Of a stretch of DNA of 64,000 nucleotides, positions 1 through 64,000 are shown piece after piece. This DNA comes from Crocinitomicaceae bacterium. Lineage in GTDB: Bacteria > Bacteroidota > Bacteroidia > Flavobacteriales_D > Parvicellaceae. Under the pieces are notes generated by a model. The model did not search any database and had not been told where the DNA came from. It saw only the letters and a program-made list of their open reading frames with translations. Both the position numbers and the translations under genes were made by a program. The stretch is taken from NCBI GenBank assembly GCA_002723085.1, contig PBNK01000035.1:62001-126000 (forward strand), given 5' to 3'. Position 1 is the stretch's first letter, and every line of letters starts with the position of its first letter.

Positions 1-381
1 TTTTCCTTCAAGAGATAGGTTTACTTTTTTACCAATTAATACATTTAACGACTTTAACATTGATTTCATTAAATTTGATTTGGTTGCATCAACTCCACAA
101 CTTATTTCAGACGTGGTTTCGGGTTTAAGTTTAAACTTCTCGCCAATTGATATATTTCCAATTTTATTGTCATTTATCAAAGCTAAAACAGATGCTTTTT
201 TTATGGTAATTTGATAATTATTTGGATTATAAACTAAGATGGAAACACACATTGGTCCACAAGAATTTTTTTCATCAAATGAAATATTATTTAGCCCTTT
301 AAATTCAATAGGTTTATAGGATATACAAGAACCTAAAAAAATAATTAAGCTAAAAAATATGCTTCTAATTAAAAGTGTCAA
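1..381 (-). CDS. LEA14-like (WHy domain) lipoprotein, 3' end cut by window edge
   Basis: The reading frame is open from 381 to the left edge, so the C-terminus is missing. The start is a TTG lying one base after the stop of the M20 peptidase gene, which suggests co-transcription. The protein opens with a hydrophobic segment ending in a lipobox (FLGSC, Cys19), so it should be a lipoprotein. The following region, with the phrase [19 protein letters not shown], looks like the beta-sandwich of late-embryogenesis-abundant type 2 (WHy) proteins, which Bacteroidota often carry as small lipoproteins of unknown role. Family assignment rests on pattern only. No ATG lies close to the signal peptide in this frame. 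Confidence 0.6.
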
Positions 382-1767
382 TCAATTTTTCTTAAGTTCT
401 GTAAAGTTTTTGTAAAACAATGGTATTGTTTCAATTCCTTTAAAATAATTAAATAATCCAAAATGTTCATTTGGTGAATGAATCACATCAGAATCTAAAC
501 CAAAGCCAAGTAATATTGTTTTAAGGCCTAAAACCTCTTCAAACATAGGGACTATAGGAATACTTCCACCGCTTCTAACAGGAATTGGTGACTTACCAAA
601 TGAAGTTTCCATTGCTTTTTTAGCGGCCATATATCCAGGAAAATCAGTAGGTATAACAACTCCTTCTCCACCATGATGAGGAGTAACCTTAACCTTAATA
701 CAAGATGGTGCAATTTTATTAAAATGATTTGTAAATAATTTAGTTATTGTCTCCGAATTTTGATTTGGGACTAGTCTCATTGATATTTTAGCATAAGCTT
801 TTGAAGGCAAAACAGTTTTAGCCCCATCTCCAATATACCCGCCCCAAATTCCATTAACATCTAAAGAGGGTCTTATAGAAGTTCTTTCATTAGTAGAAAA
901 TCCGTTTTCTCCAGCAACATCTTCAATTTCTAAATCCTTTTGATAATCATGAATATCAAATGGGGCTTTTGCCATCTCTTTTCTTTCTTCTTTAGAAACT
1001 ACTTGTACATCATTATAAAATCCAGGTATATTTATGGCTCCATTTTCATCATGCAAAGAGGCTATCATTTTGGACAAAATATTAATCGGATTAGCAACTC
1101 CACCTCCATAAAGTCCAGAATGTAAATCTCTATTGGGGCCAGTAACCTCAACTTCAACGTAACTTAAGCCTCTAAGTCCTACACAAATTGAAGGGGTATC
1201 ATTAGCAATAATTCCTGTGTCTGAAACCAAAACAACATCAGCCTTTAGCAATTCAGTATTTGCTCTTACAAAAGTTTCTAGATTTGCTGAGCCTACTTCT
1301 TCTTCACCTTCAAACATAAACTTTACATTACAAGGTAAATTGTTTGTTTTTAACATGGCTTCAAAAGCTTTAACATGCATATACATTTGCCCCTTGTCAT
1401 CACAAGCCCCCCTTGCAAAAATAGCACCATGTGGATGTATCGGAGTTTTTTTCACCACAGGATCAAATGGATCTGAGTCCCACAGCTCATAAGGGTCTGC
1501 TGGTTGAACATCATAATGACCATAAACTAAAACTGTTGGAAGTTCTTTATCAATAATTTTATCTGCATATACTATTGGGTGTCCTTTTGTCTCATGAATA
1601 CAAATATTTTCAGCACCAGCAGCTTGTAGTTTTTCTTCTAAAAATTTAGCTCCTTTTAAAACTTCATCTTTAAATTTAGGGTCAGCGCTAACAGATTGGA
1701 TTTTTAAAAAATCTAATAGCTCATTTAAAAACTTGTCTTGATTTTTTTCTATATATTTTTTTAACAT
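382..1767 (-). CDS. M20 family dipeptidase
   Basis: Zinc metallopeptidase of family M20 (CNDP/PepV-like dipeptidases), expected to cleave dipeptides in the cytoplasm; there is no signal peptide. Metal-site motifs are visible: YGHYDVQP (His84, Asp86), GACDDKG (Asp123/124), EGEEEVGS (Glu155-157) and SDTG (Asp183). The middle carries the lid/dimerisation domain, and the late HSPNEHF segment should supply the last His ligand. Length of 461 residues is normal. I start at the ATG at 1767; a TTG at 1788 would add seven residues. The 3' neighbour (lipoprotein) follows within one base, and gpmI lies 49 bases upstream on the same strand. Confidence 0.9.
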   Translation of the reverse strand: MLKKYIEKNQDKFLNELLDFLKIQSVSADPKFKDEVLKGAKFLEEKLQAAGAENICIHETKGHPIVYADKIIDKELPTVLVYGHYDVQPADPYELWDSDPFDPVVKKTPIHPHGAIFARGACDDKGQMYMHVKAFEAMLKTNNLPCNVKFMFEGEEEVGSANLETFVRANTELLKADVVLVSDTGIIANDTPSICVGLRGLSYVEVEVTGPNRDLHSGLYGGGVANPINILSKMIASLHDENGAINIPGFYNDVQVVSKEERKEMAKAPFDIHDYQKDLEIEDVAGENGFSTNERTSIRPSLDVNGIWGGYIGDGAKTVLPSKAYAKISMRLVPNQNSETITKLFTNHFNKIAPSCIKVKVTPHHGGEGVVIPTDFPGYMAAKKAMETSFGKSPIPVRSGGSIPIVPMFEEVLGLKTILLGFGLDSDVIHSPNEHFGLFNYFKGIETIPLFYKNFTELKKN

Positions 1768-1816
1768 TAGTCTTAGTTTAATTGTCAAATATACATTTCG
1801 TTTTTTACTTAATTAT

Positions 1817-3322
1817 CTACACCAAACTTTTGCCTGTCATGTCCTCTGGCTGATTTAACCCCATTATTGAAAGAATTGTTGGAGCAACATCAGCTAAAAC
1901 ACCATCTTTTACACTATTAATAGCATCATCAACCACTACCATAGGAACCAAATTAAGGGTATGAGCTGTGTGAGGAGATCCATCAGGGTGAAACATTTTA
2001 TCTGCATTTCCATGATCGGCAATGACAACAACAGTATAATTATTTTCTAATGCTACTTTTAATACCTGATTTAAACAGGAATCAACAGTTTCACAAGCTT
2101 TAATTATTGCTTTAGGAACTCCTGTATGCCCAACCATATCAGGGTTAGCAAAATTTAAACAAATAAAATCTGGTTTTTTTTCTTTAATTGAAGATGTTAC
2201 CATTTTCGTAATTTTATGAGCACTCATTTCTGGTTTTAAATCATATGTCGGAACTTTTGGAGAATTTGCCATTTCTCTTTCTTCACCAGAAAATGGGGAT
2301 TCTCTTCCGCCATTAAAAAAATAGGTGACATGTGGATACTTTTCAGTTTCAGCGATTCTTAATTGTGTTTTTTTATTGTTACTTAACACTTCTCCAAGGG
2401 TATTTTTTAGATTTTCTTTATCATAAATAACATGAATGTTATTGAAGGCTTTGTCATAGTTAGTCATTGTTAAATAATGTAAACTAATCGGATTCATACT
2501 GTATTCTTTAATAGCTAATTGAGTTAAAACAGAAGTAATTTGCCTACATCTATCTGTTCTAAAATTAAAGCACAAAACCACATCATTTTCAGAGATTTTA
2601 CCTTCATCAGCTTTAATTATATAGGGTTCAATAAATTCATCTGTAATTTTCTGCTTATAACTTTTATTTATTGCTTCAATCGCAGTGTTTACAACATTCC
2701 CCTTGCCGTGTATAAGCAAATCATAAGCCTTCTTAATTCTTTCCCAGCGTTGATCTCTATCCATAGCATAATAACGACCAATAACGCTTGCAATTTTAAT
2801 GTGAGTATTTTCTATTTTTTCATTTAACTCTTTTATGGTTGACAATGCTGAGTTTGGATTACAATCCCTTCCGTCTGTAAAAGCATGAATAAAAACATCC
2901 TTGACATTTTTATTATGAAATAAATCACATAGAGCTATCAAATGATTTAAAGAAGAATGTACTCCACCCTTTGAAACCAAACCCATTAAATGAATTTTAA
3001 CACCTTTTTTTTCTGCATAATCAATAGCATTATTAATAGTTGAGTTGTTAAAAAAACTTTTATCATCAATGGCGTTATTAATTCTTAATAAATCTTGATA
3101 TACAATTCTGCCTGCACCAATATTTAAATGCCCCACTTCAGAATTTCCCATTTGGCCATTAGGTAAACCGACATCTGAGCCATAAGTGACTAATTTGCTA
3201 TTAGGATATTTATTAATTAGATGATCAAAACATGGTGTATTTGCTATATAGACACCATCAGATTTATTTTTTTCTCCAATACCCCATCCGTCAAGAATGA
3301 GAAGCGCTGCTTTTTTTGACAT
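1817..3322 (-). CDS. gpmI: 2,3-bisphosphoglycerate-independent phosphoglycerate mutase
   Basis: Interconverts 3- and 2-phosphoglycerate in glycolysis and gluconeogenesis using two Mn ions. It has the alkaline-phosphatase-like fold. LLILDGWGIG holds the first metal ligand (Asp11), GNSEVGHLNIGAGR holds the phospho-acceptor Ser61, and VVVIADHGNADKM supplies late metal ligands. Length of 501 is normal for the family. Its first 32 bases overlap the 3' end of the upstream histidine kinase gene, so the two are probably on one mRNA. The window also encodes a phosphofructokinase (39004-40083), so glycolytic genes are dispersed. Confidence 0.96.
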   Translation of the reverse strand: MSKKAALLILDGWGIGEKNKSDGVYIANTPCFDHLINKYPNSKLVTYGSDVGLPNGQMGNSEVGHLNIGAGRIVYQDLLRINNAIDDKSFFNNSTINNAIDYAEKKGVKIHLMGLVSKGGVHSSLNHLIALCDLFHNKNVKDVFIHAFTDGRDCNPNSALSTIKELNEKIENTHIKIASVIGRYYAMDRDQRWERIKKAYDLLIHGKGNVVNTAIEAINKSYKQKITDEFIEPYIIKADEGKISENDVVLCFNFRTDRCRQITSVLTQLAIKEYSMNPISLHYLTMTNYDKAFNNIHVIYDKENLKNTLGEVLSNNKKTQLRIAETEKYPHVTYFFNGGRESPFSGEEREMANSPKVPTYDLKPEMSAHKITKMVTSSIKEKKPDFICLNFANPDMVGHTGVPKAIIKACETVDSCLNQVLKVALENNYTVVVIADHGNADKMFHPDGSPHTAHTLNLVPMVVVDDAINSVKDGVLADVAPTILSIMGLNQPEDMTGKSLV

Positions 3323-4229
3323 TTTCTAATTTAAATTGAATGGTGAAAATGCTTCCTTCCGGGGTATTATTTTGACAATAAATTTTAGCCCCATGCATTT
3401 TAACTATTTCATTTACTAAATACAATCCTAAACCTGTTCCTTTTGATGATCTGATGTCTTCATCTTCTACCCTGTAGAATTGTTCAAATATTTTTGTTTT
3501 TTCTTTATCTGGAACACCTATTCCTTTATCTAAAAAAGATAAATAAAGGTATGATGAGTCCATTTTGGTTTGGATAATAATTGATTGGTCTTCAGAAGAA
3601 TATTTTCTTGCATTATCTAATAAGTTTTGAAAAACAGAAGTCATATAAAAATCATCAAAATTTAAAATTAACGATGTTTCAATGTTATTTTCAATGTTTT
3701 TGTAATAAGAATTCGAGTCAATAATAGAATTTACAAATTCTTTTAGCGCTATAGGCTTAATAGATAGTTTTTGATTGCTTCCTCCAATTGAACTGGCTAA
3801 TAAAATTTTATCAACCAACTGTTGTAAACGATCTTGTTCTTGAACAATTTTATTTAAACTGCTTTGTTTTTTTTCTTCTGAAAGTTCTTTTCTATTAAGT
3901 AATGTTTCAGCAAACAACCTTGTTGAAGCAATAGGAGTCTTGAGTTCATGAGTTACCGAAAGAGAGAAGTTTTTTTGTCTTTTAGAAAGAGAAATTTCTT
4001 TATAAAATGATCGTATAACATAAAAGGCTCCTATTCCAATTATAGAAACAAATACCGCAGCTTCCCCCATTATCATACCAAGCCTTCTTGATACATAAGC
4101 TTCATCGCCATTTACTTCTTGAGTCAAAGAAATTATGTGATATCCCCACCAAAAAAACTGCAAGAGAACATAGCTTATCAATAAGCATAAAACAATAAGA
4201 GTGCGGTTTTTATTTGGAGCTTTTTTCAA
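3291..4229 (-). CDS. Membrane sensor histidine kinase (orphan)
   Basis: Two-component sensor kinase. Two membrane segments (about residues 9-32 and 55-75) enclose a very short periplasmic loop, so there is no room for a classic sensor domain. The HisKA box SVTHELKTPIAS places the phosphorylated His at residue 94. The ATPase has an N box (NLLDNARKYS), a G1 box (DKGIGVPDK) and a G2 box (GTGLGLYLV). A TTG start is the only reasonable one, because an in-frame stop lies just upstream and no early ATG exists. No response regulator is next to it; instead it overlaps gpmI by 32 bases. Partner and signal are unknown. Confidence 0.88.
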   Translation of the reverse strand: MKKAPNKNRTLIVLCLLISYVLLQFFWWGYHIISLTQEVNGDEAYVSRRLGMIMGEAAVFVSIIGIGAFYVIRSFYKEISLSKRQKNFSLSVTHELKTPIASTRLFAETLLNRKELSEEKKQSSLNKIVQEQDRLQQLVDKILLASSIGGSNQKLSIKPIALKEFVNSIIDSNSYYKNIENNIETSLILNFDDFYMTSVFQNLLDNARKYSSEDQSIIIQTKMDSSYLYLSFLDKGIGVPDKEKTKIFEQFYRVEDEDIRSSKGTGLGLYLVNEIVKMHGAKIYCQNNTPEGSIFTIQFKLENVKKSSASHS

Positions 4230-4359
4230 TACACTACAAAAATAGGCAATGTATCTTCAATGTTATAAAAGATGTATAAAATTATTTTAACCTATCCTTT
4301 AAATATAAAGCATCAACAATTTTATTATTTTCAAATCTGGGGTTAAATAATTGACAAAA

Positions 4360-4374
4360 CACCCTATTTGGGTG
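4360..4374. repeat. Short perfect hairpin downstream of tRNA-Phe
   Basis: Inverted repeat of two five-base arms, CACCC and GGGTG, with a five-base loop. Read on the minus strand it is followed by TTTTG, so it may act as a weak second terminator behind the tRNA-Phe terminator. The rest of 4230-4390 shows nothing else I can name. Confidence 0.3.
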
Positions 4375-4390
4375 ACCAATAAAACATTAA

Positions 4391-4421
4391 AACAAAAAAA
4401 GCCCCCTGAAAAAGGGAGCTT
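4391..4421 (-). terminator. Rho-independent terminator of tRNA-Phe
   Basis: On the minus strand a seven-pair stem (AGCTCCC with GGGGGCT, one G-U pair) encloses the loop TTTTTCA and runs straight into a T-rich tract. The G-U pair would be a C-A mismatch on the other strand, so the signal is oriented to end tRNA-Phe transcription. It starts seven bases past the encoded CCA. Confidence 0.8.
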
Positions 4422-4427
4422 TTAAGA

Positions 4428-4503
4428 TGGTGGTGCCTCCAGGAATCGAACCAGGGACACATGGATTTTCAGTCCATTGCTCTACCAACTGAGCTAAGGC
4501 ACC
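4428..4503 (-). tRNA. tRNA-Phe (anticodon GAA)
   Basis: Full cloverleaf read on the minus strand: the seven-pair acceptor GGTGCCT/AGGCACC, D arm with TTGGTAGA, anticodon stem and loop with CTGAAAA (anticodon GAA), T arm with GGTTCGATTCC, discriminator A and an encoded CCA tail. It is followed by a strong terminator and preceded by a perfect TAnnTTTG box, so it is probably a single-gene transcript. It stands back to back with pheT, the beta subunit of the enzyme that charges this tRNA. Confidence 0.97.
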
Positions 4504-4517
4504 AACATTTGAGTCGC

Positions 4518-4525
4518 CAAAAATA
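4518..4525 (-). promoter_or_regulatory. Promoter -7 box for tRNA-Phe
   Basis: Minus-strand TATTTTTG matches the Bacteroidota primary-sigma -7 consensus TAnnTTTG in every fixed position. The tRNA begins 14 bases downstream, leaving room for a short 5' leader. A good -33 TTTG is not visible at the expected spacing. Confidence 0.5.
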
Positions 4526-4597
4526 TAAAAATTTTATTTGCTTCGAACTTTTTGGGTCAATTAGTTGAAAATTAAGCTGCTGCATTTTATCTATTTA

Positions 4598-4605
4598 TAT
4601 TTTTG
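4598..4605 (+). promoter_or_regulatory. Promoter -7 box for pheT
   Basis: TATTTTTG matches TAnnTTTG and lies 51 bases before the pheT ATG, implying a leader of about 45 bases. No clear -33 element and no T-box or leader-peptide attenuator is visible. Confidence 0.4.
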
Positions 4606-4656
4606 TCACTTGATAAAACCCATTAATTTTACACGCCATAAACCTCATTTACAGAC

Positions 4657-7104
4657 ATGAATATTTCCTACGACTGGTTAAAAAGCATCCTTCCTATTGA
4701 TTTATCAGCAAAAAAAGCAGCTGAAATTTTAACAGATATTGGTTTAGAAGTGGAAAAAACTTCTTCATTTAACAGCGTTGAAGGGGGGCTTAAAGGCTTG
4801 TTAATAGGTCAAGTAAAAGAGGTTTCAAAACACCCTGATGCTGACAGGCTTAATATCACTAAAGTAGATATTGGCGGTGATGAGTTTAGCACTATTGTAT
4901 GTGGAGCACCTAATGTAGCCGAAGGACAAAAAGTGGTAGTTGCTGTTCCAGGAACAACTATTCATCCAACAAGTGGCAAACCATTCGCTATTAAAAAAGC
5001 TAAAATAAGAGGTGTCAGTTCCTACGGTATGATTTGTGCTGAAGATGAAATAGGTCTAGGGAAAGAACATGATGGCATCATGGTCCTTGACAACAAAGCT
5101 GCTGTTGGGCAAGCTGCGGCTAACTATTTTAACCTTGAAGACGACACCATTTTTGAAATTGGATTAACCCCAAATCGAGCAGACGGTATGAGCCACTATG
5201 GCGTAGCAAGAGACTTACTCGCAGCTCTAAAGTATAAAAAACTAGTCCCAAGCAACACCAATTTAAAATCACTTCCAGAAGCAAAAAAATGGTCTACCTC
5301 ATCGAACTATTCAAACTTTAAAGTTATAGTTGATCAAGAAGATAAATGCCACCGATATGCAGGTTTAATTTTAGAAAACATATCGGTTAAAGAAAGTCCT
5401 GATTGGCTTAAAAACAAACTAAAAGCCATCGGCTTAAAACCTATTAATAATGTTGTAGACACTACCAACTTTGTGTTGCACGAACTAGGTCAACCTTTGC
5501 ATGCTTTTGACTTAGCTGAAATTGAAGGAAAAACCATTAAAGTAAGGTGCGCCAAAAAGGATCAACTCTTTACCACACTTGATGGAGCTGAACGCAAACT
5601 GCATGAAAACGATTTAATGATTTGCAATAATACAACCGAAATGTGTTTAGCAGGTATTTTTGGTGGTGAAAAATCTGGTGTTAAAGAAACCACCAAAACG
5701 GTTTTTATAGAAAGTGCTTTATTTGATCCCGTAAGCACAAGAAAAACAGCTAAAAGACACGGGTTAAACACCGATGCTTCTTTCCGTTTTGAAAGAGGGG
5801 TTGATCCAGCTATGGTAATTCCTGCACTAGTTATGGCTGCTGAAATAATGGAAGATATAGCTGGAGCTAATGTTTGTTCTCAAATAATAGATGTACATCC
5901 TGTAAAACACCAACCAATTACCGTTTCTATAAACTACTCCAACATTAGAAAACTTTGCGGCATTGAATTAAGTAATAATGAAATGAACTCCATTTTAACT
6001 TTGCTCGATATTCAAATCAACAAAACAGGAGAAAATACAGCTGACCTATTAGTTCCTAATTACAGAAATGACGTAACTAGAGAGGCAGACATTGCTGAAG
6101 AAGTTTTGCGAATTTATGGATATAATGAGGTTGAATTACCAACCAAATTGGAAAGTTCTATGTCGTTTACCCCATCTCGAAATGCGGTTAAATTGCAAAA
6201 GAGAATTAGCGATCATTTATCAAGTATTGGGTTAAACGAAATACTGTCTAATTCCCTTTCAAAAAGAGCGCATATTCAAGCCATTGAAAGCACTTCTAAT
6301 TTAGACTTACAACACATTTCTCTATTAAACCCTTTAAGTAACGATACGGCTATTCTACGTCAATCTTTAGTTTACAACTTAATCGATGTTATTAAAACTA
6401 ATCAAAACCATGGCGAAGTCAATTGTGCCTTGTTTGAATGGGGAAAAGTTTACCAAACTAAAAACGATAAATTTAAAGAGCAACAACATTTAACAATAGG
6501 TCTTAGTGGATTGCAAAACGATGAACATTGGTTTAATGGAAAATCACCTGTTAGCTTTTTTCAATTAAAAGGCATAGTTCAAAGCATACTTGAATTATTA
6601 GGATTACAAAATTACCAAGAATTAACACTTTCTTCACATAATATATGGAGCGAGGGAATCACCATAAATTACCAGAAAAAAGAAATAGCAAAAATAGGAC
6701 TCTTAAATTCTGAATTGCTCACAAAAATGAACTTATCATCATCTTGTTACATTGCAGAATTAAACTGGGACGCTATATTGCCTTATGCCTATAAAACAAA
6801 CACATCATTTCAGCCCATCAATAAGTTCCAAAAAGTATATAGAGATCTTTCTTTTTTAATTACTGAAAAAGTAACCTTTCATGAATTAACACATTGCATT
6901 AGTAAGGTTAAAAATAAAATTTTACAAGAAGTTTCTTTATTTGATGTGTACAGAAACAAGAAAAGCCTTCCTGGGAAAAAAGCCTATGGCCTTAGGTTTG
7001 AATTTCTTCATTCAGAGAGAACCTTAACTGACAAAGAAGTGGATAAAGTAATGAAACAAGTGCAAGAAAAAATAACCAAAGAATTAAATGCTGAATTAAG
7101 ATAA
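4657..7104 (+). CDS. pheT: Phenylalanine--tRNA ligase, beta subunit
   Basis: Large beta chain of the cytoplasmic alpha2-beta2 PheRS, which charges tRNA-Phe. Domains in order: an EMAP-type tRNA-binding OB fold (about residues 42-155, with HPDADRLNITKVDIGG), the B3/B4 editing region (about 210-380), B5 (about 405-470, followed by PNYRNDVTREADIAEEVLRI), the catalytic-like core, and the C-terminal ferredoxin-like anticodon-binding domain (about 720-815, starting near NKFQKVYRDLSFLI). Length of 815 is usual for Bacteroidota. pheS is not nearby. tRNA-Phe is divergent, with 153 bases between. The next gene starts five bases after the stop. Confidence 0.97.
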   Translation: MNISYDWLKSILPIDLSAKKAAEILTDIGLEVEKTSSFNSVEGGLKGLLIGQVKEVSKHPDADRLNITKVDIGGDEFSTIVCGAPNVAEGQKVVVAVPGTTIHPTSGKPFAIKKAKIRGVSSYGMICAEDEIGLGKEHDGIMVLDNKAAVGQAAANYFNLEDDTIFEIGLTPNRADGMSHYGVARDLLAALKYKKLVPSNTNLKSLPEAKKWSTSSNYSNFKVIVDQEDKCHRYAGLILENISVKESPDWLKNKLKAIGLKPINNVVDTTNFVLHELGQPLHAFDLAEIEGKTIKVRCAKKDQLFTTLDGAERKLHENDLMICNNTTEMCLAGIFGGEKSGVKETTKTVFIESALFDPVSTRKTAKRHGLNTDASFRFERGVDPAMVIPALVMAAEIMEDIAGANVCSQIIDVHPVKHQPITVSINYSNIRKLCGIELSNNEMNSILTLLDIQINKTGENTADLLVPNYRNDVTREADIAEEVLRIYGYNEVELPTKLESSMSFTPSRNAVKLQKRISDHLSSIGLNEILSNSLSKRAHIQAIESTSNLDLQHISLLNPLSNDTAILRQSLVYNLIDVIKTNQNHGEVNCALFEWGKVYQTKNDKFKEQQHLTIGLSGLQNDEHWFNGKSPVSFFQLKGIVQSILELLGLQNYQELTLSSHNIWSEGITINYQKKEIAKIGLLNSELLTKMNLSSSCYIAELNWDAILPYAYKTNTSFQPINKFQKVYRDLSFLITEKVTFHELTHCISKVKNKILQEVSLFDVYRNKKSLPGKKAYGLRFEFLHSERTLTDKEVDKVMKQVQEKITKELNAELR

Positions 7105-7109
7105 TAATA

Positions 7110-8444
7110 ATGAAAATTTGGTTTGGATATTGGTTTAAAAGTTGGTCTATTTTTTATAAAATAGGATTTGCTATTGTTCGAACAGGAATTAGAACATATT
7201 TTAAAAGGATTGAAATTTCTAATTTTTACAACCTACCGGAAAACTGCGGATTACTTTTTGTTGCCAATCATCAGAATGCTTTTTTAGATCCAATTGTTTT
7301 GGCTGCTAATCTAAAAACTCCAGTTTATTTTTTAAGTCGTGCAGATATTTTTAAAAAAAAATTAGCCAATACTGTACTTCGAAAAGTTCACATGTTACCC
7401 ATTTATCGTCAGCGTGATGTTACAGATACCGCTGAAAAGAACAAAGAATCTTTTGAATTTTGTTTTGATGTATTAAAGAAAAAAGAGCACGTTTTAATTT
7501 TCCCTGAAGGCAATCATAATTACAAGAAACATTTGAGAACTCCCCTAAAAAAAGGCATTTCAAGAATTGCTCTAGGAAGTGCAGAAAAATACAATTTCGA
7601 TATGCCAATATATATTATTCCAATGGGTTTAGATTACAGCAATCATTTCAATATGAATGCTGAAATGTTAATAAATTTTGGTAAACCGATAGATGTTTCA
7701 AAACATTTCAAAGCCTTTCAAGAAAATCCAACAGAAACCATTACTAATTTAACAAAAGAAGTTGCCACAAGCTTAAGAGAAGTAATGCTTGACATAAAAG
7801 ATGAAGAAAACTACTTGACCATCTATAATATATTACATCATTTTCCTATTCAAGATAAAAATAAATCAATTCTTGAAAAAGTAAGGTTTCAGCAGAAACT
7901 ATTAAACAAAATAGATGCTTTAAAAAACACTGATATTAATCAATTTAACCAACTTATTAAACACTCCGAATCATTATTTAATTTCACTCACAAAAACAAA
8001 ATTCGAGCTTTCTTATTTACAGAAAAAGAAGAAAATATAATGTCGAATAAAATTATAATCAACAGCTTATTTTTATTGTTATTTTTCCCTATACATATTG
8101 TTGGATTGTTTTGTAATTATCTTCCGTATAAAACACCCGTATGGTTCGTCAATTCAAAAGTAAAGGATGTTCATTTTCATAGTTCTTTAAAATTAGCGAT
8201 GGGAGTAGTTTGTTTTGGGATTTTTTGGAGCATATTATTGCTAGCAATGATGTTTTTCTTTTGTTGGAAAATTATTTTATGTTACGCCTTATCCTTGCCT
8301 GTATTAGCCTTTTTAAATTGGAAATATTGGCTTACATTAATTAAAACAAAAGGCAGAATTAAATTTCAAAAACTTAAAAAAAATGGAGCATTAAAAGAAG
8401 CTAAGGAAGATTATAAATCTATTACCCAGATATTAGAATTATAA
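7110..8444 (+). CDS. PlsC-type 1-acyl-glycerol-3-phosphate acyltransferase family membrane protein
   Basis: Acyltransferase of the LPLAT/PlsC superfamily, likely acting on lysophospholipids or related acceptors at the inner membrane. The catalytic NHxxxxD motif is seen as NHQNAFLD (residues 53-60), and the substrate-binding FPEG block at 131-134 (FPEGNHNY). The C-terminal part has hydrophobic segments near residues 315-335 and 360-400, beyond the usual 250-residue catalytic domain. The exact acceptor cannot be told. It starts five bases after pheT, and its last six bases overlap the convergent YwqK-family gene. Confidence 0.85.
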   Translation: MKIWFGYWFKSWSIFYKIGFAIVRTGIRTYFKRIEISNFYNLPENCGLLFVANHQNAFLDPIVLAANLKTPVYFLSRADIFKKKLANTVLRKVHMLPIYRQRDVTDTAEKNKESFEFCFDVLKKKEHVLIFPEGNHNYKKHLRTPLKKGISRIALGSAEKYNFDMPIYIIPMGLDYSNHFNMNAEMLINFGKPIDVSKHFKAFQENPTETITNLTKEVATSLREVMLDIKDEENYLTIYNILHHFPIQDKNKSILEKVRFQQKLLNKIDALKNTDINQFNQLIKHSESLFNFTHKNKIRAFLFTEKEENIMSNKIIINSLFLLLFFPIHIVGLFCNYLPYKTPVWFVNSKVKDVHFHSSLKLAMGVVCFGIFWSILLLAMMFFFCWKIILCYALSLPVLAFLNWKYWLTLIKTKGRIKFQKLKKNGALKEAKEDYKSITQILEL

Positions 8445-9335
8445 AACTCCGTTTCCAGAAAACTTTCCTTCTTTGTACACGTCTATTCTTTCAAGCAAGC
8501 CATTTTCATCGTAAATATAGTGTTTGCCAGACCATAATTTACCGCTTTTAAAGGCGCCATCCATAAGGATGTCTTTGTTCTCATTATAGGTTTTATGATA
8601 ACCGTCTTTTAGCATTTTACCTGCAGCAGATGGAAGAAATCCAATATTAAGCTCTCCTTCTGCCTCTATGGGTTCAGCATTAGAAATTATTTCTTCTGCT
8701 TCTTCAATTGGTGGATTTTTCCTTTCAATAGTACCTGATGTAACAGACTCCCCTTTGGAATTAAATGTAATTTTCTCTTTCACGTCTCCATTAGGCCATT
8801 TCCTTATGGCCTCGCCAGAACCTTTACCATTTACAGTTTCAAAAACTAATTCTTCTGCACCATTTGGATAATAATATACCACCTTGCCTTCAGTTTTTCC
8901 CTTGCTATTGAATGTTTTTTCTTGAGCTATAGTACCATCTTCATAGTACCTAACAAATTTCCCATTATATACTTTAGATTGCCATGTTCCCTTTTCTTCT
9001 AATTGCCCATTTGGAAAATACAATTCAAAATTTCCATAGGACCTGCCATTTACATAGTTAATTTTACTCTTTATGATTCCTGATGGATAGTATTTTATCC
9101 AAACCCCTGTTTTTCTTCCGTTTTGAAAGACCCCCTCTTCAACTTTAGATAATGGATGATAGGACGTATCTTTTTTCATTTGACCATTCATTACCCAGTA
9201 CCCATTTCTTCTACCTTCACTCATTTGATTCAGAGTATCGTTTTGGCTAACCAAATAAAACACAAAGACCATATTAAAGGTCATAAACAATAGAAACCTA
9301 GCGGTAATAATTGATATTTTATTTTCTGTTGGCAA
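8439..9335 (-). CDS. YwqK/MORN_2 repeat protein (long paralogue 1)
   Basis: Exported or membrane-anchored protein built of repeated beta-hairpins of the form YxPNGxxxxKxxxxxGKxxG, the MORN_2 (YwqK) repeat, from about residue 40 to 205. The C-terminal part (DILMDGAFKSGKLWSGKHYIY) is shared with the gene at 51079-51936, so the two are paralogues. The N-terminus is one hydrophobic segment (about residues 8-30). The start is a TTG at 9335; an ATG at 9284 is an alternative but lacks a positive n-region. Database entries often call this family a toxin-antitoxin component, but no toxin is adjacent here. Function unknown. It may be co-transcribed with the epimerase-like gene seven bases upstream. Confidence 0.75.
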   Translation of the reverse strand: MPTENKISIITARFLLFMTFNMVFVFYLVSQNDTLNQMSEGRRNGYWVMNGQMKKDTSYHPLSKVEEGVFQNGRKTGVWIKYYPSGIIKSKINYVNGRSYGNFELYFPNGQLEEKGTWQSKVYNGKFVRYYEDGTIAQEKTFNSKGKTEGKVVYYYPNGAEELVFETVNGKGSGEAIRKWPNGDVKEKITFNSKGESVTSGTIERKNPPIEEAEEIISNAEPIEAEGELNIGFLPSAAGKMLKDGYHKTYNENKDILMDGAFKSGKLWSGKHYIYDENGLLERIDVYKEGKFSGNGVL

Positions 9336-9342
9336 CTGTAAA

Positions 9343-10296
9343 CTAATTAATTATGAATTGTTTAGAAATTTTATTAATCATTGTGGAAACCGTAGACTCT
9401 AAATCAAAAATTGGCTTCCAGTTCCAATCATTTTGTGCAAATGAATCGTCAGTACTTTCTGGCCAAGTAAGAGCAATTTCATTTCTAAAATCTGGCTTAA
9501 AATTCAATTTAAAATCTGGTAAAAGTTTTTTAATTTGTAAACCAATTTCATTAGGTGTAAAATTCATGCCATTAACGTTGTAGCTAGACCTAATCGTTAA
9601 ATCTTCTTTGCTGGCTAACATGAGCTCTTTTGTAGCTCTTATGGCGTCATCCATATACATCATTGGAAGACGAATATCTTCAGCTAAAAAAGAAGTGTAA
9701 GAACCCTTTTTCAAAGCTTGATGAAAAATATCAACAGCATAATCTGTTGTTCCGCCCCCAGGTTCACTTTTATAACTTATCAAACCCGGATATCGTAAAC
9801 TTCTTACATCAACTCCATAGTTGTTATAATAATATTCGCACCACCTTTCTCCAGCTAACTTGCTAATTCCATAAACAGTTGATGGTTCAGCAATTGTTTT
9901 TTGAGGTGTTAAAACTTTTGGCGAAGAGGCCCCAAAAATAGCAATAGAGCTTGGCCAAAATACTTTTTTAATGTGGCCCTCTTTTGCTAAATCCAATACA
10001 TTAAAAAGGCCTTTCATATTTAAATTCCATGCTGATTGTACTTTCTTTTCAGCAGTGGCAGAAAGCAATGCGGCTAATAAATAAATTTCATCAACATTTT
10101 GAGACTTAACTAAGTTAAAAAGGTTTTCATTGTCTAAAACATCAAGAGGGAAAAAATCTACTTCCTTAATTACGTCAGGTGGTGTCGCCTTTATATCAGT
10201 TGCTATAACCTGATTAATCCCATAGGTATTTATTAAATCTAATATAAGCTCTGTACCTATCTGTCCTGAAGATCCTATGACTAACTTTTTTCCCAT
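9343..10296 (-). CDS. L-threonine 3-dehydrogenase, short-chain (UDP-galactose epimerase-like) type
   Basis: Extended short-chain dehydrogenase, probably oxidising L-threonine with NAD to 2-amino-3-ketobutyrate. The Rossmann motif GSSGQIG (residues 8-14), an acidic residue after beta-2 for NAD (ATDIK) and the catalytic pair Tyr142/Lys146 (YGISK) are present. The phrases YPGLIS, GGGTTDYAVDIF and LPMMYMDDAI are the signatures I associate with the epimerase-type threonine dehydrogenases of psychrophilic flavobacteria and archaea rather than with sugar epimerases. The usual partner ligase (Kbl) is not in the window. Length of 317 is normal. Confidence 0.8.
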   Translation of the reverse strand: MGKKLVIGSSGQIGTELILDLINTYGINQVIATDIKATPPDVIKEVDFFPLDVLDNENLFNLVKSQNVDEIYLLAALLSATAEKKVQSAWNLNMKGLFNVLDLAKEGHIKKVFWPSSIAIFGASSPKVLTPQKTIAEPSTVYGISKLAGERWCEYYYNNYGVDVRSLRYPGLISYKSEPGGGTTDYAVDIFHQALKKGSYTSFLAEDIRLPMMYMDDAIRATKELMLASKEDLTIRSSYNVNGMNFTPNEIGLQIKKLLPDFKLNFKPDFRNEIALTWPESTDDSFAQNDWNWKPIFDLESTVSTMINKISKQFIIN

Positions 10297-10340
10297 TACA
10301 GAGTGTTAATTTCTAACAAAAATAAAAAAATCGTGCTCAG

Positions 10341-11486
10341 TTAGTAATTTAATATGTTAGAATTATGAGGGAACCTAGTAAAATGTATGTCTTTTACTAT
10401 CCTATAAATGGTTTCTCTAAATTCTGTAATATGTTGTTTTTTAATAGCTGAAATAAATGTACTCATTTGATTTTTACTTTTCCAAGTTTTAATAATGGGC
10501 TTCAAATCTTCTTTTTGAAATTGATCTATTTTATTAAAACAATAAAGTATCGGTTTTGGAGTTTCGATAATTTCATTTAACGTTTCTTCAACTACTGCCA
10601 TATGCTCTTCATGAGACGGGTGGGAGAGGTCAACAACATGCACCAACACATCAGCCTCTCTTACTTCGTCAAGAGTAGATTTAAATGATTCTACCAATTG
10701 ATGTGGAAGTTTTCTTATAAAACCTACAGTGTCACTTAGCAAAAAGGGAACTTGATTAAAAACTACTTTTCTAACTGTTGTATCAAGAGTGGCAAATAGC
10801 TTATTTTCAGCAAATACGTCAGACTTGCTTAAAACGTTCATCAATGTAGATTTTCCAACATTAGTATAACCAACAAGGGCTACCCTGACGGTACTTCCTC
10901 TGTTATTTCGTTGAGCTGTTTTTTGTTTATCAATTTTTACAAGTTTCTGTTTTAATTGACTAATTTTTTGACCTATAATTCTTCTGTCAGTTTCAATTTG
11001 GGTTTCGCCAGGACCTCTCATCCCAATACCTCCTTTTTGTCTTTCTAGGTGAGTCCACATTCTGGTTAATCTTGGAAGTAAATATTGATATTGAGCAAGC
11101 TCTACCTGAGTTTTTGCATGAGCTGTTCTGGCTCTACTTGCAAAAATATCTAGAATTAAATTGCTACGATCTAAAATTTTACATTGAAGTTGTTTTTCAA
11201 TATTTCTAAGTTGAGAAGGTGTTAAATCGTCATCAAAAATAGCCATATCAATACAATGCTCTTTAATGTATTGCTCAATTTCATTAAGCTTCCCCTTCCC
11301 CACAAATGTTTTAGAATTAGGTAAATCCACTTTTTGAATAAACCTTTTAAAAGTTTTTGCTCCTGAAGTTAGGGTTAAGAACTCTAATTCATTTAAGTAC
11401 TCCTCAGTTTCATTAAGATTTTGACCTCTTTGAACCAGCCCAATTAAAATAGCTTTTTCAATGCTTTTTTTAGTGCTTAAACCCAT
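10341..11486 (-). CDS. hflX: Ribosome-associated GTPase HflX
   Basis: GTPase that binds and splits stalled 70S ribosomes. The N-terminal HflX domain (about residues 10-180) ends in the conserved stretch GGIGMRGPGETQIETDRR. The G domain follows: G1 GYTNVGKST (206-214), G3 DTVGF, G4 NKID and a late SA motif. At 381 residues the C-terminal extension of E. coli HflX is missing, which is common outside proteobacteria. The gene stands between the threonine dehydrogenase (44 bases downstream) and a small membrane protein (39 bases upstream) on the same strand. Confidence 0.95.
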   Translation of the reverse strand: MGLSTKKSIEKAILIGLVQRGQNLNETEEYLNELEFLTLTSGAKTFKRFIQKVDLPNSKTFVGKGKLNEIEQYIKEHCIDMAIFDDDLTPSQLRNIEKQLQCKILDRSNLILDIFASRARTAHAKTQVELAQYQYLLPRLTRMWTHLERQKGGIGMRGPGETQIETDRRIIGQKISQLKQKLVKIDKQKTAQRNNRGSTVRVALVGYTNVGKSTLMNVLSKSDVFAENKLFATLDTTVRKVVFNQVPFLLSDTVGFIRKLPHQLVESFKSTLDEVREADVLVHVVDLSHPSHEEHMAVVEETLNEIIETPKPILYCFNKIDQFQKEDLKPIIKTWKSKNQMSTFISAIKKQHITEFRETIYRIVKDIHFTRFPHNSNILNY

Positions 11487-11525
11487 AAGTTAACGCCCTG
11501 TTTTTCTACAGACACAATAAGGTGA

Positions 11526-11927
11526 TTATTTATTTTTTCTAGCATAAATAAATGATTTAACACAAAGAAACATGTAGATAGAACCAGTAGCAAATAGCAT
11601 TAACATAGATCCTGTTGCATAATTTAGTCCATCATTCATTTTCATAAAATATCTAGTTCCCCCTAAAGCACATAATAAACCAAAAACTACAGATATATGC
11701 ATCCAAAGTTTTCTTTTTTCAGGGTTTTTAATTGCAAGCAATCCTGACAAAAACAAAGGCCCCCCTAAAAAAGATGGAAAATAAGATGTAATTGAATCGG
11801 ATGAAGATAAATTAGAAATTAATAGCCCCCATATAATAAGAAAAATTCCATAAGAAATAGAAATAGTCGGCATTGACATTCCCAAAACTTTAAATTCTGA
11901 TGTTGTGTTATCTTGCATAATTATCAT
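11526..11927 (-). CDS. Small integral membrane protein, unknown function
   Basis: About 133 residues with four hydrophobic segments (near 20-40, 47-65, 74-92 and 103-125) and a charged tail YARKNK. I do not recognise a named domain. Three possible starts are close together: TTG at 11936 and ATG at 11927 or 11918; I take 11927. It lies 39 bases upstream of hflX on the same strand and is divergent from the amidohydrolase gene. Confidence 0.6.
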   Translation of the reverse strand: MIIMQDNTTSEFKVLGMSMPTISISYGIFLIIWGLLISNLSSSDSITSYFPSFLGGPLFLSGLLAIKNPEKRKLWMHISVVFGLLCALGGTRYFMKMNDGLNYATGSMLMLFATGSIYMFLCVKSFIYARKNK

Positions 11928-12019
11928 TTTTTCCAAAGCTATAAAATGAATACATACACATGATAAATCAATAAAGTTTTTTAAGTTTTGTGTAAAAAAA
12001 TTTATACTTTCATTAGCTT

Positions 12020-15000
12020 ATGAAAAGAATCTTTGTTTTTTTTCTTGTCTTTTTGGGTGTTAATTTTATGGCTCAAAACGATTCTTTTCAGCCTAAACAT
12101 GGGATTACCAATAAATACCTTCCTACATATGCTTTAACTAATGCTACTATACATATATCCAGTAAAGAAATTATAAAAAAAGGAACGTTACTGATAAAAG
12201 GAACCAAAATAATTTCAGTGGGTAAAGACGTAAATATCCCAAAAAACAGCATTGTCTTAAATATGGATGGCAAGCACATTTACCATTCATTTATAGAACT
12301 AAATAGTCAATTAGGAATTAAAAAAGAAAATAGAAAAAAAAGATCTTCTAAACCTCAATACTACACTTCAAAACCTGGGCCATTCCATTGGAATGAAGCC
12401 ATTCGTCCAGAATATAATTCAGAAAACCATTATATGTATAATAATATAGAATCTAAAGGCTACATAAAAAAGGGGTTTGGAGTTGTTCTTACTCACAATC
12501 AAAATGGAATAATAAGAGGAACAGGAACGTTAGTATGTTTGTCAAATAAAAAAGAAAAGCAAATATTAAAAGGATCAAGTGCGACTTTTTTCTCTTTCAA
12601 CAAAGGAACTTCCAATCAAGTTTATCCAAGGTCGTTGATGGGAAGTATTGCATTATTAAGACAATTTTTCATTGACGCCAATTGGTATGAAAATTCAACC
12701 AAAACAACTAAAAATCTTTCTTATGAAGCTTACATAGAACAAAAGAGTTTCCCTAAGGTTTTTTCTATTGATTATAAAAGAGATCTTTTTAGAGCTCAAA
12801 AAATAGCTGACGAGTACAATCTATCTTTTATCTACAAAGGAACAGGTCGGGAATATGAAAACATAAAACAAATTATTAACATTAACCCTTCTTTAATTAT
12901 CCCTTTAAACTTTCCAAGAGCAATGGATGTTAGCGATCCTTATGTTTCTATGAAAGTTAGTACAAACGATTTAACCCATTGGAAATATGCAGCAAGCAAC
13001 CTTGCTTTACTAGAAAAAGAAAATTTAAATTTTTGTATTACAAGTGACACTTTAAATTTCAAAGATTTCTTTAATAACTTAAGCTTAGCCGTTAATAGAG
13101 GCTTATCTTATGATAAAGCCTATTATTCGTTGACTGAAGGGCCTGCAAAATTATTAGGTATTGATGGTTTTTGCGGAACTATTAAAGAAGGAAACCTTGC
13201 TAATATTTTGGTTTCTAATGATACATTATTTAAGAATAAAACCATTATTTATGAAAACTGGGTTCTTGGAGAAAGAACCATTCTGAAAAAAAAACCAATA
13301 AATGATTTGAGAGGATCCTATAACCTAAACATTAATCAGAACATAAGAAAATTAGTTGTTAAAGGGGAAATAAATAAGCCAAAGGCTATAATTATATACA
13401 ACATAATTTCTGATAGCATTTCAAAAAACGGAGACATCGTTACCGACTCATTAACCAAAAAAGGAATTAAAGTAAAAAAGGAAATTAAACAACCTGTCAA
13501 CATTCAAAGAAGTGAAAATATTATCACTCTAAGTTTTCCATTAACTGACAATTTTCTTACACTATCAGGCACAATTAATTTTGATAGCGGATCATGGGAT
13601 GGGGCTGGTCAATCAAAGGATGGCACTTGGTTTAAATGGTCAGCAATAAGAAATAAAAAACATATTGCTAAAATTATAAATTCAAATGCATTCATTGACA
13701 CAACAAAAGTTTTTATTTCTAATCAACATATTGATTATCTGCCTAAAAACAGTTTAAATGCTGGTAATGTTGTTTTTAAAAATGCTACAATATGGACAGT
13801 TGATGAAATGGGAACTTTTAAAGGTGATTTATGGATTAAAGATGGCATAATAAAAGATTTAGGATTACAAATTAACATTACAGACACGAATCAATTGAAA
13901 ATTATTGACGCTACTAATAAACACATTTCTCCAGGAATTATTGATGAACACTCTCACATTGCCATAGAGCGTGGTGTTAATGAAGGTTCTCATGCAATAA
14001 CCTCTGAAGTGAGAATTGGTGATGTAATTAATCCTGAAGATATTAATATATATCGCCAACTTGCTGGTGGAGTAACCTCAGCTCAATTGTTACACGGCTC
14101 AGCCAATCCAATTGGGGGGCAAAGTGCTGTAATTAAACTTCGATGGGGATCAACAGCTGAAGAAATGAAAATTGCAGAAGCTCCTGGTTTTATAAAATTT
14201 GCATTAGGAGAAAACGTAAAACAATCCAATTGGGGGTATAGCTATAACATAAGGTATCCTCAAACCAGAATGGGAGTTGAACAATTGTATTACGATGCTT
14301 TTATAAGGGCTAAAGAATATGAAATAAAATGGAAAAAATACTTAGCTCTTGATAAAAAGAAACAAATAAAAAAATCCGCTCCGAAAAAAGATATTCAGCT
14401 TGACGCTCTTGTTGAAATTATGAACCAAAAAAGATTTATCACATGCCACTCTTATGTACAATCTGAAATTAATATGCTTATGCATATGGCTGACTCTATG
14501 GGGTTTAAAATTAATACTTTTACTCATATTCTTGAAGGCTATAAAGTAGCTGACAAAATGAAAACTCACGGAGCAGGAGGGTCAACATTTTCAGATTGGT
14601 GGGCTTATAAATATGAAGTAAGGGATGCTATCCCCTACAATGCGTGTCTATTAAGTCAAATGGGAATTATAACTGCCGTGAATTCAGATGATGCTGAAAT
14701 GGCTAGACGATTAAATCAAGAAGCTGCAAAAGCTGTTAAATATGGAGACTGCAGCGAAGAAGACGCGCTTAAGTTAGTTACTATTAATCCGGCCAAATTA
14801 TTACATATAGATGATAAAGTTGGTAGTTTGAAAGTAAATAAAGAGGCAGACATTGTTTTGTGGAGTGACAACCCCCTATCTATATATTCAATTGTAGAAC
14901 AAACCTATGTAGATGGAAAACTTTTATTTGATCGAAAACAAAATAAAATAGATGAAAAAGAATTAATTAAAGTACGTGCTGAAATAATTAGTGACATGAT

Positions 15001-15094
15001 TTCGGCTAAAAACAACGGCAACCCTATTGGTCCTTTAAAAAAACAAAATAACTCAGTACATAAGTGCAACCAAACTATAGAAATTGAAGATTAA
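12020..15094 (+). CDS. Secreted double amidohydrolase (degenerate N-domain plus catalytic C-domain)
   Basis: A 1024-residue protein with a signal peptide (about residues 1-18, cleaved near FMAQN), so it acts outside the cytoplasm. It contains two amidohydrolase modules. In the first (about 25-430) the usual metal-binding HxH after beta-1 reads FIELNSQLG, so the site is lost, although the late TEGPAKLLGI...GTIKEGNLANI signature remains. The second (about 590-1000) keeps HxH at His644/His646 (DEHSHIAIERG), a Lys candidate in SAVIKLRWG, His in TFTHILEG and Asp in VNSDDAEM. The module resembles imidazolonepropionase-like secreted hydrolases; substrate unknown. The next gene overlaps it by 11 bases. 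Confidence 0.85.
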   Translation: MKRIFVFFLVFLGVNFMAQNDSFQPKHGITNKYLPTYALTNATIHISSKEIIKKGTLLIKGTKIISVGKDVNIPKNSIVLNMDGKHIYHSFIELNSQLGIKKENRKKRSSKPQYYTSKPGPFHWNEAIRPEYNSENHYMYNNIESKGYIKKGFGVVLTHNQNGIIRGTGTLVCLSNKKEKQILKGSSATFFSFNKGTSNQVYPRSLMGSIALLRQFFIDANWYENSTKTTKNLSYEAYIEQKSFPKVFSIDYKRDLFRAQKIADEYNLSFIYKGTGREYENIKQIININPSLIIPLNFPRAMDVSDPYVSMKVSTNDLTHWKYAASNLALLEKENLNFCITSDTLNFKDFFNNLSLAVNRGLSYDKAYYSLTEGPAKLLGIDGFCGTIKEGNLANILVSNDTLFKNKTIIYENWVLGERTILKKKPINDLRGSYNLNINQNIRKLVVKGEINKPKAIIIYNIISDSISKNGDIVTDSLTKKGIKVKKEIKQPVNIQRSENIITLSFPLTDNFLTLSGTINFDSGSWDGAGQSKDGTWFKWSAIRNKKHIAKIINSNAFIDTTKVFISNQHIDYLPKNSLNAGNVVFKNATIWTVDEMGTFKGDLWIKDGIIKDLGLQINITDTNQLKIIDATNKHISPGIIDEHSHIAIERGVNEGSHAITSEVRIGDVINPEDINIYRQLAGGVTSAQLLHGSANPIGGQSAVIKLRWGSTAEEMKIAEAPGFIKFALGENVKQSNWGYSYNIRYPQTRMGVEQLYYDAFIRAKEYEIKWKKYLALDKKKQIKKSAPKKDIQLDALVEIMNQKRFITCHSYVQSEINMLMHMADSMGFKINTFTHILEGYKVADKMKTHGAGGSTFSDWWAYKYEVRDAIPYNACLLSQMGIITAVNSDDAEMARRLNQEAAKAVKYGDCSEEDALKLVTINPAKLLHIDDKVGSLKVNKEADIVLWSDNPLSIYSIVEQTYVDGKLLFDRKQNKIDEKELIKVRAEIISDMISAKNNGNPIGPLKKQNNSVHKCNQTIEIED

Positions 15095-16361
15095 AATTTA
15101 CATAGCATTTGTCTTTTCAATATTATCTTTTTTTGGATGGAGCCAACATTCGCAAGATCCAAGTCAAACTCAAAAAATACTATTACTTGGTGGAACTGCC
15201 CATTTAGGAAATGGAAAAGTAATTAAAGATGCTGCTATTGCATTTGAAAATGGGAAAATCACTTTTGTTAAAAACCTATTATTACAAAATGTTGATACTT
15301 TAGAATTTGACGCTGTTTTTCACACTAAAAATAAACACATATATCCTGGATTTATAGCAACTAATTCTACTCTTGGGCTTTTTGAAATTGGTGCTGTTAG
15401 AGCAACTTTAGATTATAAAGAAGTTGGGGAATACAATCCTAATGTAAGAACCATAACTTCATATAATACAGATTCAAGGATTATACCTACAATAAGAACA
15501 AATGGAATATTATTGGGTCAAATATCTCCAAGAGGAGGCGTAATTTCTGGAACTTCATCAGTTGTTCATTTTGATGCTTGGAATTGGGAAGATGCTCTAG
15601 TTAAATTAGATGAAGGAATACATATGAATTGGCCCAAATACCGCATCATAAATGGTTCAGATAAAAAATATATTAATAATGTTAATCAAATTCATAGCTT
15701 TTTTGATAAAGCAAAAGCATATTATGAAGAAAAAGACAATGCCATTGATTTAAAACTTGAAGCATTAGTAGGAATATTTAATGGAAATAAACGGTTATAT
15801 ATTAATGCCAATGATGTTCGTCAAATTAAAGATTTAATTGCATTTAAAAAGAAATACAACATACAACGATTGTCAATCGTTGGTGGTCAACAAGCTGTTT
15901 TGGTACCTGATTTATTAACTGAAAATAAGATTTCTGTTCTGCTTAAAAGGGTTCACTCTCTGCCAAAATACAAACAAAGCGAAATTCATGGTCCTTATGA
16001 ATCTGCTGCTATATTGTCAAAGGAAGGGGTAGAGTTTTGTTTTCAAAATGCTGGCGACATGGAGCAAATGCAAACAAGGAATCTGCCCTTTTTAGCGGGA
16101 ACCGCTATTGCTTATGGATTAGATTATGAATTGGCTGTAAAGGCTTTGACTCAAACTCCAGCTAAAATATTAGGTTTAAAAAATTATGGTGAACTTAAAG
16201 TTGGTAAATCCGCTACATTATTTATTTCTGAAGGAGATGCTCTTGATATTATATCCAATAAAGTAACATATGCTTTTATTGACGGAAGAAGAATTGAACT
16301 AAAGAATGAACAAGAAAAAAACTATATTAAATACAAGAAAAAGTATAATTTAAAAAACTAA
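15084..16361 (+). CDS. Secreted amidohydrolase-fold protein, metal site degenerate
   Basis: A 425-residue exported protein (signal peptide about 1-20, ending SFFGWSQ). It has the composite amidohydrolase shape: an N-terminal beta-sandwich (LLGGTAHLGNGKVIKDAAIA), a barrel, and the C-terminal LTQTPAKILGLKNYGELKVG signature. The HxH motif is replaced by FIATNSTLG, as in the N-domain of the preceding protein, so it is probably a non-catalytic partner. TTG is the only start that keeps the signal peptide; it sits 11 bases before the upstream stop, implying translational coupling. I infer that the two products work together, perhaps as a complex. Confidence 0.82.
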   Translation: MKIKIYIAFVFSILSFFGWSQHSQDPSQTQKILLLGGTAHLGNGKVIKDAAIAFENGKITFVKNLLLQNVDTLEFDAVFHTKNKHIYPGFIATNSTLGLFEIGAVRATLDYKEVGEYNPNVRTITSYNTDSRIIPTIRTNGILLGQISPRGGVISGTSSVVHFDAWNWEDALVKLDEGIHMNWPKYRIINGSDKKYINNVNQIHSFFDKAKAYYEEKDNAIDLKLEALVGIFNGNKRLYINANDVRQIKDLIAFKKKYNIQRLSIVGGQQAVLVPDLLTENKISVLLKRVHSLPKYKQSEIHGPYESAAILSKEGVEFCFQNAGDMEQMQTRNLPFLAGTAIAYGLDYELAVKALTQTPAKILGLKNYGELKVGKSATLFISEGDALDIISNKVTYAFIDGRRIELKNEQEKNYIKYKKKYNLKN

Positions 16362-16365
16362 AGGA

Positions 16366-16767
16366 TCAATAATTCTTATACGTAATTTTAGATGATTCTG
16401 GATCTATAAATTTCCACTTTCCTGACTTTTTACCCATATTGTATTCTCCACTATAAAGTAGTTTTCCGTTTTCTAAAAAAACTTTTACTGAGCCATGCGA
16501 TAACCCATTAACATAAAAACATTCACTTTGAATTTTTCCATCTGGAAAATACGAAACCCACTTTCCTTCTCTTTTTTTATTTATCACTTCTCCCTTGACT
16601 ATAGATTTATCTTTTTCATTAGAGCCTGAAAATGGAATTGTAATTTCATTTGTTTCTAATTTAGTGTTTTTAGATAACGAACTCCTTTTTTCTGTTGCTG
16701 AATCTTTAACTGTAAATTCAATTGCTTTTTCTTTACATGAAATAAAAATCAAAATCCAGAATAACAT
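16366..16767 (-). CDS. Short YwqK/MORN_2 lipoprotein
   Basis: Small lipoprotein with MORN_2 hairpins in its C-terminal half (KREGKWVSYFPDGKI, then SHGSVKVFLENGKLLYSGEY). I start at the ATG at 16767, giving a compact lipobox signal MLFWILIFISC (Cys11). A longer reading from 16833 is open, but it would overlap the start of the divergent DUF3108 gene and put 22 extra residues before the signal. It is convergent with the amidohydrolase gene, four bases away. It is shorter than the two long YwqK paralogues of this window; no partner is evident. Confidence 0.65.
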   Translation of the reverse strand: MLFWILIFISCKEKAIEFTVKDSATEKRSSLSKNTKLETNEITIPFSGSNEKDKSIVKGEVINKKREGKWVSYFPDGKIQSECFYVNGLSHGSVKVFLENGKLLYSGEYNMGKKSGKWKFIDPESSKITYKNY

Positions 16768-16813
16768 GTACGGCAAATAATGAATTTGGCATAAAAATTG
16801 GTTAATTTTTTTT

Positions 16814-17614
16814 ATGAGAAATTTTAATTTCATAATGTATTTAATGGCTCTTTCATTAATTTTTTCAAGCAGTATTATTTACAAAAATAATGAAAACCCA
16901 ATAGGAAATAATACTAAAAACAATGCATTTACTTATGGAGAAAAACTAAATTATAAAATATCATATGGCCTAATAGAGGCTGGCCATGTCCAATTAAATG
17001 TAAAAAAAACATCTAAAAAATTTCAAAATAGAAATGTTTATCACATTATAGGATTAGGCTCAAGTTCTAAAACATTTGATTGGTTTTTCAAAATAAGAGA
17101 TCGTTATGAAAGTTATGTAGATTACGAAAAATTAGTTCCGTTGCTGTTTATAAGGGATGTTAATGAAGGGGGTTATGTTATAAAACAAACTTATGAGTTT
17201 GATCATAAAAAGAGAGTTGTCAACACTGAAAAAGGAAGTTTTAGCATTAAAAAAAATATACAAGACATGCTTTCTTGCTTTTATTTTGCAAGAACATTAG
17301 ACTTAAATAATCTTAAAAAAGGAGATATTTTAACCTTTAATGCTTTTGTTGATGAGGAGAGTTATCCACTTAAAGTTAAATTTTTAGGCAAAGAAATCAT
17401 AAAAATTAAATCTGGTAAATTTAAAGCGCTAAAATTTTGCCCCATTGTGCAAACTGGAAGAATTTTTAAAACCGAAGAAAGCCTATCTGTTTGGATATCA
17501 GATGATTACAACAAAACCCCTCTTCTTGTTAAAGCAAATATTTTATTTGGCGCATTAAGAATGGAAATGATAAAAATGGAAGGAGAATTAAACCCTTCGA
17601 GTGTTATTCGGTAG
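16814..17614 (+). CDS. DUF3108 domain exported protein
   Basis: Exported protein of 266 residues with an N-terminal hydrophobic signal (about residues 6-22). The mature part starts with the typical DUF3108 opening FTYGEKLNYKISYGLIEAG and continues through a beta-rich lipocalin-like region (about 30-260). The biochemical role of DUF3108 proteins is not known; they are periplasmic and common in Bacteroidota. The start at 16814 or the ATG seven codons later is possible. It is divergent from the short YwqK lipoprotein. Confidence 0.8.
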   Translation: MRNFNFIMYLMALSLIFSSSIIYKNNENPIGNNTKNNAFTYGEKLNYKISYGLIEAGHVQLNVKKTSKKFQNRNVYHIIGLGSSSKTFDWFFKIRDRYESYVDYEKLVPLLFIRDVNEGGYVIKQTYEFDHKKRVVNTEKGSFSIKKNIQDMLSCFYFARTLDLNNLKKGDILTFNAFVDEESYPLKVKFLGKEIIKIKSGKFKALKFCPIVQTGRIFKTEESLSVWISDDYNKTPLLVKANILFGALRMEMIKMEGELNPSSVIR

Positions 17615-17727
17615 TTTTCATAGATTAATTGTTAATAACTAAAAGCATGTTATCTGAGGTAAAGCTTATTATTAAGCAATTATTTTAATATATTCACAAC
17701 AGTATTAATCAATTAAAAATTTTAAAA

Positions 17728-17922
17728 ATGGGGTATTCACATACTAACAGTAAAGGAAAAACTTACTTTTTACATTCAAAAGATGTTGAATTAAAAGGTG
17801 GTAGAAATCAAACTATATATTATTTTGCTAAAGATCAAAGAGCTGAAGCTTGTGATCTGCCTGCAGGTAAGCAAGTAGTTGAAAGTCCAAAAACTGGGCT
17901 TCCTTTTGTAAAGGGAAAATAA
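17728..17922 (+). CDS. Small conserved cytoplasmic protein, unknown function
   Basis: 64 residues, basic, with no membrane segment. The opening GYSHTNSKGKTYFLHSKDVE followed by LKGGRNQTIYYFAKDQ looks like a short beta-rich domain found as stand-alone proteins in many bacteria; I know no function. The gene is an isolated unit: 113 bases separate it from the DUF3108 gene, and a strong terminator follows, so it is probably made from its own transcript. Confidence 0.75.
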   Translation: MGYSHTNSKGKTYFLHSKDVELKGGRNQTIYYFAKDQRAEACDLPAGKQVVESPKTGLPFVKGK

Positions 17923-17949
17923 ACTGTAATAGTTTTATTTAAAAACATT

Positions 17950-17986
17950 AAGCCGATTATGTGTAAAACTTAATCGGCTTTTTTTG
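17950..17986 (+). terminator. Rho-independent terminator after the 64-residue protein
   Basis: Perfect ten-pair stem AAGCCGATTA/TAATCGGCTT with an eleven-base loop, followed directly by a T run. It lies 27 bases after the stop and is the strongest terminator in the window apart from that of tRNA-Phe. Confidence 0.9.
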
Positions 17987-18025
17987 TACCTATCTTTTTG
18001 ATTACATTTATGTTTTTAAAATTAA

Positions 18026-18661
18026 ATGACTATTATATTACACGGGGTCCTTTTTGGCTTATTGTTAAGTTTTCTATTGGGGCCTGCTTTTTTTATACTT
18101 ATTGAAACAAGCATTAGCAAAGGCTTTAAAACTGCTTTTTTCTTTGATTTAGGAATATTGGTTAGCGATGCCATTTATTTACTTGCTTCATTTTTTGTAG
18201 CTAAAGAAATTAATACCTGGCTACATGAAAACCCTTACATTAAATACGTAACTGGATTTGTTTTTATTTTAATGGGGGGCATTTCATTTTATAAATACTA
18301 CATTAAAAAATCAGAACTTAGTTCCACCCAAAAAGATAATATAGAAAAAGAAATGCCAAGCCCAATTGCTTCATTTATGAAAGGAGTAGGGTTAAATGCT
18401 ATAAACCCTGGTGTTCTTATTTATTGGATTGCAGCATGCACATATGCCACTGAAACACTTGAAATTTCGGGATTAAATTTAATTTATTATTTCGGGGCCA
18501 CCTTATCTACTATGCTTTTAGTGGATTTAGGTAAAATTTATTTTGCTAGCAAATTAAATAAAAAACTTACTCCTAAAAATATTCGATCCATTGGCATGGG
18601 TGTTGGAATTACCTTAATTTTCTTTGGAATAGCCATTTGCTTAAAAGATGTTAATGTCTGA
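18026..18661 (+). CDS. LysE/RhtB family exporter
   Basis: Inner-membrane exporter of amino acids or related small metabolites. It has about six hydrophobic segments over 211 residues; the first carries the family signature FGLLLSFLLGPAFFILIETS, and a central SPIASFMKGVGLNAINPG matches the second conserved block with the NPG turn. Substrate cannot be predicted. Its last 14 bases overlap the start of the following oxidoreductase gene, so the pair is translationally coupled. Confidence 0.87.
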   Translation: MTIILHGVLFGLLLSFLLGPAFFILIETSISKGFKTAFFFDLGILVSDAIYLLASFFVAKEINTWLHENPYIKYVTGFVFILMGGISFYKYYIKKSELSSTQKDNIEKEMPSPIASFMKGVGLNAINPGVLIYWIAACTYATETLEISGLNLIYYFGATLSTMLLVDLGKIYFASKLNKKLTPKNIRSIGMGVGITLIFFGIAICLKDVNV

Positions 18662-19748
18662 AAAAGACTTTATCATAGTTGGGCAAGGTTTAGTTGGCAG
18701 TATATTGGCTTTAACTCTTGAAAAATTTAATAAATCTTTTATTGTTGTAGATTGCGTAAATGAAACCTCTAGTTCAAAAGTTTCTGCAGGGATTTTAAAT
18801 CCAATATCATTCAAAAGATGCATTAATTCATGGAAAGCAAATGTTTTAAACCCATTCAGTATTTCTTTTTATAAAGAAACTAATGTTAAATTACAATCGA
18901 ACGACTTCATTTCTTTAGACGTGGTTCGAATTTTTAGCTCATATGAAGAACAAAATATTTGGCATTCTAAAACTGGAGATAATAGGTATAATTTATTTCT
19001 TAGTTCAGATTTTGATTTACCTAAGTCAAATATTGTTTTTCCCTATGGTGGTGGAAAAGTGAATTCCTGTGGAAGATTAATAGTTAAAGATTTTCTTTCA
19101 TCCTGTTTTAATTATTTAAATAAAAAAAAGGCAATTATTAGGGTTAATAGTATCCAAAAAGCAATTCCTAAAATAAACGGAAATTACTGTGTGCAAAATT
19201 ACAAAGCAAAACACATCATTTACTGTGAAGGTCTAGATATGCTTAATAATCCAATTTTTAATTATTTACCTATTATTCCTAATAAAGGTGAGCTTTTAAA
19301 AATAAAATGTGCAGAGCTTCCAAATGTTTTGCTTAGCAAAGGAATATTTGTTTTGCCAAATAATTCTAAAAACAACTTTACTATTGGAGCAACATACGAT
19401 CATAAAGATAAATCAAAGTTTCCAACAAGAAGTGCTAAAATTGAACTATTAAAAAAGTTTAATAAAATTGGAGATTTTAACATTAAAATTATTGATCAAA
19501 CCGTAGGTTTTAGGCCAACAACTGTTGATAGAAGGCCTTTAGTTGGGGAACACCCTATTTTAAAAAAATCATATGTAATAAACGGCATGGGAAGCAAAGG
19601 GGTTATGATGGCGCCTTGGTTAGTAAATAATTTAATTAGGCACATTATTTTTAATGAAGCACTTGAAAAAGAGGCAAGCATTAAAAGACATGAAAAAAAA
19701 TTAAAGAAAGAAAATATAGATTTTGCTTCACAACTTTGTGTGAATTAG
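18648..19748 (+). CDS. FAD-dependent D-amino-acid/glycine oxidase family oxidoreductase
   Basis: DAO-superfamily flavoprotein of 366 residues. The FAD motif DFIIVGQGLVGSILAL (about residues 6-21) is at the N-terminus, and the family's C-terminal motif is seen in TVGFRPTTVDRRPLVGEHP followed by INGMGSKGVMMAP (about 325-340), where the flavin-contacting Gly run sits. Substrate is unknown: it may oxidise an amine or amino acid, consistent with the overlapping amino-acid exporter gene. It could also relate to the FAD domain of MnmC, but no methyltransferase half is present. A second in-frame ATG lies two codons after the chosen start. Confidence 0.8.
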   Translation: MLMSEKDFIIVGQGLVGSILALTLEKFNKSFIVVDCVNETSSSKVSAGILNPISFKRCINSWKANVLNPFSISFYKETNVKLQSNDFISLDVVRIFSSYEEQNIWHSKTGDNRYNLFLSSDFDLPKSNIVFPYGGGKVNSCGRLIVKDFLSSCFNYLNKKKAIIRVNSIQKAIPKINGNYCVQNYKAKHIIYCEGLDMLNNPIFNYLPIIPNKGELLKIKCAELPNVLLSKGIFVLPNNSKNNFTIGATYDHKDKSKFPTRSAKIELLKKFNKIGDFNIKIIDQTVGFRPTTVDRRPLVGEHPILKKSYVINGMGSKGVMMAPWLVNNLIRHIIFNEALEKEASIKRHEKKLKKENIDFASQLCVN

Positions 19749-19763
19749 TTTCTCTATGTTATT

Positions 19764-19793
19764 TTTGGCATATTTATTGATTCATTATTTTAG
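19764..19793 (+). promoter_or_regulatory. Possible promoter of the MORN gene
   Basis: TTTG (19764-19767), an 18-base spacer, then TATTTTAG, one mismatch from TAnnTTTG. It lies about 60 bases before the ATG at 19852. Spacer and -7 box are both slightly off the ideal. Confidence 0.35.
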
Positions 19794-19851
19794 ATGATAA
19801 ATAATATTATTATTATACATAGTTTATTATGTTTAATTAAATTTGAAAAAT

Positions 19852-20292
19852 ATGGATAATCAAAAAAACAAAAATATTAAACCAATGAGATTACTTTTTT
19901 TATTTGCATTCTTTGCGTGCTTTACGATACAAACATCAGCTCAATGTGTTAAAGGGAATTGTCACAAGGGTCATGGAACTTTTAATTGGGAAAATGGAGA
20001 TATATATGCTGGCAGCTGGGACGATGGCTTTCCGAACGGTTACGGAGATTTTTTTCACGAAAATGGAGACAATTACAAAGGTCAATTTAAGAAAGGGAAA
20101 AAAGAAGGTAACGGAAGATATACTTGGAAAAATGGAAATTATTATGATGGCGCTTGGGAAGCTGATAAAGCAAATGGTAGAGGGAAATATCATTGGGCGG
20201 CAGAGGGAGCTACTTTTGAAGGTAGATTTAAAGAAGGTGGAATAACTAATATTGAAGTTGGTGTAGCTGTAGAAACACCAGAAAAAGACTAA
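19852..20292 (+). CDS. Secreted MORN repeat protein
   Basis: About 146 residues: a signal peptide whose core MRLLFLFAFFACFTIQTSAQ would be cut at SAQ-C, then four to five classic MORN repeats (GTFNWENGDIYAGSWDDG, GDFFHENGDNYKGQFKKG, GRYTWKNGNYYDGAWEAD, GKYHWAAEGATFEGRFKEG). MORN repeats form an elongated beta-hairpin solenoid; here the domain would lie in the periplasm or on the surface. I use the ATG at 19852; a TTG at 19843 and an ATG at 19885 are alternatives. The end overlaps the convergent comF-like gene by four bases. Confidence 0.85.
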   Translation: MDNQKNKNIKPMRLLFLFAFFACFTIQTSAQCVKGNCHKGHGTFNWENGDIYAGSWDDGFPNGYGDFFHENGDNYKGQFKKGKKEGNGRYTWKNGNYYDGAWEADKANGRGKYHWAAEGATFEGRFKEGGITNIEVGVAVETPEKD

Positions 20293-20969
20293 TCTTTTTT
20301 TGTTGCTGCTAAAGCAACTACATAAATTGATTTGTTTTTGTTGGAGTCAAGAGCTTCTAAACAACTTTGTAGTGTTGCCCCTGTGGTAACAACATCATCT
20401 AATATTAAAAGGCGCTTATTTTTAAGCGTCTTTTTTTTATTTAAGTAATATTCTTCTTGAACATTAATTGATCTCTGAAATCTATTGCTTAATGTTTGAG
20501 ATTTTATACCGTTTTTTCTTTTAAGCCAATTGGTAACAATTGGGACATTAACTACGGTTTTTAATCCTTTAGCTATTTCTTCAGACTGATTAAACGTTCT
20601 TGACCTTAATTTTTTTTTACTTATCGGAACAGGGACAATACAATCAATTTTATCATTATAATTAAGTTCTTTAAGTCTTTTGCCTAACTCTACACCTAAA
20701 ACATGTGCTGAAAGTCGATCGTTTTTGAATTTAATATTATGTATGATTTTTTGAAGAATACTGTTTTTAATTAAAAAATATAAACTAAAAAATCCGTCTA
20801 TTTTTTTTCTTCCAAAACTAAACTTCGGATCATAATTTTTTATAGCATATTCGTTAATCTCAATAAAACAAGAAGTACATATTGCCTTTTCAGATTGGAT
20901 TAATAGGCTTTGGCAACCAGAACATTTTGCTGGAAAAATCAAAGAAATAAAATCACTTAACATTGACAT
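20289..20969 (-). CDS. comF: ComF family phosphoribosyltransferase-like protein
   Basis: A 226-residue protein with an N-terminal zinc finger of two CxxC pairs (Cys16/19 and Cys31/34) and a C-terminal PRTase domain with the PRPP loop LLILDDVVTTGATL (about residues 190-203). ComF proteins are linked to DNA uptake in naturally competent bacteria, where they help convert incoming single-stranded DNA. No other competence gene is near, so the role here is inferred from the family. Confidence 0.9.
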   Translation of the reverse strand: MSMLSDFISLIFPAKCSGCQSLLIQSEKAICTSCFIEINEYAIKNYDPKFSFGRKKIDGFFSLYFLIKNSILQKIIHNIKFKNDRLSAHVLGVELGKRLKELNYNDKIDCIVPVPISKKKLRSRTFNQSEEIAKGLKTVVNVPIVTNWLKRKNGIKSQTLSNRFQRSINVQEEYYLNKKKTLKNKRLLILDDVVTTGATLQSCLEALDSNKNKSIYVVALAATKKD

Positions 20970-21050
20970 ATGGATATTATTATAAATATTGGCACTCTTC
21001 TTGATGAGTTAGTTTTATCTTTAAAGAACTAAAATAGAACTATAGCAATT

Positions 21051-22019
21051 ATGGAAAACGAAGAAAAGAAAAAAATAAACTATTCTTTATATATAATTTT
21101 GGTATTGCTTGCTGTATTAGCATATTTAGCGTTCAGTATTAGCAAATTAGATAACAATATTCATCAACAGAATGAAAAAATAAATTCATTAGAGATTGGA
21201 AATCAAGAAATGAACGATATGCTAATTAATGAAGGTATTATTAGTGATGATGATGATAAATCTTTAAAAAAAAATTTAAATACTCTTTTAAATTCATACG
21301 ACAGCTTAGAACAAACTAATACAATGGCTGTTGATAGCATTAATGCACAAAGAGAAAAAATAACCTCTCTAATGGATGACCTTCAAAAAGAACAGGCTAA
21401 ATCGAAAAAAGATAAATACAAAATTTATAAACTAAAAAAAGAAGCAGAAACACTTAGAACCATAATGAAAGGGTACATACACACTATTGACTCTTTAAAC
21501 ACAATGAATATAACATTACAAAATACATTAACAGAAAAAAATAAAACCTTAAATAAGGTAAATAGTGAAAATGAAGAATTTAAAAAACACAATGAATCAT
21601 TATTAGAACAAGTCGCCTTAGGTTCTGTTCTTCAAGCAGGTAACATTACAGCAACTGCATTAAACATAAAATCAAGTGGGAAACAATCAGAAACGACCAG
21701 AGCTTCAAGAACCAATATGATTAAAGGGTGTTGTTCTTTAGTTGGAAATAAAATTGCTAAAGCAGGCAATAAAGACATTTACATTAGGGTGCTATCCAAA
21801 GATGGAGAGTTTTTTCCTGCACCATCTCCAATTATTATTTCTGATTATGATAATAATGAAATAGAGATGAGTGCGAAACGAAGTGTAAATTACCAAAATG
21901 AAAACACAGATTTATGTATTTTTTATGAGTTGCAAAATCCATTACAATCTGGATCATACATTTTAGAAATATATGCAGAAGGGTTTTTAATTGGATCCAC
22001 ATCTTTTGCCTTACGTTAA
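21051..22019 (+). CDS. Membrane-anchored coiled-coil protein
   Basis: A 322-residue protein: short charged N-terminus, one membrane segment (about residues 9-28), a long coiled coil (about 30-195, rich in E/K/N with repeated SLEQTN, LKKEAETL and ENEEFKKH blocks), then a compact beta-rich C-terminal domain (about 215-322) containing a Cys-Cys pair and ending QSGSYILEIYAEGFLIGSTS. The topology suggests a periplasmic coiled coil carrying a terminal binding domain. I do not recognise the family. It may be co-transcribed with the outer-membrane-like gene at 22135. Confidence 0.7.
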   Translation: MENEEKKKINYSLYIILVLLAVLAYLAFSISKLDNNIHQQNEKINSLEIGNQEMNDMLINEGIISDDDDKSLKKNLNTLLNSYDSLEQTNTMAVDSINAQREKITSLMDDLQKEQAKSKKDKYKIYKLKKEAETLRTIMKGYIHTIDSLNTMNITLQNTLTEKNKTLNKVNSENEEFKKHNESLLEQVALGSVLQAGNITATALNIKSSGKQSETTRASRTNMIKGCCSLVGNKIAKAGNKDIYIRVLSKDGEFFPAPSPIIISDYDNNEIEMSAKRSVNYQNENTDLCIFYELQNPLQSGSYILEIYAEGFLIGSTSFALR

Positions 22020-22130
22020 TTATAACCAAAAAATAAGAGCTAGTATCATAATAATTAAAATAAAAATGTATTGCCAAACATCAACAAAATAAGACCTATA
22101 CTTTCTCCAAAATAACTTTAATTTATTCAT
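22020..22130 (-). CDS. Possible 36-residue single-pass membrane protein
   Basis: A short ATG-to-TAA frame that exactly fills the gap between the neighbouring genes. The product has a basic, aromatic amphipathic start (MNKLKLFWRKYRSYFVDVWQ) and a C-terminal membrane helix (YIFILIIMILALIFWL), the layout of real bacterial small membrane proteins. The stop abuts the convergent coiled-coil gene, and the ATG is only four bases from the divergent start at 22135, so its promoter would lie inside that gene. No homologue is known to me; coding status is inferred from composition and fit. Confidence 0.45.
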   Translation of the reverse strand: MNKLKLFWRKYRSYFVDVWQYIFILIIMILALIFWL

Positions 22131-22134
22131 TCTT

Positions 22135-22932
22135 ATGAGATCTTTATTTGCTTTTTGTTTTTTGCTTTTTATTAATTTTCATGTTGTTATTGGGCAAAAA
22201 AAAGACACCGTTAAAATTAATTTAAAGCATTCAAATGTACTAATTGTAACAGAAAGTGAAGAAAATAATGAATGGGATTTTAGTGATGAATTAAATGAAA
22301 AAGAAGATCAAAATAAAGAGGATATAAGTTCAACTATTTTCAACTTTGGAATACCAATATTGTCAAACAATATAAAACCCTGGGAAAGCAGCTATAATAA
22401 AAGAATCCCATTTGAATCTACAAGTTCAAATATTTGGGGATATGCTACATTTCGAAAGTTATTTTCAACATTAAATGAACGATGTACGTTTTATTCAGGA
22501 ATGGGTATGCAAATTTTGAATTTAGGATTGGGAGACCATGTCCTAAACAATAATAATACATTAGAATTTTCAAAAGACTCCCTTTTCAACCCTACTAAAA
22601 ATAAACTAAGGTGTAGTTACATTCAGGTTCCAATTTTGATTGGGGTTCAACCTTTTTTGCACAAAAAACCTCGCTTTCAGCTTCAAATTGGTGCTTCTTT
22701 TAATTACAGGGTTAAATCTTTATTAATTACAAAAGAGCAACAAGAAAATAATTGGATTAAATCAAGAATAAAAGATGATTTTCATTTTGCTCAATATTAT
22801 TTAAATTATCACTTTAATATTATTTTCAAACGACTGGGTGTATTTAGTCAATTTTCAATAAATCCTGTTTTTTCAGACAATGACAATGACTATTTATTTT
22901 CTGCTGGGATATTAATTAGCACATTTAGATAA
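22135..22932 (+). CDS. Putative outer-membrane beta-barrel protein
   Basis: A 265-residue exported protein with a signal peptide (about 1-20, ending VVIGQKK) and an acidic linker (about 35-65). From about residue 70 the alternating pattern typical of small outer-membrane barrels appears: paired strands with aromatic ends such as NLGLGDHV, RCSYIQVPILIGVQP and FQLQIGASFNYR, with a final aromatic-rich strand ending in Phe-Arg. It resembles the porin-family (OMP_b-brl) proteins of Bacteroidota; no specific function can be given. It lies five bases upstream of the DUF4837 lipoprotein gene, forming an envelope pair. Confidence 0.65.
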   Translation: MRSLFAFCFLLFINFHVVIGQKKDTVKINLKHSNVLIVTESEENNEWDFSDELNEKEDQNKEDISSTIFNFGIPILSNNIKPWESSYNKRIPFESTSSNIWGYATFRKLFSTLNERCTFYSGMGMQILNLGLGDHVLNNNNTLEFSKDSLFNPTKNKLRCSYIQVPILIGVQPFLHKKPRFQLQIGASFNYRVKSLLITKEQQENNWIKSRIKDDFHFAQYYLNYHFNIIFKRLGVFSQFSINPVFSDNDNDYLFSAGILISTFR

Positions 22933-22937
22933 TTATA

Positions 22938-23990
22938 ATGAAAAAAGCTTTTTTATCACTTTCAATTTTACTGTTTACTTTAGGTTGCAGCGAAGAAGAT
23001 CAATTTAGTTTATTTGTTAGTAACGACTATAATCAAAAACTTTACAAACCAAATTCAACGGAAGATTTGGGGGAGATACTTGTTGTTACTGAAAAAATAA
23101 ACTGGGAAAATGAAATTGGCCAAAGTTTAAAAACAAATTTTGAGAACCTTGTTTCTACTACTCCGTTACCTCATGAAAAAGAATTTAAACTTGATTTTAT
23201 TGACCCTAAAGGACTTATTAAAAACATAAAAAAACACAATTGTATTTTAGAACTCAAAATTGATAAAAGGATTCAAAATACAACTAGTCTACCTGAGCCT
23301 ATTTTAGATCAATGGGCAAATGGACAAATAATTATTAAAATTAAATTTAACAATCAAAAAAGTGCTGTTAATTTTATTGAGAGTAATGCAATTCAACTAA
23401 AACAAGTTATAAATGATTTTTATTATTCTAAAATCATAAAAAATTACTCTTTCAATGGACCTATAAACGAAATGCTCAAGAAGAAATATGCTTTTCAATT
23501 GGCCTTGCCTGACAGTATGAAAATAAATCGATCCATTTCAAATTTGACTTGGTTAAGTCAATTGACTACTGAAAAAGATGAAGTTGGCGAACATGAAAAG
23601 CAACAGGGTTTAATTATTTATGAATATGACTATAAAGACACTTCACAATTTGGGCTTAATAAGCAAATTTTCCTTAGAGATTCATTATTTAAAAAACACA
23701 TTGTAAATAAATCTAAAGGAACTTTCATGACTACAAGAAAAGAAGAAAATTCAGGTAATTTTTCTCATCATTCTTTTATAAATCTTAATGGAGAATATAC
23801 TGTGGAATGGGCAGGGCTTTGGAGAGTAGATAATGATAAAATGGGTGGGCCATTTGTAAGTGTATCAAGGTTAAACCCAAGTAAAACCAAAATAATAACA
23901 ATTGAAGGGTACGTATACGCGCCTAACTTTAACAAAAGTGATTTAATTCGAGAGCTTAAAGCAGTGATTTATTCTTTAAAGTGGTTATAA
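22938..23990 (+). CDS. DUF4837 family lipoprotein
   Basis: A 350-residue lipoprotein with lipobox TLGCS (Cys17). The start of the mature part, with EILVVTEKINWENEIGQSLK and then STTPLPHEKEFKLDFI, is the conserved opening of DUF4837, a Bacteroidota family of unknown function. A W-rich central segment and the C-terminal GYVYAPNFNKSDLIRELKAV close the domain. It follows the beta-barrel gene after five bases and is convergent with the membrane protein gene at 23995, four bases away. Confidence 0.82.
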   Translation: MKKAFLSLSILLFTLGCSEEDQFSLFVSNDYNQKLYKPNSTEDLGEILVVTEKINWENEIGQSLKTNFENLVSTTPLPHEKEFKLDFIDPKGLIKNIKKHNCILELKIDKRIQNTTSLPEPILDQWANGQIIIKIKFNNQKSAVNFIESNAIQLKQVINDFYYSKIIKNYSFNGPINEMLKKKYAFQLALPDSMKINRSISNLTWLSQLTTEKDEVGEHEKQQGLIIYEYDYKDTSQFGLNKQIFLRDSLFKKHIVNKSKGTFMTTRKEENSGNFSHHSFINLNGEYTVEWAGLWRVDNDKMGGPFVSVSRLNPSKTKIITIEGYVYAPNFNKSDLIRELKAVIYSLKWL

Positions 23991-23994
23991 TAAA

Positions 23995-24606
23995 TTATTC
24001 CCAATATATTTTTTTTTCAATGGCTACAGCATGAATCTTCTCAAGCCAATCTTCATTGCTTTGAAAATCATCTTGATTAACATGAGTTTGTGTCCCGTTT
24101 TTTAATTGGATTATTAATCCATTATGTCTTTTTATAAATGATTTTATATCGTCCCAATAAAACATTTTATGTTTATTGGTTATGATGAAAATAAGTTTAG
24201 AATTAATAATTAGTTTATAATGCTTTTTCCCAATAATAAGATTACAAAAACTTTCCATAAAATATAAAAGCGCTATTAAGGGGATAAATTTATTTTCTTC
24301 AAAATAAAACCAAACCATAAGGCCGGTAATCCCCAAAATAAAAATAGACATTGCTTCATTAATTACTGTTTTTTTCCACCCATAAACAGTAATTTGAAAC
24401 CCATTGGTTAATCTGGCAGCCCAGTTGGCTTGCCACCTTGCTTGAATTTTTAAAATTAAAAGAATAACTAAAAAAATTGAACAACCATTCGTTAGTGAGT
24501 CATAATAATTGATTTCCCATCCAAAATCATCGTGATAACGAAAAAAGGAAAAAACAGCATATAAAAATGCGATTACTAAAGAAAGAATGGAGTAAAGCCT
24601 AAACAT
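23995..24606 (-). CDS. Multi-pass membrane protein with C-terminal PH-like tail
   Basis: 203 residues. Four to five hydrophobic segments occupy the first 135 residues, and the last 70 form a soluble, beta-rich region (LIINSKLIFIITNKHKMFYW, then DDIKSFIKRHNGLIIQLKNG) that resembles bacterial PH-like domains on membrane proteins. No named family is certain. Its start codon shares one base with the stop of the upstream transglycosylase-like gene, so the two are coupled. Confidence 0.6.
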   Translation of the reverse strand: MFRLYSILSLVIAFLYAVFSFFRYHDDFGWEINYYDSLTNGCSIFLVILLILKIQARWQANWAARLTNGFQITVYGWKKTVINEAMSIFILGITGLMVWFYFEENKFIPLIALLYFMESFCNLIIGKKHYKLIINSKLIFIITNKHKMFYWDDIKSFIKRHNGLIIQLKNGTQTHVNQDDFQSNEDWLEKIHAVAIEKKIYWE

Positions 24607-25556
24607 TAAAAGCTTTTGTATTGATTTTCACAAGGAAAAATAAAATTACAATCTTTAAGAACGATATCCTGCAAGCAAAGCATTGCAGCTATGGCTACTT
24701 GTGAATAATTTTGAGAGGCATTTTTAAAATTTCCCCATTCATTTCTCCACATCCATTGTATCAAACTCATGCCTTCCAAAGGTTCATTTAATTGTTCTAG
24801 TAACCCTTCAACATTTTTAGCTCCCGCATGATAAATATGTAAAACTAACAGCTTAAACCATAATTCATCTCCGCTAGGGTCAATGTCTTTTTTACATAGA
24901 ATTCTTCTTGCATTAGGAACACATACGGTTTTGATAAGTTGACTAGCAGCAAAAGCTGATTTATCAAAGTCTTTTCTTTCATCAACATACCTATTCACCG
25001 TGAGGCCAAATGACCTAGCCACTGATTTCATTAATTGAAAAGACCCAAATGCTCCTGTACTGGAATACTTAAGTTTTCCTGGGCTCTCAATAAGCAAAAT
25101 AGCTTGCGCAAACCAAGGGTCAACTTTGTTGTCTTGAAAAATTCCTATTGCTCTAGAAATGCTTGGGATGACTTCTTCAATAAGGTAAAAATCTTTTTTA
25201 CCTACTGTTACATAAATTTTTGTTTCATGTTCTAAACAAAAATTTAGTCTAATAGAGTCCTTAAATGATTTTTTTTCTTCTTCGGTTTGTTGCTGCCATT
25301 TAATTCGTTGAACATAACCAAGAACTTCTCTTGACATAGCATTATTAATAACACAAGTATCGCTGCTTAAATTCATTATTGATTTCCAAAAAATGGGTTG
25401 AGCTAAAGTATCCCATCTTTCTGCATATAAACCCTCAGGATCAATCACTATATGAGTAATGCTGTCTTCTTCAAAGTGCACATCAATTAAAGACACATTC
25501 TGAGATTTAGCAAAAAAAGCATTAAATAGTAAGAGTATGACTATGTATTTTTTCAA
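24606..25556 (-). CDS. Lytic transglycosylase (SLT domain), exported
   Basis: Cleaves peptidoglycan glycan strands in the periplasm. A signal peptide (about 1-18, ending FFAKSQN) is followed by an N-terminal region of about 120 residues without a clear domain, then the SLT catalytic domain (about 140-300): the catalytic Glu is Glu157 in ILLIESPG, with the family motif TGAFGSFQLM and an AxCLQDIV-like end. Overall similar to Slt70/MltC-type enzymes. It is coupled by a one-base overlap to the membrane protein gene downstream. Confidence 0.83.
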   Translation of the reverse strand: MKKYIVILLLFNAFFAKSQNVSLIDVHFEEDSITHIVIDPEGLYAERWDTLAQPIFWKSIMNLSSDTCVINNAMSREVLGYVQRIKWQQQTEEEKKSFKDSIRLNFCLEHETKIYVTVGKKDFYLIEEVIPSISRAIGIFQDNKVDPWFAQAILLIESPGKLKYSSTGAFGSFQLMKSVARSFGLTVNRYVDERKDFDKSAFAASQLIKTVCVPNARRILCKKDIDPSGDELWFKLLVLHIYHAGAKNVEGLLEQLNEPLEGMSLIQWMWRNEWGNFKNASQNYSQVAIAAMLCLQDIVLKDCNFIFPCENQYKSF

Positions 25557-25634
25557 AACATTTTAAAATTAATTCTTATTTTACAATAGCTGATAAGATA
25601 GAAACAGCAAATCTTAAGAATGAAATGTGAATAA

Positions 25635-26792
25635 TTAAATTTTAATCAAAATTTCACCAGCAGCATCTAAAGTTTCCTTTTTTTTAGCAAAACAAAACCT
25701 TAAGTTTTTTTCATCTAAAGTAGAGTTGTAAAAAACTGAAATAGGTATGCTGGCTATTTTATGTTCTCTAATCAATTTTTTACACATCTCTAAATCTGAA
25801 TCTTCAGAAATATTACTAAAATTTAACAATTGAAAGTAGGTACCCGATGAGGGAATAATGGTAAACCTAGAGGATTGAATTATATCATTGAAATAATCTC
25901 TTTTTTCTTGATAAAAATCACCTAATCTTAAATAATATTCCTCTATTTCTAAATATTCTGCTAAAGCCAATTGAAGCGGGTGGTTACAAGAAAAAACATT
26001 AAACTGATGCACTTTCCTAAATTCATTCATAAGGTTCTTTGGCCCAATGCAATAGCCCATTTTCCACCCTGTTACATGGAAGGTCTTTCCAAAAGAAAAA
26101 ACTGCAAAAGAACGATTAGATAATTTTGGATATTTACATATACTTTGATGTTGGTTTTTATCAAAAATTATATGCTCATATACCTCATCACTTAAAATAA
26201 TAATTTCAGAATCGTTAGTAATTTTTTCTAATTCTTTTAAATCATTTTCATCAAGAATTTGACCAGTAGGATTGTGAGGAGAATTAATGATGATCATTTT
26301 AGTTTTTTGAGAAATAAGTTTTTTTACTTCTTCCCAATTTATTTTAAAGTCTGGTGACTTTAATTGAACAAAAACGGATCTTCCTCCATTTAATTCAACA
26401 GTAGGTTCATAACAATCGTATGCTGGAGTAAAAATGATTACCTCATCCTCTTCTTTAACGAAAGCAGATATTGCAGTAAAAATAGCTTGTGTTGCTCCAG
26501 CGGTAATTGTTATTTCACTTTCAGGATGATAATGATTTCCATATTGAGAAGAGATTTTTTTTGAAATGGCTTCTCTTAATTGAATTGCCCCTTGCATTGG
26601 AGCGTATTGATGAATACCTTTATTAAGATACTTCTTTACCAATTTTATTAATTCATCATCTACATCAAAATCAGGAAATCCTTGTGAAAGGTTAATGGCT
26701 TTATATTGATTTGCCATTTGTGACATTTCTGTAAAAATTGATGTTCCAACTCTTGGTAATTTGGATGTTAAGCTGTTTTCAAATAATGGCAT
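25635..26792 (-). CDS. PLP-dependent methionine/aromatic aminotransferase (YbdL-like)
   Basis: Fold-type I class I/II aminotransferase of 385 residues. PLP contacts are visible: Asn174 in SPHNPTG, Asp202 and Tyr205 in LSDEVYEHI, Lys236 (Schiff-base Lys) in SFGKTFHVTGWKMG, and Arg in LRFCFAKK near the end. The opening LSQGFPDFDVDDELI and the YAPMQGAIQLREAI segment fit the methionine aminotransferase subgroup (E. coli YbdL), which makes methionine from its keto acid. It is 57 bases downstream of gldH on the same strand. Confidence 0.88.
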   Translation of the reverse strand: MPLFENSLTSKLPRVGTSIFTEMSQMANQYKAINLSQGFPDFDVDDELIKLVKKYLNKGIHQYAPMQGAIQLREAISKKISSQYGNHYHPESEITITAGATQAIFTAISAFVKEEDEVIIFTPAYDCYEPTVELNGGRSVFVQLKSPDFKINWEEVKKLISQKTKMIIINSPHNPTGQILDENDLKELEKITNDSEIIILSDEVYEHIIFDKNQHQSICKYPKLSNRSFAVFSFGKTFHVTGWKMGYCIGPKNLMNEFRKVHQFNVFSCNHPLQLALAEYLEIEEYYLRLGDFYQEKRDYFNDIIQSSRFTIIPSSGTYFQLLNFSNISEDSDLEMCKKLIREHKIASIPISVFYNSTLDEKNLRFCFAKKKETLDAAGEILIKI

Positions 26793-26849
26793 ACAAAGCG
26801 AATATATATCTATTTATAAGAAATATAATAATTGATTTAAAAACAAAAA

Positions 26850-27323
26850 TTAATTGTTGATTTCTTTTATTTTTAAACCTACATCCAAACAGCCCTCCAA
26901 AGCGGTATCCCTCATGGCTTGTTGTATATTCATTTTGTAAAATCCTTTAATGGGAAATTTAACTTTACTAATGAAAAAATTACTTTCAATAATGTTTCCT
27001 GATTTTTTCCCAAGCCAACGCCCAGAATTGTCGGTCAAATAAAACTCAAGCGTGTCCATTAAAAAATTGTTTTGACTATTATGCTTTAAGTATGAAAATA
27101 AAAAAATATTTTGCCAGTTGTATATTTTGTCATTTCTAAATTGAAAATACAATTCATATGTCTTAGTCGTATCTTTAATTTCAAAATCGAACTCTAAGGT
27201 ATCTTGATGTTTCCACAACGAGTTTTCTATTTTAAAAAATTTATTATAAACCACTCCCTCTTCTTTGCAGGATAGCAAAGTGAAGAAAATACATATTGAA
27301 AATAATTTCACGACTTTTATCAC
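26850..27323 (-). CDS. gldH: Gliding motility lipoprotein GldH
   Basis: Lipoprotein (lipobox TLLSC, Cys19) of 157 residues, needed for gliding in Flavobacterium. The motif series VVYNKFFKIENSLWKHQDTL, FEIKDTTKTYELYFQFRND, YPW-like YNWQNIFLF, and GKKSGNI...FPIKGFYKMNIQQAMRD matches the GldH pattern including the conserved QAMR near the end. It should be anchored to the membrane and face the periplasm. The gene overlaps ricT by four bases and is the last member of a cvpA-holB-ricT-gldH run. Confidence 0.9.
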   Translation of the reverse strand: MIKVVKLFSICIFFTLLSCKEEGVVYNKFFKIENSLWKHQDTLEFDFEIKDTTKTYELYFQFRNDKIYNWQNIFLFSYLKHNSQNNFLMDTLEFYLTDNSGRWLGKKSGNIIESNFFISKVKFPIKGFYKMNIQQAMRDTALEGCLDVGLKIKEINN

Positions 27324-28465
27324 TTGATGTCTTTTTTTCTATTAGTTTTTTGCTTTTTCTGTTTGAAACTTTTATCAAAGCGTTTAAGATCATCCTGACC
27401 AACAACATTTGAATATTCTATTTCTTTTTCTGTTTGATCATCCGGTTTTAAAGTGAAATCTGAAAATTTATATGGGTTTTTACCTGTCTCATTCATAGCT
27501 TGTATTTCTTTTACTTTTTTAATATCAAAACAAACTACAGCTCCTTTTTTATCTTCACCTGAAACACTATACCACATTAGTTCTCTAAAGATATCTGTTT
27601 TAATATGAGATGCTTTTTCAGATTTTGAAAATAATTTTTTCTTAGTGGATGGAAAGTCTTTTAATTTTTCAACATAATGATTTAGTTCGTAATTAAGGCA
27701 ACATTTTAACTTTCCGCATTGCCCTGATAGTTTTTGTGGGTTTAAAGACAATTGCTGATATCTTGCTGCACTTGTTGTCACCGACCTGAAATCTGTCATC
27801 CAAGATGAACAACAAAGTTCTCTCCCACAAGACCCAATTCCGCCAAGCATTGAAGACTCTTGACGTGAACCTATTTGTTTCATTTCTACTTTTAATGAAA
27901 ATTCATTAGACAATGTTTTGATTAGCTCCCTGAAATCGACTCTGTTTTCAGCAGTATAATAAAAAATAGCCTTTTTGTTGTCTGCTCTAACTTCAACATC
28001 ACTAATTTTCATTTTTAAATTTGTTTTTGATGCCAATTCTCTTGAACGAATAGTAATGTTGCTCTCTTTTTCTCTACTAGATTTCCATAAAGCAATATCT
28101 TCTGATGTGGCTTTTCTTAAAACTTTATTAAATCTTTGATTGAATTTATTTTGATTTTTTCTCTGAATTTGATGTTTTACCAATTCCCCTGTTAAAGTGA
28201 CAACACCTATATCATATCCTGGTTTACAATCTATCGCAACATTATCACCAATATATATAGGTAAATCTAAAGGGTTATTAAAAAATTGTTTTCTGCCATT
28301 TTTAAAACTTACTTCAATGCTTTTGGTTTTATCAACTATTACTTGATCGATGTTGTTAAGCCAATTAAAGGTAGTTCTTTGATTACACCCAAAAGTAAGG
28401 CATGAACCGTTGCTCTTGCAGCCCTTTTTAATCCCTGATTTATTAGTGCACGTGGAACAACTCAT
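27320..28465 (-). CDS. ricT: RicT / PSP1 domain iron-sulfur regulatory protein
   Basis: The PSP1 C-terminal domain is clear: AIFYYTAENRVDFRELIKTL, then MLGGIGSCGRELCCSSW and LSGQCGKLKCCLNYE, with the conserved Cys clusters (about residues 205-255). In Bacillus, RicT joins RicA and RicF in a complex with 4Fe-4S clusters that helps RNase Y mature mRNAs; the Bacteroidota role is unknown. This protein also has five extra Cys in its first 27 residues (3, 6, 16, 22, 27) and a charged C-terminal tail. It overlaps gldH by four bases and follows holB after 43 bases. Confidence 0.9.
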   Translation of the reverse strand: MSCSTCTNKSGIKKGCKSNGSCLTFGCNQRTTFNWLNNIDQVIVDKTKSIEVSFKNGRKQFFNNPLDLPIYIGDNVAIDCKPGYDIGVVTLTGELVKHQIQRKNQNKFNQRFNKVLRKATSEDIALWKSSREKESNITIRSRELASKTNLKMKISDVEVRADNKKAIFYYTAENRVDFRELIKTLSNEFSLKVEMKQIGSRQESSMLGGIGSCGRELCCSSWMTDFRSVTTSAARYQQLSLNPQKLSGQCGKLKCCLNYELNHYVEKLKDFPSTKKKLFSKSEKASHIKTDIFRELMWYSVSGEDKKGAVVCFDIKKVKEIQAMNETGKNPYKFSDFTLKPDDQTEKEIEYSNVVGQDDLKRFDKSFKQKKQKTNRKKDIK

Positions 28466-28508
28466 TTTAAAAATTTAAACTAAAAATAAAATATTGATTC
28501 AATGTAAA

Positions 28509-29639
28509 CTATTTTTTATCGGTTTTTAACAATCTAAAAAATTGAATTGACACATCTAATAAAAGTATTTTCGGATTTGCATTTCTTTCCATGTGAAAAT
28601 GCGCATCGTTAATAACTTGAGAAAACTGAACTATATTTTTATGATTAATAAAAGGCATAAATTTTTTAAGAAATTGCTTTTGATCTTGTGTAATGTTTTT
28701 TATGTCTATTAAATAATGTCCTAAAATACACTTTCTAAACATTTCTAAAGAATACATTAAAAGCCCTTTAATATGCTCTCTTCCTTCTTTCGAATTTGCA
28801 TCCACCCAGTCTATTGTATCGGCAATATTTCTTGTGTAACAAAGGCGCATCCAATTAATAAAAGGCGATAAATAAGCATCTTTTTGATTTTCATTTTTTA
28901 TGCACTGAATGGCTATACTCATATTTCCGAAAGAATTGGATGCTATTGTTTGAGCTTCACTTTCCGAACAATCAAATTTATCCAAGAGTATTTGAGTAAT
29001 TTCTTCATCGCTATAATTGGGAACATCAATAGTTTGTAATCTAGATTTTATTGTGCTTAATAAATTTTCTTTTTCCTCTGATATAAATAATAAATATGTG
29101 TTTTTTGGTGGCTCTTCAATCAATTTAAGCAATTTATTAGCCGCTTGTTGATTCATTTCTTCAGGGAGCCACATCAATAATATTTTTGGTCCACCTTCAT
29201 AAGATTTGAGCGCTAGTTTTTTTATGATTTGTTGACTTTCTTTTGTGCCAATAACACCCTGCTTGTTTTTATTCCCCATTTTATCGTTCCATATTTCTGT
29301 TGAGAAAAATGAAAGTTCAGAAATCATTTCTAAAAATAAATCAAGAAGGTCATCTGAAATGTTTGTTTTATTTGTTTGAGACAACTGAATAGGAAAAGAA
29401 AAATGGACATCAGGATGCATCATTTTTTCAACCTTAACGCAAGAAGAGCACTTTCCACATGAATCTGATAATGACGGCTCCTGACAAAGCAAGAGTTGCG
29501 CCAAAGACATAGCCAATTGAAAGGCTCCTGATCCTTCGCTACCATTAAATAATAATGCATGTGGTACTCTTTTGGTGTTATACAAATTTAACACCTTTGA
29601 TTTTAAATTGTTTTTACCATAAAATGTAGAAAACATCAT
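28509..29639 (-). CDS. holB: DNA polymerase III clamp-loader subunit delta'
   Basis: AAA+ clamp-loader subunit acting at the replication fork. The N-terminal nucleotide-binding fold begins HALLFNGSEGSGAF; the P-loop lacks its Lys (GSEGSGAF, residues 33-40), as in delta' subunits that do not hydrolyse ATP. A zinc module with four Cys follows (52, 61, 64, 67: CQEP...SCGKCSSC). The stretch ILLMWLPEEMNQQAANKLLKL followed by EEPPKNTYLL and the sensor SRLQT is typical. Length of 376 is normal. Either of two adjacent ATGs may be the start. It is 28 bases downstream of cvpA. Confidence 0.92.
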   Translation of the reverse strand: MMFSTFYGKNNLKSKVLNLYNTKRVPHALLFNGSEGSGAFQLAMSLAQLLLCQEPSLSDSCGKCSSCVKVEKMMHPDVHFSFPIQLSQTNKTNISDDLLDLFLEMISELSFFSTEIWNDKMGNKNKQGVIGTKESQQIIKKLALKSYEGGPKILLMWLPEEMNQQAANKLLKLIEEPPKNTYLLFISEEKENLLSTIKSRLQTIDVPNYSDEEITQILLDKFDCSESEAQTIASNSFGNMSIAIQCIKNENQKDAYLSPFINWMRLCYTRNIADTIDWVDANSKEGREHIKGLLMYSLEMFRKCILGHYLIDIKNITQDQKQFLKKFMPFINHKNIVQFSQVINDAHFHMERNANPKILLLDVSIQFFRLLKTDKK

Positions 29640-29667
29640 ACATCAAATGTAAACAAACTTTATAGGA

Positions 29668-30198
29668 TTAATTGGGTGTTTTGAAAATAGTATCTAAAGA
29701 ATCTGAAGAAACAACAATGTTTGTTTTTTGCTGTAATTCAGGCAATATGAATTCCGATGTTTTTGCCAACTTTGAATAAAGTAAAGATGAAGATTTTTGC
29801 TCTTGGCTAATTACATTTCCGTATTTGTCCCAGTTTTCTAAAATAAAACATAAAATCACCATAAATAATAAAATTTTAGCTAACCCAACTAATATCCCGC
29901 CAAGCTTATTAACTATTTTCAACTGAACAAAATCAATAATCTTTTCTAAAAATTTGCAAAGCAGTGCAGTAACTAAAACAACTGATAAAAAAATCACAAC
30001 AAAAGAAATTATTTTTAAATATTCTTCGTCTACTTTTCCTTTCAACAAAAACTCTACCATCTCAGGAAAATTTACCCCTAACCAAATGCCAATAATTAAA
30101 CCTATTGTTCCAAAAACTTGAGATATTAATCCCTTTTTAAACCCATTGTACCCTCCCCATAACAATGGAACAACAATTAAAATATCAATCCAATTCAT
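29668..30198 (-). CDS. CvpA family membrane protein
   Basis: 176 residues with four hydrophobic segments and the family opening WIDILIVVPLLWGGYNGFKKG, plus the second conserved turn GTIGLIIGIWLGVNFPE. CvpA proteins are inner-membrane proteins named for colicin V production and linked to envelope homeostasis; the molecular role is unclear. It is first in a minus-strand run cvpA-holB-ricT-gldH. Confidence 0.88.
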   Translation of the reverse strand: MNWIDILIVVPLLWGGYNGFKKGLISQVFGTIGLIIGIWLGVNFPEMVEFLLKGKVDEEYLKIISFVVIFLSVVLVTALLCKFLEKIIDFVQLKIVNKLGGILVGLAKILLFMVILCFILENWDKYGNVISQEQKSSSLLYSKLAKTSEFILPELQQKTNIVVSSDSLDTIFKTPN

Positions 30199-30225
30199 AA
30201 AACAAATTTATTGGTATTTAACCCT

Positions 30226-30245
30226 GTTTTGGCCTAGGTTAAAAC
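30226..30245. repeat. 20-bp imperfect palindrome between porZ and cvpA
   Basis: GTTTTGGCCTAGGTTAAAAC equals its reverse complement at 16 of 20 positions, with a perfect CCTAGG core. It lies 28 bases before the cvpA start and 30 bases after the porZ stop. It could be an operator or a structural end-point for porZ mRNA; there is no T run to call it a terminator. Confidence 0.35.
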
Positions 30246-30274
30246 TAGATATTCACAGCAGAAATTGTAAAAAG

Positions 30275-32608
30275 CTACCTAACAATTAAAAGTTTAGACT
30301 TTTCACTTGAATACCCATCTTGAGAAGTGGCAAATACATAATAAACCCCCGATATTACAGGAGAACCATCTAATTTATTTCCATCCCAAACCGCTTGACC
30401 TCCATTTGAAAACGTAGAGTAAATTAAATTCCCATTAGCGTCTGTAATTTTAACCTCAGCATTTTCTGTCATTCCTTTGATGGCAATGTTTCCATAATAA
30501 TCTGGTCTGACAGGGTTAGGGTACACTTTTAAAGTTGAAAAAACAGCATTTGGTTGAGTTGCTGTACCTTTATAACCCATTAATCCAAGCTCAGTAGCTA
30601 TGTATAATTCCCCTGTTATATCATTAAGAGCCAAAGCCTGAATATTGTCACTAAATAAAGGGCTGTTTGATTCATTAAATGACTGAATTGTTTGAGTTCC
30701 ATCTTCAGACATTAAAAAAAGACCGCCTCCTCTTGTAGCTATCCATTTGCGATTTGCACCATCTACTACAATATCAGAAATGACTTCATTTTCTAACAAA
30801 TATTGAAGCAATCCATTTTCCTCAATTAAAATAGAATTAGCATCATAATTTTGCCCACTAAATATAGGGGAGGAACTATAAAAAACAGCTGGCCCTTCAT
30901 TAGTTCCTACCCAAATTTCTCCGTCATTATCAATTGCAAGAGAATTTATAAATGTACTAGGCAATGCACCTAAACCGGTTCCAGTTCCTAAAGTAACATA
31001 TTGATCATCTGAAACATCTAAGGGGGTTTGATTGAAATCATAAACTACAATTCCCACTTGGTTTACAACCATCCATACGTACCCATAATTTTTATCAATC
31101 AACAAGTCGGTACACAATTGATTAGATGCTTCGCTGCCACAGAAAAATGACATCCATTCTCCTGATGAAGTTAAAACAGACAAAGGTTCGCTTGCAAAAG
31201 AATTGGCTACCCATAAATTATCGTCTTGATCAAAACCTGTTCCAGCAACATGTACGTTGTTTCCATTTTGATTTATTCTAGTTTGTAAAGAAGAATTGTA
31301 ATAAGAGTGGCGTTTAACATAAGCCCCGTCTAGGTATTCAATTAATCCTCCGCTAAAAGAAGATACAAAAACATGCTGGTTGTCTTTAGGGTCAATTGAT
31401 GACCAAATTATATCTGAAACCGTATCTATATCTTGTAAAAGTTCAGTAACTGTTGTTTTATTATAGATCTCCCAATTTTCATCTTCAAATACATATGAAC
31501 CGTGCCAATTAAAGGTTTTGTTCCAATTTGTTCCGTCAATTTGACCGGATGAAACCCAAAGCACTCCGTCTTCACATGAAAGATGAAACGCATCATTTTC
31601 ATAAGGGCCAAGTTCGCCAATATTGCTAGCGGTGAAGTTGTTTCTAACCCTTTTAAATCCTTTTTTATCATCTGCTACCCAATAATACTCATCGTTTTTT
31701 ATGGCATCATTTGGAGACATGCTTGATGAACCGTTATAGGCGTATAAAAAATTTACAGTATCCATATTTAAATCGTATTCCAACAAATAGCTAGGGTTAG
31801 AAATTAACCACGTATTTTCATAAGACTTAACGTTATTTATTCCAAAATTTGAGTCATAAAAAACCGTATCCCAATTTCCACTATTGTAGTCTAATAATAG
31901 GGCGCTATCTAAAGAATTATTATATAGCAAGAATTTATTGCTTTGTGCACCAAAAATGTTTTCAAAAGAAGTAAACGTTATGTTATAAGGGTTGGTGACA
32001 TTGCCCCAAATGCTTGGATCTGATAAAAAAGGGCTTGATAAGTTGGCGGCTCTTATGCCTTGATCTGTTGCAGCAAAAATACTGTCAACGCCAATATGTA
32101 CGTCCAAAACCTTAATTTGTGAATTGTTTTCGCCAACAATGTAAGTGTCTTTAATTTCTCTGTTGAGCACATCAATAACCACAATTCCAAAGCCTGTGCA
32201 TGCATACACATAATCGTCATGAGCAACCAATTCATATATGGTTTTATCCCCAATAATTCCACTATTTAAAATGGCAGAAATATTAATGATGTTATCGTTT
32301 TTAATTAAGTCTAAATTTCCCGATTGATATCCAACAACTAAGGTTTTACGCTTATCATTGGTTGCAATAGCAGAAATGCCAACTTCACTAAGGCCAGTTA
32401 TGGTATTTAACTTTGAAATTTCGTTTTCATTAGCATCAAAAGAAATTAATGAATAAGGTGATGCTGCATAGTACACGTTATCTAAAAAAGCCACTTCATT
32501 TATTTTCGTATATGGCAAGTGATCTCTCCAAGTTCCTACTGAAAACGAATCTTGAGCGAACAGAAAAGTGTTAATTATAAGCAGGTATATCAATATAAAC
32601 ATTCGCAT
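30275..32608 (-). CDS. porZ: T9SS protein PorZ-like (beta-propeller with sorting domain)
   Basis: A 777-residue exported protein (signal peptide about 1-18, ending LFAQDS). The opening GTWRDHLPYTKINEVAFLDN, then YYAASPYSLISFDANENEI and LNTITGLSEVGISAI, is the conserved PorZ N-terminal propeller. Two beta-propellers (about 20-300 and 300-680) precede a C-terminal T9SS sorting domain (about 695-777: LKVYPNPVRPDYYG...GVYYVFATSQDG...SKLLIVR). In Porphyromonas, PorZ is part of the cell-surface attachment complex that supplies anionic LPS to T9SS cargo. The gene is alone on its strand, with a 76-base gap to cvpA. Confidence 0.87.
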   Translation of the reverse strand: MRMFILIYLLIINTFLFAQDSFSVGTWRDHLPYTKINEVAFLDNVYYAASPYSLISFDANENEISKLNTITGLSEVGISAIATNDKRKTLVVGYQSGNLDLIKNDNIINISAILNSGIIGDKTIYELVAHDDYVYACTGFGIVVIDVLNREIKDTYIVGENNSQIKVLDVHIGVDSIFAATDQGIRAANLSSPFLSDPSIWGNVTNPYNITFTSFENIFGAQSNKFLLYNNSLDSALLLDYNSGNWDTVFYDSNFGINNVKSYENTWLISNPSYLLEYDLNMDTVNFLYAYNGSSSMSPNDAIKNDEYYWVADDKKGFKRVRNNFTASNIGELGPYENDAFHLSCEDGVLWVSSGQIDGTNWNKTFNWHGSYVFEDENWEIYNKTTVTELLQDIDTVSDIIWSSIDPKDNQHVFVSSFSGGLIEYLDGAYVKRHSYYNSSLQTRINQNGNNVHVAGTGFDQDDNLWVANSFASEPLSVLTSSGEWMSFFCGSEASNQLCTDLLIDKNYGYVWMVVNQVGIVVYDFNQTPLDVSDDQYVTLGTGTGLGALPSTFINSLAIDNDGEIWVGTNEGPAVFYSSSPIFSGQNYDANSILIEENGLLQYLLENEVISDIVVDGANRKWIATRGGGLFLMSEDGTQTIQSFNESNSPLFSDNIQALALNDITGELYIATELGLMGYKGTATQPNAVFSTLKVYPNPVRPDYYGNIAIKGMTENAEVKITDANGNLIYSTFSNGGQAVWDGNKLDGSPVISGVYYVFATSQDGYSSEKSKLLIVR

Positions 32609-32655
32609 TAGCCTACAAACTAACTAAATAATCAATTTATTGTAGCAATTAATTC

Positions 32656-32663
32656 TATTTTTG
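32656..32663 (+). promoter_or_regulatory. Promoter -7 box for tRNA-Arg
   Basis: TATTTTTG is a perfect match to TAnnTTTG and ends seven bases before the tRNA, which would put the transcription start almost at the tRNA 5' end. No -33 TTTG is evident at the usual spacing. Confidence 0.5.
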
Positions 32664-32670
32664 TTGCATT

Positions 32671-32744
32671 GGCCCCGTAGTTCAACTGAATAGAATATCA
32701 GATTTCGGCTCTGAGGGTTGCAGGTTTGAATCCTGCCGGGGTCA
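32671..32744 (+). tRNA. tRNA-Arg (anticodon TCG)
   Basis: Complete cloverleaf: acceptor GGCCCCG/CGGGGTC with one G-T pair, D arm GTTC...GAAT, anticodon stem TCAGA/TCTGA with loop TTTCGGC (anticodon TCG, reading CGN codons), five-base variable loop, T arm GCAGG-TTTGAAT-CCTGC and discriminator A. The CCA tail is not encoded (CAA follows), unlike tRNA-Phe in this window. Confidence 0.95.
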
Positions 32745-32751
32745 CAAATTT

Positions 32752-32786
32752 GGGATTATTGGTTACTATTTAGTAATGAAATTCCC
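32752..32786 (+). other. Hairpin downstream of tRNA-Arg
   Basis: GGGA and TCCC bracket a central perfect inverted repeat TTACTA-TT-TAGTAA, giving an imperfect 35-base hairpin just after the tRNA, followed by TTATTTTAG. It may end or help process the tRNA transcript. The T content after it is poor, and TATTTTAG (32788-32795) could instead be the promoter box of the lipoprotein gene. Confidence 0.3.
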
Positions 32787-32814
32787 TTATTTTAGAGGAC
32801 CTTAAATTTAAATT

Positions 32815-34341
32815 ATGAAATGTTTATTTCAATTAATTGTATTTACTTTTATTACATCAAGTTGCTCGCCAAAAGTAACAACAAAATCAGGATGGACAGA
32901 CGAATCTGGATGGTTTGAAACGTTTCCGTCTAAAGAATATATTCCGGATAAAAAATATGGGTTTAGGTATGTTGAAGGAGGCACTTTTACAACTAAAATG
33001 AGCAAAGAAATCAAACTTAGTTCTAATCAGAATAATGTACTGTATAATACTGAAAGTAATATACGTAGAATTACTGTCGCTTCATTCTCTTTATGTGATC
33101 ATGAAGTCACCAACAAGGAATATCGCAAATTTGTAACTTGGGTAAAAAACAATCAGTCTCAAGATTTTATCTATCATGGTGAAAAAGATTACTATGGAGA
33201 AAACAAACTGACAGTGCCTATATGTATACTTCCAGACACCAGCGTGTGGCTAAAAAGCAACTTTTATAACCCACAAGACACTATTCATAAGTTTTATTTT
33301 AATCATCCTTATTTTGACAATTATCCTGTTGTTGGTGTGTCTAAAAATCAAGCTAAGGCTTATTGTATTTGGCTTACACAGCGAATCAATGAAGAACAAC
33401 AGGAAAAATTTATATCGCATGATAAAAGACCAAAAACAGTAGAGCGAGAAAGAGATGGAAACCGTAAGATTATAATAGATGGAATATTTATACCTCCTTT
33501 AAGATTACCTACTGAAGTCGAATATCTTTATGCCTTAAATTTAGTGGCAGGTTTAGATAATAAGATGAAAGATTTTGAATTCAAACAATTCTCTTTAAAA
33601 AACAAAAAAGGTAAACACACTGCTAACTTTGGTGAAGTAAAAGACAACAATAATATACTTTTAAAAGGTTTTACTGAAAATATAGGTCAAGACAAGTACA
33701 CTACACCTGTTAAGTCATTTGATTCAGAAGAAGTAGTTGTTAGGTACATCAATGGGAAGGCTATAAGACATGATTATAAAATTTACGATCTTCATGGAAA
33801 TGTAGAAGAATGGGTTCTTGATAATTTTATAAAAGACACAGTATATAAGTGGAGTAAATTTAGGGGTAATGTTTATGATAGCAATGGAATGAAAGACATG
33901 ATTGATACTGCTGATTACGAGGAAAGAAAGTATGTATCCCCTTATTTAATGGACTTCTTTACTGAAAATATAGAGGAAAATGGGCTTTGGCGTTGGAAAA
34001 ATATACCTTATGAGCAAATCATACCTTATAAATTAACTGTAAATGATGACGAGGAAATTGCTGCTAAAAAATACATTTACTTAAGAGATAGTTTAAGAAT
34101 TTATGATTATGATTGGGATGAAAATATTGAGATCAAGGCAAGCAGAGACCTACACAACTTAAAAGCTTTGGATAAATTTAAAACCGCACACTTAACAATA
34201 GGTGGTTCATGGGCAGACAACCAAGCCATCCTTTTAAAACACATGGTGAAAGTTTATGAAAAAAATGAATCAAGCGCCACTGTTGGGTTTAGGGTTGCAT
34301 ATGATAGGTTCTCACCTACCAGAAAGTATATTAAGAGATAG
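32815..34341 (+). CDS. GldK-like SUMF1-domain lipoprotein
   Basis: A 508-residue lipoprotein (lipobox ITSSC, Cys17). The sulfatase-modifying-factor (FGE) fold is recognisable from YGFRYVEGGTFTT through FSLCDHEVTNKEYRKFVTWV, YPVVGVSKNQAKAYCIWLTQ, LRLPTEVEYLYAL, IYDLHGNVEEWV and the end SATVGFRVAYD. The PDTSVW segment followed by YFNHPYFDNYPVVGV resembles GldK, the T9SS ring lipoprotein, more than GldJ. Catalytic Cys residues of true FGE enzymes are not seen, so the role is probably structural. gldL, gldM and gldN are not next to it, so this is a paralogue or a displaced copy. Confidence 0.78.
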   Translation: MKCLFQLIVFTFITSSCSPKVTTKSGWTDESGWFETFPSKEYIPDKKYGFRYVEGGTFTTKMSKEIKLSSNQNNVLYNTESNIRRITVASFSLCDHEVTNKEYRKFVTWVKNNQSQDFIYHGEKDYYGENKLTVPICILPDTSVWLKSNFYNPQDTIHKFYFNHPYFDNYPVVGVSKNQAKAYCIWLTQRINEEQQEKFISHDKRPKTVERERDGNRKIIIDGIFIPPLRLPTEVEYLYALNLVAGLDNKMKDFEFKQFSLKNKKGKHTANFGEVKDNNNILLKGFTENIGQDKYTTPVKSFDSEEVVVRYINGKAIRHDYKIYDLHGNVEEWVLDNFIKDTVYKWSKFRGNVYDSNGMKDMIDTADYEERKYVSPYLMDFFTENIEENGLWRWKNIPYEQIIPYKLTVNDDEEIAAKKYIYLRDSLRIYDYDWDENIEIKASRDLHNLKALDKFKTAHLTIGGSWADNQAILLKHMVKVYEKNESSATVGFRVAYDRFSPTRKYIKR

Positions 34342-34360
34342 GATTTAAGATCTTTTTTTC

Positions 34361-37300
34361 TTATTCGTGTATAAACCTTTGGGTTTTGGAATTGTAATCG
34401 TCTGAAATTTGAATCAAGTACATTCCTTTTTCAAAATTAGATACGTCTATTTGATTGGTGTTGTATATATGATTAGTTATCCAAACGTCTTTATATACCT
34501 GCCTTCCAGATGCGTCAAAAACATTAACTTTTATTTCGTTGGTAAACCCACTAGACTTTATATTTAACACTTCATTAGCTGGGTTTGGATAACATTCAAA
34601 CCCTACGTTTAAATTGTTTTCATTAATTGAAAGACCATACCCAACTGTAAAGTAATGGATGATGTTTTTTCCAAAATTGGATTCAAATCCAGCTAATGGA
34701 GGACCGGTACTTTTTCTTATTTGAAAAAATCCTGTTCCATCATTATTAGCAAAAAAATCTAACCCGTTTTCACCAGTATCTTCTAATTCAATCTGATAGC
34801 ATCCATCTTGTAATGTAATGGTATCTCTGTATAGGGTATTGCTTTGGTAATTGGTTTTAGAAAAAACAATGTTTCCATCAACATCTTTTACATATAATTT
34901 CGTTTCATGTCCTGCAGCATTGGTTCTTACCCATAGAACAATGTTTTCAGGATACATTGGAGGAACTTCAAATGTTGTATTGTATCGGTTGTTTTCTGCA
35001 CATTCATCAGCAACGCCATTTACTTGCATGATTTCTACGTGAAAATCTTTGCAAAATTGTGCCGAATTCCAAAAGGCCTGACTAGAAATGGGCAATTCAA
35101 TTTCAATTTCTTGATCAAAAGCAAGTGTTCCATTCCATGTGAAATTTTCATGGGCTCCGCCACAAATCCAATAATCAAGTTTTACACTTGTTAAATCTTG
35201 CTCTCCAGTATTTTTTAAAAGAATTCTTGGTTGGTCGCAAATTGGATTTATTCTGTTATGAAACTCCCATTCATTAGGTGCTAATACATCCGTAATGCCA
35301 GCGTCATTTTGGAAATTATGATCGCCATATGAAACCATTTGGACAGTAGTTCTGTAATTCCCTTCCATTCCACCTGATGTAACTTCCATTCCATAATCTA
35401 TATTCACAGAAGTATCGTTTGGATTAAGAAATGGCGTAATCTCATGATTGTATGTATTTCCAAATGTACCTGGGCACCAACCTGCCCTGTCGTATATCCA
35501 AGTTCCGCCTTGATCAATTACAGGGTTGTCTGAACATTCTTTCCAGTTGACCCACTCAAAACGTTTAGTTCCGTTCACTTTAACATGATGAAGCTTTGGG
35601 CAAAATTCAGCACAGTTTTGAAAGCCCCCAAACCAATGGCCTGTTGTTCTAGTTTTTATTTTATGTTGGGTTGCACTAGAATTTAAAGACACATTTACGG
35701 CTGGCATCGATACATCATTTGCAATGTTAGCGTGTCCATAATCCCCTCTCCAAATGGTTTTAAAATCTATTATGTCTCTTGGTGGAGTTCCATGAATAAA
35801 TAAAAATTTTAAATCTATTAATTCCTGTTGATTTCCAGCTGAAATTTCAAGCGTGTCCTTAAAAAGAGGCAAATAATCAGTTACGTCATAAACCCATCTA
35901 AACCCATAAGGACCCAAGTCTAATCCAATACCATATGGCGTAACATAGTTTTGAATTTGATGAATGTCTTGCTGGTAAGTGTTAGTTAATTGATTGTCAA
36001 TTCCAAAATTTAAAGAATCTACTTTTTCACCAACTAGGTCATAAGTATATCCCCACCCGCTTTCATAACCATAAATGGTATCAATGTGATTTTTTGAAAT
36101 TCCTGAAACATTCATGTCAACAAATGGAAGCGTTTCAACAATAGAAACCTGCGCATTATATACAGTATCGTTAACTATGTTAGAGTCTAGTGTTGTGGTG
36201 TAGATTCCTTTGTAAAAAGAAAACTTTGGTCGAATGGTGGTTTCAATTAAATCAAAGCTTCTAAGTGATAAATCTGCGGTTTCCCATTTAGGCAAGCCCA
36301 ATAATGATCCGTGTCTTGCATGAACACTGTAGTCATGAGCAATATTTCCGGTTTCTTCATCAAAGTGGTATGCCACCTGAAGGTGGTTGTAATATGGATG
36401 ATTACTATTTATAGATTTATTCATCCAAGATTTTATTGTTGATGAATCCAAAGCTTTATTCCAAACTCTAAATTCATCAATTTTCCCATCATAAGCACCA
36501 TTAAAGTTGGCGGCTGCTGTTCCTCCAATTCTAAATTTAGTAATGCCTGACATTAATCTAGTTTGGCCACTTGCGCTCATGAATAGCTCTCCATTTAAAT
36601 AGGCCATTAAATCACCACTAGACACATCTTTTGTAAACGCCCAGTGGTTCCATTTTCCAGCAAAATCGTTTAAATTGGCTGCTTCATGAACTCTGTCGTA
36701 AGATCCTGATCCGCTATTGCCTGCGTCCCAATATACTCTACTGTTGCTCCATGGCAAATGGCAATTAATTACTCTATACCCATTAGTGTCTCTTCCTTCA
36801 AAAATATAGGAGTTAAATGGCATTAAATTTTCATCGCCATAACACCAAAAAGAAACGGTAATGGCGCTATCAACATTAGAAAAAACAGAAGCTGGAACAT
36901 CAACAATTTCATCGTCTTTAAAGTCTAAATGTCCATTTTGATTTTGAATCAGTCCTATGTTATTGCCTATGTCATCAGATAATGTAGTGTAAGGGTTGTT
37001 AGAAACTTGTGAAGTAAAACTGATATCTAAAACTACATTATTAGAGCCGTCCCAATAAAAAGGGTTAATGAAATTAAACACCGTGCTTGACTGTGGTTGC
37101 TGTAAATTTGAATTGTTGTAAACCGTTGTGAAATTATCAGTTTCATACGTGGAGTCAGTCAATACAGTTAAAGATGACATTTTCATCTTAATTGTTACAT
37201 TATTAAGCGTTTCACCTAAATTTTGGATATCAATTGAAAGTCTGGAAATATCCCCAGAAACCAATCCTTGGTTTAGCAGTTCTGTCGCTGAGATGAGGTA

Positions 37301-37774
37301 TTGAACCTTTCCCGATTTAAAATTAGTATTGAATAAATCTGATGCCGTAGTAGATCCTGAACCAACAGAAATGATATTTTCAGAAATGGTAGAATTTATT
37401 ACTGAGTTGTAACTGTATTTTTGATGTATGTCATACTTAGGATTGTTGTTGTAAGTAATAACTTCAGGATTAGAATTTTTATAATAATAATAAGGGTTGT
37501 TTACATTTTTGTGATTGTATAGCCTTGTATACGTTGTATAATCCCATTCTCCACATGGAAAATTATCTTGAGTAGTAGCGGCATCGCACTTCAATGTATA
37601 ATACATTAACACTTTGTGAAATTCATTAGTATCAGATGGAAAAACATACCAGCCTCGTCTTTTTGTAATGTCGTTAAAATCTAATGTTTCAATTACAGTT
37701 GTGTCGCCTGGAGATTGAGACCAAAAATTTAAGTTTATAAAGGTCGAAATTAAAAATACTAAATGTGTTCTCAT
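34361..37774 (-). CDS. Large PNGase F-like glycosidase with LamG insert and T9SS sorting tail
   Basis: A 1137-residue secreted protein (signal peptide about 1-19, ending NFWSQ). It resembles peptide-N-glycosidase F, which releases N-glycans from glycoproteins. The N-domain motif CGEWDY (Asp78) matches the catalytic CDEWD of PNGase F (Asp60), and CAEFC (Glu723) with downstream YDRAGWCPG matches its CAEWC...DRAGWCPG (Glu206). Between them lies a LamG/concanavalin-like domain (about 278-465). The C-terminus (about 1058-1137, FECYPNPANEVLNIK to TQRFIHE) is a T9SS sorting domain. Activity is inferred; the equivalent of Glu118 was not located. It is convergent with the GldK-like gene, and its promoter region holds a palindrome. 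Confidence 0.83.
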   Translation of the reverse strand: MRTHLVFLISTFINLNFWSQSPGDTTVIETLDFNDITKRRGWYVFPSDTNEFHKVLMYYTLKCDAATTQDNFPCGEWDYTTYTRLYNHKNVNNPYYYYKNSNPEVITYNNNPKYDIHQKYSYNSVINSTISENIISVGSGSTTASDLFNTNFKSGKVQYLISATELLNQGLVSGDISRLSIDIQNLGETLNNVTIKMKMSSLTVLTDSTYETDNFTTVYNNSNLQQPQSSTVFNFINPFYWDGSNNVVLDISFTSQVSNNPYTTLSDDIGNNIGLIQNQNGHLDFKDDEIVDVPASVFSNVDSAITVSFWCYGDENLMPFNSYIFEGRDTNGYRVINCHLPWSNSRVYWDAGNSGSGSYDRVHEAANLNDFAGKWNHWAFTKDVSSGDLMAYLNGELFMSASGQTRLMSGITKFRIGGTAAANFNGAYDGKIDEFRVWNKALDSSTIKSWMNKSINSNHPYYNHLQVAYHFDEETGNIAHDYSVHARHGSLLGLPKWETADLSLRSFDLIETTIRPKFSFYKGIYTTTLDSNIVNDTVYNAQVSIVETLPFVDMNVSGISKNHIDTIYGYESGWGYTYDLVGEKVDSLNFGIDNQLTNTYQQDIHQIQNYVTPYGIGLDLGPYGFRWVYDVTDYLPLFKDTLEISAGNQQELIDLKFLFIHGTPPRDIIDFKTIWRGDYGHANIANDVSMPAVNVSLNSSATQHKIKTRTTGHWFGGFQNCAEFCPKLHHVKVNGTKRFEWVNWKECSDNPVIDQGGTWIYDRAGWCPGTFGNTYNHEITPFLNPNDTSVNIDYGMEVTSGGMEGNYRTTVQMVSYGDHNFQNDAGITDVLAPNEWEFHNRINPICDQPRILLKNTGEQDLTSVKLDYWICGGAHENFTWNGTLAFDQEIEIELPISSQAFWNSAQFCKDFHVEIMQVNGVADECAENNRYNTTFEVPPMYPENIVLWVRTNAAGHETKLYVKDVDGNIVFSKTNYQSNTLYRDTITLQDGCYQIELEDTGENGLDFFANNDGTGFFQIRKSTGPPLAGFESNFGKNIIHYFTVGYGLSINENNLNVGFECYPNPANEVLNIKSSGFTNEIKVNVFDASGRQVYKDVWITNHIYNTNQIDVSNFEKGMYLIQISDDYNSKTQRFIHE

Positions 37775-37832
37775 GATAATTTATTAAATGCAGCTTTAAA
37801 ATTAAATAATTAAAATTGAAGTAATGTAACTC

Positions 37833-37854
37833 AATTCAATAATCATATTGAATT
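37833..37854. repeat. Palindrome A: possible operator near the PNGase F-like gene start
   Basis: Nine-base arms AATTCAATA/TATTGAATT around ATCA, 59 bases upstream of the minus-strand start at 37774. It shares the core TTCAATA...TATTGAA with palindrome B in the same intergenic region. Confidence 0.45.
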
Positions 37855-37968
37855 AAAACCTTACACTCATACTTATTTTATAAATGAAGTTCAATTGTTC
37901 CTTTTTTGTGTTTTCATATTGTAATTAATACTACACACAAATAATTGGTTAAATGCAGCAAAAATTAA

Positions 37969-37988
37969 TTCAATATTGTTATATTGAA
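37969..37988. repeat. Palindrome B: possible operator near the start at 38008
   Basis: Eight-base arms TTCAATAT/ATATTGAA around TGTT, 20 bases before the ATG at 38008. Together with palindrome A it flanks the 233-base region between divergent secreted-protein genes. Apart from these two repeats I see only AT-rich sequence there. Confidence 0.45.
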
Positions 37989-38007
37989 CCAACTTTATAT
38001 CAATCTT

Positions 38008-38601
38008 ATGAAAAAAATTGTATTCTCTATATTAATTGGTTCTTTGGTGTCACCCTTTTGTTTTGGGCAAGAAAACAAATATTCAAAACTTGATCCTTCT
38101 ATTGAAGCTTACTGTGATAATTTTCCAGATGCTTGGCACATAGAACATGCAAGAACATCAAACTACACTGGGTATGCTAAAAGCTGTTACACTAATTCTG
38201 AAGGTTTGGAAGTGTTAACCGCGCTTTATTATGTTGAAAATTATGGAGAAGATGAGATTATGTATGCTCCATTTGCCACATGGCACCCAAAAGCGTATGG
38301 TGGGGGTTTACGTGAGCAATTAATGGGGATAAAAAAAATTGATAAAAGTTTAAATGAAGATGAATGGGGTTGTTATGGAGGAGGGCTAATTAAAGGGTGG
38401 TACCCAAATGGTCAGTTATGTAGAGAAATTTTAATTGACAAAAAAGGAAAGCTTGTTTACCGAAAATATTGGGACGAAAATGGAAAACCTACTGACGAAG
38501 ACTATGTTGAAGAAGCTTTTTTTGGCGCGATATATGATTTGGAGGAAAATACAGATGAAGAGGTTTTAACAATCCCTTTTTATTGGGGCGATTGTGAATA
38601 A
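38008..38601 (+). CDS. Exported protein with a YwqK-like hairpin
   Basis: 197 residues with a signal peptide (about 1-20, ending SPFCFGQ). The centre is a unique region with YTGYAKSCYTNSEGLEVLTA and an acidic C-terminus; one MORN_2-like hairpin is seen in GLIKGWYPNGQLCREILIDKKG and LVYRKYWDENGKP. Function unknown. ATG at 38008 is chosen over a TTG eight codons upstream because it gives a clean signal peptide. Divergent from the PNGase F-like gene; three bases separate its stop from the csaA start. Confidence 0.7.
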   Translation: MKKIVFSILIGSLVSPFCFGQENKYSKLDPSIEAYCDNFPDAWHIEHARTSNYTGYAKSCYTNSEGLEVLTALYYVENYGEDEIMYAPFATWHPKAYGGGLREQLMGIKKIDKSLNEDEWGCYGGGLIKGWYPNGQLCREILIDKKGKLVYRKYWDENGKPTDEDYVEEAFFGAIYDLEENTDEEVLTIPFYWGDCE

Positions 38602-38604
38602 AAA

Positions 38605-38949
38605 ATGGAGAAAAGTACAATTGACTGGTGCGACTTTTCAAAAATCGATTTCAGAGTAGGTACTATTAAAAAAGTTAAAACGTTTGAAAAAGCTATAAAA
38701 CCAAGTTATAAAATATGGGTAGATTTTGGCCCAATAGGAATTAAAAAAACTTCTGCTCAAATCACAAAAAATTACTCCCCTTTTGAATTGGTAGGTCAAC
38801 AAATAATTGGCATTGTAAACTTTCCTAAAAAGCAAATAGCTGATTTTAACAGTGAATTTCTTTTGCTTGGGGCTGTAAATAAAGAAGCAAATGATGTAAT
38901 TCTTATTCAGCCTAGTTCTAATGTAGGTAATGGGACAATTGTTAGCTAG
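38605..38949 (+). CDS. csaA: tRNA-binding protein CsaA
   Basis: 114 residues forming one EMAP/OB-fold tRNA-binding domain: FSKIDFRVGTIKKVKTFEKA, PSYKIWVDFGPIGIKKTSAQ, then GQQIIGIVNFPKKQIADFNS and EFLLLGAV. CsaA is a small homodimer that binds tRNA and was first described as an export-linked chaperone; its role is still uncertain. Length matches the family. The pheT N-terminus in this window carries the same domain type. Confidence 0.92.
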   Translation: MEKSTIDWCDFSKIDFRVGTIKKVKTFEKAIKPSYKIWVDFGPIGIKKTSAQITKNYSPFELVGQQIIGIVNFPKKQIADFNSEFLLLGAVNKEANDVILIQPSSNVGNGTIVS

Positions 38950-39003
38950 AAAAAACATTTTTGAAAAATTGATTAATTCAATGCTTATTGTTAAATTTAC
39001 ACT

Positions 39004-40083
39004 ATGAAGAGGATTGGAATTCTAACAAGTGGCGGTGATTGTGGAGGACTTAATGCCGCAGTAAGATCTATTTTTTACAGAGCAAAAGACAAATACAACC
39101 TAGATGTATATGGAATATTGGAAGGAACTGTTGGTTTGATGGAGCGTCCTCCTTCTTACATGAAACTAGATTACAATACATTTTCCGGACAACTTATTAG
39201 ACAGGGAGGCACTTTTTTAGGAACGACAAACAAAGGTAATCCTTTTAAGTACCCTATGGGAGATGGAACCTTCAAAGACAGAACGGTTGAAATCATAGGT
39301 GGTTATCATGAATTAGGACTAGATGGATTAATTGTAATTGGAGGAGACGGAAGCATGAAAATACTAAAGGACATTGCTGATAAAGGAAATTTAAACATTG
39401 TGGCTATTCCAAAAACTATAGATAATGATGTGGGGGCAACTGAAAATTCAATTGGCTTTCATACTGCTGTAGATGTAGCAACAAATGCTTTAGACAACTT
39501 ACAATTTACTGCTGCAAGTCATAATAGAACTATGATTTTAGAGGTTATGGGAAGAGATGCAGGGCATATTGCCTTAAATGCGGGAATTGCCGGGGGGGCC
39601 GACATCATTTTAATTCCTGAAATAAAATACTCAATTGATGGAATAATAAAGAAACTAAATAAGCTAAATTCATATGGGATTAAACATTCTTTAATGGTAG
39701 TGGCAGAAGCCGTAAAAAAGGAAGATGGAGAACATAGTTTAATAACTTTTGCTGATGGAGAACAAAGGTTGGGCGGGATTGGCAGTTATGTATCTGAACA
39801 AATAATGAAAAAAACAGATATTGAATGTCGGGTGACTACTTTGGGCCATGTTCAAAGAGGGGCTCCACCTACTACATCAGACAGGATTTTAGCAAGTGCA
39901 TTTGGAGTATATGCTGTTGACTTATTAGCTAAAAAGAAATTTGACAGAATGGTTGCGTGGAAAGATAGAAAAGTAGTTGATTTCCCAATTGAAATGGGAA
40001 TAAAAACCTATAGACAAGTTGAAAAAGAAGATTCTTTGCTCAAAACAGCTCGTGCTTTAGGAATTTATATAGGTGATTTATAA
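39004..40083 (+). CDS. pfkA: 6-phosphofructokinase, ATP type with mixed signature
   Basis: Phosphorylates fructose-6-phosphate in glycolysis. Motifs: GILTSGGDCGGLNAAVR (P-loop region), VIGGDGSMKI with Gly116, and AIPKTIDNDV with Lys137, catalytic Asp140 and Asp142, then MGRDAGHIAL. Gly116 corresponds to Gly104 of E. coli PFK and favours ATP, while Lys137 corresponds to Gly124 and is a feature of PPi-type enzymes. The Gly/Lys pair is typical of the actinomycete-like ATP-PFKs, so ATP use is expected. 359 residues. It sits 54 bases after csaA. Confidence 0.93.
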   Translation: MKRIGILTSGGDCGGLNAAVRSIFYRAKDKYNLDVYGILEGTVGLMERPPSYMKLDYNTFSGQLIRQGGTFLGTTNKGNPFKYPMGDGTFKDRTVEIIGGYHELGLDGLIVIGGDGSMKILKDIADKGNLNIVAIPKTIDNDVGATENSIGFHTAVDVATNALDNLQFTAASHNRTMILEVMGRDAGHIALNAGIAGGADIILIPEIKYSIDGIIKKLNKLNSYGIKHSLMVVAEAVKKEDGEHSLITFADGEQRLGGIGSYVSEQIMKKTDIECRVTTLGHVQRGAPPTTSDRILASAFGVYAVDLLAKKKFDRMVAWKDRKVVDFPIEMGIKTYRQVEKEDSLLKTARALGIYIGDL

Positions 40084-40164
40084 CAAAATAAAGTTTTGCC
40101 CATAGTTTTCAATTATGAAACTCTAAAGTTGTTTCATGCTTTAATAAAATTTGAACTAATAAGT

Positions 40165-41392
40165 TTAATTACAAGCATTAAATCTTAATTGAAATTCAGG
40201 AATATCCTGTTTTAACTTTTTACAATGGCTTTTAGATTTTACAGTTCCATTGGTAATCGCTTTATTTATATACAGGTTGGCTTTTTCAAAATTTTCAGAC
40301 CAAAAATAGGCATCTGCTAAATTTGCACTTATTAAACCTGTTATTTTTTTATTAATTCTTGCTTTTTTATCATTTAAATCACTACTCTTGAGTTCTTCCT
40401 CCCATAAATCGATAGCTTTTGCTAACCTTTCTTTAGCTGTGGCCTTATCTCTATCGTAAGACATTGAGGCGTATGCCGATTGAGCATGGGTAAGCGCATT
40501 GACTAGGTTATCATAAGTATAATCTTGATGTTTTTTTGGCACATAAATTTCCAATGTTTCTGTTTTTTTTTGGGTAACCCACCTTTTCTGTTATGCTATT
40601 ATTAACCTTATCAAAAATATTAGTCCAAAGGTCTTTTTGAATTTGCACCCATGGGTCAATTTCCTTTTCTATATTATCGATTCTCCAAAGTTCATAATCA
40701 TATTCTGTTTTCCCAGAGTATAATATTTTTTCAGAAAATTTAGAGTAAAATTTTTCTTCATAGAAAATATTTCCTTGATAAGAAGCTTTTATGACTAATG
40801 GCATTTTAAAATTTGCTTTTACAACATAACTTTTTACACCTGTTGTATTATCAGAAATATAATCACCCTTAATGCTAGAAATTTCTAGACCTAAATTATC
40901 TATCTTAACCTCAAATCCTGAGCTTGCTGAATTAAACCCCTCGATATTAATTCTTTTTAACACGTTCAATTGATTGAAGGCTTTTGTTAGCACAGTAGGA
41001 AATAGAAAGTATGGCTCAGGATATGTTGGCCATATCGGTTCGCTAGGCTTTGTTATTTGCATTCCTTGATTTGTTTTTTCTTTCCATAGACTTAAAGAAA
41101 TTAGATGTTTTTTTCTCATTTCTTTGTTCGCTTTTTCCCAGTTAGATAATTTAACTTTTTGGTGAGCTTCAGCTGAATCAACGGCAATTTGGTGAATCAT
41201 TTTTTGTCGTTCATTATTAACTTGAAAAGAACTATCATAAATAACATTAAAAGTTTTTATTGATTTATCTAAATAATATTTAGGCAACTGTATATATTCA
41301 AAATTTATTTTATGGTCTGTAATAAACTGTGATTTTACGTTAAAACAAATTAAAACTAAAATAATTACTATTGGATTTTTAAATTTTTTCAT
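40165..41392 (-). pseudogene. Exported protein gene interrupted by a frameshift at an A9 run
   Basis: Two minus-strand frames make one gene. The first (from 41392) encodes a signal peptide (ending NVKSQ) and about 270 residues up to GYPKK, then shifts frame at nine consecutive A (plus-strand T run, 40563-40571) and stops at 40511. Removing one A joins GYPKK to TETLEIYVPKKHQDYTYDN in the second frame, which stays open to 40165 and ends in a TPR-like helical region (ANLADAYFWSENFEKANLYI). The joined product has 408 residues. It may be a sequencing error, a young pseudogene, or a gene read by slippage. Function unknown. Confidence 0.75.
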
Positions 41393-41512
41393 ATTGAATA
41401 TATTCGATTATTAAATTAAGAGTTGGGTTTAATCTAAAGATAATAAAATTAGATATTATTTGGCCATAACAAATTTATTGTACTTTTATTATAACTAACT
41501 TTATAATTGATA

Positions 41513-42544
41513 ATGCTATCCAGAACTTCACATTTTTTAATTATAATTTCCTTACTTGTTGTTCTTCTTTATTTTGGGCAGAGCATTATAATCCCATTTA
41601 TTTTTGCTCTTTTACTTTGGTTTATGGTCCGTATTCTTTCAACGTTAGCTGACCGTATAAATTTTTTTAATACTTATTTCCCAAAATGGTTAAAAAAAGC
41701 GCTTTCAGCTGCAATCATAATGATTACAATCGGCTTTTTTGTTCAAATTTTATTTTCAAGTGTAAACACCATAGCTAAATCTCATCATGATTATGATGAA
41801 AACATTAGCTTAATCATTAACAAAATAAACTTACATTTTGGAGTTGATTTAAAAGAATGGGTGGATAATAACGTTAAAAACATTGACTTTGGGGAATTAA
41901 TTCAGTCTCTACTTAGCTCTTTTACAAATTTTTTAAGCGTTGCTTTTATGGTTTTGCTTTTCGCTGTTTTTATTTTTATTGAAGAATCTAATTTTCATCA
42001 TAAAATAAAAACTATAGTCAATAATAAACCTGAAAAATTTTCAAAACTTAATTCAACTTTATCAAAAATTGAATGGTCAATAGCCAGGTATTTAGGCATA
42101 AAAACAATAGTCAGTATACTGACGTGTGTGCTAAGTTTTATTGTTATGAAATTAGTTGGCGTTAACTATGCAGTTTTTTGGTCTTTTTTAATTTTTATTC
42201 TTAATTATATTCCAACAATAGGATCCTTAGTGGCCACTATATTCCCTGCGTTATTTTGTTTGCTTCAGTTTGGAGAGTTTTCTCAATGTTTAATAGTGTT
42301 TTTTACTGTTGGTTGTATTCAAGTTTTAATTGGTAATATTCTTGAACCAAAATGGATGGGGAATTCAATGAACATTAGTCCTTTAGTAGCAATAATATCA
42401 TTAGTTTTTTGGGGGGTTATTTGGGGAACAATTGGGATGATTTTAAGTATTCCTATAACCGTGATATTAATCATTATTTGTTCTCAGTTTGATGCCACAA
42501 AACAGTTAGCCATGCTGTTATCTGAAAAAGGAAATTTAGAATAG
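41513..42544 (+). CDS. AI-2E family transporter (PerM-like)
   Basis: Inner-membrane protein of 344 residues with about eight membrane segments: two or three at the N-terminus, a soluble insert (about 85-130), and a C-terminal bundle with the family hallmark LIFILNYIPTIGSLVATIFP and the GNILEPKWMGNSMNISPLVA loop. Family members export autoinducer-2 or exchange ions; the substrate here is unknown. I use the ATG at 41513; a TTG two codons upstream is possible. The rhodanese gene follows five bases after the stop, the start of a tightly packed run to 46885. Confidence 0.88.
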   Translation: MLSRTSHFLIIISLLVVLLYFGQSIIIPFIFALLLWFMVRILSTLADRINFFNTYFPKWLKKALSAAIIMITIGFFVQILFSSVNTIAKSHHDYDENISLIINKINLHFGVDLKEWVDNNVKNIDFGELIQSLLSSFTNFLSVAFMVLLFAVFIFIEESNFHHKIKTIVNNKPEKFSKLNSTLSKIEWSIARYLGIKTIVSILTCVLSFIVMKLVGVNYAVFWSFLIFILNYIPTIGSLVATIFPALFCLLQFGEFSQCLIVFFTVGCIQVLIGNILEPKWMGNSMNISPLVAIISLVFWGVIWGTIGMILSIPITVILIIICSQFDATKQLAMLLSEKGNLE

Positions 42545-42549
42545 TTATT

Positions 42550-42861
42550 ATGCAAAACTTACAAAATAGCGAATGGAAAGAGGCGCTAAAAAAAAGTAAA
42601 AATGGTGAAATTTTAGATGTTCGAACTCCAATGGAATGGGCCAATGGAATAATTGAAGGTGCCATTAAAATAGATTTCAATGACCAAGAGAGTTTTATCC
42701 CTTTTATTAAAAAACTTAAAGCCTCTAAACATTATTTTGTCTATTGCAAAAGTGGAGTTAGAAGTTGGTATGCTTGTCAAATGTTAGAACAACTTGGGTT
42801 AGTTTCATTCAATTTAAAAAATGGAATTTCTAAATGGGACGAACCTTTAACAAAACCTTAA
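42550..42861 (+). CDS. Single-domain rhodanese-like protein
   Basis: 103 residues forming one rhodanese domain. The entry motif EILDVRTPMEWANGIIEGAI and the active-site loop YCKSGVRS (Cys66) are present, so it should carry a persulfide and transfer sulfur in the cytoplasm. Its stop is directly followed by the ATG of the methyltransferase gene with no base between. Confidence 0.92.
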   Translation: MQNLQNSEWKEALKKSKNGEILDVRTPMEWANGIIEGAIKIDFNDQESFIPFIKKLKASKHYFVYCKSGVRSWYACQMLEQLGLVSFNLKNGISKWDEPLTKP

Positions 42862-43464
42862 ATGCCATCAAACAAATATTGGAATGATCGCTATTTAAAT
42901 GATGATATTGGTTGGGATATTGGTGAAATTTCTAGACCCATTAAGCATTGGCTAGACAATTACAAAAAGAAAAATAAAAAGATTTTAATACCTGGTGGAG
43001 GAAGTGGGTTTGAAGCTGGATATGCTTATGAAAAAGGGTTTAAAAACACCTATTATTTAGATTTTTCTAAAGTTGCTGTAAATAAATTTAAAAAAACTTT
43101 TCCTTCATTTCCTGAAACTCAAATAATCTCAAAAAACTTCTTTAGTTTATCTGATTTTAATGGCTTTTTTGATATTATAATTGAACAAACATTTTTTTGT
43201 GCTATTCAGCCATCTATGCGATTAAGATATGTAAATAAAATATATGATTTGCTTCAAAAAAATGGCATAGTTATTGGGTTATTGTTTAACCTAGAATTTA
43301 AAAAAGACACACCGCCATTTGGGGGAACAAAAAAGGATTATAAATTGATTTTTGAACCCAAGTTTAATGTTATTAAAATGGAAAAATGCATTAACTCAAT
43401 TGCTCCAAGAGCAAAAAATGAGCTGTGGTTTTGTCTAAATAAAAAAGATAAAATTCTATTATGA
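42862..43464 (+). CDS. SAM-dependent methyltransferase, thiopurine methyltransferase (TPMT) family
   Basis: 200 residues. The family opening YWNDRYLNDDIGWDIGEISR, the SAM-binding loop ILIPGGGSGFEAGYAYEKG (about residues 36-54) and FDIIIEQTFFCAIQPSMRLR match TPMT-like methyltransferases, which methylate thiols, selenols, tellurite or halides. The exact acceptor is unknown. The position immediately after a rhodanese gene hints at sulfur or chalcogen chemistry. The last four bases overlap the AsmA gene (ATGA). Confidence 0.87.
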   Translation: MPSNKYWNDRYLNDDIGWDIGEISRPIKHWLDNYKKKNKKILIPGGGSGFEAGYAYEKGFKNTYYLDFSKVAVNKFKKTFPSFPETQIISKNFFSLSDFNGFFDIIIEQTFFCAIQPSMRLRYVNKIYDLLQKNGIVIGLLFNLEFKKDTPPFGGTKKDYKLIFEPKFNVIKMEKCINSIAPRAKNELWFCLNKKDKILL

Positions 43465-46370
43465 AGTTGATTAAAAAAATGGCAAAATGGCTAAGTATTC
43501 TTCTTTTTATTTTAATTGGAATTTGCATTGCTATTCCATATTTATATAAAAATGAAATTATAGAATTAATTAAAAAATCTGCAAATGAAAATTTAAATGC
43601 TGAATTAGATTTTAAAGATGTGGACATTAGTTTTTTATCAACTTTTCCAGATCTTACTGTCAAAATTAATGGATTAAACATTAACGGTGTTGATGAATTT
43701 GAAGGTGAGATATTAACTAACATAGAATCATTTGAAGTTCATATAGATATAAAATCTATCTTTTTTGGAGATCAATATAAGGTCAAATCTATCCTTTTAA
43801 ATAACCCTTTATTTAATATTAAAGTTAATGAAGATGGCAAAGCAAATTATGATATTGTTAAAGCCGATTCCTCAATAAATGAAGAAAATATAGAAACTGA
43901 GTCAGCGCCATTTGCCTTGGCATTGGAAAATATTGAGCTTAAAAATGCAACTTTTATATATAAAGATGATTATTACGTTACAAGTTTTGAATTAACCAAT
44001 TTCAATCATACATCTTCCATTGTACTTAATGGCAATAATTATGATTTAAAAACCATAAGTAAAATTAATTCCCTAACTCTTTCATATGATGAAATGTGTT
44101 ATTTAAAAAACGTGGAAACAATGCTTGATTTTGATATTGATTTAGTCATTGAAGAAGAGTCAATTAAAATTAATTTTAAACAAAACAAAGCCAACCTTAA
44201 TTTGCTGAATTTATCTTTAGATGGTTGGCTTGAAATGTTTGATGACAAGTATAACATGGATCTTTCTTTTCAAACTAATGAGCCCTCATTAAAAGACTTA
44301 ATTAGCCTTATTCCTGGGTCAATGACAGATGACTTTAACGCCCTTAAGTCTGATGGGGTTGTTGCCTTAAATGGGCTATTAAAAGGCACCTATAGTGATG
44401 AGTTTATACCTAGATTTAAACTGAATGTTTCTGTAAAAAACGGTTGGTTTAAGTATCCTAAATTAAGTGGCAAAGTGGATAATATATTTGTAAATACATC
44501 CATCCAAAAAAATGATGGAGAAGACATAGACAACCTTGTTCTAGACCTTGCAGAATTTAAGTCTTCGCTTGGAGATAATACATTAGGCTTATCATTGAAT
44601 CTAATAAACCCTATTTCAGACCCTAATATAAAATTGGAAATAAATTCTAAATTAAATTTAGGTGAACTAAAAAATTATATCCCAATTTCTGAAGAAAGCA
44701 CTGTTTCAGGGAACATCACTTCAAACCTAAGTTGCAACGGAAAGTTATCTGATATAGAAAATGAAAACTATTCTGATTTTAAATCAAGTGGAGCTCTTAA
44801 AATAAATGGACTAAGCTATAATAAAGAAGGTAATGTTGCCATTGTAGACTCAATGTTGTTTAAATTTTCTAATGAATCTTTAATAATGCCTTTTTTTGAG
44901 GCTAAACTGGGGAAAAATGATTTATCTGCTTTTGGTGAAATAAATAATGCTGTAGAATACTATTTTAAAGATGACCCATTAAATGGAAAATTCACCATTT
45001 CGTCTACATTTTTTGACTTTAACAAATTATGGGTAAATGAAAGTTATGATTCTGTTGAAACAACTAAATACGTTGACATTTCAGATTCTTTAGTTGTCGA
45101 AGAGGAAACTTTTGAATTAATCACTATACCAACCAACATTTCATTTGATTTAGATTGTAGAATTGATTGCTTAAAATACAGTGATATAAATTTAAAAAAC
45201 ACGGTTTGTGAAATTAATTTAAAAAAGGGTAAGGCTAATATCCAAAACTTAAGCTCTAATTCATTTGGAGGAGAAATAAAAGTTGATGGTTCTTATTTTG
45301 TAAATAAAGATGAAATTGCTGCTATTGACATGAATTTTTCGCTAAATAACGTATCCATAGAAGATTTATCTTCTCAATTAAATACAGTAGAAAAAATGGC
45401 CCCTATTAGTAAGTTTTCTAAAGGAACTATATCAACTAAATTTTCGATTAAATCTAACCTTAACAATCAATTATCCCCAATAATAAATACGTTAAATAGC
45501 TCAGGGTCTTTACAGACAAAAGAAATTACTGTTATAAATTATCCTTTACTAAATAAAATTGGTGAAGAATTAAAAATAAAAGCCATTAATCAACAAAAAA
45601 TAAAAAATATAAATCTTAATTTTTTAATAACAGATGGGCTAATTAATATTGACACCTTTGATGTTAATTTAACTAACGAAATAAAAGCAAAAATAGCCGG
45701 AGGGACGAATTTAGAAAATGAACTAAATTATAATCTTTCAACTTTTGTTTCTCAATCATTGATGACTAATAGTAGTCTATTAAACAAAATAAATTCAACC
45801 CCTAATTTAATCACATTAAGTTCTATTCCTATAGAAATGACTATTACTGGAACCTTTAAAAAGCCGATTATTAAAACTAACATTAAAGATCAATTTAAAC
45901 AAAAGGCAAAAGACATGTCAAATAAAGTAAAAGAGTCTGTTAAAGTAAAGATTAAGGACGAGGCACAAAAAATAATTAATGATGCTCGAGTAAAAGCCAA
46001 TGAAATAATAAAAAATGCTGATTTGAAAGCAATGAAAATTAGAGAAGAAGGAGATGATTTGGCTAATAAAACAAGAAACGAAACAAAAAATAATGCTAAA
46101 AAAGCCAGAGAAAAAGCTTATGAATTAGCCGACAAAGAAGTTTCTAAATCAAAAAATGTCATTGAGAAAAAAGCAAAACAATTAGTTGCAGACAAAGCAA
46201 AAATTAAAGCTGATGAAACAGAGAAAAAAGCGGTTGATGAAGGGATAAAAAAAGCAGCTTTAATAGAAAACAAAAGCGAAAATGCAGCCCTTAAAGTTGA
46301 AAAAGATTCAAGAGAAATGGCAGATAAAATTCTAAAGGAAGCACAAGAAAAAGCTGACAAAATAAAATGA
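43461..46370 (+). CDS. AsmA family protein with long C-terminal coiled coil
   Basis: 969 residues. An N-terminal membrane anchor (about 10-30) is followed by a large beta-rich AsmA-type region with repeated grooves: LNAELDFKDVDISFLSTFPD near the start and ELKIKAINQQKIKNINLNFL in the C-terminal AsmA-like part (about 600-795). These proteins are bridge-like lipid carriers between inner and outer membrane. From about residue 805 to 969 the chain turns into a highly charged Lys/Glu/Ala coiled coil of heptads. It overlaps both neighbours by four bases, so expression is coupled. Confidence 0.85.
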   Translation: MKLIKKMAKWLSILLFILIGICIAIPYLYKNEIIELIKKSANENLNAELDFKDVDISFLSTFPDLTVKINGLNINGVDEFEGEILTNIESFEVHIDIKSIFFGDQYKVKSILLNNPLFNIKVNEDGKANYDIVKADSSINEENIETESAPFALALENIELKNATFIYKDDYYVTSFELTNFNHTSSIVLNGNNYDLKTISKINSLTLSYDEMCYLKNVETMLDFDIDLVIEEESIKINFKQNKANLNLLNLSLDGWLEMFDDKYNMDLSFQTNEPSLKDLISLIPGSMTDDFNALKSDGVVALNGLLKGTYSDEFIPRFKLNVSVKNGWFKYPKLSGKVDNIFVNTSIQKNDGEDIDNLVLDLAEFKSSLGDNTLGLSLNLINPISDPNIKLEINSKLNLGELKNYIPISEESTVSGNITSNLSCNGKLSDIENENYSDFKSSGALKINGLSYNKEGNVAIVDSMLFKFSNESLIMPFFEAKLGKNDLSAFGEINNAVEYYFKDDPLNGKFTISSTFFDFNKLWVNESYDSVETTKYVDISDSLVVEEETFELITIPTNISFDLDCRIDCLKYSDINLKNTVCEINLKKGKANIQNLSSNSFGGEIKVDGSYFVNKDEIAAIDMNFSLNNVSIEDLSSQLNTVEKMAPISKFSKGTISTKFSIKSNLNNQLSPIINTLNSSGSLQTKEITVINYPLLNKIGEELKIKAINQQKIKNINLNFLITDGLINIDTFDVNLTNEIKAKIAGGTNLENELNYNLSTFVSQSLMTNSSLLNKINSTPNLITLSSIPIEMTITGTFKKPIIKTNIKDQFKQKAKDMSNKVKESVKVKIKDEAQKIINDARVKANEIIKNADLKAMKIREEGDDLANKTRNETKNNAKKAREKAYELADKEVSKSKNVIEKKAKQLVADKAKIKADETEKKAVDEGIKKAALIENKSENAALKVEKDSREMADKILKEAQEKADKIK

Positions 46371-46885
46371 GTGTATTAAGTGTTAAAGAGGCAATTAAAG
46401 AAGATTGTCAAGAAATCGTTGATATTGCAAACGAAGTATACTTCACAACTGAAAAGGAGTTTTGGAAAGAGGGTTATTATCGAATTTCAGAAAAGGACTG
46501 CCTAAAATATATTTCTAAGGGGGAAATTATAGTCGCAAAGATAAATTCTAAAGTTGTTGGCTTTGTTTTAGCTGGACCAAAATCAATAAATGCTTTCGAA
46601 TTTTCAATGTTAACTACTCATTTTTCGCATCAAAAAAAAGGCATAGGAAAGATATTGGTAAATCAGGTTTTTGAAAATGCTAAAAAAGAGGGGTTTAAAT
46701 ATTTAGAAATTGAAGTGTTAACTCCTAAACACTGGACTCATTCACAAAAAGAATTTTTAACAAATTGGTATACTAGTCTCGGTTTTAGTTTTATAAACAA
46801 CTTTTCCTTTGAATCAAAGTATCCTACTCATGCAAAGTTCATGAAATGTGAGCTAGAGTTTAAATTATATAGAAAAACTATTTAG
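46367..46885 (+). CDS. GNAT family N-acetyltransferase
   Basis: 172 residues with the GNAT fold: an N-terminal VKEAIKEDCQEIVDIANEVY helix-strand, the central strand KINSKVVGFVLAG, and the acetyl-CoA motif A HFSHQKKGIGKILVNQVFEN (about residues 86-105), followed by YLEIEVLTPKHWTHSQK and a YTSLGF motif B. Acceptor unknown. It overlaps the AsmA gene by four bases and ends overlapping the convergent DUF6263 gene by eight. Confidence 0.9.
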   Translation: MSVLSVKEAIKEDCQEIVDIANEVYFTTEKEFWKEGYYRISEKDCLKYISKGEIIVAKINSKVVGFVLAGPKSINAFEFSMLTTHFSHQKKGIGKILVNQVFENAKKEGFKYLEIEVLTPKHWTHSQKEFLTNWYTSLGFSFINNFSFESKYPTHAKFMKCELEFKLYRKTI

Positions 46886-47807
46886 AAATAATAAGGACTT
46901 CCGAATCAATATTCATATTCATAGTTTGACCCATTATTTCCATTGTGCCTTCAATTTTTTGATGCATTTCTCCTTTTTTGGCCAATCCTGTTTGTAGATT
47001 GATCGTGATGTTTCCAGTTTGCGATCCTTCTAGATTTATACCAATTTCCATTCCAGCATTTTTAATTGAAGCGCCATCTTCGCTGTAAATTAAGCCCTCT
47101 GCATATAAAAGCACTTCATCTTGTTTTATTTCTGTTACAGTATATTTACTATTTAAAATCATAGGATATCCTCCTGATTCTAATTTAATTTTTTGTGTCC
47201 ATGAATCTCCAACTTTAACAGGGTTTTCTGGATATATATTAACCATTTGTTCAATGCTGCTTTTCATGGACTCTGCATCATATCTTCCTTCCATAAAAGC
47301 TTCCATTTGACTACGTAGCTCAGGGTCAATATTTTTCATCATTGATTCAAAAATATTTTCTGCACCAGTAACATCCGTGACTTCTCCCTTTTCAGAAAGC
47401 TTCATTGTAAATGATTGACCTATCATTCCGTTAAACATATCAGCAATGATCCCCGTTTGAGTTCCTTTTCTTGAATCATAAGACATTTTAGGGTCTGAGC
47501 TAATATCATATTGCATCCAATCATATATGTTTTTAATGATTGCACTTGTTCCTTCCTTTTGAAGTACTTCAAAGGTATATCCAGTACCTATTATTTGTTG
47601 TACTTGTTGCCCTGCAACATTAATATCTTGATTCGCGGTAAATTCAAAACGAATTTCATCGCCCTCATTTAAATTTACTCTTAAAAGTACTTCTAATGAA
47701 TTTTGTGTTTCGTCAATCTTTGCTTCAGGATTTGATTTCTCATTTTTACAAGAGCTAATAATTAGCGCAATAAAAAGAATCTTTATGTTAAATATTTTTT
47801 TTTTCAT
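46878..47807 (-). CDS. DUF6263-like lipoprotein
   Basis: A 309-residue lipoprotein (lipobox LIISSCK, Cys20). The mature part is beta-rich with LRVNLNEGDEIRFEFTAN, QVQQIIGTGYTFEVL, KMSYDSRKGTQTGIIADMFN and GQSFTMKLSEKGEVTDVTGA; this series fits the DUF6263 family, a likely lipid- or ligand-binding periplasmic protein of unknown function. It is one base downstream of the YebC gene, which implies co-transcription. Confidence 0.78.
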   Translation of the reverse strand: MKKKIFNIKILFIALIISSCKNEKSNPEAKIDETQNSLEVLLRVNLNEGDEIRFEFTANQDINVAGQQVQQIIGTGYTFEVLQKEGTSAIIKNIYDWMQYDISSDPKMSYDSRKGTQTGIIADMFNGMIGQSFTMKLSEKGEVTDVTGAENIFESMMKNIDPELRSQMEAFMEGRYDAESMKSSIEQMVNIYPENPVKVGDSWTQKIKLESGGYPMILNSKYTVTEIKQDEVLLYAEGLIYSEDGASIKNAGMEIGINLEGSQTGNITINLQTGLAKKGEMHQKIEGTMEIMGQTMNMNIDSEVLIISK

Positions 47808-47808
47808 T

Positions 47809-48525
47809 TTAATCAGATAATTTTAAATTGTGATAAACAGCATTGACGTCATCGTCTTCCTCAATTTTTTCCAATAGCTTATTTACCTCTTCTTCATTTT
47901 CTTTTTCTAATTCTTTATTGATTTGAGCAATTCTATCAAAACCAGATGATAAAATTTCTTTTTGTTGATCTTCTAAATATTTTTGAATGTCTCCAAAATT
48001 TTCAAACGATGCGTATATATGAACGCCCTCATCGTCTTTAAAAACTTCGTCAGCACCATAATCTATTAATTCTAATTCCAATTCTTCAAGATCTATTCCA
48101 TCATCTTTAATCGTAAAGTTACAAGTATGATCAAACATAAAAACTACTGATCCCGAAGTTCCTAAGCTTCCATTATGCTTAGTAAAGTAACTTCTTAAAT
48201 TGGCCACAGTTCTGTTGTTATTATCTGTTGCTGTTTCAACAAGTACAGCAATTCCATGAGGAGCATACCCTTCAAAAACAACTTCTTTATAATTACTAGT
48301 GTCTTTATCAGAAGCTCTTTTAATGGCTCTATCAACATTGTCTTTAGGCATATTTGCAGCCTTTGCATTCTGAATTACCGCTCTTAATCTTGAATTAGTA
48401 TCAGGATCAGGACCACCTTCTTTTACCGCCATGACAATATCTTTACCTATTCTAGTAAATGTTTTTGCCATTTGACCCCATCTCTTAAATTTTCTTGCTT
48501 TTCTAAATTCAAATGCTCTACCCAT
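47809..48525 (-). CDS. YebC/PmpR family regulator
   Basis: 238 residues. The family opening MGRAFEFRKARKFKRWGQMA, then KEGGPDPDTNSRLRAVIQNA and NMPKDNVDRAIKRA, is unmistakable. YebC-type proteins bind DNA in some species, and some members act on the ribosome to relieve polyproline stalling, so either role is possible. I start at the ATG at 48525 because the family always begins MGRAF; a TTG seven codons upstream would add an unlikely MKLLFAT. Confidence 0.94.
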   Translation of the reverse strand: MGRAFEFRKARKFKRWGQMAKTFTRIGKDIVMAVKEGGPDPDTNSRLRAVIQNAKAANMPKDNVDRAIKRASDKDTSNYKEVVFEGYAPHGIAVLVETATDNNNRTVANLRSYFTKHNGSLGTSGSVVFMFDHTCNFTIKDDGIDLEELELELIDYGADEVFKDDEGVHIYASFENFGDIQKYLEDQQKEILSSGFDRIAQINKELEKENEEEVNKLLEKIEEDDDVNAVYHNLKLSD

Positions 48526-48673
48526 TGTTGCAAATAATAATTTCAACTGTAAATATAAATTTTATATAAACTTGTTTAAGCAAAGTTATTTAATCTTATA
48601 AAATCAAATCATCTTTTTTACTTTAGCACATTGAAACAATACATAACGATTTTTAAAACCCATATTTGATTCA

Positions 48674-50206
48674 TTGAAAAATTTAATTTATTTACTTATT
48701 ATATTCTCTATCAGCTGTGCACAACAGACTGCTTTGACTGGGGGTAATAAAGACACTTTAGCTCCAAAAATTATTTCAAATAAATCGATTCCATCTTCAG
48801 GTGAAATAAAATTTTCTGGTAAAGAAATTAAATTGGTTTTTGATGAAAACATTACTTATCAAAAAAGCTCTACATCTTTTCTTTCAAATCCACCTATAGG
48901 CGAACATGTATTAAAAACTGAAAAAAACATTTTGAAAATAATCCCAGAAAAAGAATTGCTTAAAAATACAACTTACAGCTTAATTTTTACAAATTCAATT
49001 GCTGATCTTAATGAAAAAAATAAAATTGCTGATTTAAGGTTTTCTTTTTCTACCGGTTCTATTCTTGATACTATTATTGCTAAAGGGTTGGTGAAAAACA
49101 GTTTTGATGAAACCGTTAGTGCTAATTATATGGTCGTGCTTAAATCTATTAGAGAAGACTCTACTAATTACATTAGTTTAACCAACGAAGCTGGAGAATT
49201 CTTTTTTGACCATTTAAAACCGGGTGAATATACCTTGTTGGCTTGGGAGGATTTAAATGAAAATAGTCAATTTGACACATTAGATGAGCCCTATGGATTT
49301 TTGTTAGACCCTATTAAAACACAAGATTCTTGTTGTAAAGAAATCATCAAAACCTTTACTCCAATAAAGCCCTTAGAAATTGAAAAAATGGAATTAAACG
49401 ATTACGGAAACATTTCGATCGTTTTCAACCAAATAGTTGACACTTTAAATATTAAATCCCTAGATTCTTCTTTTATTAAAACTGTTGTTTTAAAAACAAA
49501 TGAAGCTTCATTTTGGCCTTCAGATTCAAATACAAATTATCAACTAATAATTGAAGCTCCTTTTTACAAATTTAAAGACACTGTTGTTGTTAGAAAATCT
49601 AATTCTAAAAATGCCGAAAGAAAACTTGTTTATCAAAAAAAATCAATGAAAGAATTGTTTAGTTCCAACTCTCTTGAGTTAGTGTTTAATCAAAAAATAG
49701 TTGCTGTTGATACCTCCCTTTTGATTTTACAAACAGATAGCAACTCTTTAAAATACAATTATGAAATTAATCAAAATATATTATCCATTAAACCAGAAAA
49801 ACTTAATGGTTCTTTTAATTTAAGCGTATATCCAAATGGAGTTTCAGGACTTTACAATAAAAAAACAGATACTTCAAAAGTTTACTTTAACATTCTTTCT
49901 GAATCAAACTTAGGGGCGCTAACTCTGAATATAAATAACTCAGAGTGTGAAAATTATATAATACAAATCCTTTTCCAAAATAACGTAATACATGAAATGT
50001 ATAGCTCAAAAAAAGAGCATCTGCAATCTTTGACAAAAGTTTATCCCGGAGAATATCAAATTAGGATCATAAATGATTTAGACCAAAATAAAAAATGGTC
50101 ATGTGGTGACATTAAAAAGCAAACTCAACCTGAAGAAGTTATTTATTTAGATAAAAAAATAACGGTTAAGAAAAACTGGGAAGAGTATGTTCAATGGAAT
50201 ATATAA
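48674..50206 (+). CDS. Lipoprotein with N-terminal Ig-like (Big_5) domain
   Basis: 510-residue lipoprotein (lipobox SISCA, Cys15). The phrase QQTALTGGNKDTLAPKIISN and the following PSSGEIKFSGKEIKLVFDEN mark a Big_5/SbsA-type Ig domain (about 25-125). A carboxypeptidase-regulatory-like fold follows (about 140-200: FFFDHLKPGEYTLLAWEDLN), then further Ig-like modules. This layout is common in Bacteroidota and is probably structural or adhesive on the cell surface or in the periplasm. The start is a TTG; no ATG fits the signal peptide. It is convergent with the nitrilase gene, two bases apart. Confidence 0.82.
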   Translation: MKNLIYLLIIFSISCAQQTALTGGNKDTLAPKIISNKSIPSSGEIKFSGKEIKLVFDENITYQKSSTSFLSNPPIGEHVLKTEKNILKIIPEKELLKNTTYSLIFTNSIADLNEKNKIADLRFSFSTGSILDTIIAKGLVKNSFDETVSANYMVVLKSIREDSTNYISLTNEAGEFFFDHLKPGEYTLLAWEDLNENSQFDTLDEPYGFLLDPIKTQDSCCKEIIKTFTPIKPLEIEKMELNDYGNISIVFNQIVDTLNIKSLDSSFIKTVVLKTNEASFWPSDSNTNYQLIIEAPFYKFKDTVVVRKSNSKNAERKLVYQKKSMKELFSSNSLELVFNQKIVAVDTSLLILQTDSNSLKYNYEINQNILSIKPEKLNGSFNLSVYPNGVSGLYNKKTDTSKVYFNILSESNLGALTLNINNSECENYIIQILFQNNVIHEMYSSKKEHLQSLTKVYPGEYQIRIINDLDQNKKWSCGDIKKQTQPEEVIYLDKKITVKKNWEEYVQWNI

Positions 50207-50208
50207 TT

Positions 50209-50979
50209 CTATAGAATTTTAAATAAATCTGCATCCATTCCGCATGGAAAGTTTTTTCTATAATTGGTTAATTGGTTAATATTTAAGTCCGTTACTTGTA
50301 CTTGTATTTGATTAGTTTGAAATTCGTCCATTCTTTGGCCAGAAAAATCAAAAACTCTTGAGTCTCCACTATACCTTACCTCATTACCGTCAATTCCAAC
50401 TCTATTAACCCCAATAACGTAGGCTTGGTTTTCAATTGCTCTTGCTCTTAATAAAGAAGTCCAAGCTAAAGTTCTTTTGGCTGGCCAATTAGCAATGTAA
50501 ATCAAGCAATCGTAATCTGCATTGTTTATATTTCTGCTCCATACAGGAAAACGCAAATCATAACAAATCATTGGCCTAATTCTAAATTCTTTGACCTTAA
50601 TAGTAAGATTCTCAATTCCTGGTTCGTAATATTGGTTTTCGCCTGCCATTCTAAACAAATGTCTCTTGTTATAGTGTTTTAAACCGCCTGTGGGAGAAAC
50701 ACAATACAGCCTGTTGTAATATTTATTCTCCTCTTCAATTGCCAAACTAGAAATAACGGTAGCTTGCTTAATTTTAGCTAATTCTTTTAGCCAGTTAATT
50801 GATTTACCAAGTTTTGTTTCTGAAATTTTACTTGATTCCATAGAAAACCCGGTATTAAACATTTCAGGCAAAACAATTAAATCACATGACTCAAAAGGAT
50901 CTAATAATTTAGAAATATTACTAAAATTTTTGTTGGGGTTTTCCCAATAAATATTTGATTGTACAGATAATACTTTCAA
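50209..50979 (-). CDS. Nitrilase-superfamily omega-amidase (NIT2/YafV-like)
   Basis: 256 residues. The catalytic triad is visible as Glu39 (VLPEMFNTGF), Lys105 (YNKRHLFRM) and Cys139 (RPMICYDLRFPVW). Flanking sequence such as MFNTGFSM and RARAIENQAYVIGVNRVG is typical of omega-amidases that hydrolyse alpha-ketoglutaramate or ketosuccinamate. It may work with the aminotransferase at 25635-26792, though the two are not linked here. Confidence 0.9.
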   Translation of the reverse strand: MKVLSVQSNIYWENPNKNFSNISKLLDPFESCDLIVLPEMFNTGFSMESSKISETKLGKSINWLKELAKIKQATVISSLAIEEENKYYNRLYCVSPTGGLKHYNKRHLFRMAGENQYYEPGIENLTIKVKEFRIRPMICYDLRFPVWSRNINNADYDCLIYIANWPAKRTLAWTSLLRARAIENQAYVIGVNRVGIDGNEVRYSGDSRVFDFSGQRMDEFQTNQIQVQVTDLNINQLTNYRKNFPCGMDADLFKIL

Positions 50980-51078
50980 TAATAATTAAATTTGGTTTTT
51001 GTTAAAAATAATGCTTTACAACTAGATTTCAGAAGAGTTTCGTACTTTTACTTAAAATTTATTTATTACTATAAAATT

Positions 51079-51936
51079 TTGTTTAGAGTTTCTGTCATAC
51101 TATTTATCTTTTGTTTTACGCACAGTTTGGTTTTTTCTGCCATGAATTCTGACACCATAAATAAAATCAATCCTGAAAATGGTCGTAAGACTGGATATTG
51201 GATAATCACTGGTTCAATGTCGAAAATACAAGGTTATAGTTCTGAATCAAAAGTCGAGGAAGGAGTATATGTAAATAGTAGAAAAAATGGGCTATGGATC
51301 AAATATTGGCCTAATGGAAATGTTAAAAGCAAAATCAAATATAAAAACGGAAGATCTTTTGGAGATTACTTAACCTATTTCCAAAATGGAAATGTTGAAG
51401 AGAAAGGAGTAATGAACGGTGGTTTACTTCAAGGTTCATTCGAACTTTATTGGCCTAATGGACAAATAAGACAAGAAAAAGAATTTAATTCATATGGGAA
51501 CCCCGAGGGGAAAGTTTCTTTTTATTATGCCAATGGACAGCCAGAACTAAAATTTGAAGTAATTAATGGAAAAGAGACAGGAGATGCCACTTGGTTCTAT
51601 GAGAATGGGGATGTGAAAAAAGAAATTATTTATGCTGATGGTGTGGCAACATCCACTAAGGAATTTAAAGAAGTTCATGCACATAAAGAAATTAAAGATC
51701 CTTTAATTGAAAAAGGCCCAAAAATTTCAGGAGATTTTAATAATTCTAACTCCAGTTTAATAGACAACTATGGAAAAACTTATGACAAAGACAAAAACAT
51801 TTTAATGGATGGTGAGTTTAAGAACAACTATTTATACAACGGGAGGCATTATATTTATGATGAATTTGGACTGCTTAAAGAAATCAAAGTTTTCAAAAAT
51901 GGGGTTTACGTTGGGAATGGCATAATGGGCAAATAA
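51079..51936 (+). CDS. YwqK/MORN_2 repeat protein (long paralogue 2)
   Basis: About 285 residues: a hydrophobic signal (FRVSVILFIFCFTHSLVFSA) followed by MORN_2 hairpins (LWIKYWPNGNVKSKIKYKNG, YLTYFQNGNVEEKG, ELYWPNGQIRQEKEF, SFYYANGQPELKFEV, TWFYENGDVKKEI) and the tail KNILMDGEFKNNYLYNGRHY. Sequence, order and tail match paralogue 1 (8439-9335). The frame is open from 50992, but the first 29 codons there look like promoter sequence (TTTCGTACTTTTAC); I place the start at the TTG at 51079, which gives a normal signal peptide. Role unknown. Confidence 0.7.
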   Translation: MFRVSVILFIFCFTHSLVFSAMNSDTINKINPENGRKTGYWIITGSMSKIQGYSSESKVEEGVYVNSRKNGLWIKYWPNGNVKSKIKYKNGRSFGDYLTYFQNGNVEEKGVMNGGLLQGSFELYWPNGQIRQEKEFNSYGNPEGKVSFYYANGQPELKFEVINGKETGDATWFYENGDVKKEIIYADGVATSTKEFKEVHAHKEIKDPLIEKGPKISGDFNNSNSSLIDNYGKTYDKDKNILMDGEFKNNYLYNGRHYIYDEFGLLKEIKVFKNGVYVGNGIMGK

Positions 51937-51951
51937 AAGTCAATTTATCTT

Positions 51952-52701
51952 TTGGATTTTTCTAATCATAATAATTCTAGATCTAACTTAGTTTTTTTAA
52001 TTCTTTCCGGTTTTTTTCTTGGATCATTAACTCTTTTAAATGTTCTAGGAACTTCTCGTTTTTTAGATTACTCTTTTAACTTATTCAACATTGAAATTCC
52101 ATTTGTTATAGCTATTGGTGTCCTTCCATATCCAATTACATTTTTATGTACCGATTTAATTAGCGAACTATTTGGAAAAAAACAAGCCAACAGGGTGGTT
52201 TGGATGGGATTAATATTAAATATATGGGTTTTGTTTTTTGTTTGGATCTCTGGATATTTAAATAGTCCTGAATTAATAAATGGAGTGCCTAATGTATCTA
52301 TTGTAGATGGAGAGGTAATTCCAAGAGATTACGCCTTTTATCAAATTAGAAAATTAACAATGGGAGCCACTTTTGCTTCTATGATTGCTTATCTCTCTGC
52401 TCAGTTTATTGATGTTCATGTTTTTCATTTTTTAAAAGAGAAAACTAAGGGGAAAAAACTTTGGCTGAGAAACAATGTGTCTACAATATTCAGTCAACTA
52501 ATTGATAGTATAGCTGTAATTCTTATCACTCATTATTTTGTGAATGGCTTGCCTTTAGATGAAAATGGAAAGTTGACTCATTCTTTAATTTATTTTATTA
52601 TATCAGGTTATATCTTTAAATTAATTGTTGCATTAATTGACACTCTTCCTTTTTACTGGTTAACCCATGTTCTAACAAAATACATGAGTAAGGAAAATTA
52701 A
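51952..52701 (+). CDS. Queuosine precursor transporter (VUT/YhhQ family)
   Basis: 249 residues with six hydrophobic segments. LGTSRFLDYSFNL, VLPYPITFLCTDLISELFGK with KQANRVVWMGL, and SQLIDSIAVILITHYF are conserved blocks of the YhhQ/DUF165 family, which imports queuosine precursors such as preQ0. The start is TTG, and no ATG is close. It is 15 bases after the YwqK paralogue and overlaps the convergent SCO1 gene by four bases. Confidence 0.88.
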   Translation: MDFSNHNNSRSNLVFLILSGFFLGSLTLLNVLGTSRFLDYSFNLFNIEIPFVIAIGVLPYPITFLCTDLISELFGKKQANRVVWMGLILNIWVLFFVWISGYLNSPELINGVPNVSIVDGEVIPRDYAFYQIRKLTMGATFASMIAYLSAQFIDVHVFHFLKEKTKGKKLWLRNNVSTIFSQLIDSIAVILITHYFVNGLPLDENGKLTHSLIYFIISGYIFKLIVALIDTLPFYWLTHVLTKYMSKEN

Positions 52702-53378
52702 TCTTTAATTAATAAGGGTATATCTTTAATTAGTCTAGAAATATCTGCAGAGTCAGTTCCATTATAAAAACCTCTTATTCTTTGCTTTTGATCTACTAAA
52801 ACAATGTTTTGAGTGTGAACAAAATCTGCCTCTCCTCCATGATTGTAATTAGTATCATTGATTTCTGGCGCAACTAAATATTCTTTTCTAGCAAGTCTGT
52901 ATATTTCTTTTTTATCACCAGTTAAAAAACGCCATGAATTATGACTGGCGTTATGTAGATTAGCGTATTTAAGCAAAACCTCTGGTGTGTCTTGTTCTGG
53001 CCAGACCGTATGTGATAAAATGATAATGTTTTTATTGTGTTTATATTTTTTATGAACCCTTTCTAATTGATTAGTCATTATAGGGCATATCGATCCGCAA
53101 GACACAAAAAAAAAGTCGGCAATAACAATTTTATTTTTTATTAGTTCTTCATTAACTTCTCTACTTAGCTGATCTATTAAATTAAAGTTTTTAATTTCAT
53201 GCCTCAAACATTTTTTTTTTAATGAAGAATCGTAAAGATCCGGATTAACATCACATGGGGTAAGAATAGGAAGGGGCTTGTTGGATTTTGCTTCATAATC
53301 CATCAATTGCGATAGAAACCCTACTAGTGCAACTATTGATAAAAAGAAAATCGCAGTTAAAAGATTTATTTTATTCAT
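52698..53378 (-). CDS. SCO1/SenC-type copper chaperone, membrane anchored
   Basis: 226 residues with an N-terminal membrane anchor (about 5-25) and a periplasmic thioredoxin-like domain. The copper-binding Cys pair is Cys94 and Cys98 (VSCGSICPIM), and the distal His ligand is His188 (DFVHTQNIVLVD). Family members deliver copper to cytochrome oxidase. It is last in a five-gene minus operon starting with purN, and follows the quinone reductase gene by one base. Confidence 0.92.
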   Translation of the reverse strand: MNKINLLTAIFFLSIVALVGFLSQLMDYEAKSNKPLPILTPCDVNPDLYDSSLKKKCLRHEIKNFNLIDQLSREVNEELIKNKIVIADFFFVSCGSICPIMTNQLERVHKKYKHNKNIIILSHTVWPEQDTPEVLLKYANLHNASHNSWRFLTGDKKEIYRLARKEYLVAPEINDTNYNHGGEADFVHTQNIVLVDQKQRIRGFYNGTDSADISRLIKDIPLLIKD

Positions 53379-53379
53379 A

Positions 53380-54411
53380 TTATTCTTCCCAATTAATAAA
53401 AGACTTTCCTGTGAAATTGCCTTTTTCTAACCCATCGTGAGCTGCATGAATTTCTTTATAGCTAAACTCGTGTTTAGCGTTAGGATTAATTTTATTTTCG
53501 CTTGCTAATTTGATTAATTCCTTTAAAATTAGATCAATAACATTAGGTTTATCTTCAGCAATTTTAAGCAAATTAACGCCTATAATGGATTGGGAATTTA
53601 ATAATAAAATAGCCGGATGAACTTTACCAATTTTTAACAATTGAAAAAATGTATTTATAATTCCTTTTGGCTTCTTCAGCCTATCAGATATTCCAAAGAA
53701 AACCAGTTTGCCACCACTACTTAACAAGCTTAAATCTTTCTTTACGGTTTTCCCTCCAACTGGATTAAATATTGCATCAACTTTTTTCTTTCCTATTTTA
53801 GTTTCCACTTCATTTACATAATCTTCTGAAGAAGTAATAATACAAATGTCAACGCCATTTTTTGATAAATAATCTAATTTATTTTTAGAACGAGTTAATC
53901 CAATCACCGTACAACCTTTAAGTTTTGCTAACTGAGTTAATGCTGTACCTACTCCACCTGAAGCCGCATGTATCAAAACAGTATCTCCTTTAATAAGGTT
54001 CATCTCAACATTCAACGCAAAATATGCTGTACAATATTGTGTGGCTAGTGCTAGAGCTGCACCATTGTTAAGGTCTTTTGGAATTTCTTGAATTCCTTTT
54101 ATCGTTGATAAAGCAAACTCTGCATAGCCGCCAAACCTTGTCATAGCCAAAACTCTTTTACCGATATAGTGTTCGTAAGCTGGGTCTTTAACTTTTATTA
54201 CCAATCCCACAACCTCATAACCTAATACAGCTGGTAATGGGGGAGCTGCTCTATACAGCCCTTTCCTGGCCATAATATCTGCAAAATTAATTCCAGAAGC
54301 TTCAACCTTGATTAATACATCTTCATTATTATTTAACTCAGGCTCGGGAACAGTTGCAATTTTAAAACTAGCAGAAGCTTCTCCATATTTTATTAATTGA
54401 ATTGCTTTCAT
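53380..54411 (-). CDS. Zinc-less medium-chain quinone/alcohol dehydrogenase-like oxidoreductase
   Basis: 343 residues of the MDR superfamily (quinone oxidoreductase or enoyl reductase type). The GroES-like N-terminus (ASGINFADIMARKGLY, PAVLGYEVVG) precedes the NADPH fold (VLIHAASGGVGTALTQLAKLKG, about residues 143-164). Zinc-binding Cys/His ligands are absent, so the name quinone oxidoreductase fits better than alcohol dehydrogenase. Substrate unknown. It lies three bases after rnhA in the purN operon. Confidence 0.88.
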   Translation of the reverse strand: MKAIQLIKYGEASASFKIATVPEPELNNNEDVLIKVEASGINFADIMARKGLYRAAPPLPAVLGYEVVGLVIKVKDPAYEHYIGKRVLAMTRFGGYAEFALSTIKGIQEIPKDLNNGAALALATQYCTAYFALNVEMNLIKGDTVLIHAASGGVGTALTQLAKLKGCTVIGLTRSKNKLDYLSKNGVDICIITSSEDYVNEVETKIGKKKVDAIFNPVGGKTVKKDLSLLSSGGKLVFFGISDRLKKPKGIINTFFQLLKIGKVHPAILLLNSQSIIGVNLLKIAEDKPNVIDLILKELIKLASENKINPNAKHEFSYKEIHAAHDGLEKGNFTGKSFINWEE

Positions 54412-54414
54412 TTA

Positions 54415-54891
54415 TTAAAGTAAAGTTTTGGGAGGTCTTTGATTTTTTTCATAGCCTTCATCAATTAATAAATCATTTTGTTCTGCTGCAATAACAGCTA
54501 GCTCATCACATTTTTCATTGAACATGTTGCCTGCATGTCCTTTCACCCAATGAAAAGTAACATGATGTTTCCTATAAATATTTAAAAATCGTTTCCATAG
54601 GTCAATGTTCTTTTTGCCTTTAAATGCTTTTTTTTCCCAATTGAAAACCCAGTTTTTATTTACCGCATCAACTACATATTTAGAGTCAGAATAAATAGCT
54701 ATTGTTTGGGCTTGTTTTTTAAGCGTTTCTAAACCTACAATAACAGCTAACAGCTCCATTCTGTTGTTTGTCGTCATTCTAAAACCTTCAGAAATTTCTC
54801 TATAATGTTTCCCCGCCTTCAATACAATTCCATACCCCCCGTTTCCAGGGTTTCCTTTAGCTGCACCATCAGTATACATTGTTATATTCAT
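54415..54891 (-). CDS. rnhA: Ribonuclease HI
   Basis: 158 residues. Degrades the RNA strand of RNA-DNA hybrids. The DEDD site is seen as Asp8 (MYTDGAAKGNPG), Glu46 (NRMELLAV), Asp69 (IYSDSKYVVDAV) and Asp129 (NEKCDELA), with His119 in the WVKGHAGN loop. Length is normal for bacterial RNase HI. It overlaps the potassium channel gene by one base. Confidence 0.96.
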   Translation of the reverse strand: MNITMYTDGAAKGNPGNGGYGIVLKAGKHYREISEGFRMTTNNRMELLAVIVGLETLKKQAQTIAIYSDSKYVVDAVNKNWVFNWEKKAFKGKKNIDLWKRFLNIYRKHHVTFHWVKGHAGNMFNEKCDELAVIAAEQNDLLIDEGYEKNQRPPKTLL

Positions 54892-55706
54892 TAACCTTTT
54901 GGATTTATTTCTTCACCGCAATGTTTACAAAATAATGCATTTTCATCATGCCCTTCTTGTGAACAACTTGGACAACTTTGAGTATTTATTTTTTCTGCTT
55001 TAGCAAGCTCAATAGAGACCATTCCTGTGGGTACAGCAATAATTGCATAACCTAAAATCATTATTATTGATGCGAAAAATTGTCCTAAAACCGTTTGAGG
55101 AGCAATATCGCCATAACCAACCGTGGTAAGGGTTACAATAGCCCAATATATACTTCTAGGAATACTTGTAAACCCATCTTTAGGATCTTCAATTATGTAG
55201 ATAATTGTACCCATAATTGTTGCTACAGCTAACACTGCTAATAAAAAAACAACAATTCGTTGCCTACTCGCAATAAGTGCCTGCTTTAATGTGTTAGCTT
55301 CTTTGACATATCTAAAAAGTTTTAAAATTCTAAAAACCCGAAGAAGTCTAATTGTTCGAATTGTTTTTATAGAAGATATGGAATCTGAAAGCATAAATAT
55401 GCCTAAGTAAGTTGGCAAAAGAGAAATCAAGTCAATTAAGCCATAAAAACTAAAAATATATTTTAGTGGTTTTTTTACACTTATTATTCTTAAAACATAT
55501 TCTATTGAAAAAATACCTGTAATTATCCATTCAAAAACAGTTAAAAATGTATTGTATTTCAGGCTGTATGATTCTACACTTTCAACCATTACCGCTGCAA
55601 CACTTAATAAAATTAAAATCAGCAAAACAATATCAAACAGCTTTCCTAAAAAGGTATCAGCCTCAAAAATAATTTCGTGTGTCTTTTTTCTAAACTTATT
55701 CAGCAT
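54891..55706 (-). CDS. Voltage-gated-like potassium channel with C-terminal zinc ribbon
   Basis: 271 residues. Six membrane segments with an S4-type segment of repeated Arg (RTIRLLRVFRILKLFRYVKE, about 117-136) and the selectivity filter TVGYGD (195-200). After S6 a short linker leads to a zinc ribbon with Cys245, 248, 260 and 263 (CPSC...CKHC). The channel probably forms a tetramer in the inner membrane. The ribbon may bind a partner or sense metal or redox state. It overlaps both purN and rnhA by one base. Confidence 0.88.
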   Translation of the reverse strand: MLNKFRKKTHEIIFEADTFLGKLFDIVLLILILLSVAAVMVESVESYSLKYNTFLTVFEWIITGIFSIEYVLRIISVKKPLKYIFSFYGLIDLISLLPTYLGIFMLSDSISSIKTIRTIRLLRVFRILKLFRYVKEANTLKQALIASRQRIVVFLLAVLAVATIMGTIIYIIEDPKDGFTSIPRSIYWAIVTLTTVGYGDIAPQTVLGQFFASIIMILGYAIIAVPTGMVSIELAKAEKINTQSCPSCSQEGHDENALFCKHCGEEINPKG

Positions 55707-56275
55707 TAGTAACTTTTTAAAATCAATTCTTCAATTGTAACCGGAAAATACAATTTTTCAAGGTTTTTAATTTTAAGGGCAATACTTTCTATTGTTTCTT
55801 TTTTAGAAAGCTTCGTTTCGTATTGCTTTATAATTGTTCCTTCATCGTAGTTTTTGTTTACATAATGAATTGTTATGCCTGTTTTAGTTTCATTTGATTC
55901 TAAAACTGCTTTATGTACATTGTTTCCATACATGCCTTTTCCTCCAAATTTAGGCAATAAAGAAGGATGTAGGTTAATTATTTTTCCTTTATAATTTGTT
56001 ATGAATTTTTCTGGTATTTTTAATAGAAACCCAGCTAATACAACAAGTTCAATATTCTTTTCCCTAAGTTTTTCTAGCACACTTTTAGTGTCACTTAATG
56101 ATTCCTTATCAATCACTAATTGATGAATATTGTTGTTTTTAGCGTGAATTAAAGCCCCTGCACTTGAATTATTAGAAACCACCAAAACAATATTTATTGT
56201 TTTATTTTTCTTGAAAAAATCAATTATATTTTTTACATTACTTCCTGTACCAGAGGCAAATAAGGCTATATTCAT
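55706..56275 (-). CDS. purN: Phosphoribosylglycinamide formyltransferase
   Basis: 189 residues. Transfers a formyl group from formyl-THF to GAR in purine synthesis. Visible are the phosphate-binding ASGTGSNVKNII near residue 8, the catalytic Asn/His block INLHPSLLPKFGGKGMYG (about 101-118), and the late Asp in NYDEGTII. It is first in the minus operon and lies back to back with acpP. A possible promoter is 13 bases upstream of the start. Confidence 0.94.
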   Translation of the reverse strand: MNIALFASGTGSNVKNIIDFFKKNKTINIVLVVSNNSSAGALIHAKNNNIHQLVIDKESLSDTKSVLEKLREKNIELVVLAGFLLKIPEKFITNYKGKIINLHPSLLPKFGGKGMYGNNVHKAVLESNETKTGITIHYVNKNYDEGTIIKQYETKLSKKETIESIALKIKNLEKLYFPVTIEELILKSY

Positions 56276-56287
56276 TGTGTTTTTTTC

Positions 56288-56319
56288 GAAATATATAGAT
56301 AGAATTTCAATGAATCAAC
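56288..56319 (-). promoter_or_regulatory. Possible purN promoter
   Basis: On the minus strand GTTG, a 20-base spacer and TATATTTC resemble TTTG-N19-TAnnTTTG with one mismatch in each box. The purN ATG starts 13 bases downstream, so the leader would be very short. Confidence 0.3.
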
Positions 56320-56351
56320 TTAATCTTATGAATAAGTTAATCTTAAAGTAC

Positions 56352-56382
56352 TTTGCATACTTAACGAAATGTTTTTTATTTG
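56352..56382 (+). promoter_or_regulatory. acpP-fabF-rnc promoter
   Basis: TTTG (56352-56355), exactly 19 bases, then TTTATTTG (56375-56382), one mismatch from TAnnTTTG. This is the best full match to the Bacteroidota promoter consensus in the window. Transcription should start near 56389, leaving about 22 bases before the acpP ATG, as expected for a highly expressed gene. Confidence 0.6.
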
Positions 56383-56411
56383 CACTTTAAATTAATTAAA
56401 AATAAACTAAA

Positions 56412-56645
56412 ATGTCTGACGTAAAATCTAAAGTAATCTCAATTATCGTTGATAAATTGGGTGTTGATGAAGGAGAAGTATCAACTGAAGCTAGCTTCAC
56501 AAATGACTTAGGAGCTGATTCTCTTGACACAGTAGAACTAATTATGGAATTTGAAAAGGAATTTAATATTGCAATTCCTGATGAGCAAGCCGAAAACATC
56601 CAAACTGTTGGACAGGCTATCTCATACATTGAAGAAAACAAGTAA
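56412..56645 (+). CDS. acpP: Acyl carrier protein
   Basis: 77 residues, strongly acidic. The phosphopantetheine attachment Ser37 sits in the invariant motif [10 protein letters not shown]. Carries growing acyl chains in fatty acid synthesis. It is first in the acpP-fabF-rnc operon, 36 bases before fabF, behind a good promoter. Confidence 0.98.
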
Positions 56646-56681
56646 GAAATTTAAATCATTTAACTCATAAGCTTTTTTGTT

Positions 56682-57935
56682 ATGGAAAAAAAACGAGTAG
56701 TAATTACTGGTTTAGGTGCACTAACGCCAATAGGAAACTCTGTAGATGAATACTGGAATAATCTTATTGCTGGAAAAAGTGGTGCTGATTTCATTACAAA
56801 ATTTGATGCAGGTCTTTTTAAAACCCAATTTGCTTGTGAAGTAAAAGATTTTGACCCACTTTCCATCATGGACAGAAAAGAGGTAAGGAAACTTGACCCC
56901 TTTTCTGTTTATGCTATGGCAACTGCTCAAGAGGCGCTCGCTGATTCTAATATTGATTTAGAGAAAGTTGACCTTTATCGTGCAGGTGTCGTGTGGGGAT
57001 CTGGTATTGGAGGCATGAAAACGTTTCAAGAAGAATGCTTCAATTACAAAGAAGGGGATGGTACACCAAGGTTTAATCCTTTCTTTGTTCCTAAAATGAT
57101 TGTAGATATTGCCGCTGGTCACATTTCAATAAAATATGGACTTAAGGGACCTAATTACGTTACTGTGTCAGCTTGTGCCTCATCTACTAATGCATTAATT
57201 GATTCTTTAATGTTAATTCAATTAGGAAAATGCGATTTTATTATTTCTGGTGGTTCTGAAGCTGGAGTAAACATAGCTGGTGTAGGCGGATTTAATGCTT
57301 TAAAAGCTCTTTCAACTAGAAATGACAACCCTAAAACTGCTTCAAGGCCATTCGACTCGACAAGAGATGGTTTCGTGCTTGGTGAGGGTTCTGGTTGTTT
57401 AATTCTTGAAGAATTAGAGCATGCTAAGGCAAGAGGAGCTAAAATTTATGCAGAAGTAGTTGGTGGAGGGCTTACTGCTGACGCTCATCACATCACAGCC
57501 CCTCATCCAGAAGGATTAGGAGCTATTAATGTAATGAAATTATCATTAGAAGATGCCGGGATGAAACCAGAAGATATAGACTATATTAATGTTCATGGAA
57601 CTTCAACACCTCTTGGTGATATTGCTGAAACAATAGCCATTAAAGAAGTATTTGGTGATCATGCATATAACTTAAACATTAGCAGTACTAAATCAATGAC
57701 CGGTCACTTATTGGGTGCTGCTGGAGCTATTGAAGCCATTGCTTGTGTTAAGTCTATTGAAAATGATATTGTTCCTCCAACAATTAATTTTGAACACAAA
57801 GATGAGAGCATAGATTATAACTTGAACCTCACTTTAAATAAAGCTCAAGAAAGAACAGTAAACGCTGCATTGAGCAACACCTTTGGGTTTGGCGGCCACA
57901 ACACCTCCATAATCATGAAAAAATACAATGATTAA
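56682..57935 (+). CDS. fabF: 3-oxoacyl-ACP synthase II
   Basis: 417 residues, the elongating condensing enzyme of fatty acid synthesis. The catalytic triad Cys165 (VSACASSTNA), His305 (NVHGTSTPLGD) and His342 (KSMTGHLLGAAG) is intact, with the C-terminal NTFGFGGHN signature. Length is normal for FabF. Its last eight bases overlap rnc. Confidence 0.98.
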   Translation: MEKKRVVITGLGALTPIGNSVDEYWNNLIAGKSGADFITKFDAGLFKTQFACEVKDFDPLSIMDRKEVRKLDPFSVYAMATAQEALADSNIDLEKVDLYRAGVVWGSGIGGMKTFQEECFNYKEGDGTPRFNPFFVPKMIVDIAAGHISIKYGLKGPNYVTVSACASSTNALIDSLMLIQLGKCDFIISGGSEAGVNIAGVGGFNALKALSTRNDNPKTASRPFDSTRDGFVLGEGSGCLILEELEHAKARGAKIYAEVVGGGLTADAHHITAPHPEGLGAINVMKLSLEDAGMKPEDIDYINVHGTSTPLGDIAETIAIKEVFGDHAYNLNISSTKSMTGHLLGAAGAIEAIACVKSIENDIVPPTINFEHKDESIDYNLNLTLNKAQERTVNAALSNTFGFGGHNTSIIMKKYND

Positions 57936-58644
57936 ATCCTTTTTTTTCAAAAAAAAAGATAGTTTACTCTCTCCTATTTATCTTAATTTTTTAAATGATG
58001 TTCTTGGCATTAAGCCAAAAGATGAACATTTATATTTGGAAGCAATTACCCATGCTTCATATAAAAAAAGTAGGGAAAATATAGCAGATAACGAACGTCT
58101 TGAATTTTTAGGAGATGCTTTTATATCAATGGCAATTGGGGAATACCTATTTGAAAAATTTCCTGATAAAAATGAAGGATTCTTATCGCAATTAAGAGCT
58201 AAAGTGGTTAGTCGTGAACAACTTAATTCTTTAGGAAAAAAAATTGGTCTTGAAAAGCATATTTTATATCAAAAAAGCACAAATAAATATAAATCTTTAA
58301 TTGGGAATGCTTTTGAAGCGTTATTTGGGGCAATACTTTTAGATCAGGGTTTTTTAAAAGCAAAGCAGATTTTTAATGACTACATCATTTCTAAATTTAT
58401 TGATCTTGAAACGATACAAATAGAACAAAGAGATTTCAAAAGCGAGCTATTGGTCCATTGTCAAAAAGAACAAAAAAAACTGTCATTTAAAACCATCTCA
58501 AAAGAATTAAAAAACGGAGAATATATTTTCACTATTTCTGCAATAATAAATAATGAAGAAAAAAGTATAGGAACAGGGTATTCAAAGAAAGAAGCTGAAC
58601 AAAATGCTTCAAAAAACCTTATATCAAACCTTAATCATTTTTAA
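57928..58644 (+). CDS. rnc: Ribonuclease III
   Basis: 238 residues. Cuts double-stranded RNA such as rRNA precursors. The signature NERLEFLGDAFISMAIGEY (about residues 52-70) and the second acidic block GNAFEALFGAILLDQG form the catalytic site. The C-terminal dsRNA-binding domain runs from about 165 to 235 (DFKSELLVHCQKEQ to YSKKEAEQNASKNLI). The gene overlaps fabF by eight bases, and its 3' end overlaps the convergent pseudouridine-synthase-like gene by 21. Confidence 0.96.
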   Translation: MIKSFFFKKKDSLLSPIYLNFLNDVLGIKPKDEHLYLEAITHASYKKSRENIADNERLEFLGDAFISMAIGEYLFEKFPDKNEGFLSQLRAKVVSREQLNSLGKKIGLEKHILYQKSTNKYKSLIGNAFEALFGAILLDQGFLKAKQIFNDYIISKFIDLETIQIEQRDFKSELLVHCQKEQKKLSFKTISKELKNGEYIFTISAIINNEEKSIGTGYSKKEAEQNASKNLISNLNHF

Positions 58645-59304
58645 AAACCCAATCTCCTTATGCAATAAAACCCTACTTTTTCCTCTAATTAAGTCTCCTT
58701 TAATAACTCCGCCAAATTCAATTCTATCAGCATTGATTAGCTTATTATTTAATTTTTTAAAGGCTTGACCAATGTAAGCAACGCTCCCAAAACTAACTGT
58801 TACTATCAACTGAAAGTTGTCCTTTTCTTGTCTTCCGTAATTTATATCATCAAAACAAACCTTTATTCCATCAAGATTAATTCCCTGAATAAGTTTGTTA
58901 ATCTGTTTTTGTTCTATTTTTTTTTCTGTTTTGAGAATAAATTTTTGTTTAATCCGAGCGCTAGAATTTGATAGTCTATCGATTAAATATTGATCATTAG
59001 TAAGAACTATTAACCCTGAAAAACATTCCTGCATTTCGCCTAAAACAGATAGGTTTTCGTTAGATTTATCGTTAATAAAATCAAGTGCTGATGTGTTTTT
59101 TGGTTTATTTACAAGTAAATAAATTAGCTTTTGAGGGCTAAGAACATCTCCATTGTATTCTACAACATCATTGTCGCCAACTTTAACCCCTAATGAATTA
59201 ACGACTTGTTTATTAACCATTATTTTACCAGATGATATTAATTTATCAGCATCTCTTCTTGAGCAAACGCCTGAATTAGCAATATACCTATTAAGTCTAA
59301 TCAT
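58624..59304 (-). CDS. S4-domain pseudouridine-synthase-fold protein, catalytic residues lost
   Basis: 226 residues. An N-terminal S4 RNA-binding domain (MIRLNRYIANSGVCSRRDAD, about 2-60) and an RsuA/RluB-type fold (YLLVNKPKN about 62-70, GLIVLTND about 97-104). The catalytic motif, normally GRLD, reads GEMQ (89-92), so the essential Asp is Gln92. The late RxxQxRRM block is also degenerate (GSVAYIGQAF). It should still bind RNA but not make pseudouridine. TTG or GTG alternatives are not needed; the ATG at 59304 fits. It overlaps yraN upstream by four bases and rnc downstream by 21. Confidence 0.8.
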   Translation of the reverse strand: MIRLNRYIANSGVCSRRDADKLISSGKIMVNKQVVNSLGVKVGDNDVVEYNGDVLSPQKLIYLLVNKPKNTSALDFINDKSNENLSVLGEMQECFSGLIVLTNDQYLIDRLSNSSARIKQKFILKTEKKIEQKQINKLIQGINLDGIKVCFDDINYGRQEKDNFQLIVTVSFGSVAYIGQAFKKLNNKLINADRIEFGGVIKGDLIRGKSRVLLHKEIGFLKMIKV

Positions 59305-59672
59305 TGTAATGTGGGATACATAAATCCTTTATAATGATTAAAGTTAGGTGAATTATTACATAATGTGATTTGAATAAGGTCAAATCGAATTTCTTCATCC
59401 AAACAATATGTATTGATGTAATTATGCGCTGCATTCATGATCCTATTTTGCTGTGAAATAGAAACCATTTCATTTACGGTTTGATTGATTGTGTTATGTC
59501 TAGTTTTGACTTCAACAAAAACAATTTTATTATGTTTTTTTACAATTAAATCAATTTCTGACTTTCTATGTCTCCAATTTTTATGCAACAACTTGTATCC
59601 TTTATTTTGAAAAAATTCCAAAGCAGCTTTTTCTCCTTGTTTTCCAAAAATTACATTTGATCTTTTTGACAA
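59301..59672 (-). CDS. YraN family endonuclease-like protein (UPF0102)
   Basis: 123 residues. The restriction-endonuclease-like fold is seen in GEKAALEFFQNKGYKLLHKN, then SEIDLIVKKHNKIVFVEVKTR, which holds the Asp and ExK metal-site residues. The family's function is not known; Holliday-junction-resolvase-like nuclease activity has been suggested from the fold. It overlaps the pseudouridine-synthase-like gene by four bases (ATGA). Confidence 0.93.
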   Translation of the reverse strand: MSKRSNVIFGKQGEKAALEFFQNKGYKLLHKNWRHRKSEIDLIVKKHNKIVFVEVKTRHNTINQTVNEMVSISQQNRIMNAAHNYINTYCLDEEIRFDLIQITLCNNSPNFNHYKGFMYPTLQ

Positions 59673-59739
59673 ACTATATTTCCTATTAAGTAATTATTAA
59701 ATTAGCAACTGAATTTTTCTAAACTAATTATTTATTCTG

Positions 59740-60582
59740 ATGAAAAAAAACTTTTTACTTACGCTGTTTTTATGTTTTTCAATATTTATTTCCAATGGAC
59801 AAATTAATACACCACAAGCCAGCCCCATGTGTGAAATATCCCAATCTGTAGGGGTTTCTAATGTTTCTATTACTTATAACAGACCTGGCGTTAAAAACCG
59901 AGTAATTTTTGGGGAACTAGTTCCCTATGATAAAATGTGGAGAACTGGAGCTAATAAAGCAACAAAAGTTACTTTTAGTAAAGATGTGAAAGTGGGTGGT
60001 AAGGATTTATCAGCAGGAGATTACTCATTATTTACTATTCCTTCTGAAAAAGAATGGACTATAATTTTTAATGAAGATCTTGATTTGTGGGGGACTGGGG
60101 ATTATAATCAAGATAAAGATGCTCTGCGAATTAATGTTCCTTCAGAAACTTTAGAAAAGTCTGTAGAATCGTTTACAATAGATTTTGGTTCTTTTACTCA
60201 ATCAGGTGCTGAATTAATCCTTTCATGGGAAAATACTAGAGTTGTAATACAGATTACCACCAATGCTGTTGAGGAAGTTCAAAAAGAATATACAGCATTA
60301 TTAGAGAATGGCCCTGATGCCAATACTTACTATAGAGGTGCAAGGTTTTTTCTTGATAATGATTTAGATATGACTTTGGCTTTAAAATGGATTGATTTAG
60401 CCATTGAAAAAAGACCAGAAGCTTTTTGGATGTTATATCAAAAAGCAAGAATTCTAGTAAAATTAGGTGAAACCAAAGAGGCTATCAAAGTTGCTGAAAA
60501 AGCAATTGAAATGGCTAATTCTGCTGAAGATTCCTATGGGTACGACTCAAAAGCAGAAGAGTTAATCAAACAATTAAAATAA
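59740..60582 (+). CDS. DUF2911 exported protein with helical C-terminal region
   Basis: 280 residues with a signal peptide (about 1-20, ending FISNGQ). The DUF2911 domain (about 25-170) includes the conserved SVGVSNVSITYNRPGVKNR, VPYDKMWRTGANKATKVTFS and AGDYSLFTIPSEKEWTIIFN. The last 90 residues (YYRGARFFLDNDLDMTLALK to EAIKVAEKAIEMANSAEDSY) form helical, TPR-like hairpins. Function unknown, common in marine Bacteroidota. Convergent with the outer-membrane-like gene at 60605. Confidence 0.86.
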   Translation: MKKNFLLTLFLCFSIFISNGQINTPQASPMCEISQSVGVSNVSITYNRPGVKNRVIFGELVPYDKMWRTGANKATKVTFSKDVKVGGKDLSAGDYSLFTIPSEKEWTIIFNEDLDLWGTGDYNQDKDALRINVPSETLEKSVESFTIDFGSFTQSGAELILSWENTRVVIQITTNAVEEVQKEYTALLENGPDANTYYRGARFFLDNDLDMTLALKWIDLAIEKRPEAFWMLYQKARILVKLGETKEAIKVAEKAIEMANSAEDSYGYDSKAEELIKQLK

Positions 60583-60604
60583 ATCAATTGGTTTTTGATG
60601 TCGT

Positions 60605-61213
60605 TTACTTTTTCAAAAAAGTAACGCATACTCCAATGGTTAGCATATCAAATACTGCACCCAGTTGTTGAGATAATATCTTACCGTTAGAAATATGATT
60701 GTAACCTAACGAAAAAGCAATGTTTTGTGAAAAATAGTTCGAAATATACCAGTAGTGGTGAAAGTTTAATCCGCTTTTTAATCCATCATTTTTTTGAGCA
60801 TTTGATTCAACCCATAAAATGGCTAATTGTGATTTTATAAATGTTTTTTTAGCAACTTTAAAAGACAATTCTTGCCCCAAGCCTATTCCATTTCCTCCTT
60901 TTTCTGTTAAGTGAAAAACAGCCAATGGAGACGCTGTAAACAAACGATCGTAATAAGTAGAGTCAAAAGTAGAACGCTCAAAATTTGATGGGGTATCTAA
61001 GGATCTTTTAAATGGGAAATATACCTGAGCAAAAAAGGCCGGCTGACGAAAACTGCTTTCTATGGAGCTGGATCCAGGCAATCTTGATCTGTAAACCCCT
61101 GGGTTTATACTAACCTTTAGTGGTGTCTTTTCTAATTCAAAAACGACTCGTTCTACTTGGCTATAAATCGAAATTGAATAGATTGTTGCAACAATTAATA
61201 CTAATTTTTTCAT
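60605..61213 (-). CDS. Putative outer-membrane barrel protein with PagL-like NHISNG motif
   Basis: 202 residues with a signal peptide (about 1-18, ending SISIYSQ). The chain alternates short hydrophobic strands and turns, as in small outer-membrane barrels, and ends TIGVCVTFLKK. The segment LGYNHISNGKI resembles the HxSN site of PagL-type lipid A 3-O-deacylases, but the rest does not convince me. I call it an outer-membrane-like protein with low confidence in any enzyme role. Confidence 0.5.
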   Translation of the reverse strand: MKKLVLIVATIYSISIYSQVERVVFELEKTPLKVSINPGVYRSRLPGSSSIESSFRQPAFFAQVYFPFKRSLDTPSNFERSTFDSTYYDRLFTASPLAVFHLTEKGGNGIGLGQELSFKVAKKTFIKSQLAILWVESNAQKNDGLKSGLNFHHYWYISNYFSQNIAFSLGYNHISNGKILSQQLGAVFDMLTIGVCVTFLKK

Positions 61214-61275
61214 TGGGAATTAAAATCGTTAAAAACCAAAATTCATCTTATAAGTTGATTTCCATAAATAATGTG

Positions 61276-62169
61276 CTATTTTAAAATTGATTTATCATTT
61301 TGAACCAAAAATTTGGTCTTTAATCCAAACAATAGGCTTAGATTTTCATTTTCATGTCCAGCTGAAAAATCAAAAGCAATAGGAAAATCAAATTCTTTTG
61401 TTTTCTCCAAAAAAACCTCTTCTATCGTCATTCCAAAAGGAATCTTATTGTCTTTAATTTTAGAGAAATGTCCAATGATTAAACCTTTAATATGGTTAAA
61501 AACTCCGGCAAATTTCAATTGCCAACACATTCTGTCAATATTATACAAATACTCATCAATTTCTTCAATAAATAAAATTTTTCCTTCAAAATTGGGCTGA
61601 TAATTGGTTCCCAACAAACTTGTTAGGACAGCTAAGTTTCCTCCAATTATTTCAGCAGAAGCCTCCCCTATTCTGTTGTTTTGATTTTGGTTCCATGAGT
61701 AATCCATTGATGCACTAAACAAAACCTGTTTTAATGACCTTAATGATTCGGAGGTGTTTTCTATAATATTTATTGGCATTGTTGCATGGATAGAAGCTGT
61801 ATTTAAAATGATGTTTGAAAAAGAGTGCAAAACGGTAATATCAGAAAAACCAATAATCCATTTAGGTTTTTTTAAAAATAATTCTGGATTTAAATCTTCA
61901 ATTAATCTTACCGTCCCATAACCACCTCTAAAACACCAAATGGCTTTTGCTTTAGGGTGGTCCAGTGCCCATTGCAAGTCAGACTTTCTTGAACTGTCTG
62001 GCCCAGCAAAAATCCCTTCAGCTTGCATTAAATTTGGTGACCTTTCTGTTTTCAGCCCCCAATCAAGCAATAATTTTTCAGCAGCTTCAAGTTGCTTTAT
62101 TTCTATCTTTCTAGCCGGAGCTATTATAACAACTAGGTCTTGTTTTGTTAATTTGTCTGGAATGATCAT
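61276..62169 (-). CDS. LD-carboxypeptidase (family S66)
   Basis: 297 residues. Removes the terminal D-amino acid from tetrapeptides of recycled peptidoglycan in the cytoplasm, or acts on similar substrates (MccF group). Motifs: RGGYGTVRLIEDLN, GFSDITVL with the nucleophile Ser109, a Glu in LFIEEIDEYLYNIDR (about 202-203) and His234 in GLIIGHFSKIKD. There is no signal peptide. It is divergent from metG across 66 bases. Confidence 0.92.
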   Translation of the reverse strand: MIIPDKLTKQDLVVIIAPARKIEIKQLEAAEKLLLDWGLKTERSPNLMQAEGIFAGPDSSRKSDLQWALDHPKAKAIWCFRGGYGTVRLIEDLNPELFLKKPKWIIGFSDITVLHSFSNIILNTASIHATMPINIIENTSESLRSLKQVLFSASMDYSWNQNQNNRIGEASAEIIGGNLAVLTSLLGTNYQPNFEGKILFIEEIDEYLYNIDRMCWQLKFAGVFNHIKGLIIGHFSKIKDNKIPFGMTIEEVFLEKTKEFDFPIAFDFSAGHENENLSLLFGLKTKFLVQNDKSILK

Positions 62170-62210
62170 ATTGTTCCTTACTAAGGAAGTAAAAATAAGT
62201 ATATAAAACT

Positions 62211-62218
62211 TATATTTG
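62211..62218 (+). promoter_or_regulatory. metG promoter -7 box
   Basis: TATATTTG is a perfect TAnnTTTG. It ends 17 bases before the metG ATG, implying a leader of only about a dozen bases. No S-box or methionine T-box riboswitch can fit in so short a leader. Confidence 0.5.
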
Positions 62219-62235
62219 GCGCTTCAAATATTTTT

Positions 62236-64000
62236 ATGGCTCATCCAAAAAGACATACGATTACCGCTGCTTTGCCATACGCTAATGGTCCCTTGCATTT
62301 AGGACATCTTGCTGGAGTATACATTTCTTCTGATATATATGCCCGTTTTTTGCGATCAAATGGCGAAGATGTTGCTTTTATTTGTGCTTCAGACGAACAT
62401 GGTGCTGCCATAACTCTAAGAGCTAAAAAAGAAGGCGTTTCTCCTAAAGATATTATCGACACTTATCATAAAACCAATAAAGAGGTTTTTGAGAAATTGG
62501 GGGTGAGTTTTGACATTTACGACCGAACTTCTGAAAGCCATCATCATGAAACAGCTCAAGAATTGTTTTTACAATTGGAAAAAAAAGGAGCTTTTGTTAA
62601 AAAAGAATCCAAACAATATTTTGATGAAGAGTTCAATCAATTTTTAGCCGATAGATATATTACTGGTCAATGTCCAAAATGCGATTACGATGGGGCATAT
62701 GGAGACCAATGTGAAAAATGTGGAAGCGCATTAAGCCCTACTGAATTGATAAATCCAATATCTACTTTAAGCAAAAAAATTCCTGTTCTTAAGAAAACTT
62801 CGCACTGGTATTTACCACTAGACAGGCATGAAAAATGGCTTAAAGACTGGATGGAAAAAGGAATTTATAATGGCAAACAAATTCATGATCCTAAAGATTG
62901 GAAAAACCAAGTAATTGGCCAATGCATGAGCTGGATCAATGCTGGATTGCTACCAAGGGCCATTACAAGAGATTTAGATTGGGGCGTAAAAGTTCCATTA
63001 AAAGATGGTGAAGGAAAAGTGTTGTATGTATGGTTTGATGCACCTATTGGATATATTTCTGCCACTAAAAAGTGGGCTTCCGAAAACAACAAAAATTGGG
63101 AAGACTACTGGAAAAGCAACGACACTAATTTGGTTCACTTTTTAGCCAAAGACAACATCGTTTTTCACACCATAATATTCCCAGCAATACTGTCTGAACT
63201 GGGTGACTACATATTGCCAACTAATGTTCCAGCTAACGAGTTTTTAAATTTAGAAGGTCAAAAATTAAGCACTTCAAGAAATTGGGCAGTATGGGGAAAA
63301 GACTTCATAGCTGACTTTCCTGGACAAGAAGATGTACTTAGATATGTACTTAGCTCTATTGCTCCAGAAAACAAAGACAGTGACTTTTCATGGAAAGATT
63401 TTCAAGCAAGAAACAACAATGAATTAGGAGCTATTTTTGGGAATTTTGTTAACAGAACTTTAGTTCTTACACAAAAGTATTACAATGGAATAGTCCCTAA
63501 AAAGAAGGAATTGGAGACTATTGATAAAGAAGTGCTGAAATCTATTGCTGAAGCTCCCAATAAAATTGAAGCAGCTATTCGTTCTTTTAGGTTTAGAGAT
63601 GCTCAAGCAGAAGCCATGAAATTAGCCAGAGTTGGCAATAAATATTTAGCCGATACCGAGCCTTGGAAAGAAATAAAAACCAACCCTGAAAGAGTTAAAA
63701 CCATTCTTAACATTTCGCTTCAAATTACTGCGACCCTTGCTGTAATTTTTGAACCTTTTATGCCTCAAAAAGCCGCTGCATTAGCTAAAATGCTAAACTT
63801 AAATTTGCCAAAATGGACTGAAGCTGGGAGTCATTCACTAATTCCTTCAAACCACACCATAAACAAGCCTGAAATTTTATTTACTAAAATTGAAGATGCA
63901 CAAATTGATGCGCAAATTGAAAAGCTAAAAAAGACTACGCAAAACACTTCTAAATTCCCTCCAATGAAAGACGAAATAACTTTTGAAGATTTTACCAAAC
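62236..64000 (+). CDS. metG: Methionine--tRNA ligase, 3' end cut by window edge
   Basis: The first 588 residues of MetRS are visible, with no stop before the window ends. The class I signature HLGH is at residues 21-24, and the KMSKS loop reads KLSTS (343-347) in the phrase [14 protein letters not shown], usual for this phylum. A zinc knuckle with Cys146, 149, 159 and 162 (CPKC...CEKC) interrupts the catalytic fold, and the anticodon-binding helices follow (about 390-550). A C-terminal EMAP domain may lie beyond the edge. It is divergent from the LD-carboxypeptidase gene. Confidence 0.97.

Follow-up and report, generated by a model that had tools for sequence, protein, structure and literature searches.

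A one-base frameshift at a nine-A run in a single-copy gene of a Crocinitomicaceae bacterium

The interrupted gene and its predicted product

The window, a stretch of 64,000 nucleotides from the genome of a marine Crocinitomicaceae bacterium, contains on its minus strand a gene that is divided over two overlapping reading frames. The upstream frame (40511..41392) starts at the ATG at 41392, reads ...GYPKKNRNIGNLCAKKTSRLYL and terminates at a TGA at 40513-40511, giving a protein of 293 residues. Judged from the reading frame and from homologues, it comprises 276 residues that belong to the protein family, with a signal peptide, a long helix and a beta domain, followed beyond the GYPKK motif by 17 off-frame residues (NRNIGNLCAKKTSRLYL) that run up to the premature stop (40511..40513). 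The other minus-strand frame is free of stops from 40590 to its own stop at 40165. Homologues and a weak Pfam TPR_2 match assign to its 40165..40563 part 132 family residues plus the stop codon, which form the greater part of the last beta strand together with a TPR-like helical tail. At the frame break lies a run of exactly nine A residues on the minus strand (40563..40571, T on the plus strand), spanned by the minus-strand sequence GGTTACCCAAAAAAAAACAGAAAC, and a second, shorter A7 run (40531..40537) is present inside the overlap of the two frames. Skipping one A joins both frames into a protein of 276 + 132 = 408 residues. The sequence-only reading had described this split at A9 and the fused 408-residue product, and its coordinates and counts are correct. 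In the divergent intergenic region, TAAATTTG (window 41470-41477, minus strand) is a candidate promoter element that resembles the -7 element of Bacteroidetes, TAnnTTTG.

An AlphaFold2 model (pLDDT 93) was built on the intact homologue from the single-cell genome AG-349-I04 (L028), with 38 homologues. It shows a signal-peptide helix (residues 2-17), two strands (20-31 and 44-51) and a 50-residue helix, followed by six strands (157-224), helices at 227-267, a strand at 272-284, and a C-terminal part of five helices (291-405) that are arranged as TPR hairpins. The frame break corresponds to approximately residue 273, where strand 272-284 begins, and according to the model a truncated form would lose this strand plus the whole helical tail. 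Because a strand and an entire domain would be lost on truncation, two useful forms of the protein are unlikely, and the short product is probably inactive.

Export of the protein, as proposed earlier, is consistent with its signal-peptide-like N-terminus, and the description of its tail as TPR-like agrees with weak TPR matches and with the helical hairpins of the model. The TPR resemblance of the modelled tail is one of arrangement only; the Pfam TPR_2 score of 17.6 bits lies below the gathering cut-off of 27, outside membership, and a sequence-profile search of the PDB retrieves only designed TPR proteins, over ∼30 residues. Among the Pfam and NCBIfam models none matches the protein above its cut-off, and the family is outside the coverage of both collections. 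A search for fold neighbours in the PDB reveals no significant match (best E 0.003, TM 0.12). The beta/helix part shows a weak resemblance to LptE and HpaA.

Intact homologues and the age of the shift

A scan of GTDB genomes reveals 61 homologous loci, nearly all in Flavobacteriales and many of them labelled Crocinitomicaceae. At 54 of these loci the match is unbroken and stays in one frame over 1,100 bases or more; in L079 and L082 the frame aligns only in part. The relatives L028 and L030 (the latter from SAT175), which represent this Crocinitomicaceae/Flavobacteriales family, are the same protein as the window gene across its whole length, but they are intact whereas the window gene is broken. 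Both window halves match L028 contiguously, at residues 5-274 and 272-403. The sequence at the junction is GYPEKSEMTEVYVVKK, GYPKKTENTEIYMVKK or similar in the closest intact proteins, with no gap relative to GYPKK/TETLEIYVPKK in the window, and the pattern GYPxK-x-E-x-TE[IV]Y of the nearest homologues aligns ungapped to GYPKK/TETLEIY. None of the 61 loci is broken at the A9 site, and no relative was seen in which the tail is a free-standing gene. Since the two parts together cover the same homologous proteins from one end to the other, which is more than expected by chance, the two halves are one gene; the full-length homologues for which a search had been advised do exist. By homology across ∼400 amino acids the window gene belongs to the family, but its frame is broken at A9 instead of being a single open one.

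These fused homologues argue against two separate genes, the second starting from TTG 40554 or from a later ATG. The TTG start does yield a frame of 129 residues. Against it, the first ATG in the downstream frame lies 49 bases beyond the upstream stop, and a helical tail made without a signal peptide would remain cytoplasmic, so that two genes are scarcely credible.

Over the 45 bases surrounding the site, no A run exceeds seven in any of 39 intact homologues, the maximum per homologue ranging from 1 to 7. The lack of a long run in intact homologues, together with the ungapped junction, identifies the split as an insertion of one base that is restricted to this genome, and the simplest difference between the window gene and its relatives is one added A. 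Conservation of the slippery run among homologues, by which functional transcriptional-slippage genes are recognised, is not observed, so that a programmed slippage site loses its principal support from comparison.

Provided that the ninth A is real, the gene combines a disrupted frame with intact orthologues, as pseudogenes do. The relaxed constraint that follows disruption in pseudogenes is not seen. Compared with four outgroup proteins, the window tail shows similarities of 63.6, 61.4, 60.6 and 59.1%, and the tail of the intact L028 shows 63.6, 62.9, 62.1 and 60.2% to the same four, so that in this comparison no faster evolution or relaxed constraint of the window tail was found. Identity between the window protein and L028 is 70% over the tail and 42% over the first part; for the latter, the window protein shows 42–47% identity to these relatives, comparable to L028. 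It is established, then, that the locus holds one gene with a one-base insertion that is absent from relatives, and that its downstream part has not been relaxed. The lack of relaxation after the break implies that the shift is very recent, or not in the DNA, or bypassed; complete conservation of the tail is equally expected from an error or from a functional bypass.

Homopolymers, assembly error and slippage

An assembly or consensus error would mean that the gene is intact, with A8, in the organism itself and that the ninth A is an artefact. This is in line with the fully conserved tail, which shows no decay, with the draft state of the genome (46 contigs) and with the location of the shift, homopolymers being the classic site of sequencing and consensus indel errors. 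In addition, the homologue L073, which comes from a different public assembly, has several indels resembling sequencing errors. The window and 385 kb of other stretches from the genome, 449 kb together, were screened for overlapping frames on the same strand with a homopolymer in the overlap, each part having at least 60 codons, which makes the screen not exhaustive. It yielded 25 candidate pairs. A Pfam check, which covered most of the pairs without a nearby ATG in the second frame plus some others, revealed either distinct adjacent genes, such as ABC transporter/TsaD-family protein, TrkA/RmlD, LysM/YceG and PSP1/GldH, or a second half without support, and the A9 gene is the only convincing frameshift among the 25. 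A broader screen for split genes, not tied to homopolymers, gave 68 candidate pairs in a genome in which TTG and GTG starts are frequent. Coding A/T runs in open genes of the same 449 kb number 177 of length eight, 40 of length nine and 4 of length ten. Since ∼40 other coding runs of nine or ten leave their genes open and the homopolymer screen reveals no other frameshift, a generally indel-prone assembly is unlikely. These clean frames mildly favour a real, very recent one-base mutation over an assembly error, with a probability of roughly one half, and the insertion would accordingly reside in the DNA and not in the assembly. An assembly or consensus error is less probable, but it is the most serious competitor.

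A different possibility is that slippage at the run is used, either by RNA polymerase, producing both protein forms, or during replication, switching the gene on and off between A8 and A9. The earlier suggestion that A9 is long enough for RNA polymerase slippage matches published work: 15–25% frameshifting was measured on the A9 run of tssM3 from Yersinia pseudotuberculosis, and tssM1 of Citrobacter rodentium is rescued by an A11 run (PMC4256274). Nine is also the run length at which selection against slippage becomes visible in many genomes (PMC1088944). A similar pattern is present here. Relative to synonymous-codon shuffles (100×, 380 genes), sense A8 runs are not depleted (130 observed, 126 expected), A9 runs are mildly depleted (31 against 44, sd 5.2) and runs of A10 or longer strongly so (4 against 25, sd 3.4), as expected of runs that slip. 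The mild avoidance of A9 is the effect expected of replication and transcription slippage alike (PMC1088944). The conserved tail would fit such use as well. On the other hand, the run is conserved in none of the 39 intact homologues and no homologue is split there. Moreover, with 31 sense A9 runs in 380 genes, about one per 12 genes in the sampled stretches, a run arising by chance is nothing unusual. In an AT-rich genome whose genes so often contain long A runs, an occasional split at A9 is to be expected and does not by itself indicate a switch. The full-length form, furthermore, needs one A lost or two gained, whereas the published cases mainly add A. With two useful forms already improbable from the model, use of slippage is unlikely. 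Its more specific version, in which an A8/A9 contingency site or a slippage bypass peculiar to this lineage yields truncated and full-length exported protein side by side, is rather improbable; if it were true, cells of one population would differ in a surface or periplasmic protein.

Like the window gene, tssM1 (A11) and tssM3 (A9) are bacterial genes with an A run near the frame transition and a conserved downstream domain, but their slippage was measured and their products were tested, whereas the run in the window is private to one genome and known from its sequence (PMC4256274). The genes catalogued by Baranov et al. 2005, which have disrupted frames and 9A/9T runs, resemble the window gene in an AT-rich genome, a disruption at A9 and an under-representation of long runs in coding sequence; the functional cases among them, however, are mostly IS elements with comparative support, unlike this single-copy, non-mobile gene without a conserved run (PMC1088944). 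Ordinary homopolymer-indel pseudogenes and reading-frame transitions, as in the GeneTack survey (PMC3711429), also have a one-base indel and intact orthologues elsewhere, and the only difference found is that the downstream part of the window gene has not yet decayed. A term-based literature search for homopolymer phase variation in Flavobacterium found no paper.

Programmed ribosomal frameshifting was considered in view of an A_AAA_AAC heptamer, which is positioned in the zero frame at the run. Such a heptamer promotes a -1 shift, which here leads into the third frame and soon to a stop, whereas the downstream frame requires +1 or -2. In addition, no stable RNA structure lies downstream (fold z = +0.9) and the site is not conserved. 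With the wrong frame and no structure, the heptamer was rejected as a programmed site, and ribosomal frameshifting is extremely improbable.

The favoured explanation is that a single-copy gene, encoding an exported protein of two domains that occurs in Crocinitomicaceae and other Flavobacteriales, was hit by a very recent insertion, with replication slippage in the A run adding one base to the DNA. The main product would be the 293-residue truncated protein, which would lack the helical tail as well as the last beta strand and is probably inactive. RNA polymerase slipping on A9 may perhaps still supply a minor amount of full-length protein, as a passive rescue, and the A9 run would not be a dedicated switch. 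Where an error, a pseudogene or a slippage switch had been put forward, the halves are shown to be one gene, and a conserved or programmed switch is not supported, given that the run is absent from intact homologues, that A9 is commonplace and that stimulatory signals are lacking. Overall, the split is judged to be a one-base homopolymer frameshift of the ordinary kind, affecting an apparently dispensable gene, and its significance is chiefly a caution against reading A9 splits as switches. If the population proves to hold A8/A9 mixtures, they would represent natural homopolymer variation in uncultured marine Flavobacteriales.

Distribution of the gene and other broken copies

A search of the genome reveals one copy of the gene, and a paralogue serving as backup copy is absent. 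No plasmid match was found. The gene is patchily distributed, with a match in 21 of 60 relatives and none in the only other genome of its genus, and it is apparently dispensable. In the sister species G001 the neighbouring divergent AI-2E-type transporter is conserved (72% identity), and the site beside it is taken up by other genes, one of 706 codons and two small ones; no remnant of the family gene is present at the transporter site in this genome, which is only 73% complete. The 706-codon gene and the two small genes, all exported (L110 937-4127, G001:C123), have the appearance of a gene replacement at a fixed site.

Four family members, L029, L070, L073 and L078, are broken in other ways than the window gene, and some of these breaks may be sequencing errors. 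L029 has a frameshift, apparently caused by a single A added to a shorter A run. In L070 (3850-4520) a large internal deletion has removed much of the middle and joined the N-terminal region to the tail, with the frame broken. The indels in L073 (3960-5230) are several single-base ones despite ∼80% identity to an intact relative, which suggests, from the sequence, sequencing errors in that assembly. L078 (2126-5091), on a contig of 2.2 Mb, carries a tandem duplication of the first part of the family protein, in which the second copy is frameshifted. Finally, at L066 (3740-4430 of CAJIYN010000001.1, from the SAR86 bin FRAM18_bin311) a cysteine-desulfurase-like frame runs straight into a family fragment that is very like L027 from the same project (FRAM18_bin196), a fusion that looks like a chimeric read or a misassembly.
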